The notes beneath the pieces are model-generated. The model did not search any database, was not told the DNA's origin, and saw only the letters and a program-made list of their open reading frames with translations. The position numbers and the translations under genes are program-made. Below, piece after piece: positions 1 through 64,000 of a stretch of 64,000 nt of DNA (positions are counted from its first letter, which is position 1; the number at the start of each line of letters is the position of its first letter). Source of the DNA: Pseudomonas sp. KBW05 (GTDB lineage: Bacteria; Pseudomonadota; Gammaproteobacteria; Pseudomonadales; Pseudomonadaceae); contig NZ_QAJM01000023.1 in NCBI RefSeq assembly GCF_003852405.1, forward strand, positions 1 through 64,000. The letters run 5' to 3'.

Positions 1-13
1 ATCTTTGACTGAC

Positions 14-61
14 ACACCGCATTCGCGAGCAAGCCCGCTCCCACACAAGCCCGCTCCCACA
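14..61. repeat. REP element with a 16-bp tandem duplication
   Basis: A REP arm of the family TTCGCGAGCAAGCCCGCTCC occupies about 22-45, and its last 16 bases are repeated exactly in tandem (30-45 and 46-61). It lies just downstream of the adaptor gene's stop. The partner arm, if any, would be outside the window. Confidence 0.8.
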
Positions 62-74
62 GTTGGATTTGCAT

Positions 75-1310
75 TTAATTTGAGATCTTCACGAAGCCAG
101 GCTTCAGGCCAAACACCTCAACCCCCTGCGGTGTTGCTTGCCCGGTCGTGACCTTGACCCGCTCCACCGGTTTGTCCATCGTCTCCCGATACTCCACCTC
201 GCCAGCGCTGATCGCTTGCGCCGGCACCACCATCGCCTGCGCATTGTTGTAGGTCACAATGGTCAACCGCGCACTCATCCCCAGCCGCACCCGCTGCAAC
301 TGCTGCGGCGTGAGTTGGGGAATCGACAGCGTCACCGGAAACTGTGCACTGCCCTGGCCGTCGCTGGTCATCGCCAAGCCGCTGACCACACTCACCGAAC
401 CGCTGAGCCGCTCGCCATCAAAGCCGTCCCCCAGCACTTCCACCGCCTGGCCCTGATGCAGTTGGTTGATGTCCAGCTCCGAGACCTTGGTGACGATTTT
501 CAGCCGCTCGATATTCGCCAGGCCAAACAGCACCTGGCCCTGGCTCACCTTGCTGCCCGCCTGCACCGGGGCGTTGCTGGCGCCTGCTTGCGGGGTGTTG
601 GCGCCGGGGGGCGGTACGACGATGCCGGAGAACGGCGCCTTGACCTCGCGGCCTTCCAGCAGTTGGCGCAGGGCGTCGTACTTGACCGTGGCGTTGGTCA
701 GTTCCATCTCGGCGATCTGCCGGTATTCGCCCTGGCCTTGGGCGATGGCCTGTTGCAGTTCGCTGCGCGCCGAAGCGAGGTCCAGTTGCTGCTGTTGGGT
801 CTGTTGCTTGAGGTCGTCCAATTCGTTGCGAGGGATGATGCCGCGCTGAAACAGGGTTTCGCTTTCGGTGAGCTTGCGCTGGGTGTTGCCAGCGCTCATC
901 TCGGCGGTGCGCAGGCTGCGGCGGGCGCGGCTGACGGCGGGGCCGTTGGCCCAATCCTGCATCTCTTGCACGGTGCGCCGTGCCTTGAGCTGGGCGGAAA
1001 GGGCGTCGCGCAGTTGCACTTCAAGGGTGGCCGGGTCCATGCGCAACAGCACCTGGCCGGCCTCGACCCGCTGGCCTTGCTCCACCAGGTTGGCCTGCAC
1101 ATTGCCGTCGAACGGCGCGGTTAGGGTGATGGTGGTGTCGGGCTCGATCTTGCCCACCAGACCGATCTGGTGCACCAGCGCGTCGGGTTGCACCGCCAGC
1201 CACTGTTCGCTGGAAGCTGGGCTTTGCGCCGGGCTGCGCAAGGCGAACCCGGCGACGGCCACCAGCAGGATCAACAGCGCGCCAATCAGGCGTTTGCGAT
1301 TAGTAGTCAT
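75..1310 (-). CDS. HlyD/MacA-type periplasmic adaptor of an ABC efflux pump
   Basis: A 411-residue membrane-fusion protein predicted to link an inner-membrane ABC transporter to a TolC channel. One N-terminal membrane anchor (about residues 8-24) is followed by a first biotinyl-lipoyl half (LTAPFDGNV, near 62), a long Gln/Glu-rich coiled-coil hairpin (about 100-215), the second lipoyl half (VKAPFSGIVVPP, near 222), a beta-barrel region and a membrane-proximal domain. It is the last gene of a four-gene minus-strand unit and overlaps the TolC-like gene by 11 bp, so translational coupling is likely. The family is clear. The substrate is unknown: no biosynthetic cluster is visible here, so antibiotic, lipopeptide or siderophore export cannot be told apart. 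Confidence 0.9.
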   Translation of the reverse strand: MTTNRKRLIGALLILLVAVAGFALRSPAQSPASSEQWLAVQPDALVHQIGLVGKIEPDTTITLTAPFDGNVQANLVEQGQRVEAGQVLLRMDPATLEVQLRDALSAQLKARRTVQEMQDWANGPAVSRARRSLRTAEMSAGNTQRKLTESETLFQRGIIPRNELDDLKQQTQQQQLDLASARSELQQAIAQGQGEYRQIAEMELTNATVKYDALRQLLEGREVKAPFSGIVVPPPGANTPQAGASNAPVQAGSKVSQGQVLFGLANIERLKIVTKVSELDINQLHQGQAVEVLGDGFDGERLSGSVSVVSGLAMTSDGQGSAQFPVTLSIPQLTPQQLQRVRLGMSARLTIVTYNNAQAMVVPAQAISAGEVEYRETMDKPVERVKVTTGQATPQGVEVFGLKPGFVKISN

Positions 1311-2763
1311 TGAGGGCGATTTCCCAGCTTTCCAGCGTCATGCCCAGGGTCAAGTCGAGTTGGGTCTGGGCGTTCAGATAAGCGATCAGCGCGTTGAGCT
1401 GGGCGTTTTCGGCGTTGCGCAAATCGCTCTCGAAACTCAGCACCTGGAAGTTGGTGGAGCGCCCGGCGCTGAGTTTTTCCCGTTCGATGTCGATCTTGCG
1501 CCGCGACAGCTCCACCGCGCGCTGGGAGATTTCATATTGGCGCCAGCGCGTGCCGAGGTCGCGCACCACATCGTTGACGTTGCGTTCCAGTTCCTGGCGC
1601 GCGTCGGTGATGCGGATCTCCTGGTCCTGCACATTCACCCGCGCGCGCACTTCGGCCTGGCGCGTGCTGATGTCGCCGATGGGGATCTGCACCTGCACGC
1701 CGGCGTAGCTGTTCCAGGTGCGGTTGTTGCCGCTGTCGTTGTCATTGTTGTAGGTGTCGCGCAGTTGGTTCGCGCCGGCCACCAGGTCCACTTGCCAGCG
1801 CCCGGAGTCCTTGGCGATCACCAGGTTGAGGTCGGCCTGCTGGCTGCCGAGCAGGGCGGCGAGGTATTCCGGTTGCTGGTTCTGCGCCAGGTTGAAGGCT
1901 TGGCGTTTATCGATCTGCATGGGCTTGGCCTCCAGGGCTTCGGTGGCGCGAATCGGCGTAGCCAGGTCCAGGGCGAGCAGGCGGAGCAGGGCCAGGCGGC
2001 TGCTGTCGAGCTGGTTCTGGGCTTCTTCGACGCCCAGTTGTTGGGTGGCGATATCGGCCTCGGTCTGCACGATTTCAAACTCGGCCATGCGCCCGGCGGC
2101 GATCAGCGCCTTGTTCACCTCCAGCAAGGTGCCTGAGCGTTTCAGCGCGTCCTGCACGATGCTCAGTTGTTCCTGGGCGCGCAGCAGTTCGCGGTAGGTG
2201 GCGATGATCTGGCTGATGGTTTGCGCCACGGTGGCCTTGAGGTTGAGGCGGTTGGCCTGCTCCGCCAGGCGCGACAGGCGCAGCGGCGCGGTGGTGGCGT
2301 CCCAGCCGGCGCCGCGCATCAGCGGCTGGATGATTGCCAGGTCGAGGCCGTCGCTGCGGTAGCGACCGGCACGGTCGGCGGTGTTCAGTTGTTGCGTCCA
2401 GCCCATGCTCAGGCGCGTGCCGTATTCGCCGAGCAGGCTGGTGGTCGGCGCGAGGTTGGCGTTGCGCGCGTTGTCGGCGCTGCCACGGGTGCCGCGGTAG
2501 TAGCTGTTGAGGGTGAGCTTGGGGTTGAAGGTGTCTTCGGCAACGCGCAGGTCGAACTTTTGCGCCACCCGTTGCAGGTACGCGCTGCGAATCGCCGGGT
2601 TATTGCGCAGGCCCAGGTACACCGCGTCGCCCAAGGTCACGCTGGTGACCTGGGCATTCAGCGAGACGCTGCGGCTGCTGCTAGGGGCCGAAGGGTTGAT
2701 CACGATGTCGGCGGCCGCGCACGGCAGGCTCAGCAGCGCCAGGAACAGCAGGCCTTTATTCAT
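1300..2763 (-). CDS. TolC-family outer-membrane efflux protein
   Basis: A 487-residue outer-membrane channel predicted to complete the tripartite pump with the neighbouring adaptor and MacB-like permease. The start at 2763 is chosen because it gives a proper signal peptide (MNKGLLFLALLSLPCAAA). The open frame continues upstream to 2907, but that part only reads antisense-like basic sequence inside the permease gene. Two OEP repeats are visible (about 40-235 and 255-480), rich in long amphipathic helices (for example EAQNQLDSSRLALLRLLALD). It overlaps the permease stop by 8 bp and the adaptor start by 11 bp. It is not close enough to E. coli TolC by eye to carry that symbol. Confidence 0.88.
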   Translation of the reverse strand: MNKGLLFLALLSLPCAAADIVINPSAPSSSRSVSLNAQVTSVTLGDAVYLGLRNNPAIRSAYLQRVAQKFDLRVAEDTFNPKLTLNSYYRGTRGSADNARNANLAPTTSLLGEYGTRLSMGWTQQLNTADRAGRYRSDGLDLAIIQPLMRGAGWDATTAPLRLSRLAEQANRLNLKATVAQTISQIIATYRELLRAQEQLSIVQDALKRSGTLLEVNKALIAAGRMAEFEIVQTEADIATQQLGVEEAQNQLDSSRLALLRLLALDLATPIRATEALEAKPMQIDKRQAFNLAQNQQPEYLAALLGSQQADLNLVIAKDSGRWQVDLVAGANQLRDTYNNDNDSGNNRTWNSYAGVQVQIPIGDISTRQAEVRARVNVQDQEIRITDARQELERNVNDVVRDLGTRWRQYEISQRAVELSRRKIDIEREKLSAGRSTNFQVLSFESDLRNAENAQLNALIAYLNAQTQLDLTLGMTLESWEIALNDY

Positions 2764-3961
2764 CGCGCAAGGCCTCCACCGGCTGCAACCGGGACGCCGA
2801 GACCGCTGGGTAGATGCCGAAGAACAGCCCCACCAGCAGCGTGCTGCCGACCCCGAGGGGCAGGGCGGCGGCTGCGAGGGTGAACGCCCAGCCCGACAGC
2901 CAGGCATAGAGCCAGGCGGCGGTCATGCCGAGTACCGCGCCGCAGGCGGCACCGACGGCGGTGAGGGTCACGGCTTCGAGCAGGAACAGGTTGCGGATAT
3001 CCCGCTGACGCGCGCCGAGGGCCATGCGGATACCGATCTCGCGGCGCCGTTCCGAGACGTTCATCAGCATCACGTTCATCACGCCGACGCCGCCGCCCAC
3101 CAGGGAAATCGCGCCGAGGGCCAGCAGCAGGTAGGCGAAGGTGCGGCTTTGCCGGGTCATGCCGTCGATCATTTGCTGGGGCACCTGGATGTCCACGCTG
3201 TGGTCGGTGAGTTGGCGTTGCAGGACGGCGCTGGCGGCGTTGGCCATGGCCTCCATGTCCTGGCCGGGGGCGGCGCGGATCACCACGTTGCCGATCTGCG
3301 GGTTGGCGTAGATGCGTTGCATGCCCTCGGCGGGGATAAACAACGATTCATCGCCCTGCACCGGCATCAACAGCGCGCGAGGCTGGCTGTGCAGGATGCC
3401 GACGATGAGGAACAGGTAGTCGTTGATGCGCAGCCGTTCCCCCAGTTTCAGCGGGTCGCCGGGTGTACTCAGGGCTTGGGCGAGTTGGCCGCCGATCACG
3501 GCGAAGGTTTCGTTGGCGTCGAAGTCCGACAGGAAGCGCCCTTCGCGCAGGCTCAGGCGCATGGCGTCCTGGATGTCCGGCGTGCTGCCGACGATGTTGG
3601 CGTTGGCGGTGCGGCCATGGAACACCACCGGCCCGCTGAACAGGCTGAGCGCGCCGATATGGGCGATGCCCGGCACAGCCTGGCGCACGGAGTCGAGGTC
3701 CAGGTGCTTGCGCATGGGGCTGCTGCTGCCGACCTTGGCCGGAAATTGCGCGACCAGGGTGTCGGTGCCCATGTCCTTGAAGATCAACGCCGCGTCCACC
3801 GCCGCGTTGTGACCGATATTGATGAGCGCCACCACCGAGGAGCTGCCGATGACGATGCCCAGCAGCGCCAGCAGCGAGCGTTTGCCCAGGGTGCGCAGGC
3901 TGACGAACGCTTCATGCAGCAGTTGGCTCAGGCTCTGCTCGACCCGCAGGCTCATGGGCAC
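2756..3961 (-). CDS. MacB-like ABC transporter permease (FtsX domain)
   Basis: A 401-residue permease without its own ATPase domain, unlike canonical fused MacB. It has an N-terminal membrane helix (SLLALLGIVIGSSSVVALIN, about 28-47), a large periplasmic MacB core domain (about 50-260) and three C-terminal helices of the FtsX type (about 272-296, 325-350 and 360-388). The motif SERRREIGIRMALGARQRDI after the second helix is typical of MacB/LolC permeases. It overlaps the ATPase gene by 10 bp, so the two half-transporters are probably made together. It likely couples ATP hydrolysis to substrate extrusion through the adaptor and channel encoded next. Confidence 0.9.
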   Translation of the reverse strand: MPMSLRVEQSLSQLLHEAFVSLRTLGKRSLLALLGIVIGSSSVVALINIGHNAAVDAALIFKDMGTDTLVAQFPAKVGSSSPMRKHLDLDSVRQAVPGIAHIGALSLFSGPVVFHGRTANANIVGSTPDIQDAMRLSLREGRFLSDFDANETFAVIGGQLAQALSTPGDPLKLGERLRINDYLFLIVGILHSQPRALLMPVQGDESLFIPAEGMQRIYANPQIGNVVIRAAPGQDMEAMANAASAVLQRQLTDHSVDIQVPQQMIDGMTRQSRTFAYLLLALGAISLVGGGVGVMNVMLMNVSERRREIGIRMALGARQRDIRNLFLLEAVTLTAVGAACGAVLGMTAAWLYAWLSGWAFTLAAAALPLGVGSTLLVGLFFGIYPAVSASRLQPVEALRDE

Positions 3962-4659
3962 GGGGCCTCTTGCACCGCGCCGTTGCGCACGAGGATCTGG
4001 CGGTCCAGGCGCGCAGCGATTTGCGCGTCGTGGGTGACGATAATCAAGGTCACGTGCTGCTCGCGGTTGAGGGCCAGGAGCAGGTCCATGATGTCCTGGG
4101 CGGTGCGGCTGTCGAGGTTGCCGGTGGGTTCGTCGGCGAGGATCACCGAGGGGTTGCCCACCAGCGCACGGGCGATGGCCACGCGTTGGCGCTGGCCGCC
4201 GGAGAGGTCGGCGGGGCGGTGGTGGGCGCGTTCGGCCAGGCCGACTTGTTCGAGCATGCGCAGGGCTTGCTCCACCGATTCGTGGCGCGAGATGCCGCGA
4301 TAACTCAGGGGCAGGGCCACATTGTCCAGCGCACTGAGGCGCGGCAGCAGGTTGAAGCTCTGGAACACAAAACCGATCTGCTGGTTGCGGATCGCCGCCA
4401 GCTCATCGGGGCTGGCGCTGAAGATATCGTGCCCGGCGAAGCGGTACTGGCCGCAGTTGGGCAAGTCCAGCAGGCCGAGGATATTGAGCAGGGTGCTTTT
4501 GCCGGAACCGGAGGCGCCGAGGATGCCGCAGCTGTCACCCCGGGCGATGGTCAGGCTGACGTCATTGAGAATGGACAGCTGTTGCCCGGCCAGCTGATAG
4601 CGCTTGCCGATGCCGTGCAGGGAGATCAAGCCTGGGTGCGCGGGGGTATCTGTCATCAT
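3952..4659 (-). CDS. ABC transporter ATP-binding protein (MacB/LolD type)
   Basis: A 235-residue cytoplasmic ATPase and first gene of the efflux unit. Visible motifs are Walker A GASGSGKST (48-56), Q-loop around VFQSFN (98-103), signature LSGGQ (152-156), Walker B VILADEPTGNLD (172-183) and the switch His in IVTHD. The PTGNLD box is characteristic of the LolD/MacB branch. The start at 4659 has GAAGG at normal spacing; an ATG one codon later is an alternative. The gene is divergent from a TetR regulator 357 bp away, which suggests local repression. Confidence 0.92.
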   Translation of the reverse strand: MMTDTPAHPGLISLHGIGKRYQLAGQQLSILNDVSLTIARGDSCGILGASGSGKSTLLNILGLLDLPNCGQYRFAGHDIFSASPDELAAIRNQQIGFVFQSFNLLPRLSALDNVALPLSYRGISRHESVEQALRMLEQVGLAERAHHRPADLSGGQRQRVAIARALVGNPSVILADEPTGNLDSRTAQDIMDLLLALNREQHVTLIIVTHDAQIAARLDRQILVRNGAVQEAPCP

Positions 4660-5016
4660 GACTACGCCTTCAGTCTCGCCGCTGCCGCCATGCCCCCGGT
4701 AAAGCCTTGTAACAAGTTCGGGAGCTGCCTGGTGCGCGTCACGGACTGGTTTTAGTTCTTGTTTTTAAAATATTGTTTGAATAGTAACTGCGTTCAACCT
4801 GCTTCGCCAGCCATCGATGTAGAGCGTTTTTACCCTTTGAAACGATTCATCTGAAGGGCATTCCGGGCCTGAAAAACCCCTCTGAGTAGCCGTCACAAGC
4901 CTATCCACAAGGGCTTTGGATAATATGGCGGTGTGTCACTACTTGCTTTCGGCCAGCCGCCCCGGTATAAAAAATCAAATTATTTTTTAAAACAATATTT
5001 CCGCCGTGGAACTCTT
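4660..5016. promoter_or_regulatory. Divergent promoter region of efflux operon and TetR gene
   Basis: This 357-bp gap must hold the start signals for both divergent units. Two AT-rich blocks are related: 4762-4778 and 4984-5000 each contain TTTTTAAAA (4762-4770 and 4984-4992). An 11-mer AAATATTGTTT (4768-4778) recurs inverted as AAACAATATTT (4990-5000), just before the regulator's ATG. These are plausible operators for the TetR protein, by inference only. No other gene is seen here. Confidence 0.45.
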
Positions 5017-5775
5017 ATGGTCGCGAAGAAACTCAGCGCTCCAAACGTTACCAAAACTCGATTGCTGGATGCGACTGAGGCCCTCTTCATCAAGTACGGA
5101 TACGACGCGGTTTTGTTGCGGCAGATTACCGAGCGCGCCCAGGTCAACCTGGCGGCGGTGAACTACCACTTCGGGGACAAGGATTCCCTGATGAAAACCC
5201 TGCTGATGCAGCGCCTGGAACCGCTCAACGAGCAGCGCCTGGAATTGCTGGCACGCTGTGAAGCCGAAGCCGACGGCCCCCTCGACTGCGACACCCTGCT
5301 CGGCGTGCTGTTTGCCCCGGCCATGGGCCTGGAGCGCAGCGACCCGGCCAGTGCCAATGGGGAAGGGCGCTCCTTCATCCGTTTCCTCGGCCGCGTCTAC
5401 AGCGACACCTCACCGTTTATCCAGGAATACCTGAAGGTGCATTACCAGCCGGTATTCCAGCGTTTCTTCGAAGCCTTCGCCCTGGCCCTGCCGGACTTGC
5501 CGCGCAACGAGCTGGGCGTGCGCCTGCAATTTGCCCTCAAGGCGATTTCCGGGGTGATGGCCGGTACCGAACTGCGCCTGCTGATGAATTCCATGAGCCT
5601 GGGCCGCCCGGCGACGGATGCCGAGGTGATGGCCAAGTTGATCACCCTGGTGTCGGCGGCGATTCGCGTGCCGCAGCAGAGTCCGGAGGCGGAAACTGCG
5701 TTGGCGCGGGTGCTGGATACCCAGCGTGCGATTCGTGAACACGCCGCGGCGCCTGCCGCCAAGGCTTCGCGTTAA
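5017..5775 (+). CDS. TetR/AcrR-family transcriptional regulator
   Basis: A 252-residue regulator with an N-terminal helix-turn-helix (about 12-60) ending in the typical recognition-helix sequence VNLAAVNYHFGDKDSLM. The C-terminal ligand/dimer domain resembles the PsrA-like branch of TetR proteins. The ATG at 5017 is preferred over the upstream in-frame ATG at 4933 because the HTH starts at the normal distance and the extra 28 residues lie in AT-rich promoter DNA. The Shine-Dalgarno is weak (GTGGA). Divergent placement next to an efflux operon is the classic arrangement for a repressor of that pump; the inducer is unknown. Confidence 0.9.
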   Translation: MVAKKLSAPNVTKTRLLDATEALFIKYGYDAVLLRQITERAQVNLAAVNYHFGDKDSLMKTLLMQRLEPLNEQRLELLARCEAEADGPLDCDTLLGVLFAPAMGLERSDPASANGEGRSFIRFLGRVYSDTSPFIQEYLKVHYQPVFQRFFEAFALALPDLPRNELGVRLQFALKAISGVMAGTELRLLMNSMSLGRPATDAEVMAKLITLVSAAIRVPQQSPEAETALARVLDTQRAIREHAAAPAAKASR

Positions 5776-5795
5776 GGCAAATCCGAGGCAAAAAA

Positions 5796-5818
5796 AAGCC
5801 CGCTGGGGCGGCGGGCTT
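5796..5818. terminator. Hairpin terminator after tetR-like gene
   Basis: Stem AAGCCCGC (5796-5803) / GCGGGCTT (5811-5818) with a 7-nt loop. The A-run lies on the left, so the uridine tract would be on the minus-strand transcript. On the plus strand it is a hairpin without a good U-tract. Confidence 0.6.
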
Positions 5819-5971
5819 GATATGCAACATTTGTAACGGATGAGGCTTCACACTACGACTGTGGATGTGAATAAAACGTGAAAAATATGTAGGGAAAGAT
5901 GTGAGCCCACACGGAAAACACCGATACCGCTTTCTCAAAGTGACCACGCAATGCAGTACCACTCGTCGTGA

Positions 5972-5987
5972 CTGTCAGTTCTGACAG
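5972..5987. promoter_or_regulatory. Perfect 16-bp palindrome CTGTCA-N4-TGACAG (copy 1)
   Basis: CTGTCAGTTCTGACAG lies 76 bp upstream of the 1235-residue protein gene. Its half-sites are identical to those of the palindrome at 10299-10314, ahead of the lipoprotein gene. The pattern also satisfies the CTGT-N8-ACAG frame of LexA boxes but lacks their AT-alternating core. It is probably an operator for an unidentified dimeric regulator. Confidence 0.5.
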
Positions 5988-6063
5988 GTAGACGCTAAGG
6001 CTCTCCAGGAGTCTGATTTCCTTGTCCCGTGGCCGTGAAGGCACCCGTTCAAGGAGTTCAATC

Positions 6064-9000
6064 ATGTCTAAAAGACCAGTGGTGCATTCGCATCTGCCTG
6101 TTTGCTGTCAGCCTTCCACGCGCGTCAATGATCTGGATCTGCCGATTTTTTCCAACCCGGTGTTAGGTGTCGTTGGGGCCGATAGAGGCCTTGGCGCACG
6201 TCATATTCAGCCCTATTTGCTCGTCACGCTCTCCCGGTGGACCGATTTAGGCATCGGCGATACTTTTGAGTTTTATGCGGGGAATAGCGTCATCCCACTG
6301 GCGTCGGACTTTGTCAGGCCTGGCGAGGAAACCAATAGCTCCTTCCGGCTTGTCATTGAAGAAGAACGGTTTCCGCTAGGCTTTACATTTCCAGTGTTTT
6401 CACGTGTTGTGCGAAATGGCCCCGGCACCCCTAGCACTTCGGACAATCTGACTGTTTTCGCCAAGGTGGCAAGGCCAGGTCTCGACGAGCAGCCTGGGCT
6501 GGGCTACCACGATAAACTGCAGCTGAGTTTGCCTGCTGACCTAGCAGGCCCTGATGCAGTCTTGACGCCAGAGCGTGCGGCGCTGGGCGTGAAGCTAACC
6601 ATCGATTACCCCGGCAAACGTGTGCGCGATAAGGTGTATCTGTACTGGGACACAATCTTGCAACTGGTGATATTTGAGCTCGACGACGATCACGCTTCAG
6701 GCGTGAAACCGATTGAGGTGGAAGTCGGCCCTGCGATCATTGGTACCGGCAGCGGGCTGATATCTATCCGCTATCAGGTTTTTGATGAGGTTGATAATCG
6801 CTCGGGGCATGTTGAACACTTTTCTCAAGCTGTGAACCTGCTAGCCGAGCTAGATCCGAGCCTGCTCGAACGCGCGTACTTCCAAGTCAACTTTATGGAC
6901 ACGACAACAGTCAACTATGACCAAGAGGCGGGAAGCAATTTCCGGGTTGAGGTTGTTGCTCCTCGTCGGCTGCCAGATGGAAGCTTGACGCCTGCGGGCG
7001 CTCGTATCGTAGTGACGTTGAGCTGTACCCGCGCCGATAGTTCCACCTTTACAGTGGAATTGCCCGATGCCTTGGTTAATCCGGGCCGGTCCAGTTTTTT
7101 CAATGTAGAGGAGGACATTATCAAACAGTTGGTCCGGGGCTCGATGAAGATTACCTGGCGGCTGGATTTCCCATTGGGTACATCATTAGCCACCTCCCAG
7201 TCGTTGACGGTCCTGATCTCCGGCACGATTGCGAATATGCCGGCCGTCAATGTGGTGGAGGCTTTGGGGGGAGTGGTAGACCCCAGCGAGCCTTACATCA
7301 CCATTGAGTATCCCAACCCGGCCTACAGCCCCTACGACCCCAGCAATCTTGTTACCCTATGTATGGAGGCTTTCTTGCCGGGCGGGGGGATTGTCTCCTA
7401 CGAAGTCTCTCACATCGCTGGCGCTCCACCGCCGCCAACGCGTTTCCGCACGGTCGCTAACGCCTTCTTTTCGCGGTTCATTGGATTGGGCCCTGTGAGG
7501 ATTTTCTATAAGGTCGACGATGGTGTAATCCGGCTGTTGGGGGCGGGCACACAGACCGTTCGCGAGTCCGAATCGACGTTTGTGGAGTTCGGCCCTCGTA
7601 TACCTGAAATGCCACGGCCGGAAATCGATAGGGTCGATGAAAACGACAACCTGGACCCGCGCGATCTGTTTGGTCAGCTCGATATCACACTGCCCTACCT
7701 CAGGACCTTCCCAGGCGACCGCTTTCAATGGCGCCTGATAGGAACTGCCCCGACCGGCAGTACTAACGGTGAAATCCCTCTCAGCGGAGCGACAGCGGGT
7801 CGACCGGTTGTATTTTCACTGGACCGGCGCTACGCCGATGTGAACGTTGATGGCCTCATTCGTCTGAGCTATTCGCTTATACCCGCAAATGGTAGCCGTA
7901 CGCTGCACTCTTACACACTCGAAGTGACTGTCGGCGAAGCCTTTAATTTGTTGATGCCGGACGTCGTTGAAGCCTCGAAAAATCCTGCCCACTTGACACC
8001 GGAAGCGGTCACGGCGGGTGCAACCATTCGTGTCACTTTCCCACAGATGCGTCTGTCCGATCGTATCAGAGCTTGCTGGAAAGGCATTCCCGATATCGGC
8101 AGTTACTGTGAAACCAAGGACGGTAACGCCGCGCAAGTGGTGGACTACACCGTCCCTCCGCAAGTGGTGGGTGCCAATATTGCGCCATTTGGCCAACAGA
8201 TCAGCGTGCAGTACTTCTTGTTGCGAAGCGGGCGGGAAACGCCATCGCCTATTCTGGACCTGTTGTTGCTCAATCTAACAACGCTGCCTATCCCGACTAT
8301 CGAGGGCATTGGAGATGTGCCGCTGCTGGAAATTGCAAAGTTGAACGGCACCGAACGCACGATTATCAATGTCTGGCCGTTCATCAATCGCTACCAGCGC
8401 ATTTGGCTGGAATACACCGGCACATATGCCAGTCCAGAAGCGCCCTACTTTGAGGCCACTTACACCAACAATCTGGTGACTGAGAATGGTGAGAGAGAAG
8501 GCATTTCTCCGCCAACCCCCGTGGACGAGTTGCGTAAACTCAAAGAGGGCTCAATATTGAGAATCAAGTCCTGGGTCAGTTTTGATCGGGGGAGTAGCAA
8601 AGCCAACGCGGTGCTGCTTCGCGAGCGGGATTACACTGTGAAGGCGCTGCCAAGTATCCTGCCGCATCCATTTATTGGCGGCACGATGGATGTCGATAAC
8701 GATGTAACTATTGCGCCTCTGCCCATTGAGCACAACACGACGGTGACCGTCGAGTACGTCGGAATGAGTGACAAGGACCGCATCACGCTGACGTGGGTGT
8801 ATGCCGATGGCACGCACTATGAGATACCCCTCGATGGCGTTTCGGGCGGACAGCTGGTGTTTAACTTGACCGCTGCCAAAGTGCTGCACCGCAGTGTGAA
8901 CAGCACAGTGCAGTTGCAATACTCGGTAAAACGAGAGGGTGTAACGGACCCGATTCCATCGAAAGTTCAGACCGTCAGGGTAAGCGCCATTCCGGCCGCC

Positions 9001-9771
9001 AGCCTGGCAGGGCCACGGATCAACGGGCTGGCCGATGGCTCGACGCTGGACCTTAGCGCCTTTACCGGAAACGCATTGGCCTCGCTGGCTAAGTGGGCAC
9101 TGAGTAACACGGGCCAGCGTGCCTGGATTACTTGCAGCAGTGCGGGCGTGGCGCCGTTGGAAGTACTGGGTGCCAGTGGTGCGGTGATTACTTCAACCGA
9201 AGCGGCGAATGGTTTGGTGAACAAGCCTGCTTTACGTTCCTGGTTTGAAGCGCTGGCCGACAATGCGCAAATCACTGTGAGGGCTGCAGTAACCTTTGAT
9301 GGCAGTGCCAACAGAGCGAATGCCGTCGAATTTACCCCGACCAGTTACAGCCTTAAATCGCGAAGACTCATTGAAGGTGTCGACTTTCAAAATGGCCAAA
9401 GAGGAGGTTGGGTGAATAGAAGCAGCTCGGGCGACCTTGTGAGCAGTGGTCCGAATTTATATTGGTATGGAATCGGCAGCGGCGAATTTCAATGCGGTTT
9501 AAAAAAGACATTTCCTTACGGCGTACTGCCCTGGGGAGCGACGTACGAGCTGACGTTTGACTTCATGAGCTCAACCAATAACGGATGTTTTGTGCTTTTT
9601 TCGAATAGCTCTGGCGCGGCAGCTGGCGGAGGCGGATGGACGCCAGTGACCTTGAGGTTTTCTCCTCCTTATAGTTCCGTGGGGGCGGCGTTTGTCATTG
9701 ACATTCTCAATTCTCCATCTGGAGGTAACGTCGGGTTTTCCTTGGATAATATTAAGATATGGAGGCTGTAA
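6064..9771 (+). CDS. Large modular protein of Ig-like repeats with C-terminal jelly-roll-like domain
   Basis: A 1235-residue protein of unknown function. ATG 6064 follows a strong AAGGAG; an upstream in-frame ATG at 6022 has none. No signal peptide or membrane segment is visible. From about residue 45 to 1100 it is built of roughly eight or nine diverged units of about 100-150 residues. They share the pattern 'V.V.YP....D.I.L.W', then 'F.V', then 'I.V.Y.V.R.G....S....L.V' (for example VRDKVYLYWD, LSDRIRACWKG, DKDRITLTWVYADG). This looks like stacked beta-sandwich modules. The last 130 residues differ: they are Gly/Ser/aromatic-rich (LYWYGIGSGEFQCGL through VGFSLDNIKIWRL) and resemble a carbohydrate-binding jelly roll. 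Base composition is less GC-rich than neighbours, suggesting accessory DNA. An adhesin or surface-associated role is inference. Confidence 0.75.
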   Translation: MSKRPVVHSHLPVCCQPSTRVNDLDLPIFSNPVLGVVGADRGLGARHIQPYLLVTLSRWTDLGIGDTFEFYAGNSVIPLASDFVRPGEETNSSFRLVIEEERFPLGFTFPVFSRVVRNGPGTPSTSDNLTVFAKVARPGLDEQPGLGYHDKLQLSLPADLAGPDAVLTPERAALGVKLTIDYPGKRVRDKVYLYWDTILQLVIFELDDDHASGVKPIEVEVGPAIIGTGSGLISIRYQVFDEVDNRSGHVEHFSQAVNLLAELDPSLLERAYFQVNFMDTTTVNYDQEAGSNFRVEVVAPRRLPDGSLTPAGARIVVTLSCTRADSSTFTVELPDALVNPGRSSFFNVEEDIIKQLVRGSMKITWRLDFPLGTSLATSQSLTVLISGTIANMPAVNVVEALGGVVDPSEPYITIEYPNPAYSPYDPSNLVTLCMEAFLPGGGIVSYEVSHIAGAPPPPTRFRTVANAFFSRFIGLGPVRIFYKVDDGVIRLLGAGTQTVRESESTFVEFGPRIPEMPRPEIDRVDENDNLDPRDLFGQLDITLPYLRTFPGDRFQWRLIGTAPTGSTNGEIPLSGATAGRPVVFSLDRRYADVNVDGLIRLSYSLIPANGSRTLHSYTLEVTVGEAFNLLMPDVVEASKNPAHLTPEAVTAGATIRVTFPQMRLSDRIRACWKGIPDIGSYCETKDGNAAQVVDYTVPPQVVGANIAPFGQQISVQYFLLRSGRETPSPILDLLLLNLTTLPIPTIEGIGDVPLLEIAKLNGTERTIINVWPFINRYQRIWLEYTGTYASPEAPYFEATYTNNLVTENGEREGISPPTPVDELRKLKEGSILRIKSWVSFDRGSSKANAVLLRERDYTVKALPSILPHPFIGGTMDVDNDVTIAPLPIEHNTTVTVEYVGMSDKDRITLTWVYADGTHYEIPLDGVSGGQLVFNLTAAKVLHRSVNSTVQLQYSVKREGVTDPIPSKVQTVRVSAIPAASLAGPRINGLADGSTLDLSAFTGNALASLAKWALSNTGQRAWITCSSAGVAPLEVLGASGAVITSTEAANGLVNKPALRSWFEALADNAQITVRAAVTFDGSANRANAVEFTPTSYSLKSRRLIEGVDFQNGQRGGWVNRSSSGDLVSSGPNLYWYGIGSGEFQCGLKKTFPYGVLPWGATYELTFDFMSSTNNGCFVLFSNSSGAAAGGGGWTPVTLRFSPPYSSVGAAFVIDILNSPSGGNVGFSLDNIKIWRL

Positions 9772-9900
9772 GTTTTTAGGGGGAGGGCGGTGGCTAGGTG
9801 GCTATGTGAATAGGCGTCGCCCTTCCGATTGATAACTCGGGGCTTGGTTGTTTAGAGTGATAGTTTTGGTTAGTTGGGGTTGTATCGATGTTGCGAAAGA

Positions 9901-9936
9901 AATCACCTAACGCCACAAAGTTGGCGTTAGGTGATT
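9901..9936. terminator. Bidirectional terminator between convergent genes
   Basis: A perfect 15-bp stem, AATCACCTAACGCCA (9901-9915) and its complement (9922-9936), with a 6-nt loop. It lies between the plus-strand modular protein gene and the minus-strand lipoprotein gene. The minus-strand transcript continues into TTTCTTTC. Confidence 0.75.
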
Positions 9937-9956
9937 GGCATGCAATGTTATTGTGA

Positions 9957-10238
9957 TTACTCACATTTTTGTTTGGCCTGATTGTAGTTTTGTCCTGTTG
10001 GGCAAGAGAAGACGTATTTTAACCATCTGTTATTATTGAAAACACATCTGTAATATTTGCCGGGGGTGTTGCTCGTGAAGTAACCTGCTGCAGTGCAGGG
10101 GGGATCAGGGTTGATGACAGGAAGTGGGCCGTTGTACTCTGGAAACGTCCACTGTTCTTTTTGGGTAGTGCATGCGCCTAATGCAAGTGCAATGCCGATA
10201 AATAATGTTAATCCTGCGAGTTTATTGGGCAGCTTCAT
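9957..10238 (-). CDS. Small lipoprotein with CBM14 (peritrophin-A-like) motif
   Basis: A 93-residue predicted lipoprotein. The signal sequence ends in the lipobox LGAC (acylated Cys23), followed by a Thr/Gln/Glu linker. Cysteines at 48, 65, 79 and 92 and the block YYRCVF...FSCPTGQNYN....C match the second half of the chitin-binding type-2/CBM14 consensus (YY.C ... CP.G..FN.....C). Eukaryotic members usually have six Cys; only four remain here besides the lipid-bearing one. Chitin or related glycan binding at the cell envelope is therefore inference. The gene is AT-rich, convergent with the modular protein, and carries the same upstream palindrome. Confidence 0.75.
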   Translation of the reverse strand: MKLPNKLAGLTLFIGIALALGACTTQKEQWTFPEYNGPLPVINPDPPCTAAGYFTSNTPGKYYRCVFNNNRWLKYVFSCPTGQNYNQAKQKCE

Positions 10239-10298
10239 CGCGGTATCCTCAAGTTGAAGTGGCTTATCAATAAAATCACTTATTTTGTCTTTGGGGTA

Positions 10299-10314
10299 CT
10301 GTCAATATTGACAG
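10299..10314. promoter_or_regulatory. Perfect 16-bp palindrome CTGTCA-N4-TGACAG (copy 2)
   Basis: CTGTCAATATTGACAG lies 60 bp upstream of the CBM14-like lipoprotein start. Read on the minus strand it contains TTGACA, a possible -35 box, followed about 16-17 nt later by AT-rich sequence (ATAAGT/TAAGTG). A bound regulator would therefore compete with RNA polymerase. The half-sites are identical to the copy at 5972-5987. Confidence 0.5.
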
Positions 10315-10372
10315 CTTGTGCCCGGGTTTGCGCAGTGCTAGGTGAATGTTGATTGTTGAGTTGTGGCGTTAC

Positions 10373-11434
10373 TTAAATTCGCCATTGTTTGGATTTCTTT
10401 GCCAGTTGCTCGCGCATGGCCTTGATATTGTCTAGCAACTCAAAGGTCAATAACCGATACCCGTCCGGCGCACTGCACAGCGGTCCTTTCAATGCTGACT
10501 CAACTCCCTCGGCATTGCCTGACCGCTCCAACCGCTCCGTCACCCCCGACTTCAACGCCCGCGCCATCCCCACCAACTGCACCCGAATCTGCCGGTGCTC
10601 GGCTTTCAACATCAGCTGCATCCGCGCCATCGCCTGTTCATCCCGGGGATCTGGCCGGGTATTGCCAAGAATCTCCAGGGTGCTGATGCACAGGCGCAGA
10701 TGGCGCTGGATCGCGTCCAACTCGGTCATGGAGATCCGTACTTCCTTGGACACCGACGGCATCAGCGAGCGCAATTGCAGCATCGCCGCGTTCAGGCGAT
10801 TCAGCAGCTTGAAGTGCTCATCATCGGTGACCGACCGCCCGCTGATAATCCGGCTATAAATCTCGGCACAATCACGCAACGCACTGGCCAGGTTGTAGCG
10901 CCACGAATACACCGCATACAGCGGCAAGGCGAACGAAAACGCCAGCGCCAGCACGATCCCAATCAGGATATCCACCGTGCGCCACAAGCCGTCCGACACC
11001 GGATTGTCACCGTGGCCTGCAACGATAAACACGGTGATTGCAGACAGCAGCGCGATGTACCCACCCTTGCCAATGGCGTGATAGGAAAAGAACCCGCACA
11101 CCACCGACATCAGCAAGTAGGTCAGCAGCGGCTGGCCGAGCCAGGCTTGTTGCAATACCAGCAGCAAGCCCACGCTGGCGCCGATCAAGGTGCCGTAGGC
11201 GCGCTCCACGGCCTTTTTGCCGATATTGCCGTGGTGTTGCAAGCCGCCGATCACGATGAGCATGGTCACCGACGCCCACTCGCCGTGGGGCAGGTTGATG
11301 CCGGTAGTCAGCAGGATCGTCGCCAGCAAGCCGATGGATACGCGCACGGCGTGGATCAGTTTGGCGTGGCGATAGCGGCGGTATGGGTCGAGCAGCGGGC
11401 GCAGTAGGCGCCGGGCGAAGAGGGGCAGGTTCAT
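10373..11434 (-). CDS. FUSC-family inner-membrane protein
   Basis: A 353-residue membrane protein. The N-terminal half has about six hydrophobic segments (about residues 30-180) with FUSC/YccS-type features: GEWASVTMLIVIGG, VERAYGTLIGASVGLLL and YIALLSAITVFI. The C-terminal half (about 190-353) is a cytoplasmic helical region containing RLNAAMLQLRSLMP. Related proteins include aromatic-acid exporters (AaeB) and YccS, but no substrate can be assigned. The start at 11434 is the first plausible Met before the basic residues that precede the first helix; an upstream frame extends through a REPIN and is rejected. It stands alone, minus strand, with a REPIN just upstream. Confidence 0.8.
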   Translation of the reverse strand: MNLPLFARRLLRPLLDPYRRYRHAKLIHAVRVSIGLLATILLTTGINLPHGEWASVTMLIVIGGLQHHGNIGKKAVERAYGTLIGASVGLLLVLQQAWLGQPLLTYLLMSVVCGFFSYHAIGKGGYIALLSAITVFIVAGHGDNPVSDGLWRTVDILIGIVLALAFSFALPLYAVYSWRYNLASALRDCAEIYSRIISGRSVTDDEHFKLLNRLNAAMLQLRSLMPSVSKEVRISMTELDAIQRHLRLCISTLEILGNTRPDPRDEQAMARMQLMLKAEHRQIRVQLVGMARALKSGVTERLERSGNAEGVESALKGPLCSAPDGYRLLTFELLDNIKAMREQLAKKSKQWRI

Positions 11435-11477
11435 CGGTACTAAAATGGCCTCAATAGTCAGGACGCGTACAGTCAAC

Positions 11478-11564
11478 TGTGGGAGCTGGCTTGCCTGCGA
11501 TTGCATCACCCTGGTCTGACTGAAAGACCGAGGTGCCTGCATCGCAGGCAAGCCAGCTCCCACA
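11478..11564. repeat. REPIN (inverted REP pair), GGAGCTGGCTTGCCTGCGAT type
   Basis: Two perfectly complementary 24-nt arms (11478-11501 and 11541-11564), separated by 39 nt, start and end with TGTGGGAGCTGG. A truncated third arm fragment (AAAGCCAG) follows. It lies between the FUSC and gapN-like genes. Confidence 0.88.
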
Positions 11565-11600
11565 AAAGCCAGCCCCACACAAGACTGGCCAGCGGTGTGT

Positions 11601-13217
11601 TTAGAAGATGTAGTCGGTCGTCAGGAAGCTTGAGTCACGGTTTTTCAGGATGTCGCTGACCAACGCCTTGTTGCTCTCCTGGAACTTGGTCGCCACCAAC
11701 GTGCGGATCGAGAACACGCGCAACGCGTCATGCACCGACAGTGTGCCCTCGGCCGAGTTTTTGCGCCCGTTGAAGGGGAACGTGTCCGGCCCGCGCTGGC
11801 ACTGGGCGTTGATATTGATGCGGCCGACCTGGTTGGCGAAGGTGTCCACCAGCTTGCCGACAGCTTCGGGATTGGTGCCGAAGATGCTCAGTTGCTGGCC
11901 GAAATCCGAATCCAGCACGTAGTCGATCACGGTCTCCAGGTCGCGGTAAGGCACGATCGGCACCACCGGGCCGAACTGTTCTTCGTGGTACACGCGCATC
12001 TGCGGGTTCACCGGGTACAGCACCGCGGGGTAGAAAAACGAGCCGCGACTTTCGCCGCCATGGGCGTTCACCACCCGGGCGCCATATTGCGCCGCATCTG
12101 CCACCAGGCCGTTGAGGTAATCCACCTTGCCGGCTTCCGGCAGCGGCGTCAGCGACACGCCGTCTTCCCACGGCATGCCGGGTTTGAGGGTGGTCAGTTT
12201 CTGGTTGAATTTCTCGATAAAGCTGGCGACTACGTCCTCGTGCACAAAGAGGATTTTCAACGCGGTGCAGCGTTGGCCGTTGAACGACAACGAGCCGGTG
12301 ACGGCTTCGCTCACGGCGTTGTCCAGGTCCACCTCGGGCAACACGATGCCCGGGTTTTTTGCATCCAGGCCCAGGGCGGCGCGCAAACGGTGTGGTTTTG
12401 GGTGCAGCTTCTTCAAGTCGCTGGCGGCCTTGTTGGTGCCGATAAACGCAAAGATGTCGATCTTGCCGCTGGCCATCAGCGCGCTGACTGTCTCGCGGCC
12501 GCTGCCGTAGATCACGTTGATCACCCCGGCCGGGAAGCTGTCACGGAATGCTTCCAGCAAGGGACGGATCAACAGCACGCCGAGCTTGGCGGGTTTGAAC
12601 ACCACCGTGTTGCCCATGATCAGCGCCGGGATAAGCGTGGTGAAGGTTTCGTTGAGCGGATAGTTGTAGGGGCCCATGCACAGCGCGACGCCCAGGGGGA
12701 CGCGGCGGATCTGGCCGAGGGTGTCTTGCTCCAGCTCGAAGCGGCTGGAGCGGCGGTCGAGTTCCTTGAGGGCGTTGATGGTGTCGGTGATGTAGTCGCA
12801 GGTGCGGTCGAACTCTTTCTGCGAGTCCTTGAGGTTCTTGCCGATTTCCCACATCAGCAGCTTGACCACGGCGTCGCGCTGTTCACGCATGCGGCGCAAA
12901 AAGGCTTCGATGTGCTGGATACGCTCTGCCACGCGCATCGTTGGCCACTCGCCTTGCCCGCGGTTGTAGGCGCGCACGGCGGCGTCGAGGGCGGTGAGGG
13001 CGGTGTCGGCGTCCAGTAGCGGCGTGCTGCCGATATGCACGCGCTTTTCACCGAGCTGCACCGGGCTTTGCACTTGGGCCAATGGGCCGTTCCAGACCTG
13101 CAACTGGCCATCGACCAGGTAATCACGCTGTTCAATGGGCGCCGCCAGGCGGTATTGCTCGGGAATATCGTTGGCGGTGGCGGGAAACAGCTCGTCGAGC
13201 AGGTTGCTGGTGGTCAT
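11601..13217 (-). CDS. gapN: NADP-dependent glyceraldehyde-3-phosphate dehydrogenase-like ALDH
   Basis: A 538-residue aldehyde dehydrogenase superfamily protein most like the non-phosphorylating GapN enzymes, which oxidise glyceraldehyde 3-phosphate to 3-phosphoglycerate with NADP. The oxyanion-hole Asn is in GPYNYPLNE (N185), the cofactor-loop region is in FAFIGTNKAASDL, and the catalytic Cys is C317 in FNGQRCTAL. The block that usually reads LELGGKNP is LGLDAKNP here, so the customary general-base Glu is absent at its usual place. Start 13217 is preceded by CAGGGGTAG at proper spacing; the longer frame to 13268 lacks that. Divergent from the DyP gene. Substrate assignment is by family resemblance only. 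Confidence 0.78.
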   Translation of the reverse strand: MTTSNLLDELFPATANDIPEQYRLAAPIEQRDYLVDGQLQVWNGPLAQVQSPVQLGEKRVHIGSTPLLDADTALTALDAAVRAYNRGQGEWPTMRVAERIQHIEAFLRRMREQRDAVVKLLMWEIGKNLKDSQKEFDRTCDYITDTINALKELDRRSSRFELEQDTLGQIRRVPLGVALCMGPYNYPLNETFTTLIPALIMGNTVVFKPAKLGVLLIRPLLEAFRDSFPAGVINVIYGSGRETVSALMASGKIDIFAFIGTNKAASDLKKLHPKPHRLRAALGLDAKNPGIVLPEVDLDNAVSEAVTGSLSFNGQRCTALKILFVHEDVVASFIEKFNQKLTTLKPGMPWEDGVSLTPLPEAGKVDYLNGLVADAAQYGARVVNAHGGESRGSFFYPAVLYPVNPQMRVYHEEQFGPVVPIVPYRDLETVIDYVLDSDFGQQLSIFGTNPEAVGKLVDTFANQVGRININAQCQRGPDTFPFNGRKNSAEGTLSVHDALRVFSIRTLVATKFQESNKALVSDILKNRDSSFLTTDYIF

Positions 13218-13344
13218 GTCGCTACCCCTGGAATAGTTGCAAAACATGACTAGAGAGTCACCCAACACAGGGCTCTATGGCAAGGCTTGCGCGCTTTCTT
13301 GTACGCCTGCGGGTAAACTGCGCGGCTTTCTTGAAGGAGTTCAC

Positions 13345-14208
13345 ATGAGTCAGTACCAGCCGGGCATTCTTGCCGCACCGGTGCCGTTGCAGGCACGCCA
13401 TCTGTTTTTTGCCGTGGATTCCCTGGCCGCCGTGCCCGCTGCGCTTGATGCGCTGGTGCAGTTGGCGGATGCGCAGGTGGTGGTCGGTGTTGGTGAGCCG
13501 CTGGTCAACGCGCTGGATGCACAGATCGACGGCTTGCGCAGTTTTCCCACTGTCAGCGGCCCGGGCGCGCACAACCCGTCCACTCAACAGGCGCTGTGGG
13601 TGTGGTTGCACGGCGTCGACCGTGGCGAACTGCTGTTGCGCAGTCGCGCCTTTGAAAAAGCCCTGGCCCCGGCGTTCAGCCTGGTGCAGATGACCGAAGG
13701 CTTCCGCTACAAGACCGGCTTCGACCTCACCGACTACGAAGACGGCACCGAAAACCCCCACGACGACGCAGCCGTCGAAGCCGCCCTGACCGACAGCGGC
13801 GCCAGCTTCGCCGCGATCCAGCAATGGCAGCACGACCTCGACGGCTTTGCCGCCTTACCGGCGCAGGAGCGCGACCACATCATCGGCCGTCGCCATGGCG
13901 ACAACGAAGAACTCGACGACGCCCCGGAATCCGCCCACGTCAAACGCACCGCCCAGGAAAGCTTCACCCCGGAAGCCTTTGTGGTACGCCGCTCTATGCC
14001 ATGGGCCGAGAACGGCCAGGCGGGTCTGATGTTCCTCGCGTTTGGCCATTCCTTTGATGCGTTTGAAGCGCAACTGCGAAGGATGAGTGGGCTGGAGGAT
14101 GGGATTGTTGATGGTTTGTATCGCATCAGCACGCCGTTGACGGGGGGCTACTACTGGTGCCCACCGGTCAAGGACTGGCGCCTGGAGCTGAGTGTGCTGA
14201 CGCGCTGA
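13345..14208 (+). CDS. DyP-type (dye-decolourising) haem peroxidase
   Basis: A 287-residue DyP-family peroxidase. The family motif GxxDG is seen as TDYEDGTENP (DGTEN 133-137, distal Asp133). The proximal haem-ligand His is in SAHVKRT (H198), and the distal Arg region is VVRRSMPW. It has no signal peptide, so it is cytoplasmic unless loaded into an encapsulin; no encapsulin gene is adjacent. ATG 13345 follows GAAGGAG. The protein resembles YfeX-type bacterial DyPs. It may consume hydrogen peroxide with unknown electron donors; a claimed role of some homologues in haem metabolism is unsettled. It converges with the carbonic anhydrase gene. Confidence 0.93.
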   Translation: MSQYQPGILAAPVPLQARHLFFAVDSLAAVPAALDALVQLADAQVVVGVGEPLVNALDAQIDGLRSFPTVSGPGAHNPSTQQALWVWLHGVDRGELLLRSRAFEKALAPAFSLVQMTEGFRYKTGFDLTDYEDGTENPHDDAAVEAALTDSGASFAAIQQWQHDLDGFAALPAQERDHIIGRRHGDNEELDDAPESAHVKRTAQESFTPEAFVVRRSMPWAENGQAGLMFLAFGHSFDAFEAQLRRMSGLEDGIVDGLYRISTPLTGGYYWCPPVKDWRLELSVLTR

Positions 14209-14209
14209 T

Positions 14210-14944
14210 CTAAGCGAGCCATTCAACCTCTCCACTGTGTAGGCGGTAAATGCCGCCGACGATGTTCAATTGGCCTTTGGCCAGTGCCTCGGTCAGCAGG
14301 CTGGACTCGCGCTTGAGCCGCGCCACAGTGTCCCGGACATTTTGCGCAATCGCGTTGTCGAGGAGATTGCCGGGTGCTTTCAACACCTTGTTCACCGAGG
14401 GTTTGAACGCATTCGCCAGGCCCTGGATCTTGCCGGGGAACGTGGCGTTGTCTGTGACCGCCTTGACGCCGGCCGCGACGGCGCCACAGCTGTCATGCCC
14501 CAGTACCAGGATCAGCGGGGTGTTCAGCACCGCGGCGGCGTATTCGAGGCTGGCGAGCCCGTCGTTGGTGACGAAGTTGCCCGCGACGCGGACTGAAAAA
14601 AGTTCGCCCAGGCCCGTGTCAAACATGTACTCAGGGGCAATCCTTGAATCGGCGCAGGCCAGCACCGCTGCGAACGGACGCTGGCCGTTGACCAGCGCCG
14701 CGCGTTCATCCATCAGGCCGCGGCGCTTTGTGACATCCGCGGCGTATCGACGGTTGCCTTCCTGCAGCCGCGCCAGGGCTTGTTGTGGGTTTGTAACAGC
14801 CGGTGGAGCAACCACTTCATGTGCCAGCGCAGGCGGCAATGCACCCGCCAAGAGCAGTGCCCCGGCGCCGGCGGTGGCCAGTCGTAGAAAGTTGCGGCGG
14901 TCATTCATCAAGGTGGGTGGGACGGGTTGGTGGGCGTTGTCCAT
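14210..14944 (-). CDS. Beta-class carbonic anhydrase with Tat-type signal
   Basis: A 244-residue beta carbonic anhydrase interconverting CO2 and bicarbonate. Zinc ligands are C97 (in LACADSR), H150 and C153 (in GHDSCG); the Asp99-Arg101 dyad is present. The N-terminus carries NDRRNFLRLA followed by an Ala/Leu-rich stretch ending PALAHE, a twin-arginine signal, so the enzyme is probably periplasmic. Start 14944 follows GAGAAG; an internal ATG at 14908 would keep the Tat motif and cannot be excluded. The stop lies 1 bp beyond the DyP stop (convergent). Confidence 0.92.
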   Translation of the reverse strand: MDNAHQPVPPTLMNDRRNFLRLATAGAGALLLAGALPPALAHEVVAPPAVTNPQQALARLQEGNRRYAADVTKRRGLMDERAALVNGQRPFAAVLACADSRIAPEYMFDTGLGELFSVRVAGNFVTNDGLASLEYAAAVLNTPLILVLGHDSCGAVAAGVKAVTDNATFPGKIQGLANAFKPSVNKVLKAPGNLLDNAIAQNVRDTVARLKRESSLLTEALAKGQLNIVGGIYRLHSGEVEWLA

Positions 14945-15141
14945 CGATTGGCTTCTCGGAGTGGTTGGAACAGAGAAGTGCCAAGGTTGCAAACAATGCT
15001 ACGCAAGACTGTAGGAGCCCTCTGATTGAGGCGTAAACGTCGGCATTGGACATGAAGATATTGACAGCTGGCCAATCAGCCGCTGAAAAAAATTGCCGCT
15101 GCCCGTACTCTAGACGCCTTTGTCACCCGTGCGGATTGTTC

Positions 15142-16518
15142 ATGTCTTCAGTTGCCGATGGGCTGCCCCTCAATAAACGCCTGCCTGCCGTGATCGCGCT
15201 CTCCCTGGGGATCGGCATGGCGACCCTGGACACGGCAATCGTCAACACGGCGTTGCCGACCCTGGCCGAGGGCATTGGCACGGACTCGGCCTCGGTGATC
15301 TGGGTGGTCAACGCCTATCAACTGGCGATCATTGCCACGGTGCTGCCCTTTGCGTCGCTGAGCGAGGTGTTGGGGCATCGCCGCGTGTACCTCGGCGGGT
15401 TGCTGCTGTTTATCGTCTCGTCGCTGTTCTGCGGGCTGGCGGGTTCACTGGAAACCCTCACCGCCGCGCGGGTAGTGCAGGGGCTCGGGGCGGCGGCGAT
15501 CATGAGCGTGAACGCTGCGTTGCTGCGGCATATCTATCCGTCCCGCATGCTGGGGCGTGGCCTGGGCTATAACTCGCTGGTGGTGGGGTTGGCGTTTACC
15601 CTTGGGCCGACGGCGGCGTCGGCGATCCTGGCGGTCACCACTTGGCACTGGCTGTACCTGATCAATGTGCCACTGGGGTTGTTGGCCCTGGCGTTGGGCT
15701 TGCGCTCGTTGCCGACCCTGCCAATGACCGGGCACGCGTTTGACCGGCTGGCGGCCTTGCTGTGTGCCGGGTTGTTCGCCCTGCTGGTGTTGGGCCTGGG
15801 CACGGCGGTGCAGGGTGCCCAGGGCGCGCTGACCTTGGGGTTGATCGCGGTGGCGTTGGTGTGCGGCGTCTTGCTGCTGCGCCGGCAGGAGGGTCACCCG
15901 GCGCCGATGCTGGCGGTGGACCTGTTCAAGCGGCCGGTGTTTGCCTTGTCGTCCCTTACGGCAATTTGCGCATTCAGTGCCCAGGGCCTGGCGTTTGTGT
16001 CGTTGCCGTTCCTGTTGCAGGCGGTGCTGGGTCATAGCCAGGTGGAAACCGGTTTTCTGATGACACCGTGGCCGGCCGTCGTGGCGGTGATGGCGCTGGT
16101 GGCGGGGCGCCTGGCTGACCGCGTGTCGCTGGGGGCGCTGTGCGGCATCGGCCTGTTGATGCTCAGCCTGGGCATGGCGGCGCTGGCCAGCCTGGGCAAC
16201 GAGGCGTCGGCCTGGGACATTGGCTGGCGCATGGCCTTGTGTGGCGCCGGTTTTGGTTTCTTCCAGTCACCCAACCTCAAGGCGATCATGACCAGCGCGC
16301 CGCTCGCCCGTAGCGGTGGGGCCAGTGGCATCGTGGCAATTTCACGGTTGCTGGGGCAGACGCTAGGGGCGTCATTGGTGGCGCTGTGTTTCCACCTGTT
16401 TGTCGACAGCGGCCCGCAAACGGCGTTGTGGCTGGGCTGCGTGTTTGCGTTGGTGGGCGCCGTGGCCAGCGTGTTGCGTTTGCTGCCCTATGGAAAAAAG
16501 CCCGCTAGGCCGTTGTAA
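15142..16518 (+). CDS. MFS drug transporter, DHA2-like
   Basis: A 458-residue major facilitator. The first helix contains the motif-C-like LDTAIVNTALPTLA, typical of EmrB/QacA-type proton antiporters, and motif A appears as VLGHRRVYLGG. At least 12 hydrophobic segments are visible. The start at 15142 puts a short cytoplasmic N-terminus before the first helix; the frame continues upstream to 15046 without a membrane-protein character. Probably a multidrug or metabolite exporter of the inner membrane; the substrate is not predictable. Followed 57 bp later by a second MFS gene on the same strand. Confidence 0.87.
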   Translation: MSSVADGLPLNKRLPAVIALSLGIGMATLDTAIVNTALPTLAEGIGTDSASVIWVVNAYQLAIIATVLPFASLSEVLGHRRVYLGGLLLFIVSSLFCGLAGSLETLTAARVVQGLGAAAIMSVNAALLRHIYPSRMLGRGLGYNSLVVGLAFTLGPTAASAILAVTTWHWLYLINVPLGLLALALGLRSLPTLPMTGHAFDRLAALLCAGLFALLVLGLGTAVQGAQGALTLGLIAVALVCGVLLLRRQEGHPAPMLAVDLFKRPVFALSSLTAICAFSAQGLAFVSLPFLLQAVLGHSQVETGFLMTPWPAVVAVMALVAGRLADRVSLGALCGIGLLMLSLGMAALASLGNEASAWDIGWRMALCGAGFGFFQSPNLKAIMTSAPLARSGGASGIVAISRLLGQTLGASLVALCFHLFVDSGPQTALWLGCVFALVGAVASVLRLLPYGKKPARPL

Positions 16519-16575
16519 AACACGCGGGGGGAAGGCTACCGTGGCGACCTGAATATTTCGGGATGTTTCAGATTT

Positions 16576-17703
16576 ATGACCGCCCTGGCCCAACGCACTG
16601 CTGACACCCAATCCCGCCGCGCTGCGCTGACCCTGGCTTTATGCCTGCCCAGCGATGTGTTGCTGTACCTGCTGCTGCCGATGGAGTCCCAGGCCTTCGG
16701 CATCACGCTGGCCCAGGCCGGGGTATTGCTGGCGGCCAACCGCCTGGTGCGGATTTTCGGCTACCGGCATGTGCTGAATTTCTACGCGCGCAACGGCGAC
16801 CGCCTGACCTGCATGATCGCCGCCGGCGCCGCGATGCTGTGTGCCTTGGGCAACTCGATGTTGTCGGGCTTTGCCGCGTTGCTGGGGTTGCGGTTGGTCT
16901 GGGGCCTGTGTTTTGCCGCGTTGAATCTGTCAACCCAAGTGCTGGCGACGTCGGAACCTGCCGGTGCGGCACGCCGGGCCGGACGCTCACGGGCAGTGAT
17001 CGCCCTCGGGCCGATGCTCGCGCTGCCGCTGGGCGGTTGGCTGACGTTATGGGCCGGGCCGCGGCCGATCTTCCTGATCCTCGCCGGATGCTGCCTGGTG
17101 GGCCTGTGGGTGGCGCGCGGCTTGCCCGTCGCGGGGCATGATCTGCACAGCAGCGGGCGCCGCTTCAAGTGGCCCGACAGTGTGGCGATGTGGTCGTTTA
17201 TCGAAGGCGTGGCGTTGGATGGGCTGTTTATCTTTGGCCTGTCGATCCAGGCGCAGAAGATCCTGGGCGGCGACGCGGTGCTGATTGCCGGTGGGTTGAT
17301 GGCGCTGCGCTATGTCTCGGAAATGCTCCTGAGCCCTTTGGGTGGGCGCGCGGCCCAGCGTTTTGGCGCGACCTCGATGTTGCTGCTGTTCTCGTTCATG
17401 AGTGCGCTGGCCCTGACGGCGTTTGCCAGCTACTGGGTGATCGTCGGCGCGGCGGCGGTGCTGGTGTTGCGCGCGCTGCAACTGCCGCTGGTGACTACCC
17501 TGGTGGCTGAACGCAACCCCGGTGCGATGCGGGTGTCGGCGCTGGCCTCGAATGCGGTGTGGCGTGATATCGGCGCGGGCCTTGGCCCGTTGTTGGCGGG
17601 GTTGTTGCTGCCGGTGGCGTCGGCGCCGCTGGTGTTTGGTTTGGCCGGCGCGGCGATTGCTGTGAGTGCGCTGTTCTGCTGGCGCGCCGGTCGGGTCGCC
17701 TAA
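16576..17703 (+). CDS. MFS transporter
   Basis: A 375-residue membrane protein with about 11-12 hydrophobic segments and MFS-like features: LTLALCLPSDVLLYLLLPM at the start, VLLAANRLVRIFGYR in the motif-A position, and a duplicated N/C-half layout. It may be cotranscribed with the preceding MFS gene (57-bp gap, no terminator seen). The stop overlaps the convergent DUF3087 gene by 4 bp. No substrate can be proposed. Confidence 0.8.
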   Translation: MTALAQRTADTQSRRAALTLALCLPSDVLLYLLLPMESQAFGITLAQAGVLLAANRLVRIFGYRHVLNFYARNGDRLTCMIAAGAAMLCALGNSMLSGFAALLGLRLVWGLCFAALNLSTQVLATSEPAGAARRAGRSRAVIALGPMLALPLGGWLTLWAGPRPIFLILAGCCLVGLWVARGLPVAGHDLHSSGRRFKWPDSVAMWSFIEGVALDGLFIFGLSIQAQKILGGDAVLIAGGLMALRYVSEMLLSPLGGRAAQRFGATSMLLLFSFMSALALTAFASYWVIVGAAAVLVLRALQLPLVTTLVAERNPGAMRVSALASNAVWRDIGAGLGPLLAGLLLPVASAPLVFGLAGAAIAVSALFCWRAGRVA

Positions 17704-18218
17704 CCGCGCAGTTGTTCCAGCCACGCTGGATCAAGGCGTGTTTGTTCGGTCTCGAGGCCCAGCGCCTGCATTTTCGCCTTGTGCGCCTCGACCTCGCTCA
17801 GTAGCTGCGCCTGGGCGCTGGAATTGGCGTCCAGCGCATGCATCTGCGTCAGCCCCAGGTGGTAAAAACGCAGCAGCTTGATTGCCGTCGGGTCGTTGGC
17901 CTGCACGCCCTCGGTGACCTTGTGCATCACATTGGTCACGCTCATCAGGCTGCGCTTGAGCTGCCAGCCATACACCGCTGGCGCCAGCCACGGTTGGGTC
18001 CAGAACGGCCCGCGCACCAGGGCCAGGGTGATCAGCACGCCGGCAAATACGCCGCCGACGTTGAAGCGAAAGTTGTCACCGCCCGGCTCGCCGAACAGCA
18101 TCACCGCCAGGCTCGACAGCGACATCGCCAGTGCCAGGAACAGCGCCGCCACGATCAACGTGCTGCGGCGGGTTTGGCGGCGGTAAGTGACAGGGTCGCA
18201 GGGTTTGAGCTCGAACAT
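17700..18218 (-). CDS. DUF3087 family membrane protein
   Basis: A 172-residue protein starting MFELKPCDPVTYRRQTRRS, followed by two hydrophobic segments (about residues 20-42 and 52-68) and a soluble helical C-terminus (TNVMHKVTEGVQ, HLGLTQMHALDANSSAQ). This matches the DUF3087 family of gammaproteobacteria, which has no known function. The terminator upstream separates it from the small gene at 18297. Start 18218 was chosen by family-like length; an upstream frame to 18260 is not supported. Confidence 0.78.
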   Translation of the reverse strand: MFELKPCDPVTYRRQTRRSTLIVAALFLALAMSLSSLAVMLFGEPGGDNFRFNVGGVFAGVLITLALVRGPFWTQPWLAPAVYGWQLKRSLMSVTNVMHKVTEGVQANDPTAIKLLRFYHLGLTQMHALDANSSAQAQLLSEVEAHKAKMQALGLETEQTRLDPAWLEQLRG

Positions 18219-18271
18219 CCGGGGCGGTCTCCAGTGGCGTAGGCGCGCATCTTCGCACATCGCACAAAAAG

Positions 18272-18291
18272 AGCCCCGCTTCGGCGGGGCT
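18272..18291 (-). terminator. Rho-independent terminator
   Basis: Stem AGCCCCGC / GCGGGGCT (18272-18279 and 18284-18291) with a stable TTCG loop, followed on the minus strand by CTTTTTG. It lies 3' of the small 78-residue protein gene. Confidence 0.9.
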
Positions 18292-18296
18292 TTTAG

Positions 18297-18533
18297 TTAC
18301 TTGGGCGCGGTCCACGTCACTTCGGTAACACCGAATTTCTCGGCCCAGGGCCGGGTGGTCTTTTTCACTTGCTCGTGACCGACGCGGCCGATGCGGCTCA
18401 CGTGGGCAATGTCGGCGTCCACTGCCGCCCAGTGCCAGGCCTCGGCGTTGTTCATCACATCGGCGCGTACCACAAAGGACTTGGGTTGACCGTGTAGTTG
18501 GTAATTGATGGTGTAGATTTTTGCGCTACTCAT
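18297..18533 (-). CDS. Small conserved Pseudomonas protein (DUF6555-like)
   Basis: A 78-residue soluble protein beginning MSSAKIYTINYQLHGQPKSF, with the internal block MNNAEAWHWAAVDA. It resembles small Pseudomonas proteins filed as DUF6555 (recalled, not checked). No catalytic motif or membrane segment is visible. ATG 18533 is preceded by a GGGAGG ribosome-binding site. It is a single-gene unit with its own strong terminator. Confidence 0.72.
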   Translation of the reverse strand: MSSAKIYTINYQLHGQPKSFVVRADVMNNAEAWHWAAVDADIAHVSRIGRVGHEQVKKTTRPWAEKFGVTEVTWTAPK

Positions 18534-18666
18534 GTTGCCTCCCTGTGTTGTTATAAATGGATAGGGCAGGGTTCAAAAAGGTTCATTCAAAATGACAATC
18601 TGCATGTCGGCGCGGCATAGTGTCGCCTCTGCACTGTGCTCAACGATTGCGCCCAAGGATTGCGCC

Positions 18667-19494
18667 ATGCCCGACCTGACCCATCGCCAGCTTTACTTGC
18701 AACGTCTGGGCTACGACACGCCGCCTGCACCCACCCTGCAAACCCTGCGCGACCTGCAACTGCGCCATGTGTGCACCTTTGCCTTTGAAAGCCTGTCCAC
18801 CTTGCTGCGCCTGCCGGTGCCCATCGACCTGGCCAACGTCGAGCGCAAAGTGTTGCTCGATGGGCGAGGGGGGTATTGCTATGAGCTGAACCAGATGTTC
18901 CTGGCCCTGTTGCAGGAGCTCGGTTTTGACGCGCGCGGTATTACTGGCCGTGTGGTCATGGGCGGGCCGGCGGATGCACGCACGGCACGTACCCATCGCT
19001 TGAGCCTGGTGACCCTGGACGGAGTGCGCTACATCACTGACGTCGGCTTTGGCGGCATGGTGCCCAGCAGCCCGTTGCAGTTGGACAGCGAAGCGGTACA
19101 GGCTACGTCTCACGAGCCCTATCGCCTGACGCACAATGCGGACGACAGCTACACGTTATGGGCTGAAGTCGCCGGGGAATGGCGCGGGCTGTATGTGTTT
19201 GACCTGCAGGAGCAGGCGGACATCGATTACGAAATCGGCAACTGGTACGTGTCCACGCATCCGGGTTCGCCGTTTCTGGGCCAATTGAAAGTGGCGCGGT
19301 TGGCACCGGGCAAACGCTACACGTTGAACAACGCCCACTATGCGGTCCACTACCTGGATCGGCCCAGTGAGAAACACACGATTAAACAGGCCGATGAACT
19401 CTTGGCGCTGCTCAGGGAAACCTTTGGGATTCGCTTGCCGGTAGAGGGGGCGTTGGTTGAAAAAATCAATGGCTTAATAATGGCATCTAGCTAG
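18667..19494 (+). CDS. Arylamine N-acetyltransferase
   Basis: A 275-residue NAT enzyme transferring acetyl from acetyl-CoA to arylamines and hydrazines. The Cys-His-Asp triad is complete: C71 in GGYCYELN, H110 in ARTHRLSL and D125 in YITDVGFGG. Length matches the family (about 270-285). The ATG at 18667 is preferred over the open frame from 18592 because the family N-terminus aligns from LTHRQLYLQRLGY. It is divergent from the small gene at 18533 and precedes the outer-membrane barrel gene. Confidence 0.95.
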   Translation: MPDLTHRQLYLQRLGYDTPPAPTLQTLRDLQLRHVCTFAFESLSTLLRLPVPIDLANVERKVLLDGRGGYCYELNQMFLALLQELGFDARGITGRVVMGGPADARTARTHRLSLVTLDGVRYITDVGFGGMVPSSPLQLDSEAVQATSHEPYRLTHNADDSYTLWAEVAGEWRGLYVFDLQEQADIDYEIGNWYVSTHPGSPFLGQLKVARLAPGKRYTLNNAHYAVHYLDRPSEKHTIKQADELLALLRETFGIRLPVEGALVEKINGLIMASS

Positions 19495-19530
19495 AAATAT
19501 CGAGATAGAGCCATCGCTGAACCGTTTTAT

Positions 19531-19617
19531 CTCCTTGTCTGCGCAAATGAATGCGAACCTTTTTCCTACATTTAGGCTCGAAGCGGTTCCGGAGTAATTT
19601 GCTCACCAGACAAGGAG
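19531..19617 (+). promoter_or_regulatory. Long nested hairpin masking the RBS of the outer-membrane barrel gene
   Basis: Four nested perfect stems: CTCCTTGTCTG 19531-19541 with CAGACAAGGAG 19607-19617 (11 bp); GCAAAT 19543-19548 with ATTTGC 19597-19602; GAACC 19555-19559 with GGTTC 19585-19589; and CCTA 19565-19568 with TAGG 19573-19576. The right outer arm contains the AAGGAG ribosome-binding site (19612-19617), 10 nt before ATG 19628. If transcribed as a leader it would occlude translation. A DNA-level inverted repeat is the alternative. Confidence 0.6.
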
Positions 19618-19627
19618 CTGTAAAACG

Positions 19628-20380
19628 ATGTCCAAGCTATTCGGAAAATTCCTCAAGAACACCTCGGTATTTGCGCTAGTCGCAGCGCCTGCCATGGTGT
19701 TCGCCGCACCGCCGACAGGGCCGATTTCCACCTTCGGTATCCTGGGTGCCTACAACGACTTCAAGCTCGAAGGCGGTAGCCAAAGTGACAAGGACAACAT
19801 GCCCGAAGCGGGCCTGTTCTATAACTTCGGCAACAAACTCACCGCTGAGTCTGGCTTTATCTACCAGGCGGGCGTTACCGCCAAGTACGGCAAAAAGAGC
19901 GACAATAAACTCAAGGACGGCCAGGCCGACCTGGACCTCGGCTGGCGTGCCGCGCTGGATGCGCGCAACTCGGTCGATGTGATCGCCGGCGGCGGCTATA
20001 GCTGGACCCGCTACGAGCTGGACTCCAACAACGAAGACCTGGAGCTCACCAGCAAATCGCCATTTGCCAAGGCGGCCCTGGGCTACAACCACCAGTTCGA
20101 TGACATGACCCTGCGTGTCGAAGCCGGCGCCCGCCGCACCCTGGACGGCCGCGCCAAGATCAAGGTGGACGGCCTGGGCAGCGACACCGTGGATCTCAAG
20201 GACCGCACCAACCCCTACGCCGAAGTCAGCCTGCTGATGAACCAGAAGGGCGACCTGCCGGTGGTCGCGGGCCTGTACTACACCCGCACCGAGTACAAGC
20301 TGGATGAAGACTCGGAGGTGGCGGATAACACCAGGCTCAAGCGGGATGAGTATGGGGTGAAGGTCGGAATCGCGTTCTGA
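19628..20380 (+). CDS. Outer-membrane beta-barrel protein
   Basis: A 250-residue exported protein. The signal peptide MSKLFGKFLKNTSVFALVAA ends about residue 26 (MVFA-APP). The mature part is alternating beta-strand sequence rich in aromatic girdle residues (AGLFYNFGNKLTAESGF, GGGYSWTRYEL, AGLYYTRTEYKL) and ends in the outer-membrane insertion signature with terminal Phe (YGVKVGIAF). The size suits an 8- to 10-stranded barrel related to YfaZ/OmpW-like proteins; no specific name is justified. Its ribosome-binding site lies inside the long hairpin at 19531-19617, suggesting post-transcriptional control. Confidence 0.82.
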   Translation: MSKLFGKFLKNTSVFALVAAPAMVFAAPPTGPISTFGILGAYNDFKLEGGSQSDKDNMPEAGLFYNFGNKLTAESGFIYQAGVTAKYGKKSDNKLKDGQADLDLGWRAALDARNSVDVIAGGGYSWTRYELDSNNEDLELTSKSPFAKAALGYNHQFDDMTLRVEAGARRTLDGRAKIKVDGLGSDTVDLKDRTNPYAEVSLLMNQKGDLPVVAGLYYTRTEYKLDEDSEVADNTRLKRDEYGVKVGIAF

Positions 20381-20400
20381 CGACAGCACCGCATCACTCA

Positions 20401-20514
20401 TGTGGGAGCGGCGGTGCGACGATTCGACTTGCTCGCGAAAGCGCTGGGTCAGTCGAGGCATCTGTGACTGACACTGCGCATTCGCGGGCAAGCCCGCTCC
20501 CACATTTTTGACCG
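20401..20514. repeat. REPIN with one variant arm
   Basis: The right arm (about 20480-20504) is standard (CGGGCAAGCCCGCTCCCACA). The left arm starts TGTGGGAGCG at 20401 and resumes TTGCTCGCGAA at about 20429, but holds about 18 extra bases (GCGGTGCGACGATTCGAC). A related GCGGTGTGACGATTCGAG occurs at about 20549-20566. Confidence 0.7.
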
Positions 20515-20574
20515 CGTTCGTCAGAAGAATCCGGTCACATGTCAGGGCGCGGTGTGACGATTCGAGCACGTCGT

Positions 20575-20706
20575 TGTGGCGAGGGAGCTTGCTCCCGTTG
20601 GGCTGCGTAGCGGCCCCGAATCCGGATACTGAGATTTATCAGGGATAACGCGGTGACCTTTTTGGGGCCGCTTCGCGCCCCAGCGGGAGCAAGCTCCCTC
20701 GCCACA
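20575..20706. repeat. REPIN, TGTGGCGAGGGAGC type
   Basis: Arms 20575-20602 and 20679-20706 are near-perfect inverted copies starting TGTGGCGAGGGAGC. The spacer holds a second inverted motif (GCGTAGCGGCCCCGAA / TTGGGGCCGCTTCGCG). Confidence 0.85.
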
Positions 20707-20742
20707 GGAATTCCTTGTGGAATTTACTCATCGCAACAAACG

Positions 20743-20770
20743 CAAAACGGCGCCCGAAGGCGCCGTTTTG
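20743..20770 (-). terminator. Terminator of the nuo operon
   Basis: Stem CAAAACGGCGCC (20743-20754) / GGCGCCGTTTTG (20759-20770), loop CGAA. It lies 23 bp beyond the nuoN stop. Confidence 0.9.
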
Positions 20771-20792
20771 TTTACCGCATTGACTTAAGCGA

Positions 20793-22256
20793 TCAAACGC
20801 CCAACACCGCGTGCTGCACCAAAGTGAGCAACGGTTGTGGGTAAACGCCCAGGAAGAACGCGAGCAGGGCGATGGCCAGCAGCATCACGCCGCCTGCCTT
20901 CTGTTCCCAATGCAGCTCGGCATCCACACGGCGCAGGTTTGGCTCGATCAGGTACAGGGTCACCATCACGCGCAGGTAGTAGAACACGCCGATGGCGCTG
21001 CCCAGTACGAGGGAAGCAACCAACCACCATTCGTGGGCTTCAACACCGGTAGCCACGATGTAGAACTTGCCGATAAAGCCCGCAGTCAGCGGAATGCCGG
21101 CCAGGGACAGCATCATCACGGTGAGCACAGCGGTCAGGTACGGACGGCGCCAGAACAGGCCACGGTATTCGTACAGGGCGTCGGCATCACGGCCTTTGAA
21201 CGGCGAGGACATCAGCGTGATCACGCCGAATGCACCGAGGCTTGTGATCACGTAGGTGACCAGGTACACGCCCATGGCTTCCACGGCCAGGCCTTTGCTC
21301 GCCACCAGGGCGATCAGCAGGTAGCCGAAGTGCGCGATGGAGGAGTAACCCAGCAGACGCTTGAGGTTGTTCTGGGTCAGGGCCAGCAGGTTACCGAACA
21401 GGATCGACGCAATGGCGATCACGGTCAGCACGTCGCTGAGCACGCCAGTGTTGGCAGCAGGGGAGATCTGGAACAGACGCACCATCACCGCAAACACAGC
21501 CACTTTCGACGCGGTTGCCAGGAACGCGGCCACCGGCGCCGGGGCGCCTTCGTACACGTCCGGGGTCCACAAGTGGAACGGCACCAGCGACAGCTTGAAC
21601 GCCAGGCCGATCAGCATCATCGCCAGACCCAGTTGGGCAATCGGTGCAGGCATGCCGGTGGCGGCCAGGGCGTGGCCGATACCGGTGAAGCTCAGGCTGC
21701 CGGCTTCGGCGTAGAGGAGGGCCATACCGAACAACAGGAACGCAGAACCGGCAGCCGACAGCACCATGTACTTGATGCCGGCTTCCAGCGAGCGCTTGTT
21801 GAAGAACGCGTAGGCCACCAGGCCGTAGGTCGGGATCGACAGCAGTTCCAGGCCGATGAACAGGCCCGCCAGGTGCTGTGCGCTGACCAGCACGATGCCA
21901 CCGGCCGCAGCCAGCAGGATCAGCAGGTACAGCTCTTCGCGGTTGCCTGGGTAGCCGGTGCCGCCTTCGCCGAGATAGGCGTGGGCGAGGGTGACGCAAG
22001 CCAGTGTGGCCACCAGGATCAGCGCGATGTACAGCAGGGCAAAGTCATCGACCATCATCAAAGGCGTGACCGCCAGTGGCGCGACCTTGAGGGCCGGAAT
22101 GATCGACAGCAGGGCCAGGTTCAACCCGGCGCAGGACAGCAGGAACGTTTGCGAGTGATTGCGGCGCCAGGCGATGGCCAGCATCACCGCGACAACGGTG
22201 AGGCTGGTAATCAGCAGCGGCGCAAGCGCGATAAAGTGTTGGATCGTGAATTCCAT
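20793..22256 (-). CDS. nuoN: NADH-quinone oxidoreductase subunit N
   Basis: A 487-residue antiporter-like membrane subunit of Complex I, last gene of the operon. About 14 transmembrane segments are visible. The proton-antiporter domain includes [21 protein letters not shown] and [20 protein letters not shown], with conserved Lys residues in the presumed proton path. Start 22256 follows the nuoM stop by 7 bp; the frame upstream of it is nuoM sequence. The terminator lies directly downstream. Confidence 0.97.
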
Positions 22257-22263
22257 AGCGCTC

Positions 22264-23796
22264 TTACCGGGCCGAAGCGAGTTGAGAGAAGGCGGTGCCG
22301 AACCACTGCTGCACGCCATGCATCGTCGCGGCAGAAGTGTCCAGGAACGGTTGCGGGTACACGCCGATGTAGATCAGCAATACCGCAAGGCCGAGCACCA
22401 TGATCAGTTCGCGAGCATCCATCCCTTGCAGGACGGTGTCGGACTTGGCCGGGCCGAAGTAGGCGCGGTGGATCATGATCAGCGAGTAGACCGAACCGAA
22501 CACCAGGCCGGACGTCGCAATGGCACTGATCCATGGCGTCTGCACGAAGGCACCCATCAGGATCAGGAACTCGCCGATGAAGTTGCCGGTACCCGGCAAG
22601 CCCAGGGACGCGGCGGCGAAGAACAGGCTGATCGCCGGCAGGTACGCGATGCGCGACCACACGCCACCCATTTCACGCATGTCACGGGTGTGCAGGCGCT
22701 CGTACAGCTGGCCACTCAGGATAAACAGGGCAGCGGCGGAAACACCGTGGGCCAACATCTGGATCACTGCGCCTTGCAGCGCCAGTTGGCTGCCGGAGTA
22801 GATGCCGATCAGTACGAAGCCCATGTGGGAAACGGACGAGAAGGCAATCAGACGCTTGATGTCGGTTTGGGCGAAGGCCAGGAACGCACCGTAGAAGATC
22901 CCGATCAGACCCAGGGTCATGGCGATCGGCGCGAACTCGGCCGAGGCATTCGGGAACAGCGGCAGGGCGAAACGCAGCAGGCCGTAGGCGGCGGTTTTCA
23001 GCAAGATACCGGCGAGGTCCACGGAACCCGCGGTCGGCGCCTGGGCGTGCGCATCAGGCAACCAGGAGTGGAACGGCACCACCGGCAGCTTCACCGCGAA
23101 CGCGATGAAGAAGCCCAGCATCAGGATGTACTCGGTGGTCAGGGACATCTTGGTTTTCAACAGGTCGGCGTAGTTGAACGTAATCACGCCGGTGGTGTTG
23201 AAGTTGACCAGTACCAGACCCAGGATCGCCACCAACATGATCAGGCCGGAAGCCTGGGTGAAGATGAAGAACTTGGTCGCGGCGTAGATCCGGGTTTTCT
23301 TGCCGTCCGAAGAACTGTGACCCCAGAGCGCGATGAGGAAGTACATCGGCACCAGCATCATTTCCCAGAAGAAGAAGAACATGAACAGGTCGAGGGCGAG
23401 GAACACGCCGACGACACCGCCCAGGATCCACATCAGGTTCAGGTGGAAGAAGCCCACGTGACGCTGGATCTCTTTCCACGAGCAGAGTACCGAGAGGATA
23501 CCCAGCAGGCCGGTCAGCAGGATCATCAACAGCGACAGGCCGTCGAGGGCCAGGTGCACGTTGATGCCGAAGCGCTGGATCCAGACGTGCTTGAATTCAA
23601 GCGCGAACGTGGGATCGACACCCGGTGCCGGAGCAAATGAATAGTCGCCATGGGCCCACAGCCAGAGGCCGAGTGCGAGTTCCAGGGACATGGTCAGCAA
23701 CGCAATCCAGCGGGGGAGGGTGGCGCCGAAGCGTTCACCCATCCAGCAGAGCAGGCCGCCGATAAAGGGGATCAGGATTAGCCAGGGCAGAATCAT
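22264..23796 (-). CDS. nuoM: NADH-quinone oxidoreductase subunit M
   Basis: A 510-residue antiporter-like subunit with about 14 transmembrane helices. Typical features are [39 protein letters not shown] and [20 protein letters not shown]. It pumps protons as part of the membrane arm. The gene follows nuoL after 49 bp and is 7 bp from nuoN. Confidence 0.97.
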
Positions 23797-23845
23797 GACA
23801 GGCTCGTTTCCTTTCGCAAGTTCGCAAAGTTGGCAAAGTTCATAG

Positions 23846-25699
23846 TCAGACCGCTACCACGACGATGGCGCCGATCACCAGTACGGCACCGGCAGCCATG
23901 GACGCTGCATACCAGCGCAGTTGGCCAGTCTCGCTGCGGCTCAGGGCGGTGTGACCGGCCTTGGCGGCGCGCGGGATCAAACCGATGGTCTGGTCGAGCG
24001 GGTCTTTGCGCAGTACATGGCTGATGGCCAGGTATGGCTTGACGAACAGTTTGTCGTAGATCCAGTCGAAGCCCCAGGCAGCGAACCACCAGGCCGACAG
24101 GAAGCGGCCAATGCCACTGTTGGCCACGGCGGTCACGAAGCGACGCTTGCCGAGGAACAGCAGGGCGGCCAGCAGGATACCGGCGATGGCGATGGCGCCC
24201 GAGGCGATTTCCAGGCTGTGCTTGGCAGCGCCACCGGCATGGCCAGCACTTTCTGGCAATACACCGGCCAGTGGTGGGGTGATCAGTGCGCCGACGAAGG
24301 TCGACAGGATGATCAGCACCGACAAGGGCAGCCAGTGGGAAATGCCATGGCCAGCGTGCGCTTCGGTCTTGGCTTCACCGTGGAAGGTGATGAAGATCAG
24401 GCGGAAGGTGTACAGCGAGGTCATGAACGCACCCACCAGGCCTGCGTACAGCAGGTTCTGGTTACCGCTGGCAAAGGCTTCCCAGAGGATTTCATCTTTG
24501 GAGTAGAAACCGGCGGTCACCAACGGCAGGGCGGCCAGGGCGGCACCACCGACGATGAAGCTGGCGTAGGCCAGTGGCAGTTTCTTCCACAGGCCGCCCA
24601 TCTTGAAGATGTTCTGCTCGTGGTGGCAGGCAACGATCACCGCACCGGACGCGAGGAACAGCAGGGCCTTGAAGAAGGCGTGGGTCATCAGGTGGAAGAT
24701 TGCCGCGTCCCAGGCGCCAACGCCCAGGGCCAGGAACATGTAGCCGATCTGGCTCATGGTCGAGTAGGCGAGGATACGCTTGATGTCGGTCTGTACCAGC
24801 GCGGCGAAGCCGGCCAGGACCAGGGTCACGCCGCCAACGATGCCGACCAGGTGCAGGATGTCCGGCGCCAGGGTGAACAGGCCGTGGGTACGGGCGATCA
24901 GGTAGACACCGGCGGTTACCATGGTTGCGGCGTGGATCAGTGCCGAAACAGGAGTAGGACCGGCCATCGCATCTGCCAGCCAGGTTTGCAGCGGCAGTTG
25001 CGCGGATTTACCCACGGCGCCGCCCAGCAGCATCAGGGTCGCCAGGGTGATCCAGAAGTCGCCGACCTGGAATTTCTGCGGTGCCAGCACCAGCAGTTCC
25101 TGGATGTTCAGCGTGCCCACCTGTTGGAACAGGATGAACAGGCCGATGGCCATGAACACGTCGCCGATACGGGTGACGATAAAGGCCTTGAGTGCCGCGT
25201 TACCGTTGTTGCGGTTGCTGTAGTAGAAACCGATCAACAGGTACGAGCACAGGCCCACGCCTTCCCAGCCGAAGTACAGGAACAACAGGTTATCGCCCAG
25301 TACCAGGAACAGCATGCTGGCGATAAACAGGTTGGTGTACGAGAAGAAGCGCGAGTAACCGGCTTCACCGCGCATGTACCAGGACGCGAACAGGTGGATC
25401 AGGAAGCCCACACCCACCACCACGCCGAGCATGGTGATCGACAGGCCGTCGACATAGAGGGCGAAGTTGGGCTTGAAGCCCTCCACCGACATCCACTGCC
25501 ACAGCACCAGGGTGTAGTGGCCGCCTTCCGGCGGCGCCACGTTGAATTGCCAGATGACGTAGGCGGTCACGATGGCCGACAGGCCAATGGAACCCACGCC
25601 CACCAGGGCAGACAGGTTTTCCGACCAGCGCCCGCGAGAGAACGACAGCAGCAGGAAACCGATCAGGGGGAATACGAAAGTCAGAAAGATCATGTTCAT
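23846..25699 (-). CDS. nuoL: NADH-quinone oxidoreductase subunit L
   Basis: A 617-residue distal membrane-arm subunit. Antiporter signatures include [40 protein letters not shown] and [20 protein letters not shown]. The C-terminal extension (about residues 490-617) should contain the long lateral helix that braces NuoM and NuoN. It overlaps nuoK by 4 bp, so coupled translation is likely. Confidence 0.97.
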
Positions 25700-26004
25700 C
25701 CGCGCATCTCACTGGCAGCGTCGATATCAAGCGTGTGGAAGCGACGATACAGTTGCAGCAGGATCGCCAGGCCAATACTGGCCTCGGCGGCTGCCAGGCT
25801 GATCACCAGGATGAACATGACTTGTCCATCCGGCTGGCCCCAACGTGCGCCGGCAACGATGAACGCGAGTGCCGCAGCGTTCATCATGATTTCCAGGCTC
25901 ATCAACACGAACAGAATGTTACGGCGAACCATCAGGCCGACCAGGCCAAGGCAGAACAGGATGCCGGCAACCGCCAGACCATGCTCCAAAGGAATAGCAG
26001 GCAT
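25696..26004 (-). CDS. nuoK: NADH-quinone oxidoreductase subunit K
   Basis: A 102-residue membrane subunit with three helices and the family motif [13 protein letters not shown] containing the conserved Glu, plus [14 protein letters not shown] with the second. The start at 26004 gives the usual family length; an ATG two codons earlier (26010) would overlap the nuoJ stop. Confidence 0.96.
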
Positions 26005-26006
26005 CG

Positions 26007-26510
26007 TCATTGCTCCTTGGCTTCGTTGCGGCCCAAGTGGAAGGCGGTGATGGCTGCAGCGAGCAGCAGCATCGAAGCCAGTTCGACCACCAGCAGGTAC
26101 GGGCCGAACAGGCTGATGCCCACGGCCTTGGCGTCTACGGTGGTGTGGCCGATAGCCTGGCCGCTCTGGTGAGCGAACAGCACATACAGCAGCTCACCCA
26201 GCAGCAGGGCTGCCAGGATCACCGGGCCGAGCCAGATGCCGGGCTTGAGCCAGACGCGCTCCTGGGCGACCGAAGCCGGCCCCAGGTTGAGCATCATCAC
26301 CACAAACACGAACAGCACCATGATGGCGCCAGCGTAGGCGATCACTTCCAGGACACCGGCGAACGGTGCGCCGAGGCTGAAAAAGGTCATGGCCACGGCG
26401 ATCAACGAAATGATCAGGTAGAGCAGGGCGTGCACAGGATTGGTGTTGGTGATCACGCGAAGCGTGGACACCACTGCAATACCGGACGCGAAATAGAAAG
26501 CGAATTCCAT
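26007..26510 (-). CDS. nuoJ: NADH-quinone oxidoreductase subunit J
   Basis: A 167-residue membrane subunit with five hydrophobic segments. The conserved stretch [21 protein letters not shown] includes the pi-bulge helix that couples quinone reduction to pumping. It lies between nuoI (9-bp gap) and nuoK. Confidence 0.96.
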
Positions 26511-26519
26511 CTTTCTTCC

Positions 26520-27068
26520 TTAAGGCAGCAAGCTCTTCACGTTGATCGGCTCGGCTTCGTTTTGTGCGGCGCCTTTCGGCTTACCGGCAACGGCCATACC
26601 TGCAACACGATAGAAGTTGTAATCAGGGTTTTTACCGGGACCAGAGATCAGCAGATCTTCTTTCTCGTACACCAGGTCCTGACGTTTGAACTCGGCCATC
26701 TCGAAATCCGGCGTGAGCTGGATCGCGGTGGTCGGGCAAGCTTCCTCGCAGAGGCCGCAGAAAATGCAGCGCGAGAAGTTGATGCGGAAGAAGTCCGGGT
26801 ACCAGCGACCGTCTTCGGTTTCAGCTTTCTGCAGGGAGATGCAACCCACCGGGCACGCCACGGCGCACAGGTTGCAGGCTACGCAACGCTCTTCGCCATC
26901 GGGGTCGCGGGTGAGCACGATACGGCCGCGATAGCGCGGCGGCAGGTACACCGCTTCTTCCGGGTATTGCAGGGTGTCGCGTTTGCGGAAGCCATGGCCG
27001 AAAACCATCACCAGGCTTCGCAACTGGGTACCAGTACCCTTAACGATGTCGCCAATATATTTGAACAT
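26520..27068 (-). CDS. nuoI: NADH-quinone oxidoreductase subunit I
   Basis: A 182-residue peripheral-arm subunit carrying clusters N6a and N6b. Two 4Fe-4S motifs are intact: Cys62, 65, 68 and 72 ([12 protein letters not shown]), and Cys101, 104, 107 and 111 ([12 protein letters not shown]). The N-terminus is amphipathic and would lie on the membrane surface. It follows nuoH by 11 bp. Confidence 0.97.
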
Positions 27069-27079
27069 GGGTCAAATCC

Positions 27080-28087
27080 TCACTGAACCGCGCCGGCGGG
27101 CGTGTTCAACAACACAACGGCAGCCGTCACCAGCAAATTGATCAGGGTCAGCGGCAGGCAGAAGCGCCAGCTGAAATCCATCACCTGGTCGTATCGTGGA
27201 CGCGGAATGGAAGCGCGCAGCAGGATGAACAACATGATGAAGAACGCGGTCTTGAGGAAGAACCAGAAGAACGCCAACTGCGGCAGGATGCCGAACGGAC
27301 CGTGCCAGCCGCCGAAGAACAGCGTGACCAGCAGGGCCGAGATCAAGATGATGCCGATGTATTCACCAACGAAGAACATGCCCCATTTCATGCCGGCGTA
27401 TTCGATGTGGTAACCGTCGGCCAGTTCCTGTTCCGCTTCCGGTTGGTCGAACGGGTGACGGTGAGTCACGGCGACGCCAGCGATGAAGAAGGTACAGAAG
27501 CCGAAGAACTGCGGAATGATGAACCACAGGTTCTGCGCCTGGTACTCGACGATGTCGCGCATGTTGAACGAGCCAACCTGCACCACGATGCCCATCAGCG
27601 CCAGGCCCATGAACACTTCGTAGGACACGGTCTGGGCCGAAGCCCGCAAGCTGCCCAGCAGGGCGAACTTGTTGTTACTGGCCCAACCGGCGAACAGCAC
27701 CGCGTAGACCGACAAACCGGCCATGGCGAAGAAGAACAGCAAGCCGATGTTCAGGTCCGCCACGCCCCAGGTCGGGGTGATCGGGATGATCGCGAAGGCG
27801 ATCAGCAAGGCGCTCATGGCCACGACCGGTGCCAGGGTGAAGATCACCTTGTCGGCAAACGGCGGGGTCCAGTCTTCCTTGAAGAACATTTTCAGCATGT
27901 CGGCGGCGATCTGGAACATGCCGAACGGGCCAACGCGGTTCGGACCGTAACGGTCCTGCCACCAGCCCAGCAGGCGACGTTCGACGAAGCTGAGCAGGGC
28001 GCCCGCGACGACCACGGCCAACAGGATCACGATGGCCTTGACCACCGAGATGATCACGTCGATCACTTCAGGAGTGAACCAAGTCAT
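27080..28087 (-). CDS. nuoH: NADH-quinone oxidoreductase subunit H
   Basis: A 335-residue membrane subunit forming the quinone chamber floor. About eight helices are visible, with the conserved loops [20 protein letters not shown] and [20 protein letters not shown]. It overlaps nuoG by 4 bp. Confidence 0.97.
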
Positions 28088-30798
28088 TGCGCTGCCTCCT
28101 GCAGACCGTCAACGGTTTTGCCGAAGATCGCCGCGGGGATGCCGGCGATGCCTTTAGGCAGTGCAACCAGGCCGGCGCCCAGCTCTTCATTGATGCGCAG
28201 CGGCAGACGCAGGGTCTGGCCGGCCACGTTCAGGCTGAGCAGCGCACCGTCGTTGACACCGAGGCGGTCGGCTTCGGATTTGGCCACGGACACGTAGGCC
28301 TCCGGGATGCGCCCTTGTACCGGTGCGGCTTTGGAAGAGTTCTCTTCGCTGCCGAACAGGTGGAAGAACGGCACAACCTGCCAGGTACCCTGGGCCGGGT
28401 TGAACGGACGCGGTACGGCAGCGAACCAGTTCAGGGAGTCACCGGTGCTTTCGATCAGGCGCGTGCCTGGGTCGCCAGCGCGGATATGACCACCGACTTC
28501 GTCCTGGAACTTGTTCCAGGCCTGCGGCGAGTTCCAGCCCGGCGACCAGGCGAACGGCACCTGCTGACGGGGCTCGGCGGAACCCGAGTAACCTTCCATG
28601 GAGAAGGCGAACGCGGTGTCCGGGTCTTGTGGGGTACGCGGTTCGTGCACGCTGATATTGGCGCGCATGGCGGTACGACCGGAGTAACGCAGCGGTTCAC
28701 GGGCCAGTTTCATGCCCTTGATGCGGAACGCGGCGGATGGCGCGGCATCGATGATGCGGGCCAGTTGCGGCGTGCTGGCAGCGGTGGCAGCGGTCACGTG
28801 GTCGAGCTGGGTCCAGTCGATCGGCTGGTTCAGCAGGGTGGCGCGCAGGGCGTGCAGCCAGCGCCAGCCTTCGTGAACCAGGATGCTGGCGTCCATGTAC
28901 TTCGGATCGAACACCTGGAAGAAGCGCTGGGCGCGGCCTTCCTGGCTGACCAGGGTACCGTCGCCTTCGGCGAAGGTGGCGGCTGGCAGCACCAGGTCGG
29001 CACGTTCGCTGGTGGCGGTCTTCTGGTGGTCGGCGACGATCAGGACCTTGGCAGCGTCCAGTGCAGCGTCAACCTTGGCGGCATCGGTGCGGGTGTACAG
29101 GTCGTTTTCCAGCACCACGATGGCGTCGGCACGGCCTTCGGTCACCGCTTGCAGGGCCGCGTCCAGGGACTCGCCACCGAGCATGGCCAGGCCAAGGCTG
29201 TTGGCTTCCGGTACGACCAGGCTGATGGAGCCGTTCTTGTCGCGCAGCTTCAAGGCTTTGGCGATGTTGGCAGCGGCTTCGATCAGCGCCTTGGAACCCA
29301 ACGAGGTACCGGCAATGATCAATGGGCGCTTGGCGGCCAGCAGGGCGTCGGCGATGCGTTGGGCCAGGGCCACGGCTTCGCTGTCCAGGCCTTCGACGGC
29401 AGGGGCGCTGGCGTCGAGGGCGTGGGCAACGGCGAAACCGATGCGGGCCAGGTCGTCCGGTGCTGCGTGTACGCATTCTTCGGCGATGTCGTCGAGCTTG
29501 GTCTCAGCCAGGCTGGCGATAAACAGCGGGTTCAGCGCGTGCTGGCCGATGTTTTTCACCGCGGCGTCGAGCCATGGCTGTACGCGCATGGCGTCGGCCA
29601 TTTCTTCGGCCTTGCCTTTCACCGATTGGCGCAGGGACAGGGCGACGCGGGCAGCGGTCTGGGTCAGGTCTTCACCGAGGACGAAAATGGCGTCGTGGTC
29701 TTCGATGTCGCGCATGTTCGGCACGGGCAGCGGGCTGTCGTTCAGCACTTGCAGGACCAGGCGGATGCGCTCCAGCTCAGCGGCTTCGATACCGCTGTAG
29801 AAGTGCTCGGCACCAACCAGTTCACGCAAGGCGAAGTTGCTTTCGAGGCTGGCGCGCGGCGAACCGATACCGACGATGTTGCGGCCGCGCAGCAGGTCGG
29901 CGGCTTTATCCAGCGCGTCGTCCAGGCTCAGCTTGGCGCCGCCGGCCAGCAGGGGTTGGCGCGGGCGGTCTTCGCGGTTGACGTAGCCATAACCGAAACG
30001 GCCACGGTCGCACAGGAAGTACTGGTTGACCGAACCGTTGAAGCGGTTTTCGATGCGACGCAGTTCGCCGTAGCGCTCGCCCGGGGAGATGTTGCAACCG
30101 CTGGAGCAGCCATGGCAGATGCTCGGGGCGAACTGCATGTCCCACTTGCGGTTATAGCGCTCGGAGTGGGTCTTGTCGGTGAACACACCGGTCGGGCAGA
30201 CCTCGGTGAGGTTGCCGGAGAACTCGCTTTCGAGCACGCCGTCTTCAACGCGACCGAAGTACACGTTGTCGTGGGCGCCGAACACACCGAGGTCAGTGCC
30301 GCCGGCGTAGTCTTTATAGAAGCGCACGCAGCGATAGCAGGCGATGCAGCGGTTCATCTCGTGGGAAATGAACGGGCCGAGGTCCTGGTTCTGGTGGGTA
30401 CGCTTGGTGAAGCGATAACGGCGCTCGTTGTGGCCGGTCATCACCGTCATGTCTTGCAGGTGGCAGTGACCGCCTTCCTCACAGACCGGGCAGTCGTGGG
30501 GGTGGTTGGTCATCAGCCACTCAACGACACTGGCGCGGAACGCCTTGGATTCTTCATCTTCGATGGAGATCCAGGTGTTGTCGGTGGCTGGGGTCATGCA
30601 GGACATGACGATACGACCGCGGGTGTCGTTCTCGTCGGTGTATTGCTTGACCGCACACTGGCGACAGGCACCGACGCTACCAAGTGCGGGGTGCCAGCAG
30701 AAATACGGGATGTCGAGGCCGAGTGACAGACATGCCTGTAACAGGTTGTCCGCCCCATCGACTTCGAGCGCTTTGCCGTCTACGTGGATAGTGGCCAT
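28084..30798 (-). CDS. nuoG: NADH-quinone oxidoreductase subunit G
   Basis: A 904-residue iron-sulfur subunit of the NADH module. The N-terminal 2Fe-2S ligands are C34, C45, C48 and C67. The His-Cys3 cluster is in [14 protein letters not shown], followed by CIACYRC...CPTGVF. The extra N7 cluster motif CHGCSSGC...C is present, as in E. coli-type NuoG. The remainder is a molybdopterin-oxidoreductase-like domain that has lost its cofactor. An antisense frame spanning almost the whole gene is a high-GC shadow. The 135-bp gap from nuoF, unusual in this tightly packed operon, is structured (see leader). Confidence 0.97.
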
Positions 30799-30817
30799 GG
30801 TTCAAAGTTCTTCGTTG

Positions 30818-30924
30818 GCCCGTTGTCAGCGGGCGTGGCTAATGGAATCTTGTTATTCATGTGCATCTACACAGCCGTCAAGGCGTCAGCACATGAGAAA
30901 GCGAAGGGCACGGACCCTTCGCTT
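30818..30924 (-). promoter_or_regulatory. Structured nuoF-nuoG intergenic RNA (nuoG leader)
   Basis: Read on the minus strand, three consecutive helices occupy the 135-nt gap. (I) a 10-bp perfect hairpin, arms 30915-30924 and 30899-30908. (II) TCATGTGC/GCACATGA, arms 30889-30896 and 30857-30864, enclosing a GCC/GGC mini-hairpin (30874-30884). (III) GCCCG/CGGGC, arms 30830-30834 and 30818-30822, just upstream of nuoG. Helix I lacks a good U-tract. It could be a processing, attenuation or translation-control element. A nuoG leader motif has been described by comparative genomics; identity with this one is unverified. Confidence 0.6.
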
Positions 30925-30933
30925 CTTTAAGCG

Positions 30934-32289
30934 TTACGCGCCGACTACGATCGGCCTCGCCAGAGGCGGGACGGCGGCGCTGGTAGGCGCGATGCCGGCT
31001 TCGAACTCCGAGCGGAAGTATTTGATGGCACTGCCCAATGGCTCCACGGCGCCCGGTGCGTGAGCACAGAACGTCTTGCCTGGGCCGAGGAAACCGACCA
31101 GACCCAGCAGGGTCTCGATGTCACCCTCGCGGCCTTCGCCTTTTTCCAGGGCCATCAGCAGCTTCACGCTCCACGGCAAGCCGTCGCGGCATGGGGTGCA
31201 GAAGCCGCAGGATTCGCGGGCAAAGAACTGTTCCATGTTGCGCAGCAGCGAGACCATGTTCACGGTGTTGTCCACCGCCATCGCCAGGCCAGTACCCATC
31301 CGGGTGCCCACCTTGCCGATGCCGCCGGCATACATTTGTGCGTCGAGGTGCTCAGGGAGCAGGAAACCGGTACCGGCGCCGCCTGGCTGCCAGGCTTTCA
31401 AGGTGTAGCCGTCGCGCATGCCGCCGGCGTAGTCCTCGAACAGCTCGCGTGCGGTCACGCCGAACGGCAGTTCCCACAGGCCAGGGTTCTTGACCTTGCC
31501 GGAGAAGCCCATGAGCTTGGTGCCCATGTCTTCGCTGCCTTCACGGGCCAACGATTTGTACCAGTCCACGCCGTCGGCGATGATCGCTGGCACGTTGCAC
31601 AGGGTTTCGACGTTGTTCACGCACGTCGGCTTGCCCCACACGCCCACGGCGGCAGGGAAGGGCGGCTTGGAGCGCGGGTTGGCGCGGCGGCCTTCGAGGG
31701 AGTTGATCAGTGCGGTTTCTTCACCGCAGATGTAACGCCCGGCGCCGGTGTGCACGAACAGTTCGAAGTCGAAACCCGAACCGAGGATGTTCTTGCCCAG
31801 CAGGCCCGCTGCCTTGGCTTCTTCCACCGCACGGTTGAGGTGCTTGGCGGCGGTGGTGTACTCGCCACGCAGGAAGATATAGCCACGGTAGGTTTTCAGC
31901 GCGCGTGCGCTGATCAGCATGCCTTCGATCAGCAGATGGGGCAGTTGCTCCATCAGCATGCGGTCTTTCCAGGTGTTTGGCTCCATTTCATCCGCGTTGC
32001 ACAGCAGGTAGCGGATGTTGATGGATTCGTCTTTTGGCATCAGGCCCCACTTAACGCCAGTGGGGAAGCCTGCACCGCCGCGACCTTTCAAGCCTGCGTC
32101 TTTCACGGTCTGGACGATATCGTCCTGGGCCATGTCGGCAAAGGCTTTGCGCGCCGCCGCGTAACCGTTCTTGGCCTGGTACTCGTCGAGCCATACCGGC
32201 TCGGCATCGTCACGCAGGCGCCAGGTCAGTGGGTGGGTTTCAGGCGAACGCTTGATCAGGTTGGCCGGGCCGAAAGATGTAAGGGTCAT
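30934..32289 (-). CDS. nuoF: NADH-quinone oxidoreductase subunit F
   Basis: A 451-residue FMN/NADH-binding subunit. The glycine-rich nucleotide site [17 protein letters not shown] is near residue 66, and the N3 4Fe-4S motif [11 protein letters not shown] plus a later Cys (TFCAHAPG) is near the C-terminus. It oxidises NADH and passes electrons into the chain of clusters. It overlaps nuoE by 4 bp. Confidence 0.97.
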
Positions 32290-32783
32290 GGGTAGCCCTC
32301 GAGCAATTGGGTCACGCCAGCTGCCTGCACGTCACCGAATGTGTCGTCGTCGATCATCAACGCCGGCGCCTTGTCGCAGTTGCCCAGGCAGCACACTGGC
32401 AGCAGGGTGAAACGCCCGTCTGCAGTGGTCTGGCCGAGGCCGATGCCCAGTTTGGTCTGGATCGCGTCGACCACTTTCTCGTGGCCACCGATGTAGCAGA
32501 CCATGCTGTCGCACACGCGAATGATGTGGCGGCCTACAGGCTGACGGAAGATCTGGCTGTAGAACGTGGCCACGCCTTCAACGTCGCTGGCAGGGATGCC
32601 GAGGATCTCGCCGATGGCGTAGAGGGCGCCATCCGGCACCCAGCCACGTTCCTTCTGGACGATCTTCAAGGCTTCGATCGACGCCGCGCGCGGGTCTTCG
32701 TAGTGATGCAGCTCGTGCTCGATGGCCGAGCGCTCGGTTTCACTGAGGGTGAAACGGTCTGTCTGGATAAGCGTGCTGTTCAT
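32286..32783 (-). CDS. nuoE: NADH-quinone oxidoreductase subunit E
   Basis: A 165-residue thioredoxin-fold subunit holding the 2Fe-2S cluster N1a. Ligands are in [11 protein letters not shown] and [12 protein letters not shown]. The N-terminal helical bundle (about 1-75) includes [19 protein letters not shown]. Spacing to nuoCD is 2 bp. Confidence 0.97.
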
Positions 32784-32785
32784 GC

Positions 32786-34570
32786 TTAGCGGTCCACGTC
32801 GGCCATAACGAAATCGATACTACCCAGGTACGCAATCAAGTCCGCGACCATCTCGCCTTTGATCACCGAAGGGATCTGCTGCAAGTGCGGGAAGCTTGGA
32901 GTACGAATCCGGGTGCGGTAGCTCATGGTGCCGCCATCGCTCGTCAGGTAATAACTGTTGATACCCTTGGTCGCTTCAATCATCTGGAAGGATTCGTTGG
33001 CCGGCATGACCGGGCCCCACGAAACCTGCAGGAAGTGCGTGATCAGGGTTTCGATGTGCTGCAGGGTGCGCTCTTTCGGCGGCGGCGTGGTCAGCGGGTG
33101 ATCCGCCTTGTACGGGCCGGCCGGCATGTTGCGCATGCACTGCTCGATGATCTTCAGGCTCTGGCGCATTTCTTCGACGCGCACGATGCAACGGTCGTAG
33201 GCATCGCCGTTGGCCGCCAGCGGTACTTCGAACTCGAAGTTCTCGTAGCCGGAGTACGGGCGCGCCTTACGCAGGTCGAAATCGCAGCCGGTGGAACGCA
33301 GGCCGGCACCGGTGATGCCCCATTCCAGGGCCTCTTTGGTGTTGTAGGCGGCGACGCCGATGGTACGACCCTTGAGGATGCTGTTGTCCAGCGCGGCCTT
33401 TTGGTACTCGTCCAGGCGCTTGGGCATCCAGTCGATGAATTCCTTGACCAGGCGCTCCCAGCCATTCGGCAGGTCGTGGGCCACGCCGCCGATGCGATAC
33501 CAGGCCGGGTGCAGGCGGAAACCGGTGATGGCTTCGATGACCTTGTAGGCGCGCTGACGGTCGGTGAAGGTGAAGAACACCGGGGTCATGGCGCCGACGT
33601 CCTGGATATAGGTGCCCAGGAACAGCAGGTGGCTGGTGATGCGGAAGAATTCGGCCATCATGATGCGGATGGTGTCGACGCGGTCCGGCACCTTGATGCC
33701 GGCCAGCTTCTCGACCGAGAGCACGTACGGCAGGTTGTTCATCACGCCGCCGAGGTAGTCGATACGGTCGGTGTACGGGATGAAGCTGTGCCACGACTGG
33801 CGCTCGGCCATCTTCTCGGCACCACGGTGGTGGTAGCCGATGTCCGGCACGCAGTCGACGATTTCTTCGCCGTCCAGTTGCAGGATGATACGGAAGGCAC
33901 CGTGAGCCGAAGGGTGGTTCGGGCCCAGGTTGAGGAACATGTAGTCCTCGTTGGTACCGGAGCGTTTCATGCCCCAGTCTTCCGGACGGAAGCGTGCGGC
34001 CTCTTCTTCAAGCTGTTGCTTGGCGAGGTTGAGGCTGAACGGGTCGAATTCGGTGGCGCGGGCAGGGAAGTCCTTGCGCAGCGGGTGACCTTCCCAGGTT
34101 GGCGGCATCATGATGCGCGTCAGGTGCGGGTGGCCCGGGAAGTCGATACCGAACATGTCCCAGACTTCACGCTCGTACCAGCTGGCGTTCGGCCAGATAC
34201 CGGTGACGGTCGGGACGCTCAGGTCGCCTTCGGACAACGCGACCTTGATCATCACGTCGCTGTTACGTTCGATCGACATCAGGTGGTAGAACACGGTGAA
34301 GTCGGCGCCGCTCGGCAGCCCTTGACGCTTGGTGCGCAGACGCTCGTCCACGCCATGCAGGTCATAGAGCATGACGTACGGCTTGGGCAGGTTACGCAGG
34401 AAGGTCAGGACTTCGACGAGCTTGGCGCGCGCCACCCACAGCACCGGCATACCGGTGCGCGTGGCCTGGGCGGTGAAGGCGTCAGGGCCAAAACGGTTAT
34501 TGAGTTCGACGACCACATCCTGGTCGTCTGCCTTATAAGGCGGGATGTACAGAGCGCTGCCTGTAGTCAT
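32786..34570 (-). CDS. nuoCD: NADH-quinone oxidoreductase fused subunit C/D
   Basis: A 593-residue natural fusion of the 30-kDa (NuoC, about 1-190) and 49-kDa (NuoD, about 205-593) subunits, as in E. coli and other pseudomonads. The NuoC part has [20 protein letters not shown]; the NuoD part has [15 protein letters not shown], whose His lies at the quinone site, and ends in the canonical [12 protein letters not shown]. The start [13 protein letters not shown] at 34570 is preferred over the in-frame ATG at 34594. A 73-bp gap separates it from nuoB. Confidence 0.97.
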
Positions 34571-34643
34571 GGTTTTTTTATCGCTTTCGGTCAACGTAAA
34601 GAATGAAGCCAGGTTTTCGTTCTATAAAAGAAGCGGGGCTGGA

Positions 34644-35318
34644 TCAGACTTCGTCGGGGCTGCGCAGGTTGGTCACTGCGATTCGCTGTTCGCGGCGCTC
34701 TTCCTTTTGCGAAGGCATCTCGGCGCGGTAAACGCCTTGATCGCCGACGACCCAGGAAAGCGGGCGACGCTCCTTGCCAATCGATTCCTGCAACAGCATC
34801 AAGCCTTGCAAGAACGCTTCAGGGCGGGGCGGGCAGCCAGGCACGTAGACGTCCACGGGCAGGAACTTGTCCACCCCTTGGACAACGGAGTAGATGTCGT
34901 ACATGCCACCGGAGTTGGCGCACGAACCCATGGAGATAACCCACTTCGGCTCGAGCATTTGCTCGTAGAGACGCTGGATGATCGGTGCCATCTTGATGAA
35001 GCAGGTGCCGGCGATAACCATGAAATCCGCCTGGCGCGGTGATGCCCGGATAACTTCGGCGCCGAAGCGTGCGATGTCGTGGGGCGCCGTGAAGGCAGTG
35101 GTCATTTCCACGTAGCAGCAGGACAGGCCGAAGTTGTACGGCCACAGGGAGTTTTTACGCCCCCAGTTGACCGCGCCACTCAGCACGTCTTCCAGCTTGC
35201 CCATGTAGATGTTTTTGTGGACTTGATCTTCTAACGGATCGGAGACGGTTTCCCGTTCGCCGATAGGGTACTGATCGTTAGGAGCATCCGGGTCGATCCT
35301 GGTGAGATTGTATTGCAT
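34644..35318 (-). CDS. nuoB: NADH-quinone oxidoreductase subunit B
   Basis: A 224-residue subunit with the terminal cluster N2. The tandem-Cys motif [10 protein letters not shown] and the later Cys in GSCANSGG and PGCPPRPE are intact. N2 donates electrons to quinone. The start at 35318 ([13 protein letters not shown]) matches the family start; an ATG two codons earlier is possible. Confidence 0.97.
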
Positions 35319-35328
35319 CGCCAAAGCC

Positions 35329-35742
35329 TCATTGTTTCAGCTTCGCTTGCCGCTTACGACGAGCTTCCGGTGCCCAGTCAAGGGCGCCCACTCGGAATAG
35401 GTAGACAAGGCCTGCCAACAGAATTGCTATGAAAACGAGAGCTTCGACGAATCCGGTCCAGCCGCTTTCGCGGACGGACACAGACCAGGCAAAGAGAAAG
35501 AGGGCTTCGATATCGAAGATCACGAACAGCATCGCGACCAGATAGAATTTGGCTGAGAGCCGCAAGCGGGCGCCACCTGTAGGTAGCATGCCGGACTCGA
35601 ACGGTTCGTTTTTGCTGCGGCCCCAGGCTTTTGACCCGAGGAGGCTGGAGACGCCAAGCATGAAGGCGCAAAGGCCGACAACACCGAGAAGGAAAATGGC
35701 AAAGCCCCAGTTGTGGGCCATGAGTCCTGTCGCTTCGGTCAT
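35329..35742 (-). CDS. nuoA: NADH-quinone oxidoreductase subunit A
   Basis: A 137-residue membrane subunit and first gene of the operon. It has three transmembrane helices, and the conserved [13 protein letters not shown] loop contains the Cys-equivalent region that senses active/deactive states in other organisms (here no Cys). [14 protein letters not shown] motif follows. Start 35742 is followed by [13 protein letters not shown]; upstream in-frame Mets to 35820 lie in the leader. Confidence 0.96.
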
Positions 35743-35832
35743 GCTGGAAGTCCTTAACAGAGAGCAAGGGTCTCTGAGCTTAAAAAAGTAACGATGCAGT
35801 GACGATATGTCGCACTGCAATCAATCGCGGTG

Positions 35833-35861
35833 ATTTTATGGCTAAACACCGGGCAAGTAAA
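35833..35861 (-). promoter_or_regulatory. Candidate promoter of the nuo operon
   Basis: Minus strand: TTTACT (-35, 35856-35861), 17-nt spacer, TAAAAT (-10, 35833-35838), about 90 bp before the nuoA start. Spacing is ideal and both boxes are near consensus. No start-site evidence exists. Confidence 0.4.
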
Positions 35862-36182
35862 ATTCCTATAGCGAAATTATTCGATGGAATAAGGACATAG
35901 TGCACCTCGATGGGGCTGCAACCCTTGTGTGGTGGGCATTAGCGGGCATTTAATCAAATGTGTTTTGTTTAAGCTGTAACGAAGTTTTCATGCGCCAAAT
36001 GATAATGAATATTGTTTGCGTGGGGTTTAAGCGAATGTTTCGCGTGTGGCGGGGGAAGTTGTCGTTACTTGCTTGATTGCGGCTTAGTTGTTGACGGGGA
36101 TCTTTTAACCGATCTGCTCGGAGGGAATACCGCTCTGGATCAATGTTTTGCGCAAAATCTTTCATGCTGAACGCATTTCCCC
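35862..36182. other. Intergenic region upstream of nuo
   Basis: About 320 bp of AT-richer DNA between the nuoA promoter candidate and the REPIN. No convincing gene. It may hold further regulatory sites for the nuo operon; none could be named. Confidence 0.4.
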
Positions 36183-36271
36183 TGTGGGAGCGGGCTTGCT
36201 CGCGAATGCGGTGTGTCAGTCACCGATGTGCTGATTGGCCCTCCGCATTCGCGAGCAAGCCCGCTCCCACA
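36183..36271. repeat. REPIN, GGAGCGGGCTTGCTCGCGAA type
   Basis: Perfect 29-nt inverted arms 36183-36211 and 36243-36271 beginning TGTGGGAGCGGGCTTGCTCG, separated by 31 nt, between aceA's terminator and the nuo upstream region. Confidence 0.92.
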
Positions 36272-36316
36272 GTTTTGATCTTCATTGTGTCTGGGGGCTT
36301 TCCAGCGCCCAAAAAA

Positions 36317-36339
36317 ACGCCCCGAACAGGTCGGGGCGT
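36317..36339 (-). terminator. Terminator of aceA
   Basis: Stem ACGCCCCGA (36317-36325) / TCGGGGCGT (36331-36339), followed on the minus strand by a run of T. Confidence 0.9.
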
Positions 36340-36400
36340 GATTTTTTGCGGCACTGCGGTTAGGTCTTCCTTGGGGCCGCAGTGGCCGTGTACGCGGTGC

Positions 36401-37726
<1,326 letters not shown>

Positions 37727-38230
37727 GGGAGTAAACCTCGTCGCGTCTTCTTGTGAAAAAACAGTTTGGGAAGATCCGTTTTCCAGCCGTGCATTCAATG
37801 CATAGGCAGGGCTGCTCGCTGACCAGAAGCTTAGGCGGTCATGTCGGGTTTGGCGGGGAATGCGACGGGATGAACGAATGGCGAGAGGAGGAGTTGAGCA
37901 GGTAGGGGCAAACTGCGGGCAGTCTTCGGGCGTCGTGGGCCTTTGTACGATCCATCAGTGTGTAGCCGGGTTACCTGGTTAGCTTCCGTCCCTCGGGACA
38001 ACTTCGTTCCAGTCGCAACCTCGTCAAACACACCTTGTGGGCGGTACAGACACGAATCGGCTCGGTTGGGTAGCTTGGAGCGCGATCCGAAGGCCCTTGC
38101 CAGGGCCCCTGATTAGCGGGAGCGAGGCCATCATGCCCATGCTTTTTTGGCTCGTCAAATGTTTTGTAGTGCTTATTTTCATGCACTACATCTTTAGTCT
38201 AAGACGACTCATCAGTCAGTTTTTGGTGCT
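37727..38230 (-). promoter_or_regulatory. Long, hairpin-rich region upstream of aceA
   Basis: 504 bp without a convincing gene. Inverted repeats: GTCCC/GGGAC (37988-37992, 37995-37999), GGCCCT/AGGGCC (38092-38097, 38102-38107) and TGTAGTGC/GCACTACA (38165-38172, 38183-38190). CTCGTCAAA occurs twice (38020-38028, 38151-38159). It may contain a structured aceA leader or a small RNA. A 49-codon frame on the plus strand at 38133-38282 is discussed in the findings. Confidence 0.4.
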
Positions 38231-38968
38231 TCAGTTCAGGGTGTCGACCTTGACCCGCAAAGTCAGGTCATCACGGCCCTGAGTAGAGTAGGTGCGGGTT
38301 CCAGAGGATTTATCGGCCTGGGTCTCGCGGTTGATGCCGGCCAAGGGGATCCATTCGCCCAGGCGGCCGCTGACGGTTGTGTCGGTGCTTTGCACGTTCA
38401 CTACATCGGGACGTTCCTGGCTCATGCGGTCACGGTTGGTACTGATGGCCAGGTGAACGGTCTCGCCGGTGACGCTGGCGGTCACGTAAAAGCCCTGGGT
38501 CACGTTGCGGTATTGGGTCTGGTTCTGCGGGCGGCCGTAGGCGTCCGGTTGGGTGGTGGTCAGCGGTACGCTCTGGCCGACCTGGATCAGCGCAGGCACG
38601 CCTTCGCTGGCCTGGATCTGCTGCACGCCGCCGTCGCGGCTGGCGGTGCCGTAGCTGATGATGCGGGTCTGGTTGTCGCCGCTGTTCTGCTGGTTGTTCT
38701 CGTTGGTGTCGACGGTGATCAGCAGGCGCTTGGCCGGGGTGTCGAGTTGCGCGAGCAGGGCGCGCAGGTCCTGGATCTTGCCGGGGTCAGCGTTGACAAT
38801 AAGCTGGTTACCGTAGGCGCTGACGGTACCGTCCTTGCCGATGAAATTCTGCGCGACGGGCAGCAGGTCGGCGCTGGTGCGGTTGCTCAGGTTGACCACT
38901 TCGGTGTCGGCCATGGCCGTGACGCTGGTGGCCAGCAGGAGGGCGGTGAGCAGGGTGCGTAGGGACAT
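38231..38968 (-). CDS. Exported protein with secretin-type N-domain
   Basis: A 245-residue protein with a signal peptide (MSLRTLLTALLLATSVTAMA). Residues about 23-85 form a secretin N/STN-like fold (VVNLSNRTSADLLPVAQNFI, YGNQLIVNADPGKIQDLRAL). The middle, DTNENNQQNSGDNQ, is a low-complexity linker; the rest (VQQIQASEGVPALIQVGQSV through LTLRVKVDTLN) resembles the gate-proximal part of secretins. The pore-forming C-terminus is missing, so it cannot be a channel by itself. No type II/IV system gene is nearby. Function unknown. Confidence 0.75.
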   Translation of the reverse strand: MSLRTLLTALLLATSVTAMADTEVVNLSNRTSADLLPVAQNFIGKDGTVSAYGNQLIVNADPGKIQDLRALLAQLDTPAKRLLITVDTNENNQQNSGDNQTRIISYGTASRDGGVQQIQASEGVPALIQVGQSVPLTTTQPDAYGRPQNQTQYRNVTQGFYVTASVTGETVHLAISTNRDRMSQERPDVVNVQSTDTTVSGRLGEWIPLAGINRETQADKSSGTRTYSTQGRDDLTLRVKVDTLN

Positions 38969-39050
38969 GTCCGTTATCTCTGCGAGTCATTTAGGCTTGA
39001 TAGTGCCAGTTTGTCGGCCTGGCGGGGTGCAAGTTGAATCGTAGACGGCA

Positions 39051-39076
39051 AAATGCCCTGGCAGGGCAGGGCATTT
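39051..39076. terminator. Hairpin between secretin-like and GNAT genes
   Basis: Perfect 10-bp stem AAATGCCCTG (39051-39060) / CAGGGCATTT (39067-39076). No U-tract follows on either strand, so termination is uncertain. Confidence 0.45.
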
Positions 39077-39096
39077 GTGGTGCTGCTGAAATAGCC

Positions 39097-39178
39097 TTCG
39101 CGAGCAAGCCCGCTCCCACATTTGACCGAGTGCACTCTTTGGATTGCGGTCGAATGTGGGAGCGGGCTTGCTCGCGAA
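39097..39178. repeat. REP pair in outward orientation
   Basis: Arms TTCGCGAGCAAGCCCGCTCC... (39097-39120) and its complement (39155-39178) are perfect 24-nt inverted copies. Here the TGTGGGAG ends face each other across a 34-nt spacer, opposite to the other REPINs in the window. Confidence 0.9.
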
Positions 39179-39198
39179 AGGTGCGACTCGGTCTTGGA

Positions 39199-39621
39199 TC
39201 AGCCCCCGCGCACCATATCGACATGGGGGATCCCGACTTCCAGGAATTCCTCACTGACGATCTTGAACCCCAGTCGCTCATAAAACGGCGCTGCATACAC
39301 CTGCGCACTCAGGAACTGCTTGGCCTGGCCACGCTGCTCGGCCACGCCAATCACCGCTTCCATCAGCTTGTCGCCGACTTTAAGCCCGCGCCAATCCTTG
39401 AGCACCGACACGCGCCCGATCTCGCCGCTAGGCAACAAGCGAGCGGTGCCAATCGGAAAGTCGCCTTCGAACGCGAGGAAATGCACTGCGTCAGCGTCGT
39501 CTGCATCCCATTCCAGCTCTGGGGGTACCGATTGCTCAGCGATAAACACCGCTTCACGAATGCGCCGTATCTCGGCGATATCCTTTTGCCAGTCCGCGAC
39601 ACTTACGTGAATCTTATTCAT
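39199..39621 (-). CDS. GNAT-family N-acetyltransferase
   Basis: A 140-residue acetyltransferase. The acetyl-CoA-binding region is EIGRVSVLKDWRGLKVGDKLM, and the C-terminal motif YAAPFYERLGFKIVSEEFLEVGIPH resembles the ElaA/YjdJ-like branch. Substrate unknown. The start at 39621 (MNKIHVSVADWQ) overlaps the roxA stop by 8 bp; an ATG two codons upstream is equally possible. Coupled to roxA. Confidence 0.87.
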   Translation of the reverse strand: MNKIHVSVADWQKDIAEIRRIREAVFIAEQSVPPELEWDADDADAVHFLAFEGDFPIGTARLLPSGEIGRVSVLKDWRGLKVGDKLMEAVIGVAEQRGQAKQFLSAQVYAAPFYERLGFKIVSEEFLEVGIPHVDMVRGG

Positions 39622-40780
39622 CAGCAAACCCCAGGCTTCCTTGCTTGACCAGTTCGCACAGCAGGTCGCGGCCGTCTTCGTCCGCCAGCCACGGGCCGAG
39701 GTTTTCGGCGTGCAGGGCGTCGGCGGCGCAGATCAGCTTCAACAGTTCGCGCAGCTTGCCCGGCAGGTAACGGCTCTGGCCGCTGGCGAACAGCAGGACG
39801 TCGTCGTCCACTTCCGACCAGGCCATGCGCGCGCTTGGGTTGCGCACCAGGATCGCGCCGTCTTGCAGGGCGCCGAGGAAGTCGTCCTCGCCCAGTTCTT
39901 CGCCCGCCACCAGTTCAGGGTAGCGCGGTTCGGTCATGAACTGGCCGAACCAGGTCAGCAGCATGCGCTCGTCGCTCATGTGCTCGGCCAGCAGGCTCTT
40001 CAGGCGGTCGAGGGCGTCGCTCTGGATCTGGTGCGGGTCGCTGACCGGCTGGGCGTCGGCGTCGGTGTAGCGCTCTTCGTCGGTCAGGTACTGGGCGAGG
40101 AAGTCGGTGAAGTGGGTCAGCACCTCGGCCGCGCTCGGTGCGCGGAAGCCCACGGAGTAGGTCATGCAGTCGTCTTCGGCGATACCGAAGTGGGCCAGGC
40201 GCGGCGGCAGGTAGAGCATGTCGCCCGGCTCCAGCACCCATTCGGCGCTTTCTTCGAATTCGGCGAGGATGCGCAGGTCCGCGTGTTGCAGCAGCGGGCT
40301 TTCGGAGTTGCACATCTGGCCGATTTTCCAGTTGCGCTTGCCCTGGGCTTGCAGCAGGAACACATCGTAGTTGTCGAAGTGCGGGCCAACGCTGCCGCCC
40401 GGTGCGGCAAAGCTGATCATCACGTCGTCGATACGCCAGCTTGGCAGGAAGCGGAACTGTTCCAGCAGCTCGGCGACTTCCGGCACGAATTGGTCGACGG
40501 CTTGTACCAGCAGGGTCCACTCACGCTCAGGCAGGGCGCCGAACGCATCTTCGGCGAACGGGCCGCGACGCAGCTCCCACGGACGTTCGCCGTGTTCGAT
40601 CACCAGGCGCGACTCGACTTCTTCTTCCAGGGCCAGGCCGGCCAGTTCGTCGGCGTCGATCGGGCTTTCGAAATCGGGGATGGCCTGGCGGATCAGCAGC
40701 GGTTTTTTCTGCCAGTAGTCGCGCAGGAATTCCCGTGCCGTGATGCCGCCCAGAAGTTGAAGAGGGATGTCAGGATTCAT
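39614..40780 (-). CDS. roxA: 50S ribosomal protein uL16 arginine 3-hydroxylase
   Basis: A 388-residue JmjC/cupin-fold 2-oxoglutarate oxygenase (YcfD). It hydroxylates an arginine of ribosomal protein uL16. Iron ligands H134 and D136 (in VGPHFDNYDV) and H197 (PPRLAHFGI) match those of E. coli YcfD. The dimerisation and winged-helix C-terminus is present. Start 40780 is preferred over an ATG eight codons upstream. It overlaps the GNAT gene by 8 bp and is separated from purB by a strong terminator. Confidence 0.92.
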   Translation of the reverse strand: MNPDIPLQLLGGITAREFLRDYWQKKPLLIRQAIPDFESPIDADELAGLALEEEVESRLVIEHGERPWELRRGPFAEDAFGALPEREWTLLVQAVDQFVPEVAELLEQFRFLPSWRIDDVMISFAAPGGSVGPHFDNYDVFLLQAQGKRNWKIGQMCNSESPLLQHADLRILAEFEESAEWVLEPGDMLYLPPRLAHFGIAEDDCMTYSVGFRAPSAAEVLTHFTDFLAQYLTDEERYTDADAQPVSDPHQIQSDALDRLKSLLAEHMSDERMLLTWFGQFMTEPRYPELVAGEELGEDDFLGALQDGAILVRNPSARMAWSEVDDDVLLFASGQSRYLPGKLRELLKLICAADALHAENLGPWLADEDGRDLLCELVKQGSLGFADE

Positions 40781-40823
40781 GTGTAACCTATTGAAAGAAA
40801 GCACTTTTCAGACTGGAATAAAA

Positions 40824-40844
40824 ACGCCCGGCGCGGCCGGGCGT
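40824..40844 (-). terminator. Terminator of purB
   Basis: Stem ACGCCCGGC (40824-40832) / GCCGGGCGT (40836-40844), then TTTTTATT on the minus strand. Confidence 0.93.
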
Positions 40845-40864
40845 CTCAAAGGGTCTTGCGATGA

Positions 40865-42322
<1,458 letters not shown>

Positions 42323-42359
42323 TTACGCGTACTGCTTGAAAAAAAGCGGTTGCTGCGAC

Positions 42360-42983
42360 TTATTCGTTGCGCATCAACGGGTAAAGCTCTTTGAGCAATT
42401 TGCGTCGGCTGATGACCAACTGCCAACGATGACCGCCCAACTGCCGCCACAACCGCGCCGAACGAATACCGGCCAGGAGCAGGGCGCGGATTTTCGAGGC
42501 GTTGTTTGGTTGTTGCAGGTTGCGCATGTCGCCGTGGACCTGGATCCGCTGGCGCAAGGTGCTCAAGGTGTCTTGGTAAAGTGCACCGCAGGCGGCGATC
42601 ACATTTTCGTGGGCCGGGCCGAAGTGTTCCACCTGGGATTGAATCTGTGGCAAGCGCTTGCCGATGACTTCCAGCATGTCCTCGCGCTTGGCCAGTTGTC
42701 GTTCCAGGCCAAGCATCGACAGGGCGTAGCGCAATGGCTCGCGCTGCAAGGTGCTGGGGTCGCGCTCCAGGGCGCCGATCAGCGCGCGGTAGCCTTCACG
42801 CAGGGCGATGTCGTCGCCGCCGTAGACTTCCAGGGTGTCCTTGGGGTCGCGGATCAACAGGCTGCCGAGCATGCAGGTCAGGCCCGCCTCGGTGACCTGC
42901 CCGGTCTTGGCGATCTTGTCCACCAGGACGGCGGCGAGGAAAACCCCACCCAGCGCCGTCAATTGCTCCTGGGTCGGGCTCAT
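42360..42983 (-). CDS. hflD: HflD family protein
   Basis: A 207-residue helical, membrane-associated protein. In E. coli HflD influences lambda lysogenisation by antagonising CII; its host role is unclear. The family sequence is recognisable ([48 protein letters not shown]-like end). It overlaps mnmA by 4 bp, the mnmA-hflD-purB order being conserved in gammaproteobacteria. Confidence 0.93.
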
Positions 42984-44104
42984 GCCGTCTGGCTCCAGGC
43001 TTCGGCGATTTCAATCACGCCGCCGCCCAGGCAGATTTCGCCGTCGTAAAACACCACGGACTGGCCAGGGGTGACCGCGCGCTGCGGGTCATCAAAGGTG
43101 GCGCGATAGCCGGTAGCGGTCTTTTCCAGCGTGCAGGGCTGGTCGCTCTGGCGGTAGCGCACCTTGGCCGTCAGGCGGCGTGGGGTGCTCAGGTCGATCG
43201 GGTTGACCCAATAGATTTCCGAAGCCAGCAGGGCGCCGGAGAACAACAGCGGATGCTCGTTGCCCTGGCCGACGATCAGCTCGTTGTTCTCAAGGTCTTT
43301 GACCAGCACGTACCACGGCTCTTCACCGGCGTCTTTCAAACCGCCGATGCCCAGGCCCTGGCGCTGGCCGATGGTGTGGTACATCAGGCCGTGGTGGCGG
43401 CCGATCACTTCACCGTCGGTGGTTTTGATTTCACCCGGTTGTGCCGGCAGGTATTGCTTGAGGAAGTCGCTGAAGCGGCGCTCGCCGATAAAGCAGATCC
43501 CGGTGGAGTCTTTCTTCTTGGCCGTGGCCAGGCCGTGCTTTTCGGCGATCTTGCGCACTTCGGGCTTTTCCAGTTCGCCCACCGGGAACAGGGTCTTGGC
43601 GATCTGTTCGCCGCCGACGGCGTGCAGGAAGTAGCTCTGGTCCTTGTTCGGGTCCAGGCCTTTAAGCAGTTCGGTGCGGCCATCGATGTCGCGGCGGCGC
43701 ACGTAGTGGCCGGTGGCGATCAGGTCGGCGCCTAGCATCATGGCGTAGTCAAGGAACGCCTTGAACTTGATCTCACGGTTGCACAGGATGTCCGGGTTCG
43801 GCGTGCGGCCAGCCTTGTACTCGGCCAGGAAGTGCTCGAACACGTTGTCCCAGTACTCGGCGGCGAAGTTGGCGGTGTGCAGCTTGATGCCGATCTTGTC
43901 GCACACGGCCTGGGCGTCCGCCAGGTCGTCCATGGCGGTGCAATATTCCGTTCCATCGTCTTCTTCCCAGTTCTTCATGAACAGGCCTTCCACCTCATAA
44001 CCCTGCTCCATGAGCAGAACGGCGGAAACGGAAGAATCCACGCCGCCGGACATGCCGACGATGACGCGCTTCTTTTGTGTGTCAGAAGGGGCTGGATCAC
44101 GCAT
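42980..44104 (-). CDS. mnmA: tRNA-specific 2-thiouridylase
   Basis: A 374-residue enzyme that thiolates U34 of tRNA-Lys, -Glu and -Gln. The PP-loop GMSGGVDSS is at 17-25; catalytic Cys108 ([11 protein letters not shown]) and Cys204 ([12 protein letters not shown]) are present. The N-type ATP-pyrophosphatase and C-terminal beta-barrel domains are complete. It is the first gene of the mnmA-hflD pair. Confidence 0.97.
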
Positions 44105-44163
44105 AGGGTTTCAACGGGTGTCTTGAAAAAGGACGCGATTCTATCAGGCTCGGGCCTTCAAGG

Positions 44164-44610
44164 CTAAAGAGAAGGGCGGATCAATTCGAGGCTGTGGTGC
44201 TGGCCGGCCAAATAATCATCGATACAGCGGATGATCAGCTCGCTGCGCCAGTCTTCGCGCACGGCCAGCAGTTCGTCGCGGGTCAGCCAGCGGGCGCGGA
44301 GGATGCCTTCGTCGAGTTGATAGTCCGGGTGGTGTTTCAGCGCCTTGGCGATGAAGCAGACTCTTTGATAAGTCACGCCGTTGCTGGGGGCGGTGTAGAG
44401 GTAAATGCCGACGATGCCGGTGGCTTCGACGTCCCAGCCGGTTTCTTCGAGGGTTTCGCGCACGGCGGCTTCGGTGAGGGTTTCATGCGGGTCAAGGTGC
44501 CCGGCGGGCTGGTTGAGCACGGCGCGGCCGTTTTTCAGTTCTTCGACCATAAGGAAGCGGCCGTTGTCTTCGACGATGGTGGCGACGGTGATGTGGGGTA
44601 GCCAGGTCAT
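44164..44610 (-). CDS. nudJ: Nudix hydrolase, NudJ-like
   Basis: A 148-residue Nudix protein with a complete Nudix box (G37 to about residue 59: GHLDPHETLTEAA, RETLEETGW). The sequence MTWLPHITVATIVEDNGRFL resembles E. coli NudJ, a phosphatase for nucleoside and thiamine pyrophosphates encoded next to mnmA there as well. This neighbour supports the name. A 59-bp gap separates it from mnmA. Confidence 0.9.
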   Translation of the reverse strand: MTWLPHITVATIVEDNGRFLMVEELKNGRAVLNQPAGHLDPHETLTEAAVRETLEETGWDVEATGIVGIYLYTAPSNGVTYQRVCFIAKALKHHPDYQLDEGILRARWLTRDELLAVREDWRSELIIRCIDDYLAGQHHSLELIRPSL

Positions 44611-44677
44611 AAGCGAGTCTCAGGTGCGGATGGGTGTGCAGCGTGTCCGCATGATACGCCTGACAATATCTAACGGC

Positions 44678-45079
44678 TTAGAATGTGCCAGTGGTTTGCA
44701 CTGTTGGGGAGAATATCAATATTGCCTCGTTGTTCGGGTCGGGTTGCCACTTTTGAACATCTGAGGCGTTCTTCTCATTGCGGATAATGCACTTCCATTC
44801 CACTTTTTCATTGAGCTTAACATTTGCAAATCCCGCCGAGCCGGTCCAGGTCGGGTAATTCGAAGGGGAGAGTAAGACGGCTTTAGCGGGGTCCCATTTT
44901 CCGATCTCGGGGAGCGATCCAACCACATAGACGCTGTACCCGGGTGTTGTGATGCCATTTTTGCAGGTGAAATCTGCGTGGAGGTAATAGGTCATCTGGA
45001 TATTTTGACCGGCATTCGCCAGTGGCAGCGCTGCAAACAAGAAAACATATGAGAGTGCTGAGATATAGGTGCGCAACAT
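44678..45079 (-). CDS. Secreted CBM20 (starch-binding) domain protein
   Basis: A 133-residue exported protein consisting of a signal peptide (cleavage near ANA-GQ, residue 23) and one CBM20 module. Diagnostic matches are YVVGSLPEIGKWDPAKAVLL (W62), YPTW (W78), VEWK (W95) and DVQKWQPDPNNEA (W111), aligning with the starch-binding tryptophans of fungal glucoamylase. Cys39 and Cys97 could form a disulfide. No catalytic domain is attached. ATG 45079 follows GGAG; upstream frame to 45226 crosses the idh terminator. AT-rich, and recalled to be absent at this position in P. aeruginosa, suggesting acquisition. Confidence 0.82.
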   Translation of the reverse strand: MLRTYISALSYVFLFAALPLANAGQNIQMTYYLHADFTCKNGITTPGYSVYVVGSLPEIGKWDPAKAVLLSPSNYPTWTGSAGFANVKLNEKVEWKCIIRNEKNASDVQKWQPDPNNEAILIFSPTVQTTGTF

Positions 45080-45211
45080 TTGAGAGTCTCCTGTTCTGCG
45101 GGCATTAGCCGCATTAGCAGAATGGTCTCTGGGGGATGTCGGGTAACCTGTTAAAGCTAACAGTTCATTAGAGTCTTTCGAGATAACGCTGCCCTTGTGG
45201 TGGTCTGAAAA

Positions 45212-45242
45212 CACAAACCCCGGCACCAGGCCGGGGTTTGTG
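45212..45242 (-). terminator. Terminator of idh
   Basis: 13-bp perfect stem CACAAACCCCGGC (45212-45224) / GCCGGGGTTTGTG (45230-45242), 5-nt loop, then TTTTC on the minus strand. Confidence 0.92.
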
Positions 45243-45258
45243 ATGTCACCTTACAACC

Positions 45259-47865
<2,607 letters not shown>

Positions 47866-47918
47866 CGACTAAATATGCTGTTTTCGATGCAAATGAGCAT
47901 GGCGCGAGGTTTCAGTCG
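47866..47918 (+). promoter_or_regulatory. Structured icd 5' leader
   Basis: An outer stem CGACT (47866-47870) / AGTCG (47914-47918), extended by AAA/TTT with one bulged C, encloses an ATGC (47875-47878) / GCAT (47897-47900) stem. ATGC at 47887-47890 can pair with the same GCAT, giving two mutually exclusive inner hairpins. It ends 60 nt before the icd ATG. A pseudomonad icd leader motif has been described elsewhere; identity is unverified. Confidence 0.45.
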
Positions 47919-47978
47919 TCATTTATCTGGAGTAGGCTCGAACGCAGCCAGATGTTCAATCCATAGATGGAGTTCAGC

Positions 47979-49235
47979 ATGGGATACAAGAAGATTCAGG
48001 TTCCAGCCGTCGGCGACAAAATCACCGTCAATGCAGACCATTCTCTCAATGTTCCTGACCAACCGATCATCCCTTACATTGAAGGTGACGGTATCGGCGT
48101 CGACATCAGCCCGGTGATGATCAAGGTGGTCGACGCTGCTGTTGAAAAGGCCTACGGCGGCAAGCGCAAGATCTCGTGGATGGAGGTGTATGCCGGCGAA
48201 AAGGCCACTCAAGTCTACGACCAGGACACCTGGCTGCCCCAGGAGACCCTGGATGCGGTCAAGGACTACGTGGTTTCCATCAAGGGTCCGCTGACCACGC
48301 CGGTGGGTGGCGGCATCCGTTCGCTGAACGTGGCCCTGCGCCAACAGCTCGACCTGTATGTCTGCCTGCGCCCGGTGCGCTGGTTCGAAGGTGTGCCGAG
48401 CCCGGTGAAAAAACCGGGGGATGTGGACATGACCATCTTCCGCGAGAACTCCGAAGATATTTACGCCGGCATCGAATGGAAGGCTGGTTCGCCGGAAGCC
48501 ATCAAGGTGATCAAGTTCCTCAAGGAGGAAATGGGCGTTACCAAAATTCGGTTTGACCAGGATTGCGGGATTGGCGTGAAGCCGGTTTCTAAAGAAGGGA
48601 CCAAGCGTCTCGCGCGTAAAGCCCTGCAATATGTAGTGGATAACGACCGCGATTCGCTGACCATCGTGCACAAAGGCAACATCATGAAGTTCACCGAGGG
48701 TGCCTTCAAGGAGTGGGCCTACGAAGTGGCGGCTGAAGAGTTCGGCGCGACCCTGCTCGATGGCGGCCCGTGGATGCAATTCAAGAACCCGAAGACTGGC
48801 AAGAATGTCGTGGTCAAAGATGCTATCGCTGACGCCATGCTCCAGCAGATCCTGCTGCGCCCGGCTGAGTACGATGTGATCGCCACCCTCAACCTCAACG
48901 GTGACTACCTGTCCGACGCCTTGGCGGCAGAGGTGGGCGGTATTGGTATTGCGCCGGGGGCCAACCTGTCGGATACCGTGGCAATGTTCGAGGCAACCCA
49001 CGGGACTGCGCCGAAATATGCAGGCAAGGACCAGGTCAACCCTGGCTCGCTGATTTTGTCGGCGGAGATGATGCTGCGCCACATGGGTTGGACCGAAGCT
49101 GCCGACCTGATCATCAAAGGCACCAATGGTGCCATCTCGGCCAAAACCGTGACCTATGACTTCGAGCGCTTGATGGATGGCGCGAAATTGGTGTCATCGT
49201 CCGGCTTTGGTGACGCGCTGATCTCGCATATGTAA
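47979..49235 (+). CDS. icd: NADP-dependent isocitrate dehydrogenase, dimeric type
   Basis: A 418-residue TCA-cycle enzyme. The substrate loop [20 protein letters not shown] carries Ser115, equivalent to the Ser phosphorylated by AceK in E. coli (no aceK in this window). NADP-site and metal-ligand regions ([27 protein letters not shown]) are intact. ATG 47979 follows GGAG; an in-frame ATG four codons earlier lacks one. A bidirectional terminator follows. Confidence 0.97.
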
Positions 49236-49245
49236 AGGCAGTACA

Positions 49246-49284
49246 AAAAAAGGCCACCCCTGGTTAGTTGGAGTGGCCTTTTTT
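49246..49284. terminator. Bidirectional terminator, icd / cspD
   Basis: Stem AAAAAAGGCCAC (49246-49257) / GTGGCCTTTTTT (49273-49284), with U-tracts on both strands, between convergent icd and cspD. Confidence 0.9.
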
Positions 49285-49311
49285 ATCGCAACGTTCTCGC
49301 TTATCGGCGGA

Positions 49312-49578
49312 TCAAGCCGTTTGTTTCTTTTCTTTGTGAGCGTGCGAAGGTGCGTGATCGTCAGGTTGCAGTTGTGTGGCGTTCGTGATTGCCACCGCGT
49401 GCAGCCCTTTGGGTCCTTGAATAATATCGAAATTCACGGGTTGCCCCGCTTTCAGCGTCTTGTATCCTTCCATTTGGATCGCTGAGTAATGCGCAAACAA
49501 GTCTTCGGTTTTACCATCTTCATTGATGAAGCCGTAGCCTTTGGCATTGTTGAACCACTTGACCTTACCACTAGCCAT
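49312..49578 (-). CDS. cspD: Cold-shock-like protein CspD
   Basis: An 88-residue OB-fold nucleic-acid-binding protein. RNP1 is KGYGFI and RNP2 is LFAHYSAI, the latter with the CspD-type change from FVHF. It has a charged C-terminal tail (APSHAHKEKKQTA) beyond the core. In E. coli CspD is a stationary-phase DNA-replication inhibitor. Start 49578 puts GAGGG at normal distance. Its place next to clpS-clpA is widely conserved. Confidence 0.93.
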   Translation of the reverse strand: MASGKVKWFNNAKGYGFINEDGKTEDLFAHYSAIQMEGYKTLKAGQPVNFDIIQGPKGLHAVAITNATQLQPDDHAPSHAHKEKKQTA

Positions 49579-49802
49579 CTCCATATCCCTCTGCACCAGA
49601 CTCCATCACTGGAGTATCATCCAGTTTATCCGTCCTAACCCGAATAAATAAGGTTGACTGCGCGGACCTTTTTTCCCCAATGTGGGTTCTATTGGTTGTA
49701 ACACTGATTTGCCGATAGTCAAGGCGACCAGTCAGTCAGAGTTGAAATTCTGACAGGTCGCCCCCACCACTGTATTTGAACCACTGACGAACCTTTCTTT
49801 CC

Positions 49803-50171
49803 ATGCATGCAAACAGCCAGATTCGACTAACATTCAATCAGGATCGCCCGGATCAGGAACACGATGACGACGGTTCTGCAGGCATTGCTGTTCAAGAGGC
49901 CAAACCTGCTCTACAGGCGCCGCCGATGTACAAGGTGGTTTTGTTCAATGATGACTACACACCGATGGATTTCGTCGTCGAAGTGCTCGAGGTGTTTTTT
50001 AACCTGAACCGCGAGTTGGCGACCAAGGTAATGCTGGCCGTTCATACAGAAGGACGGGCAGTATGTGGAGTGTTTACCCGCGACATCGCCGAGACAAAGG
50101 CCATGCAGGTCAACCAGTACGCCAGGGAAAGCCAGCATCCGCTACTCTGTGAAATCGAGAAGGACGGTTAA
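49803..50171 (+). CDS. clpS: ATP-dependent Clp protease adaptor ClpS
   Basis: A 122-residue adaptor that binds Leu, Phe, Tyr or Trp at protein N-termini and delivers them to ClpAP. The acidic, disordered N-terminus (about 1-38) is followed by the folded core: [20 protein letters not shown] with the pocket residues Asn-Asp-Asp and Met, then [19 protein letters not shown] with the conserved His. Two overlapping ATGs exist near the start; the first is used. clpA follows 29 bp downstream. Confidence 0.96.
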
Positions 50172-50200
50172 CGCCGACCACTTGGGTATGAGGTGAAGCT

Positions 50201-52471
50201 ATGTTAAACCGCGAGCTCGAAGTCACCCTCAATCTTGCCTTCAAGGAGGCCCGTTCGAAGCGTCATGAATTCATGACCGTCGAACACCTGCTGCTGGCAC
50301 TTTTGGATAACGAAGCTGCCGCCACCGTCTTGCGTGCGTGCGGCGCCAACCTCGACAAACTCAAGCATGACCTGCAGGAGTTTATCGACTCCACAACGCC
50401 ACTTATTCCAGTCCACGATGAAGACCGTGAAACCCAGCCAACCCTGGGCTTCCAGCGGGTGCTTCAGCGTGCCGTGTTCCATGTGCAGAGCTCCGGCAAG
50501 CGTGAAGTCACAGGCGCCAATGTGCTTGTGGCGATCTTCAGCGAACAGGAAAGCCAGGCAGTGTTCCTGCTCAAGCAGCAGAGCGTTGCCCGTATAGATG
50601 TCGTCAACTACATCGCCCACGGTATCTCCAAGGTGCCTGGGCACGGCGATCATTCCGAGGGTGAGCAGGATATGCAGGACGACGAGGGCGGTGAGTCTTC
50701 TTCTTCGGGCAATCCATTGGATGCCTATGCCAGCAACCTCAATGAACTGGCGCGCCAGGGGCGGATCGATCCGCTGGTGGGGCGCGAGCTTGAAGTTGAG
50801 CGCGTAGCGCAGATCCTTGCACGTCGTCGCAAGAACAACCCGTTGCTGGTGGGTGAGGCGGGCGTGGGCAAAACCGCAATTGCCGAAGGCCTGGCCAAGC
50901 GCATCGTGGATAACCAGGTGCCGGATCTGCTGGCCAACAGTGTCGTCTACTCCCTGGACCTGGGCGCGTTGCTCGCCGGGACCAAGTACCGTGGCGATTT
51001 CGAGAAGCGCTTCAAGGCGTTGCTCGGCGAGCTGAAAAAACGCCCGCAGGCGATCCTGTTCATCGACGAAATCCACACCATCATTGGTGCCGGTGCGGCG
51101 TCTGGTGGGGTGATGGATGCCTCCAACCTGCTCAAGCCGTTGCTGTCATCGGGTGATATCCGTTGCATCGGCTCGACCACGTTCCAGGAATTTCGCGGCA
51201 TCTTCGAAAAAGACCGCGCCCTGGCGCGTCGCTTCCAGAAAGTCGACGTGTCCGAGCCTTCGGTTGAAGACACCATCGGCATCCTGCGCGGGCTCAAGGG
51301 GCGTTTCGAAGCGCACCATGGCATCGAGTACACCGATGAGGCCCTGCGTGCGGCGGCCGAGCTGGCGTCACGCTACATCAATGATCGGCACATGCCGGAC
51401 AAGGCCATCGACGTGATCGACGAGGCCGGCGCCTATCAGCGCCTGCAGCCGGTCGAGAAACGTGTGAAGCGCATCGATGTGCCTCAGGTCGAGGACATCG
51501 TCGCGAAGATCGCGCGGATTCCGCCTAAACACGTCAACAGTTCCGATAAGGAGCTGCTGCGTAACCTGGAGCGCGACCTCAAGCTCACCGTGTTTGGCCA
51601 GGATGCGGCCATCGACGCGCTGTCCACGGCGATCAAGCTGTCCCGTGCGGGCCTCAAGTCGCCGGACAAGCCAGTCGGTTCGTTCCTGTTCGCCGGCCCG
51701 ACCGGCGTCGGCAAGACCGAAGCGGCGCGGCAGTTGGCCAAGGCCATGGGGATCGAGCTGGTGCGTTTCGACATGTCCGAATACATGGAGCGTCACACCG
51801 TGTCGCGCCTGATCGGCGCGCCTCCGGGCTATGTCGGGTTCGACCAGGGCGGTCTGCTGACCGAAGCGATCACCAAGCAACCGCATTGCGTATTGCTGCT
51901 CGATGAAATCGAGAAGGCTCACCCGGAAGTCTTCAACCTGCTGTTGCAGGTGATGGATCACGGGACCCTGACCGACAACAACGGGCGCAAGGCGGATTTC
52001 CGCAACGTGATCGTGATCATGACCACCAACGCCGGTGCCGAAACCGCCGCGCGGGCCTCGATCGGCTTCAGCCATCAGGATCACTCTTCCGATGCGATGG
52101 AAGTGATCAAGAAGAGCTTTACGCCGGAGTTCCGCAACCGCCTGGACACCATTATCCAGTTTGGTCGCCTCAGCCATGAGGTCATCAAAAGCGTGGTGGA
52201 CAAGTTCCTTACCGAGCTTCAAGCGCAGTTGGAAGACAAGCGCGTGCAGCTGGATGTCACGGAAGCGGCGCGCAGTTGGATCGCCGAAGGCGGCTACGAC
52301 GCGGCAATGGGCGCACGCCCGATGGCGCGTCTGATCCAGGACAAGATCAAACGGCCATTGGCCGAAGAGATCCTGTTCGGCGAGCTTTCCGACCATGGTG
52401 GCGTGGTGCATATCGATCTGAAGGATGGCGAGCTGACCTTCGAGTTCGAGACCACGGCTGAAATGGCCTGA
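50201..52471 (+). CDS. clpA: ATP-dependent Clp protease ATP-binding subunit ClpA
   Basis: A 756-residue AAA+ unfoldase. It has an N-domain (1-145) that docks ClpS, an acidic linker ([18 protein letters not shown]), the D1 ATPase with GEAGVGKT (from residue 218) and the D2 ATPase with GPTGVGKT (from residue 499). The ClpP-docking IGF loop is seen in [10 protein letters not shown]. It unfolds substrates into ClpP. ATG 50201 follows GAGGTGAAG. Cotranscribed with clpS; a strong terminator follows. Confidence 0.97.
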
Positions 52472-52490
52472 TCGCTGATCGCAACACAGC

Positions 52491-52514
52491 AAAAGGCGCC
52501 GAAAGGCGCCTTTT
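52491..52514 (+). terminator. Terminator of clpA
   Basis: Stem AAAAGGCGCC (52491-52500) / GGCGCCTTTT (52505-52514), GAAA tetraloop, T-run. Confidence 0.93.
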
Positions 52515-52566
52515 TGCTGCGTGCCATACCAGGCTGGACACTAACGTTCATGTGTAGAGGATCAAA

Positions 52567-52672
52567 TGTGGGAGCGGGCTTGCTCGCGAATGCGGAGTGT
52601 CAGCCAGCAAATTTATCGGCTGATCCGCCGCCTTCGCGAGCAAGCCCGCTCCCACAAAAGCCAGCTCCCACA
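52567..52672. repeat. REPIN plus a truncated third arm
   Basis: Perfect 24-nt arms 52567-52590 and 52633-52656 (TGTGGGAGCGGGCTTGCTCG family), followed by a fragment of another REP type, AAGCCAGCTCCCACA (about 52658-52672), matching the GGAGCTGGCTT class seen at 11478. Confidence 0.9.
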
Positions 52673-52709
52673 GGAAATCTGTGGTGTTCGGTAAATAACG
52701 CACACACAA

Positions 52710-52736
52710 AAACGCCCGGCATAACCGGGCGTTTTG
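52710..52736 (-). terminator. Terminator of infA
   Basis: Stem AAAACGCCCGG (52710-52720) / CCGGGCGTTTT (52726-52736), then T/G-rich sequence on the minus strand. Confidence 0.9.
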
Positions 52737-52747
52737 TATTGACTTGC

Positions 52748-52966
52748 TTAGCGAGCGCGGTAAGTGATGCGCCCTTTGCTCAAGTCATAGGGCGTCAGCT
52801 CGACGCGCACTTTGTCACCGGTAAGAATACGAATGTAGTTCTTGCGCATCTTGCCGGAGATATGCGCGGTTACGACGTGCCCATTTTCCAACTCCACACG
52901 AAACATGGTGTTGGGCAGGGTGTCGACGACAGTGCCTTCCATTTCGAAGCTGTCTTCTTTCGACAT
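52748..52966 (-). CDS. infA: Translation initiation factor IF-1
   Basis: A 72-residue OB-fold factor binding the ribosomal A site during initiation. The full family sequence is present ([40 protein letters not shown]). Start 52966 is fixed by homology and length; the longer frame to 53032 is rejected. Terminator 12 bp downstream. It lies between clpA and bpt, as in other pseudomonads. Confidence 0.97.
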
Positions 52967-53066
52967 GCAGTAAAGCCCTCGGTATCCAGTGAATGGCCCG
53001 GTGCAACTGCGCCAGGCAAAAGCGGCGTGCATTGTGCCCGAAAAAGGGTGTTTAAGCCAAGGGGTT

Positions 53067-53774
53067 CTAGTTAAGCGTGACCCATCTTTGATTAATCAGC
53101 AGTTCTATGGGGCGATATTGGGTCTTGTAGTTCATCTTTTTGCAGTTTTTGATCCAGTAACCCAGGTACACCGCCTCCAGCTCCAGGCGCAGGGCTTCAC
53201 CGATTTGCCACAGGATCGCAAAGCGCCCCAGGCTGCGGCGTTCTTCGGCGGGCTCGTAGAAGGTGTACACCGCCGACAGCCCGTTGGGCAGCAAATCGGT
53301 CACGGCGACGGCCACCAGCCGTCCGTCGAGGCGGAACTCGTAGAAGCGCGAGAAGGGCAGGTCGCGCACCAGGAAGGTCGAAAACTGGTCGCGGCTGGGC
53401 GGAAACATATCGCCGTCAGCATGGCGCTGTTCGATGTAGCGTTGGTAAAGGTCGAAATACTCTTCACTGTAGTGTGGCTTGGTGGCGGTCACCGTCAGGT
53501 CGGCATTGCGCTTGAGAATGCGCTTCTGGTTACGGTCCGGCAGAAATTGCGCGACAGGAATGCGCGCCGGTACGCAGGCATTGCAGTTCTGGCAATGGGG
53601 GCGGTACAGATGGTCGCCGCTGCGCCGAAAGCCCATTTCCGACAGGTCGGCGTACACGTGCACGTCCATCGGCTGGCTGGGGTCGAGGAACAGCGTGGTG
53701 GCCTGCTCGTCGGGCAGGTAGCTGCAAGAGTGGGCTTGAGTGGCATAAAACTTCAAGCGTGCCAGCTCGGTCAT
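53067..53774 (-). CDS. bpt: Leucyl-transferase Bpt (arginyltransferase-like, Asp/Glu-acting)
   Basis: A 235-residue member of the bacterial ATE1-like family that transfers leucine from Leu-tRNA to N-terminal Asp/Glu of proteins. Conserved parts are [18 protein letters not shown] (catalytic-type Cys), [15 protein letters not shown] and [19 protein letters not shown]. The ORF continues upstream to 54107 but only as a shadow of aat. Start 53774 gives the usual [17 protein letters not shown]. Followed upstream by aat after 56 bp. Confidence 0.93.
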
Positions 53775-53830
53775 GATCAACCCTCGGGATAAGCTTTGAA
53801 ACAAGTGTAAGCCACGTGCGCGAAAGTCGC

Positions 53831-54511
53831 CTAGGAAACCCAGGGCCCGCCATTGGGTTGGTCCAAGTGGTCGTGCAGGTACTGAGCAAAGTCGCTGCGC
53901 GGGATGGCGCGGGCGCCCAGGCTGTGCAGGTGGTCGTTGGGCATCTGGCAGTCGATCAGCACAAAGCCCCAGGCCTGCAACTGCCGGGTCAGGGTAGCGA
54001 AGCCGAATTTCGAGGCGTTGTCGGCACGGCTGAACATGGATTCGCCAAAGAACAATTGGCCCATTGCCAGGCCGTATAGCCCGCCCACCAGTCTGCCCTC
54101 GTCCCACACTTCGACGGAATGCGCGTAACCGCGCTGATGCAGCGCCAGGTACGCGTCCTGGATGCCTTCAGTGATCCAGGTGCTATCGGCATAGGCGCGG
54201 GGCGCGGCGCAGGCCTGGATGACGGCGGCGAAGTCCTGGTCAAAGGTCACGGTATAGCGTTGTTGACGCAACAGTTTGCCGAGGCTGCGGGAGACATGCA
54301 GTTCTTCGGGGAAGATCACCGTACGAGGATCTGGCGACCACCAGAGGATCGGCTGGCCGTCCGAGAACCACGGGAAGCAGCCGTGACGGTACGCCTGCAC
54401 CAGGCGTTCGGCTGACAGGTCGCCACCGGCAGCCAGCAGGCCATTGGGTTCGCGCATGGCCTTGGCCAGCGGCGGGAAGGTCAGGGAGTCACGTTGCAAC
54501 CAGGTCAGCAT
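53831..54511 (-). CDS. aat: Leucyl/phenylalanyl-tRNA-protein transferase
   Basis: A 226-residue GNAT-fold enzyme that adds Leu or Phe to N-terminal Lys/Arg, making ClpS-recognised degrons. Family blocks are [40 protein letters not shown] and [14 protein letters not shown]. Start 54511 ([14 protein letters not shown]) is preferred over upstream Mets to 54643, which precede atypical sequence. Likely cotranscribed with bpt. Confidence 0.96.
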
Positions 54512-55000
54512 GGCATCCAGGCTTACGGAAGGGGAGGGGAGCGGCACCTGCCGCGAGAGAGGGTGATTATTGTCGACAGAGCGCCTCAGGGCCAGCCCGA
54601 ATCGGGCGCAAGTCAGGATTAGCGTGAGCGGGTGTTTCTGCAACTCTCTGCCGGGGATGTGGTCGTAACCGGGGTTACACCATGAAGGCCATTTGCCAAG
54701 CTTGCCTTGTTTGGTAAAAACAGCCCATAAGCCTTTGTCAGCAAAGACAATGCATGCTCAAATTGAACATGTTGCAACACTTGAATTGTCTATGCTGCCG
54801 AGGGAAGGGCAAGGGCGTGGCAACGGAGGCACAAACCCGTACAATGCGGGCACTGTGGCGTTATCGCCGTTTCACCGCTTCATCTCCCAGTGTTAAACGT
54901 AGAATCAACGACGTTCGTTTATTTTTCAGCTGCTCGGATTGGGCAGTGGTTGCAGTCATTCAATAGATGGACGCGCTAAAAGCGCAGGAAAAGACCCGTT
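54512..55000. other. aat-ftsK divergent intergenic region
   Basis: 489 bp between the divergent starts of aat and ftsK. Short frames here (for example 54693-54896, plus) have no ribosome-binding site or recognisable content. AT-rich sequence around 54750-54795 is the likeliest promoter area for ftsK. From memory trxB1 lies here in P. aeruginosa; it is absent. Confidence 0.5.
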
Positions 55001-57409
55001 TTGAAGAAATCCGCCGCAACACCTAAAGCAGCAGTCGTGCCGGCCTGGCGCCAGCACCTGCACTACCGCCTCAAGGAAGGTGCGCTGATCGCGATCGGCG
55101 CCCTGTGCCTGTTCCTGATGATGGCCTTGCTCACCTATGGCAAGGACGATCCGGGCTGGAGCCACAACAGCAAGATCGACGACGTACAGAACTTTGGCGG
55201 CCCCGCCGGTTCCTACAGCGCCGACATCCTGTTCATGGTGTTGGGTTACTTCGCGTACATCTTCCCCTTGCTGCTGGCGATCAAGACCTGGCAGATCTTC
55301 CGCCAGCGCCACGAGCCGTGGCAGTGGAGCGGCTGGCTGTTTTCCTGGCGGCTGATCGGCCTGGTGTTCCTGGTGCTGTCTGGCGCGGCCCTGGCCCATA
55401 TCCATTTCCATGCACCCACCGGCCTGCCGGCGGGCGCCGGTGGTGCGCTGGGCGAAAGCCTGGGCGACCTGGCGCGCAAGACCCTGAACATCCAGGGCAG
55501 CACGTTGATGTTTATCGCCCTGTTCCTCTTTGGCCTGACCGTGTTCACCGACCTGTCGTGGTTCAAGGTGATGGACGTGACCGGCAAGATCACCCTCGAC
55601 CTGCTGGAGCTGTTCCAGGGCGCTGCCAACCGCTGGTGGGCGGCGCGGGTCGACCGCAAGCGCATGGTCGCGCAACTGCGTGAAGTGGACACCCGCGTCA
55701 ACGAAGTGGTGGCCCCGAGCACGCCGGACCGCCGTGAGCAGGCCAAGGTCAAGGAGCGCCTGATCGAACGCGAGCAGGCCCTGAGCAAGCACATGTCGGA
55801 CCGCGAGAAGCAGGTGCCGCCAGTGATCGCGCCCGCACCGCCCAAGGCCCCCGAGCCAAGTGCCCGTGTGCAGAAAGAGAAACAGGCGCCGCTGTTTGTC
55901 GACAGCGCCGTCGAAGGCACCTTGCCGCCGATCTCGATTCTCGACCCGGCCGAAAAGAAACAACTCAACTATTCCCCAGAGTCGCTGGCTGCCGTTGGCC
56001 ACCTGCTGGAAATCAAACTGAAGGAATTCGGCGTCGAAGTGACCGTGGACTCGATCCACCCCGGCCCCGTCATCACCCGTTACGAAATCCAGCCGGCCGC
56101 GGGCGTCAAGGTCAGCCGCATCTCCAATCTGGCAAAAGACCTGGCCCGCTCCCTGGCCGTGACCAGTGTGCGCGTGGTGGAAGTGATCCCCGGCAAGACC
56201 ACTGTGGGCATCGAGATTCCCAACGAAGACCGCCAGATCGTGCGTTTCTCCGAAGTGCTGTCGACGCCCGAGTACGACAACTTCAAGTCGCCGGTCACCC
56301 TGGCCCTGGGCCACGACATCGGCGGCAAGCCGGTGATCACCGATCTGGCGAAAATGCCGCACTTGCTGGTGGCCGGTACCACCGGTTCCGGTAAGTCGGT
56401 GGGCGTGAACGCGATGATCCTGTCGATCCTGTTCAAGTCCGGCCCGGACGACGCCAAACTGATCATGATCGACCCGAAAATGTTGGAACTGTCGATCTAC
56501 GAAGGCATCCCGCACCTGTTGTGCCCGGTCGTCACCGACATGAAGGACGCCGCCAACGCCCTGCGCTGGAGCGTGGCCGAGATGGAGCGCCGCTACAAAT
56601 TGATGGCGAAGATGGGCGTGCGCAACCTGGCGGGCTTCAACGCCAAGATCAAGGAAGCCCACGATCGTGGCGAGACCATTGATGACCCGTTGTACAAGCG
56701 CGAAAGCATTCACGACGAAGCACCGAAGCTGACCAAGCTGCCGACCATCGTGGTGGTGGTGGACGAATTCGCCGACATGATGATGATCGTCGGCAAGAAA
56801 GTTGAAGAACTCATCGCCCGTATCGCCCAGAAGGCCCGTGCGGCCGGTATCCACTTGATCCTCGCCACCCAGCGGCCGTCGGTGGATGTGATCACCGGTC
56901 TGATCAAGGCCAACATTCCGACGCGCATGGCGTTCCAGGTGTCGAGCAAGATCGACTCGCGGACCATCATCGACCAGGGCGGCGCCGAGCAGCTGCTGGG
57001 CCACGGTGACATGCTCTACATGCCACCAGGTACCAGCCTGCCGATCCGTGTACATGGCGCCTTTGTCTCCGATGATGAAGTACACCGTGTGGTGGAAGCC
57101 TGGAAACTGCGCGGTGCCCCCGAGTACAACGACGACATCCTCAACGGCGTCGAAGAAGCCGGCAGCGGCTTCGAAAATGGCGGCGGTGGCGGTGACGACG
57201 ATGCGGAAACCGATGCCCTGTACGACGAAGCCGTGGCCTTTGTGCTCGAAAGCCGCCGTGCGTCGATTTCTGCGGTGCAGCGTAAGCTGAAAATCGGCTA
57301 CAACCGCGCCGCCCGCATGATCGAAGCCATGGAAATGGCCGGCGTCGTGACGGCCATGAACACCAACGGCTCGCGTGAAGTCATCGCCCCCGGGCAGATG
57401 CGCGACTGA
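55001..57409 (+). CDS. ftsK: DNA translocase FtsK
   Basis: An 802-residue divisome translocase that pumps chromosome termini toward dif sites. Four N-terminal membrane helices (about 25-190), a short charged linker rich in Lys/Glu/Pro (about 215-310), and the RecA-like motor with Walker [11 protein letters not shown] (from residue 459) and Walker [12 protein letters not shown]. The C-terminal winged-helix gamma domain ([20 protein letters not shown] onward) recognises KOPS. The start codon is TTG at 55001, after AGGAAAAG; no ATG gives a better start. Confidence 0.96.
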
Positions 57410-57413
57410 CCCC

Positions 57414-57437
57414 GTGCCGCGTGGCAGCACGCGGCAC
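57414..57437 (+). repeat. Perfect hairpin between ftsK and lolA
   Basis: GTGCCGCGTG (57414-57423) / CACGCGGCAC (57428-57437), 10 bp with a 4-nt loop, in the 54-bp gap. No U-tract follows, so it is more likely an mRNA-stability or processing hairpin than a full terminator. Confidence 0.6.
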
Positions 57438-57463
57438 GCCCTTACGACTCAATGAGGACTCCC

Positions 57464-58087
57464 ATGCGCCTTATCCGCATGCTGTTGTTGCCGGCACTGG
57501 CCCTGACTGCTGTTTCGGCTCACGCTGACCCGGCCTCCGTCGCCAGCCTGACCAACCTGTTGGACAAATCCAAGACCCTGACCGCGCGCTTCTCCCAGCT
57601 GACCCTGGACGGCGGCGGCACCCAGTTGCAGGAAACCGCCGGTGAAATGGCCGTGCAGCGCCCTGGCCTGTTCTTCTGGAAGACCGACGCGCCGAACGAG
57701 CAGACCATCGTCTCCGACGGCCAGAAGGTCACTCTGTGGGACCCGGACCTGGAGCAGGTGACCATCAAGAAGCTCGACCCGCGCCTGAACCAGACCCCGG
57801 CGCTGTTGCTGTCGGGCGATGTGTCGAAGATCAGCGACAGCTTCGAGATCACCTCCAAGCAAACCAGCAACGTGATCGAGTTCACCCTCAAGCCGAAATC
57901 CAAGGACACGCTGTTTGACACCCTGTCCCTGTCGTTCGGCAATGGCGTGATCAACAACATGCGCCTGATCGACAGCGTCGGCCAGCGCACCGATATCCTG
58001 TTCTCCGGGGTCAAGGCCAACCAGCCGGTGGCCGCCTCCACGTTCAAGTTCGACATCCCCAAGGGTGCCGACGTGATCCAGGAGTAA
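57464..58087 (+). CDS. lolA: Outer-membrane lipoprotein carrier protein LolA
   Basis: A 207-residue periplasmic chaperone carrying lipoproteins from LolCDE to LolB. The signal peptide [20 protein letters not shown] ends near residue 21 (HA-DPA). The mature domain has the LolA fold landmarks [40 protein letters not shown] and the Arg/Trp-rich cavity. Start 57464 follows GAGG; an in-frame ATG four codons upstream overlaps that site. Downstream of ftsK, upstream of rarA by 10 bp. Confidence 0.95.
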
Positions 58088-58097
58088 AACGCTGCCC

Positions 58098-59419
58098 ATG
58101 GACCTGTTTCGCAGTGACCCGATTGCCCAGCCCCTGGCTGCGCGCTTGCGCTCGACCAACCTGGATGAGTACGTCGGCCAGGAGCACCTGCTCGCTCGCG
58201 GCAAGCCTTTGCGCGAAGCCCTGGAGCAAGGTGCGCTGCACTCGATGATTTTCTGGGGCCCGCCCGGGGTGGGTAAAACCACCCTGGCGCGCCTGTTGGC
58301 GAAAGTCTCGGATGCACACTTCGAAACGGTCTCGGCGGTACTTGCCGGGGTCAAGGAGATCCGCCAGGCGGTCGAGGTGGCCAAGCAGCAGGCCGGGCAA
58401 TACGGCAAGCGCACCATCTTGTTCGTCGATGAAGTGCATCGCTTCAACAAGTCGCAGCAGGATGCGTTCCTGCCCTATGTGGAAGACGGCACGCTGATCT
58501 TTATCGGCGCCACCACCGAAAACCCTTCGTTCGAATTGAACAACGCCTTGCTCTCGCGGGCGCGGGTCTATGTGCTCAAGAGCCTGGACGAAGCGGCGAT
58601 GCAAAAGCTGTTGCACCGCGCCTTGAGCGAAGACAAGGGCTTGGGCAAGCGCCAGCTGAGCGTCAGCGACGAAGGCTTCAAGATTCTGCTGACCGCCGCC
58701 GATGGCGATGGGCGGCGCTTCCTCAACCTGCTGGAAAACGCCTCCGACCTGGCGGAAGACGGCAGCGAGATCGGTGTCGACCTGCTGCAAAGCCTGCTGG
58801 GCGACACCCGCCGCCGTTTCGACAAGGGCGGCGAAGCCTTCTATGACCAGATCTCGGCGCTGCACAAATCCGTGCGTGGTTCCAACCCCGACGGCGCGCT
58901 GTACTGGTTTGCGCGCATGATCGACGGCGGTTGCGACCCGCTGTACCTGGCCCGTCGCGTGGTGCGCATGGCCAGCGAAGACATCGGCAACGCCGACCCG
59001 CGTGCACTGAGCCTGTGCCTGGCGGCGTGGGACGTGCAGGAGCGCCTCGGCAGCCCGGAAGGCGAGTTGGCGGTGGCCCAGGCCATCACCTACCTGGCCT
59101 GTGCACCCAAAAGTAACGCGGTGTACATGGGCTTCAAATCGGCGCTGCGTGCGGCCGCCGAATACGGCTCCCTTGAGGTGCCGATGCACCTGCGCAATGC
59201 GCCGACCAAGCTGATGAAGCAACTGGGTTATGGCGATGAATACCGCTACGCCCATGACGAGCCGGACGCTTATGCCGCCGGCGAAGACTACTTCCCCGAT
59301 GAGCTTGAACCGCTGCCGCTGTATCAGCCAGTGCCCCGTGGCCTGGAGCTGAAAATCGGCGAAAAGCTCAATCACCTCGCACAACTCGATCGACTCAGCC
59401 CAAAACAGCGGAGAAAGTA

Positions 59420-59420
<1 letters not shown>
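58098..59420 (+). CDS. rarA: Replication-associated recombination protein RarA
   Basis: A 440-residue AAA+ ATPase of the RarA/MgsA/WRNIP1 family acting at stalled forks. Walker [10 protein letters not shown] starts at residue 54; Walker B is [10 protein letters not shown]; the sensor [12 protein letters not shown] is intact. The C-terminal tetramerisation region ([20 protein letters not shown]) is typical. The stop codon overlaps the GTG start of crcB by 1 nt. Confidence 0.96.
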
Positions 59421-61091
<1,671 letters not shown>

Positions 61092-62486
61092 ATGGAATTT
61101 CTGCCGCTGTTTCATAACCTGCGCGGCAGTCGTGTGTTGGTCGTCGGTGGCGGGGAGATTGCCTTGCGCAAATCCCGGCTGCTGGCCGACGCCGGTGCGT
61201 TGCTGCGGGTGGTTGCTCCCCAGATCGAAGACCAGCTCAATGAGTTGGTGCTGGGCAGTGGCGGGGAACTGATTTTGCGCGGTTATCAGGAGGCCGACCT
61301 CGACGGCTGCACCCTGATCATCGCCGCCACCGACGATGAAACGCTGAACGCGCAGGTGTCCAGCGATGCCAAGCGTCGGTGCGTGCCGGTCAATGTGGTC
61401 GACGCGCCCGCCTTGTGCAGCGTGATCTTCCCGGCGATTGTCGACCGTTCACCGTTGGTGATTGCGGTGTCCAGCGGCGGCGATGCACCGGTGCTGGCGC
61501 GGCTGATCCGCGCCAAGCTGGAAACCTGGATTCCGTCCACCTATGGCCAGTTGGCCGGGTTGGCGGCGCGCTTTCGCGCCCAGGTCAAAGGCTTGTATCC
61601 GGATGTGCAGCAACGTCGCGCGTTCTGGGAAGAGGTGTTCCAGGGCCCGATTGCCGATCGGCAACTGGCCGGGCAGGGCGCCGAAGCCGAGCGTTTGCTG
61701 GTGGAAAAAGTCAACGGCAAGGCGCCCCATGCGCCGGGTGAGGTTTACCTGGTGGGCGCCGGCCCCGGCGATCCGGACCTGCTGACCTTCCGCGCACTGC
61801 GCCTGATGCAGCAAGCCGACGTAGTGCTCTACGACCGCCTCGTTGCGCCAGCGATTCTGGAGTTGTGCCGCCGCGATGCCGAGCGTGTGTACGTCGGCAA
61901 GCGTCGCGCCGACCATGCCGTGCCGCAAGATCAGATCAACCAGCAACTGGTGGACCTGGCCAAGCAAGGCAAGCGCGTGCTGCGCCTCAAGGGTGGCGAT
62001 CCGTTCATCTTTGGTCGCGGTGGCGAGGAGATCGAAGAACTGGCGGCCCATGGCATCCCGTTCCAGGTCGTGCCGGGTATCACGGCGGCCAGTGGTTGTG
62101 CGGCGTACGCCGGGATCCCGCTGACCCACCGCGACTATGCGCAATCGGTGCGTTTCATCACAGGGCATTTGAAGGACGGGACTTCGGACCTGCCCTGGCA
62201 TGACCTGGTGGGGCCGTCGCAGACCCTGGTGTTCTACATGGGCTTGATTGGCTTGCCGATCATCTGCGAACAGCTGATCCAGCATGGACGCGCAGCCGAT
62301 ACCCCGGCGGCGTTGATCCAGCAAGGCACCACCTCCAACCAGCGTGTGTTCACCGGCACCCTGGCCGACTTGCCGCGTATGGTGGCGGAGCATGAAGTGC
62401 ATGCGCCGACACTGGTGATCGTGGGTGAGGTGGTGGTGTTGCGTGAAAAGCTAAAGTGGTTCGAAGGCGCGCAGTCACAGATCTGA
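61092..62486 (+). CDS. cysG: Sirohaem synthase
   Basis: A 464-residue trifunctional enzyme for sirohaem, the cofactor of sulfite and nitrite reductases. The N-terminal CysG-B half has a Rossmann NAD motif ([19 protein letters not shown]) for dehydrogenation and ferrochelation. The C-terminal CysG-A half is a uroporphyrinogen-III methyltransferase ([59 protein letters not shown]). Starts directly after serS. Confidence 0.97.
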
Positions 62487-62494
62487 ACCTTACT

Positions 62495-62528
62495 CTTGTG
62501 GCGAGGGAGCAAGCTCCCTCGCCACAAG
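62495..62528. repeat. Minimal REP-derived palindrome
   Basis: CTTGTGGCGAGGGAGC (62495-62510), AA, and the inverted copy (62513-62528). This is the TGTGGCGAGGGAGC class reduced to a 16-bp stem without a normal spacer. It lies 8 bp after cysG and may double as a terminator. Confidence 0.88.
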
Positions 62529-62534
62529 GTGTTT

Positions 62535-63530
62535 TCAGCTCAAGACGCCGTTGCCTGTCAGGCGCTCACGATCATGCTTGCCATCAAAGTCCTGCAACGG
62601 GCCTTTAGGCACAATCCCCGTCGGATTGATCGTGCGGTGACTGGCATAGTAATGCCCCTTGATATGCGCAAAATCCACCGTCTCGGCCACCCCCGGCCAC
62701 TGGTATATCTCCCTTAGCCAATTCGACAAATTCGGATAATCCGCAATCCGCCGCAAATTGCATTTGAAGTGCCCGTAATACACCGCATCAAAGCGAATCA
62801 GCGTGGTGAACAGGCGCACATCCGCCTCGGTCAGGTATTCACCCGCCAGGTAGCGATGGTCGCTAAGGTGCTGTTCCAGGTAATCCAATTCGGCAAACAC
62901 ATCATCAAACGCGCCTTCGTACGCCTGCTGCGAAGTGGCGAAGCCTGCGCGGTACACGCCGTTGTTCACGGCCGGGTAAATACGCTCATTCAGTGTGTCG
63001 ATGGTCGGGCGCAGCGCTTTGGGGTAGAAGTCCAGGGTGTTGCCGGTCAGCCCGTTAAACGCGCTGTTGAACATACGGATGATCTCCGCCGACTCATTGC
63101 TGACGATGCGCTTGAGCTTCTTGTCCCACAGCACGGGCACTGTCACGCGGCCGGTGTAGTCGGCGGTGTCAGCGGTATAACGCTGGTGCATGAAGGCAAA
63201 GTCGTCGAGGGCGTCGCCGCTGGAGCCGTAGGCCTTGTCGAAGGTCCAGCCGTTTTCCAGCATCAGCCAACTGACCACGGACACATCGATCAGGCTTTCC
63301 AGTCCCTTGAGCTTGCGCAGGATCAAGGTGCGGTGAGCCCAAGGGCAGGCGAGGGACACATACAGATGGTAGCGGCCGGCTTCGGCCTGGAAGCCACCTT
63401 CGCCGCTCGGGCCAGACGCGCCGTCGGCGGTGACCCAGTGGCGGCGTTGCGCTTGTTCGCGCTGGAATGCGCCGTCCGCGCTACTTTCGTACCACTGGTC
63501 TTTCCAGTGTCCTTCGATCAGCAAACCCAT
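62535..63530 (-). CDS. Glutathionyl-hydroquinone reductase (GST Xi class, YqjG-like)
   Basis: A 331-residue enzyme that reduces glutathionyl-hydroquinones. The active Cys is C62 in LACPWAHRTL, the Xi-class hallmark. The GST N-domain occupies about 50-170 and the helical C-domain about 175-320 (LDYLEQHLSDHRYLAGEYLT, LFTTLIRFDAVYYGHFKCNL). The start MGLLIEGHWKDQWYES is at 63530. The stop lies 6 bp from the REP palindrome. Substrates may be quinones from aromatic catabolism. Confidence 0.93.
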   Translation of the reverse strand: MGLLIEGHWKDQWYESSADGAFQREQAQRRHWVTADGASGPSGEGGFQAEAGRYHLYVSLACPWAHRTLILRKLKGLESLIDVSVVSWLMLENGWTFDKAYGSSGDALDDFAFMHQRYTADTADYTGRVTVPVLWDKKLKRIVSNESAEIIRMFNSAFNGLTGNTLDFYPKALRPTIDTLNERIYPAVNNGVYRAGFATSQQAYEGAFDDVFAELDYLEQHLSDHRYLAGEYLTEADVRLFTTLIRFDAVYYGHFKCNLRRIADYPNLSNWLREIYQWPGVAETVDFAHIKGHYYASHRTINPTGIVPKGPLQDFDGKHDRERLTGNGVLS

Positions 63531-63618
63531 GACTGGCTCCTTGGCTAATAAGCGTTGGAGCCCAGTCTAAAGGGATGGGTTCGATTTAAAAGCGCAAAGA
63601 CTGCGGGTGAATGATCGA

Positions 63619-64000
63619 TTAAATCGATTTATCCCGCGCGTCCCAGTATTGCTGGGCCAGGGCAAACGCCTGTTCCCGTGGGTGGCCGAGGCCGCGCAAG
63701 GCCAGGGCCATGGTGGCAATCAGCGCCAGTTGCGGGTAGCTGTCCTCGACATCACCGCGCCACAACGCCTTCAAGTGCTCGGGCTCAAGGCTGGCCGGCT
63801 TGACGTGGCGCTGGGCGGAGAGGGCAGGCCACTCTTCGTCCCAGCTTTCGCCGCCGGTGGTGCCATAGAGGTGGCTGGCGGAGTCGGGGTTGATCTCGAT
63901 CTCGCCGCCGTCACCCTTGACCACAATCACGTTGTCGCCGAGAAGGCCGCTGGCATCGCGGTGCACGCCCTGGTAACCGGGATGGAAAATGCTTTGCAGG
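63619..64000 (-). CDS. 3' part of a TrpD2/YbiB-like protein (gene continues past the window)
   Basis: Only the last 127 codons are visible; the frame is open to the window edge. The visible start-like codon at 63966 is an internal GTG, since upstream codons read IFHPGYQG in frame. The segment SIFHPGYQGVHRDASGLLG and NVIVVKGDGGEIEINPDSAS match the glycosyl-transferase family 3/TrpD2 proteins (YbiB), which bind nucleic acids and lack confirmed anthranilate transferase activity. The N-terminus lies outside, so length and start are unknown. Confidence 0.7.
   Translation of the reverse strand, partial: LQSIFHPGYQGVHRDASGLLGDNVIVVKGDGGEIEINPDSASHLYGTTGGESWDEEWPALSAQRHVKPASLEPEHLKALWRGDVEDSYPQLALIATMALALRGLGHPREQAFALAQQYWDARDKSI

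Follow-up and report, generated by a model that had tools for sequence, protein, structure and literature searches.

The leader of an outer-membrane beta-barrel protein gene in a Pseudomonas genome of the fluorescens subgroup carries a long predicted hairpin that encloses both the ribosome-binding site and a predicted ECF-sigma promoter. The best reading of this arrangement, with a probability of roughly 0.55, is that the hairpin is a translation gate set by the position of the transcription start. Long RNA begun upstream would include the left arm of the hairpin, which would fold onto the ribosome site and leave the message poorly translated. If the promoter motif within the hairpin is functional, short RNA begun there would be free of the left arm and open to translation. 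The long RNA would come from read-through of an upstream arylamine N-acetyltransferase gene or from a distal promoter in a conserved block between the two genes, and the barrel protein would be kept low until an envelope-stress sigma factor becomes active. The features concerned are collected in Table 1, with positions counted in the window, the 64,000-nucleotide stretch of DNA that was analysed.

Genomic context and hairpin structure

The gene 3' of the hairpin had been described as encoding an outer-membrane barrel, and the match of its product to PF13505 bears this out (Table 1); no NCBIfam family matched the protein, which is 100% identical to its homologue in Pseudomonas sp. CBZ-4 (L031). 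The N-acetyltransferase open reading frame ends 133 nt upstream on the same strand, no terminator-like site was found on the plus strand between the two genes, and this reading frame is a possible source of read-through RNA into the barrel leader. On the 3' side, a GC hairpin with a T run at 20747-20766 resembles a terminator and separates the barrel gene from a convergent nuoN-like gene. Two long inverted repeats at 20398-20707, also 3' of the barrel gene, have GTGGCGAGGGAGCTTGCTCCC-like arms of the kind found in Pseudomonas REP elements; a search of these repeats against Rfam gave only sub-threshold microRNA matches.

The preliminary description reported four nested stems of 11, 6, 5 and 4 bp and an AAGGAG Shine-Dalgarno (SD) sequence within the right arm, 10 nt 5' of the ATG, all of which are present in the sequence. 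An additional 7-bp stem lies outside these four and lengthens the helix up to the ATG. Positions 19481-19660 fold with -55 kcal/mol (z -4.21), and one of 200 shuffled sequences was equally stable. For background, 760 kb of this genome, among them the window, supplied 396 SD-bearing gene starts. The total energy of the barrel leader is ordinary in this set (278 starts are as low), the SD is equally closed in six starts, and an equally strong upstream duplex occurs in 23. In 12 starts the SD pairs (>0.9) with a site 45 nt or more upstream, and in two, the barrel leader counted in, long-range SD pairing is as high as here. The hairpin is thus unusual but not unique within one genome, and the case for it rests on conservation across genomes.

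Table 1. Features of the barrel gene leader and its surroundings.
Feature	Position	Strand	Basis or remark
Arylamine N-acetyltransferase ORF, co-directional, upstream	18592..19494	+	PF00797, Pfam E 9.1e-68
Conserved block (most relatives: TTGAnnTAGAGCC; window: TCGAGATAGAGCCA)	19500..19513	+	3.5 parsimony changes per column vs 10.3 just upstream
Left arm, anti-SD: CGTTTTA + CTCCTTGTCTG	19523..19541	+	Sequence, conservation, covariation
Outer 7-bp stem, CGTTTTA with TAAAACG	19523-19529/19621-19627	+	Sequence
11-bp stem	19531-19541/19607-19617	+	Sequence
6-bp stem	19543-19548/19597-19602	+	Sequence; left strand GCAAAT, also in alignment
5-bp stem	19555-19559/19585-19589	+	Sequence
4-bp stem	19565-19568/19573-19576	+	Sequence
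Predicted ECF-sigma promoter: -35 GAACCT (19555-19560), N17, -10 TCGAA (19578-19582)	19555..19582	+	Start predicted near 19589
Right arm strands	19597-19602, 19607-19617, 19621-19627	+	Sequence, fold
Shine-Dalgarno AAGGAG	19612..19617	+	Sequence; GGAG invariant across the 46 leaders
Outer-membrane beta-barrel protein gene, 250 aa	19628..20380	+	PF13505, E 1.2e-8

Conservation of the leader and a predicted internal promoter

Homologous loci were collected from related genomes, 85 of 299 of which matched; loci were excised for 30, and 80 of 95 named loci were kept. The distinct leaders among 64 sequences from Pseudomonas fluorescens-group genomes (the window and 63 loci) form a set of 46 close leaders, and a distant set consists of L059 and L065-L109, with a usable start in 45 of these 46 (L077 was dropped). 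By alignment, the left arm is kept in every close leader, at 1.24 parsimony changes per column against 10.3 in the fast-changing flank. The nearest relative (L031), whose barrel protein is identical, has two left-arm differences at 19531-19541 (CTCTCTGTCTG), one giving a G-U and one an A-C, so that even this relative lacks the perfect 11-bp stem.

Inside the hairpin, all 46 close leaders contain GAACYT-spacer-TCGAA, with a spacer of N17 in 44 and N16 in two; the predicted start lies 37-41 nt from the ATG. No other part of the leader is as constant as this motif: parsimony changes per column amount to 0.44 in the -35 element and 0.00 in the -10 element, whereas the spacer has 7.7 and the sequence upstream of the conserved block 10.3. 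Among distant loci, 39 of 45 have a looser motif of the GAAC[CT]-N15-18-TC type, for which the predicted leaders measure 35-44 nt. An AlgU consensus promoter is given in PMC7641640 as GAACTT-N16/17-TCTNN; the barrel motif is one base off in its -35 element and fits in its spacing of 17, and its -10 element TCGAA has TCG and not TCT, so that the sigma factor can be assigned as ECF-type only, with an AlgU/RpoE-like or a SigX-like factor as candidates. The RpoE cut-off was exceeded by one gene among 31 genome matches. A relaxed form of the motif gave nine matches in the genome and eight for a reversed control, which is uninformative, the pattern used detected no such promoter around algU, and neither the left motif nor the strict promoter motif was found a second time in the genome. 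The alignment shows the -35 and -10 elements (19554-19582) of many relatives as near-inverted copies of each other (TTCGAACC, GGTTCGAA); an ECF-like motif is therefore present on the minus strand as well, and transcription from it could run towards the N-acetyltransferase gene.

All three outer stems have their left strands 5' of the predicted start, and a transcript of this promoter would thus be unable to form the hairpin. The preliminary description had counted a transcription start downstream of 19541 against its proposal, and it is there that RNA from the predicted main promoter would begin. With the start inside the hairpin, a switch would act through promoter choice and not through melting.

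Upstream of the left arm, AGAG in the conserved block (19507-19510) is unchanged in the 46 leaders, and the block (TTGAnnTAGAG) is perhaps a distal promoter or a regulator site; a sigma-70-like site was sought in the block of the window and none was found. The N-acetyltransferase gene is missing upstream in five of the 46 leaders (L004, L014, L029, L044, and L046), which still keep the arm, and each of the four of these that were examined (all but L029) has a divergent small gene in this position. Long RNA in such leaders would need its own promoter, perhaps in the TTGAnnTAGAG block. In four relatives (L044, L046, L113, and L114), the N-acetyltransferase gene is absent, the divergent small gene upstream encodes a protein with ..AKIYT..YQLHGKPKSFVVRAEVMN.., and the hairpin arm stays. 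Insulation from the N-acetyltransferase gene alone, considered as a purpose of the arm, is weakened by the five leaders that lack this gene. The gene is absent upstream in all 46 distant loci (two with less than 400 nt visible); arm and N-acetyltransferase gene thus go together, which a single origin may explain.

Covariation between the hairpin arms

The variable part of the left arm tracks the right arm in several lineages: the window has CTTGTCTG/CAGACAAG, P. paralactis CCATTTT/AAAATGG, and P. rhodesiae GTCAGGTG/CACCTGAC. Across the 46 leaders, duplexes of a leader's own arms average -23.2 kcal/mol and those of swapped arms -21.6 kcal/mol, and none of 20000 permutations was as low; within the two right-arm types (16 and 30 leaders), 29 and six of 20000 permutations were. 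Because relatedness can mimic an own-arm advantage, the evolution of left arms was simulated along the tree of the coding sequences, each column changing at its own rate while the right arms stayed fixed. In none of 200 runs did the simulated difference (0.06, sd 0.38 kcal/mol) come up to the -1.65 kcal/mol observed, nor was the observed own-arm energy attained. Five control segments, including the reversed and the complemented left arm, had no comparable effect, the nearest being the -35/-10 spacer (-0.32 kcal/mol, 382 of 5000 permutations). On this comparison of leader sequences, with an own-arm advantage beyond both the tree null and the controls, the arm pairing is under selection.

The kind of mismatch tolerated depends on how much of the arms is counted. 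Ten core pairs give 460 cells, comprising 432 Watson-Crick, 14 G-U, no A-C, and 14 other combinations, and G-U without A-C is expected of plus-strand RNA; in this count the partner of the SD was the best Watson-Crick 4-mer match, which favours pairing, and cells are leaders and not independent events. Over the whole arms, A-C cells outnumber G-U cells (41 and 28), and mismatches flanked by pairs comprise nine G-U and five A-C contexts; the whole-arm counts have no tilt to G-U and so express no preference for RNA over a DNA palindrome.

The column-wise covariation called for in the preliminary description was absent. RNAalifold, applied to the 46 leaders, picked another structure in which none of 31 pairs had changed on both sides (covariation term -0.58), and covariation emerged only when each leader's own arms were compared. 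Arm lengths differ between lineages, with which a column alignment copes badly; the RNAalifold result still counts against the gate reading. A leader-to-coding stem that it proposed, TTCCTGAATAATTTG with codons 3-7, was not taken as selected: own pairs are no better than swapped pairs (3706 of 10000 permutations), and synonymous recodings pair equally well (a median of 192 of 300 as strong). Two rare codons are fixed at the start of the gene (19628-19660) in a manner that pairing with the leader does not explain. Codon 4 is CTA in all 45 leaders that have Leu there, a codon that supplies 49 of 1129 Leu codons in the family, and codon 6 is GGA in 46 of 46 leaders, compared with 51 of 1162 Gly codons.

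Predicted access to the ribosome site

At 28 °C, the SD has a mean predicted unpaired value of 0.06 in the long RNA, 0.34 in the short RNA, and 0.29 in the long RNA with a shuffled left block. Predicted binding of the SD to the left arm exceeds 0.9 in 35 of the 46 leaders and is below 0.2 in three (L012, L016, and L063), in which the two scarcely pair; in L011, L012, L032, L042, and L043, a shuffled left block often performs equally. The mean predicted cost of opening the region from the SD to the start codon is 12.0 kcal/mol for the long and 8.1 kcal/mol for the short RNA (15.7 and 7.1 kcal/mol in the window), with a median difference over the 46 leaders of 3.2 and a smallest difference of 0.0 kcal/mol; the short RNA is itself partly structured. 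These models suggest that only messages begun at the hairpin promoter are likely to be translated well. Of the translation switch by SD sequestration first proposed for this leader, the sequestration is supported by covariation beyond the tree null and controls and by core G-U without A-C pairs, and the thermometer form is not.

Alternative explanations

An unlikely alternative is that the left block is a DNA element, either a regulator site or a distal promoter, that sets transcription, its complementarity to the leader being secondary or a relic of an inverted duplication. Such an element would account for the invariance of AGAG and CTGAA in the left block without a pairing partner, for a left CGTTT that is invariant although its right-arm partner varies, for the retention of the block when the upstream gene changes, and for whole-arm mismatches not tilted to G-U; it accounts less well for own-arm pairing in excess of the tree null and the control segments, and for core pairs with 14 G-U and no A-C cells. 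The unpaired invariant motifs, together with a left arm that does not follow a one-base right-arm loss in eight leaders, indicate that the left block likely has a DNA-level role in addition.

It is improbable, although compatible with selected arm pairing, that the long form serves as the normal mRNA and needs a trigger to open it. The trigger could be a nuclease that cuts the loop, a small RNA, or a protein of the Rsm/CsrA type bound to the GGA within the SD. Cleavage in the loop reportedly operates in tisB and hokB, and ACAAGGAG, a sequence near the Rsm motif, occurs at the SD in 24 of the 46 leaders. Against this reading, the hairpin promoter motif varies less than any other part of the leader and persists in distant relatives that lack the arm, so that a short RNA is to be expected.

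Functionless chance pairing between a conserved promoter region and a conserved leader is quite improbable: the 12 of 396 gene starts with an SD paired far upstream indicate that such pairing can arise, but here the left arm is conserved amid a fast-changing flank and covaries. An RNA thermometer, whose helix would open on heating and expose the ribosome site, had been suggested by an SD sequestered 5' of an outer-membrane gene, and PMC8245352 reports ompA of Yersinia pseudotuberculosis, with an SD likewise paired 5' of an outer-membrane gene, under thermometer control; this reading is rejected as very improbable, since predictions for the long RNA keep the SD closed at all temperatures from 5 to 60 °C (the unpaired value exceeds 0.5 in none of 46 leaders, means 0.06-0.09) and a search of the hairpin stretch against Rfam, with E up to 1, gave no match. 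In contrast to ompA-type thermometers, the barrel leader has no predicted temperature opening and its left arm lies outside the predicted main transcript.

Relation to known systems

A translation gate set by the transcription start would have partial counterparts in mobile elements and phages. For the transposase genes of IS10 and IS50, RNA that reads in from outside folds in such a way as to hide the ribosome site, an arrangement that is alike in this respect and differs in belonging to mobile elements without an ECF promoter. The logic of the proposed gate is that of phage T4 gene e (lysozyme), as well as soc and 49, for which PMC3014915 describes a long RNA with the SD hidden in a helix and promoters within the 5'-strand region, whose transcripts lack that strand and are translated well. 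Gene e thus shares with the barrel leader an SD hidden in the long RNA and a promoter inside the hairpin that frees a short RNA; the barrel case differs in its bacterial chromosome, its ECF-type motif, its outer-membrane gene, and a translation effect that is predicted. Promoter placement that leaves transcripts too short for an inhibitory hairpin is also described, in PMC2988022, for I-TevI, segB, and mobE of T-even phages; these are alike in a promoter whose RNA cannot build the hairpin, and differ in being homing endonucleases under phage late promoters with mapped starts or deletions. Full-text searches for a bacterial or insertion-sequence counterpart, which reached few subscription journals, led to the T4 review and to one paper on cyclopropane fatty acid synthase mRNA and small RNAs; a published counterpart may still exist.

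The chances are about even that a bacterial chromosome here uses the device known from phage T4, with a sigma factor's promoter placed in the very hairpin that silences every longer transcript of an envelope gene. If the gate operates as proposed, both the synthesis of the RNA and its fitness for translation would depend on which sigma factor is chosen, and an outer-membrane gene could be shut off tightly in the face of background transcription. Other cases of the design could be sought as ECF promoters flanked by conserved anti-SD arms.
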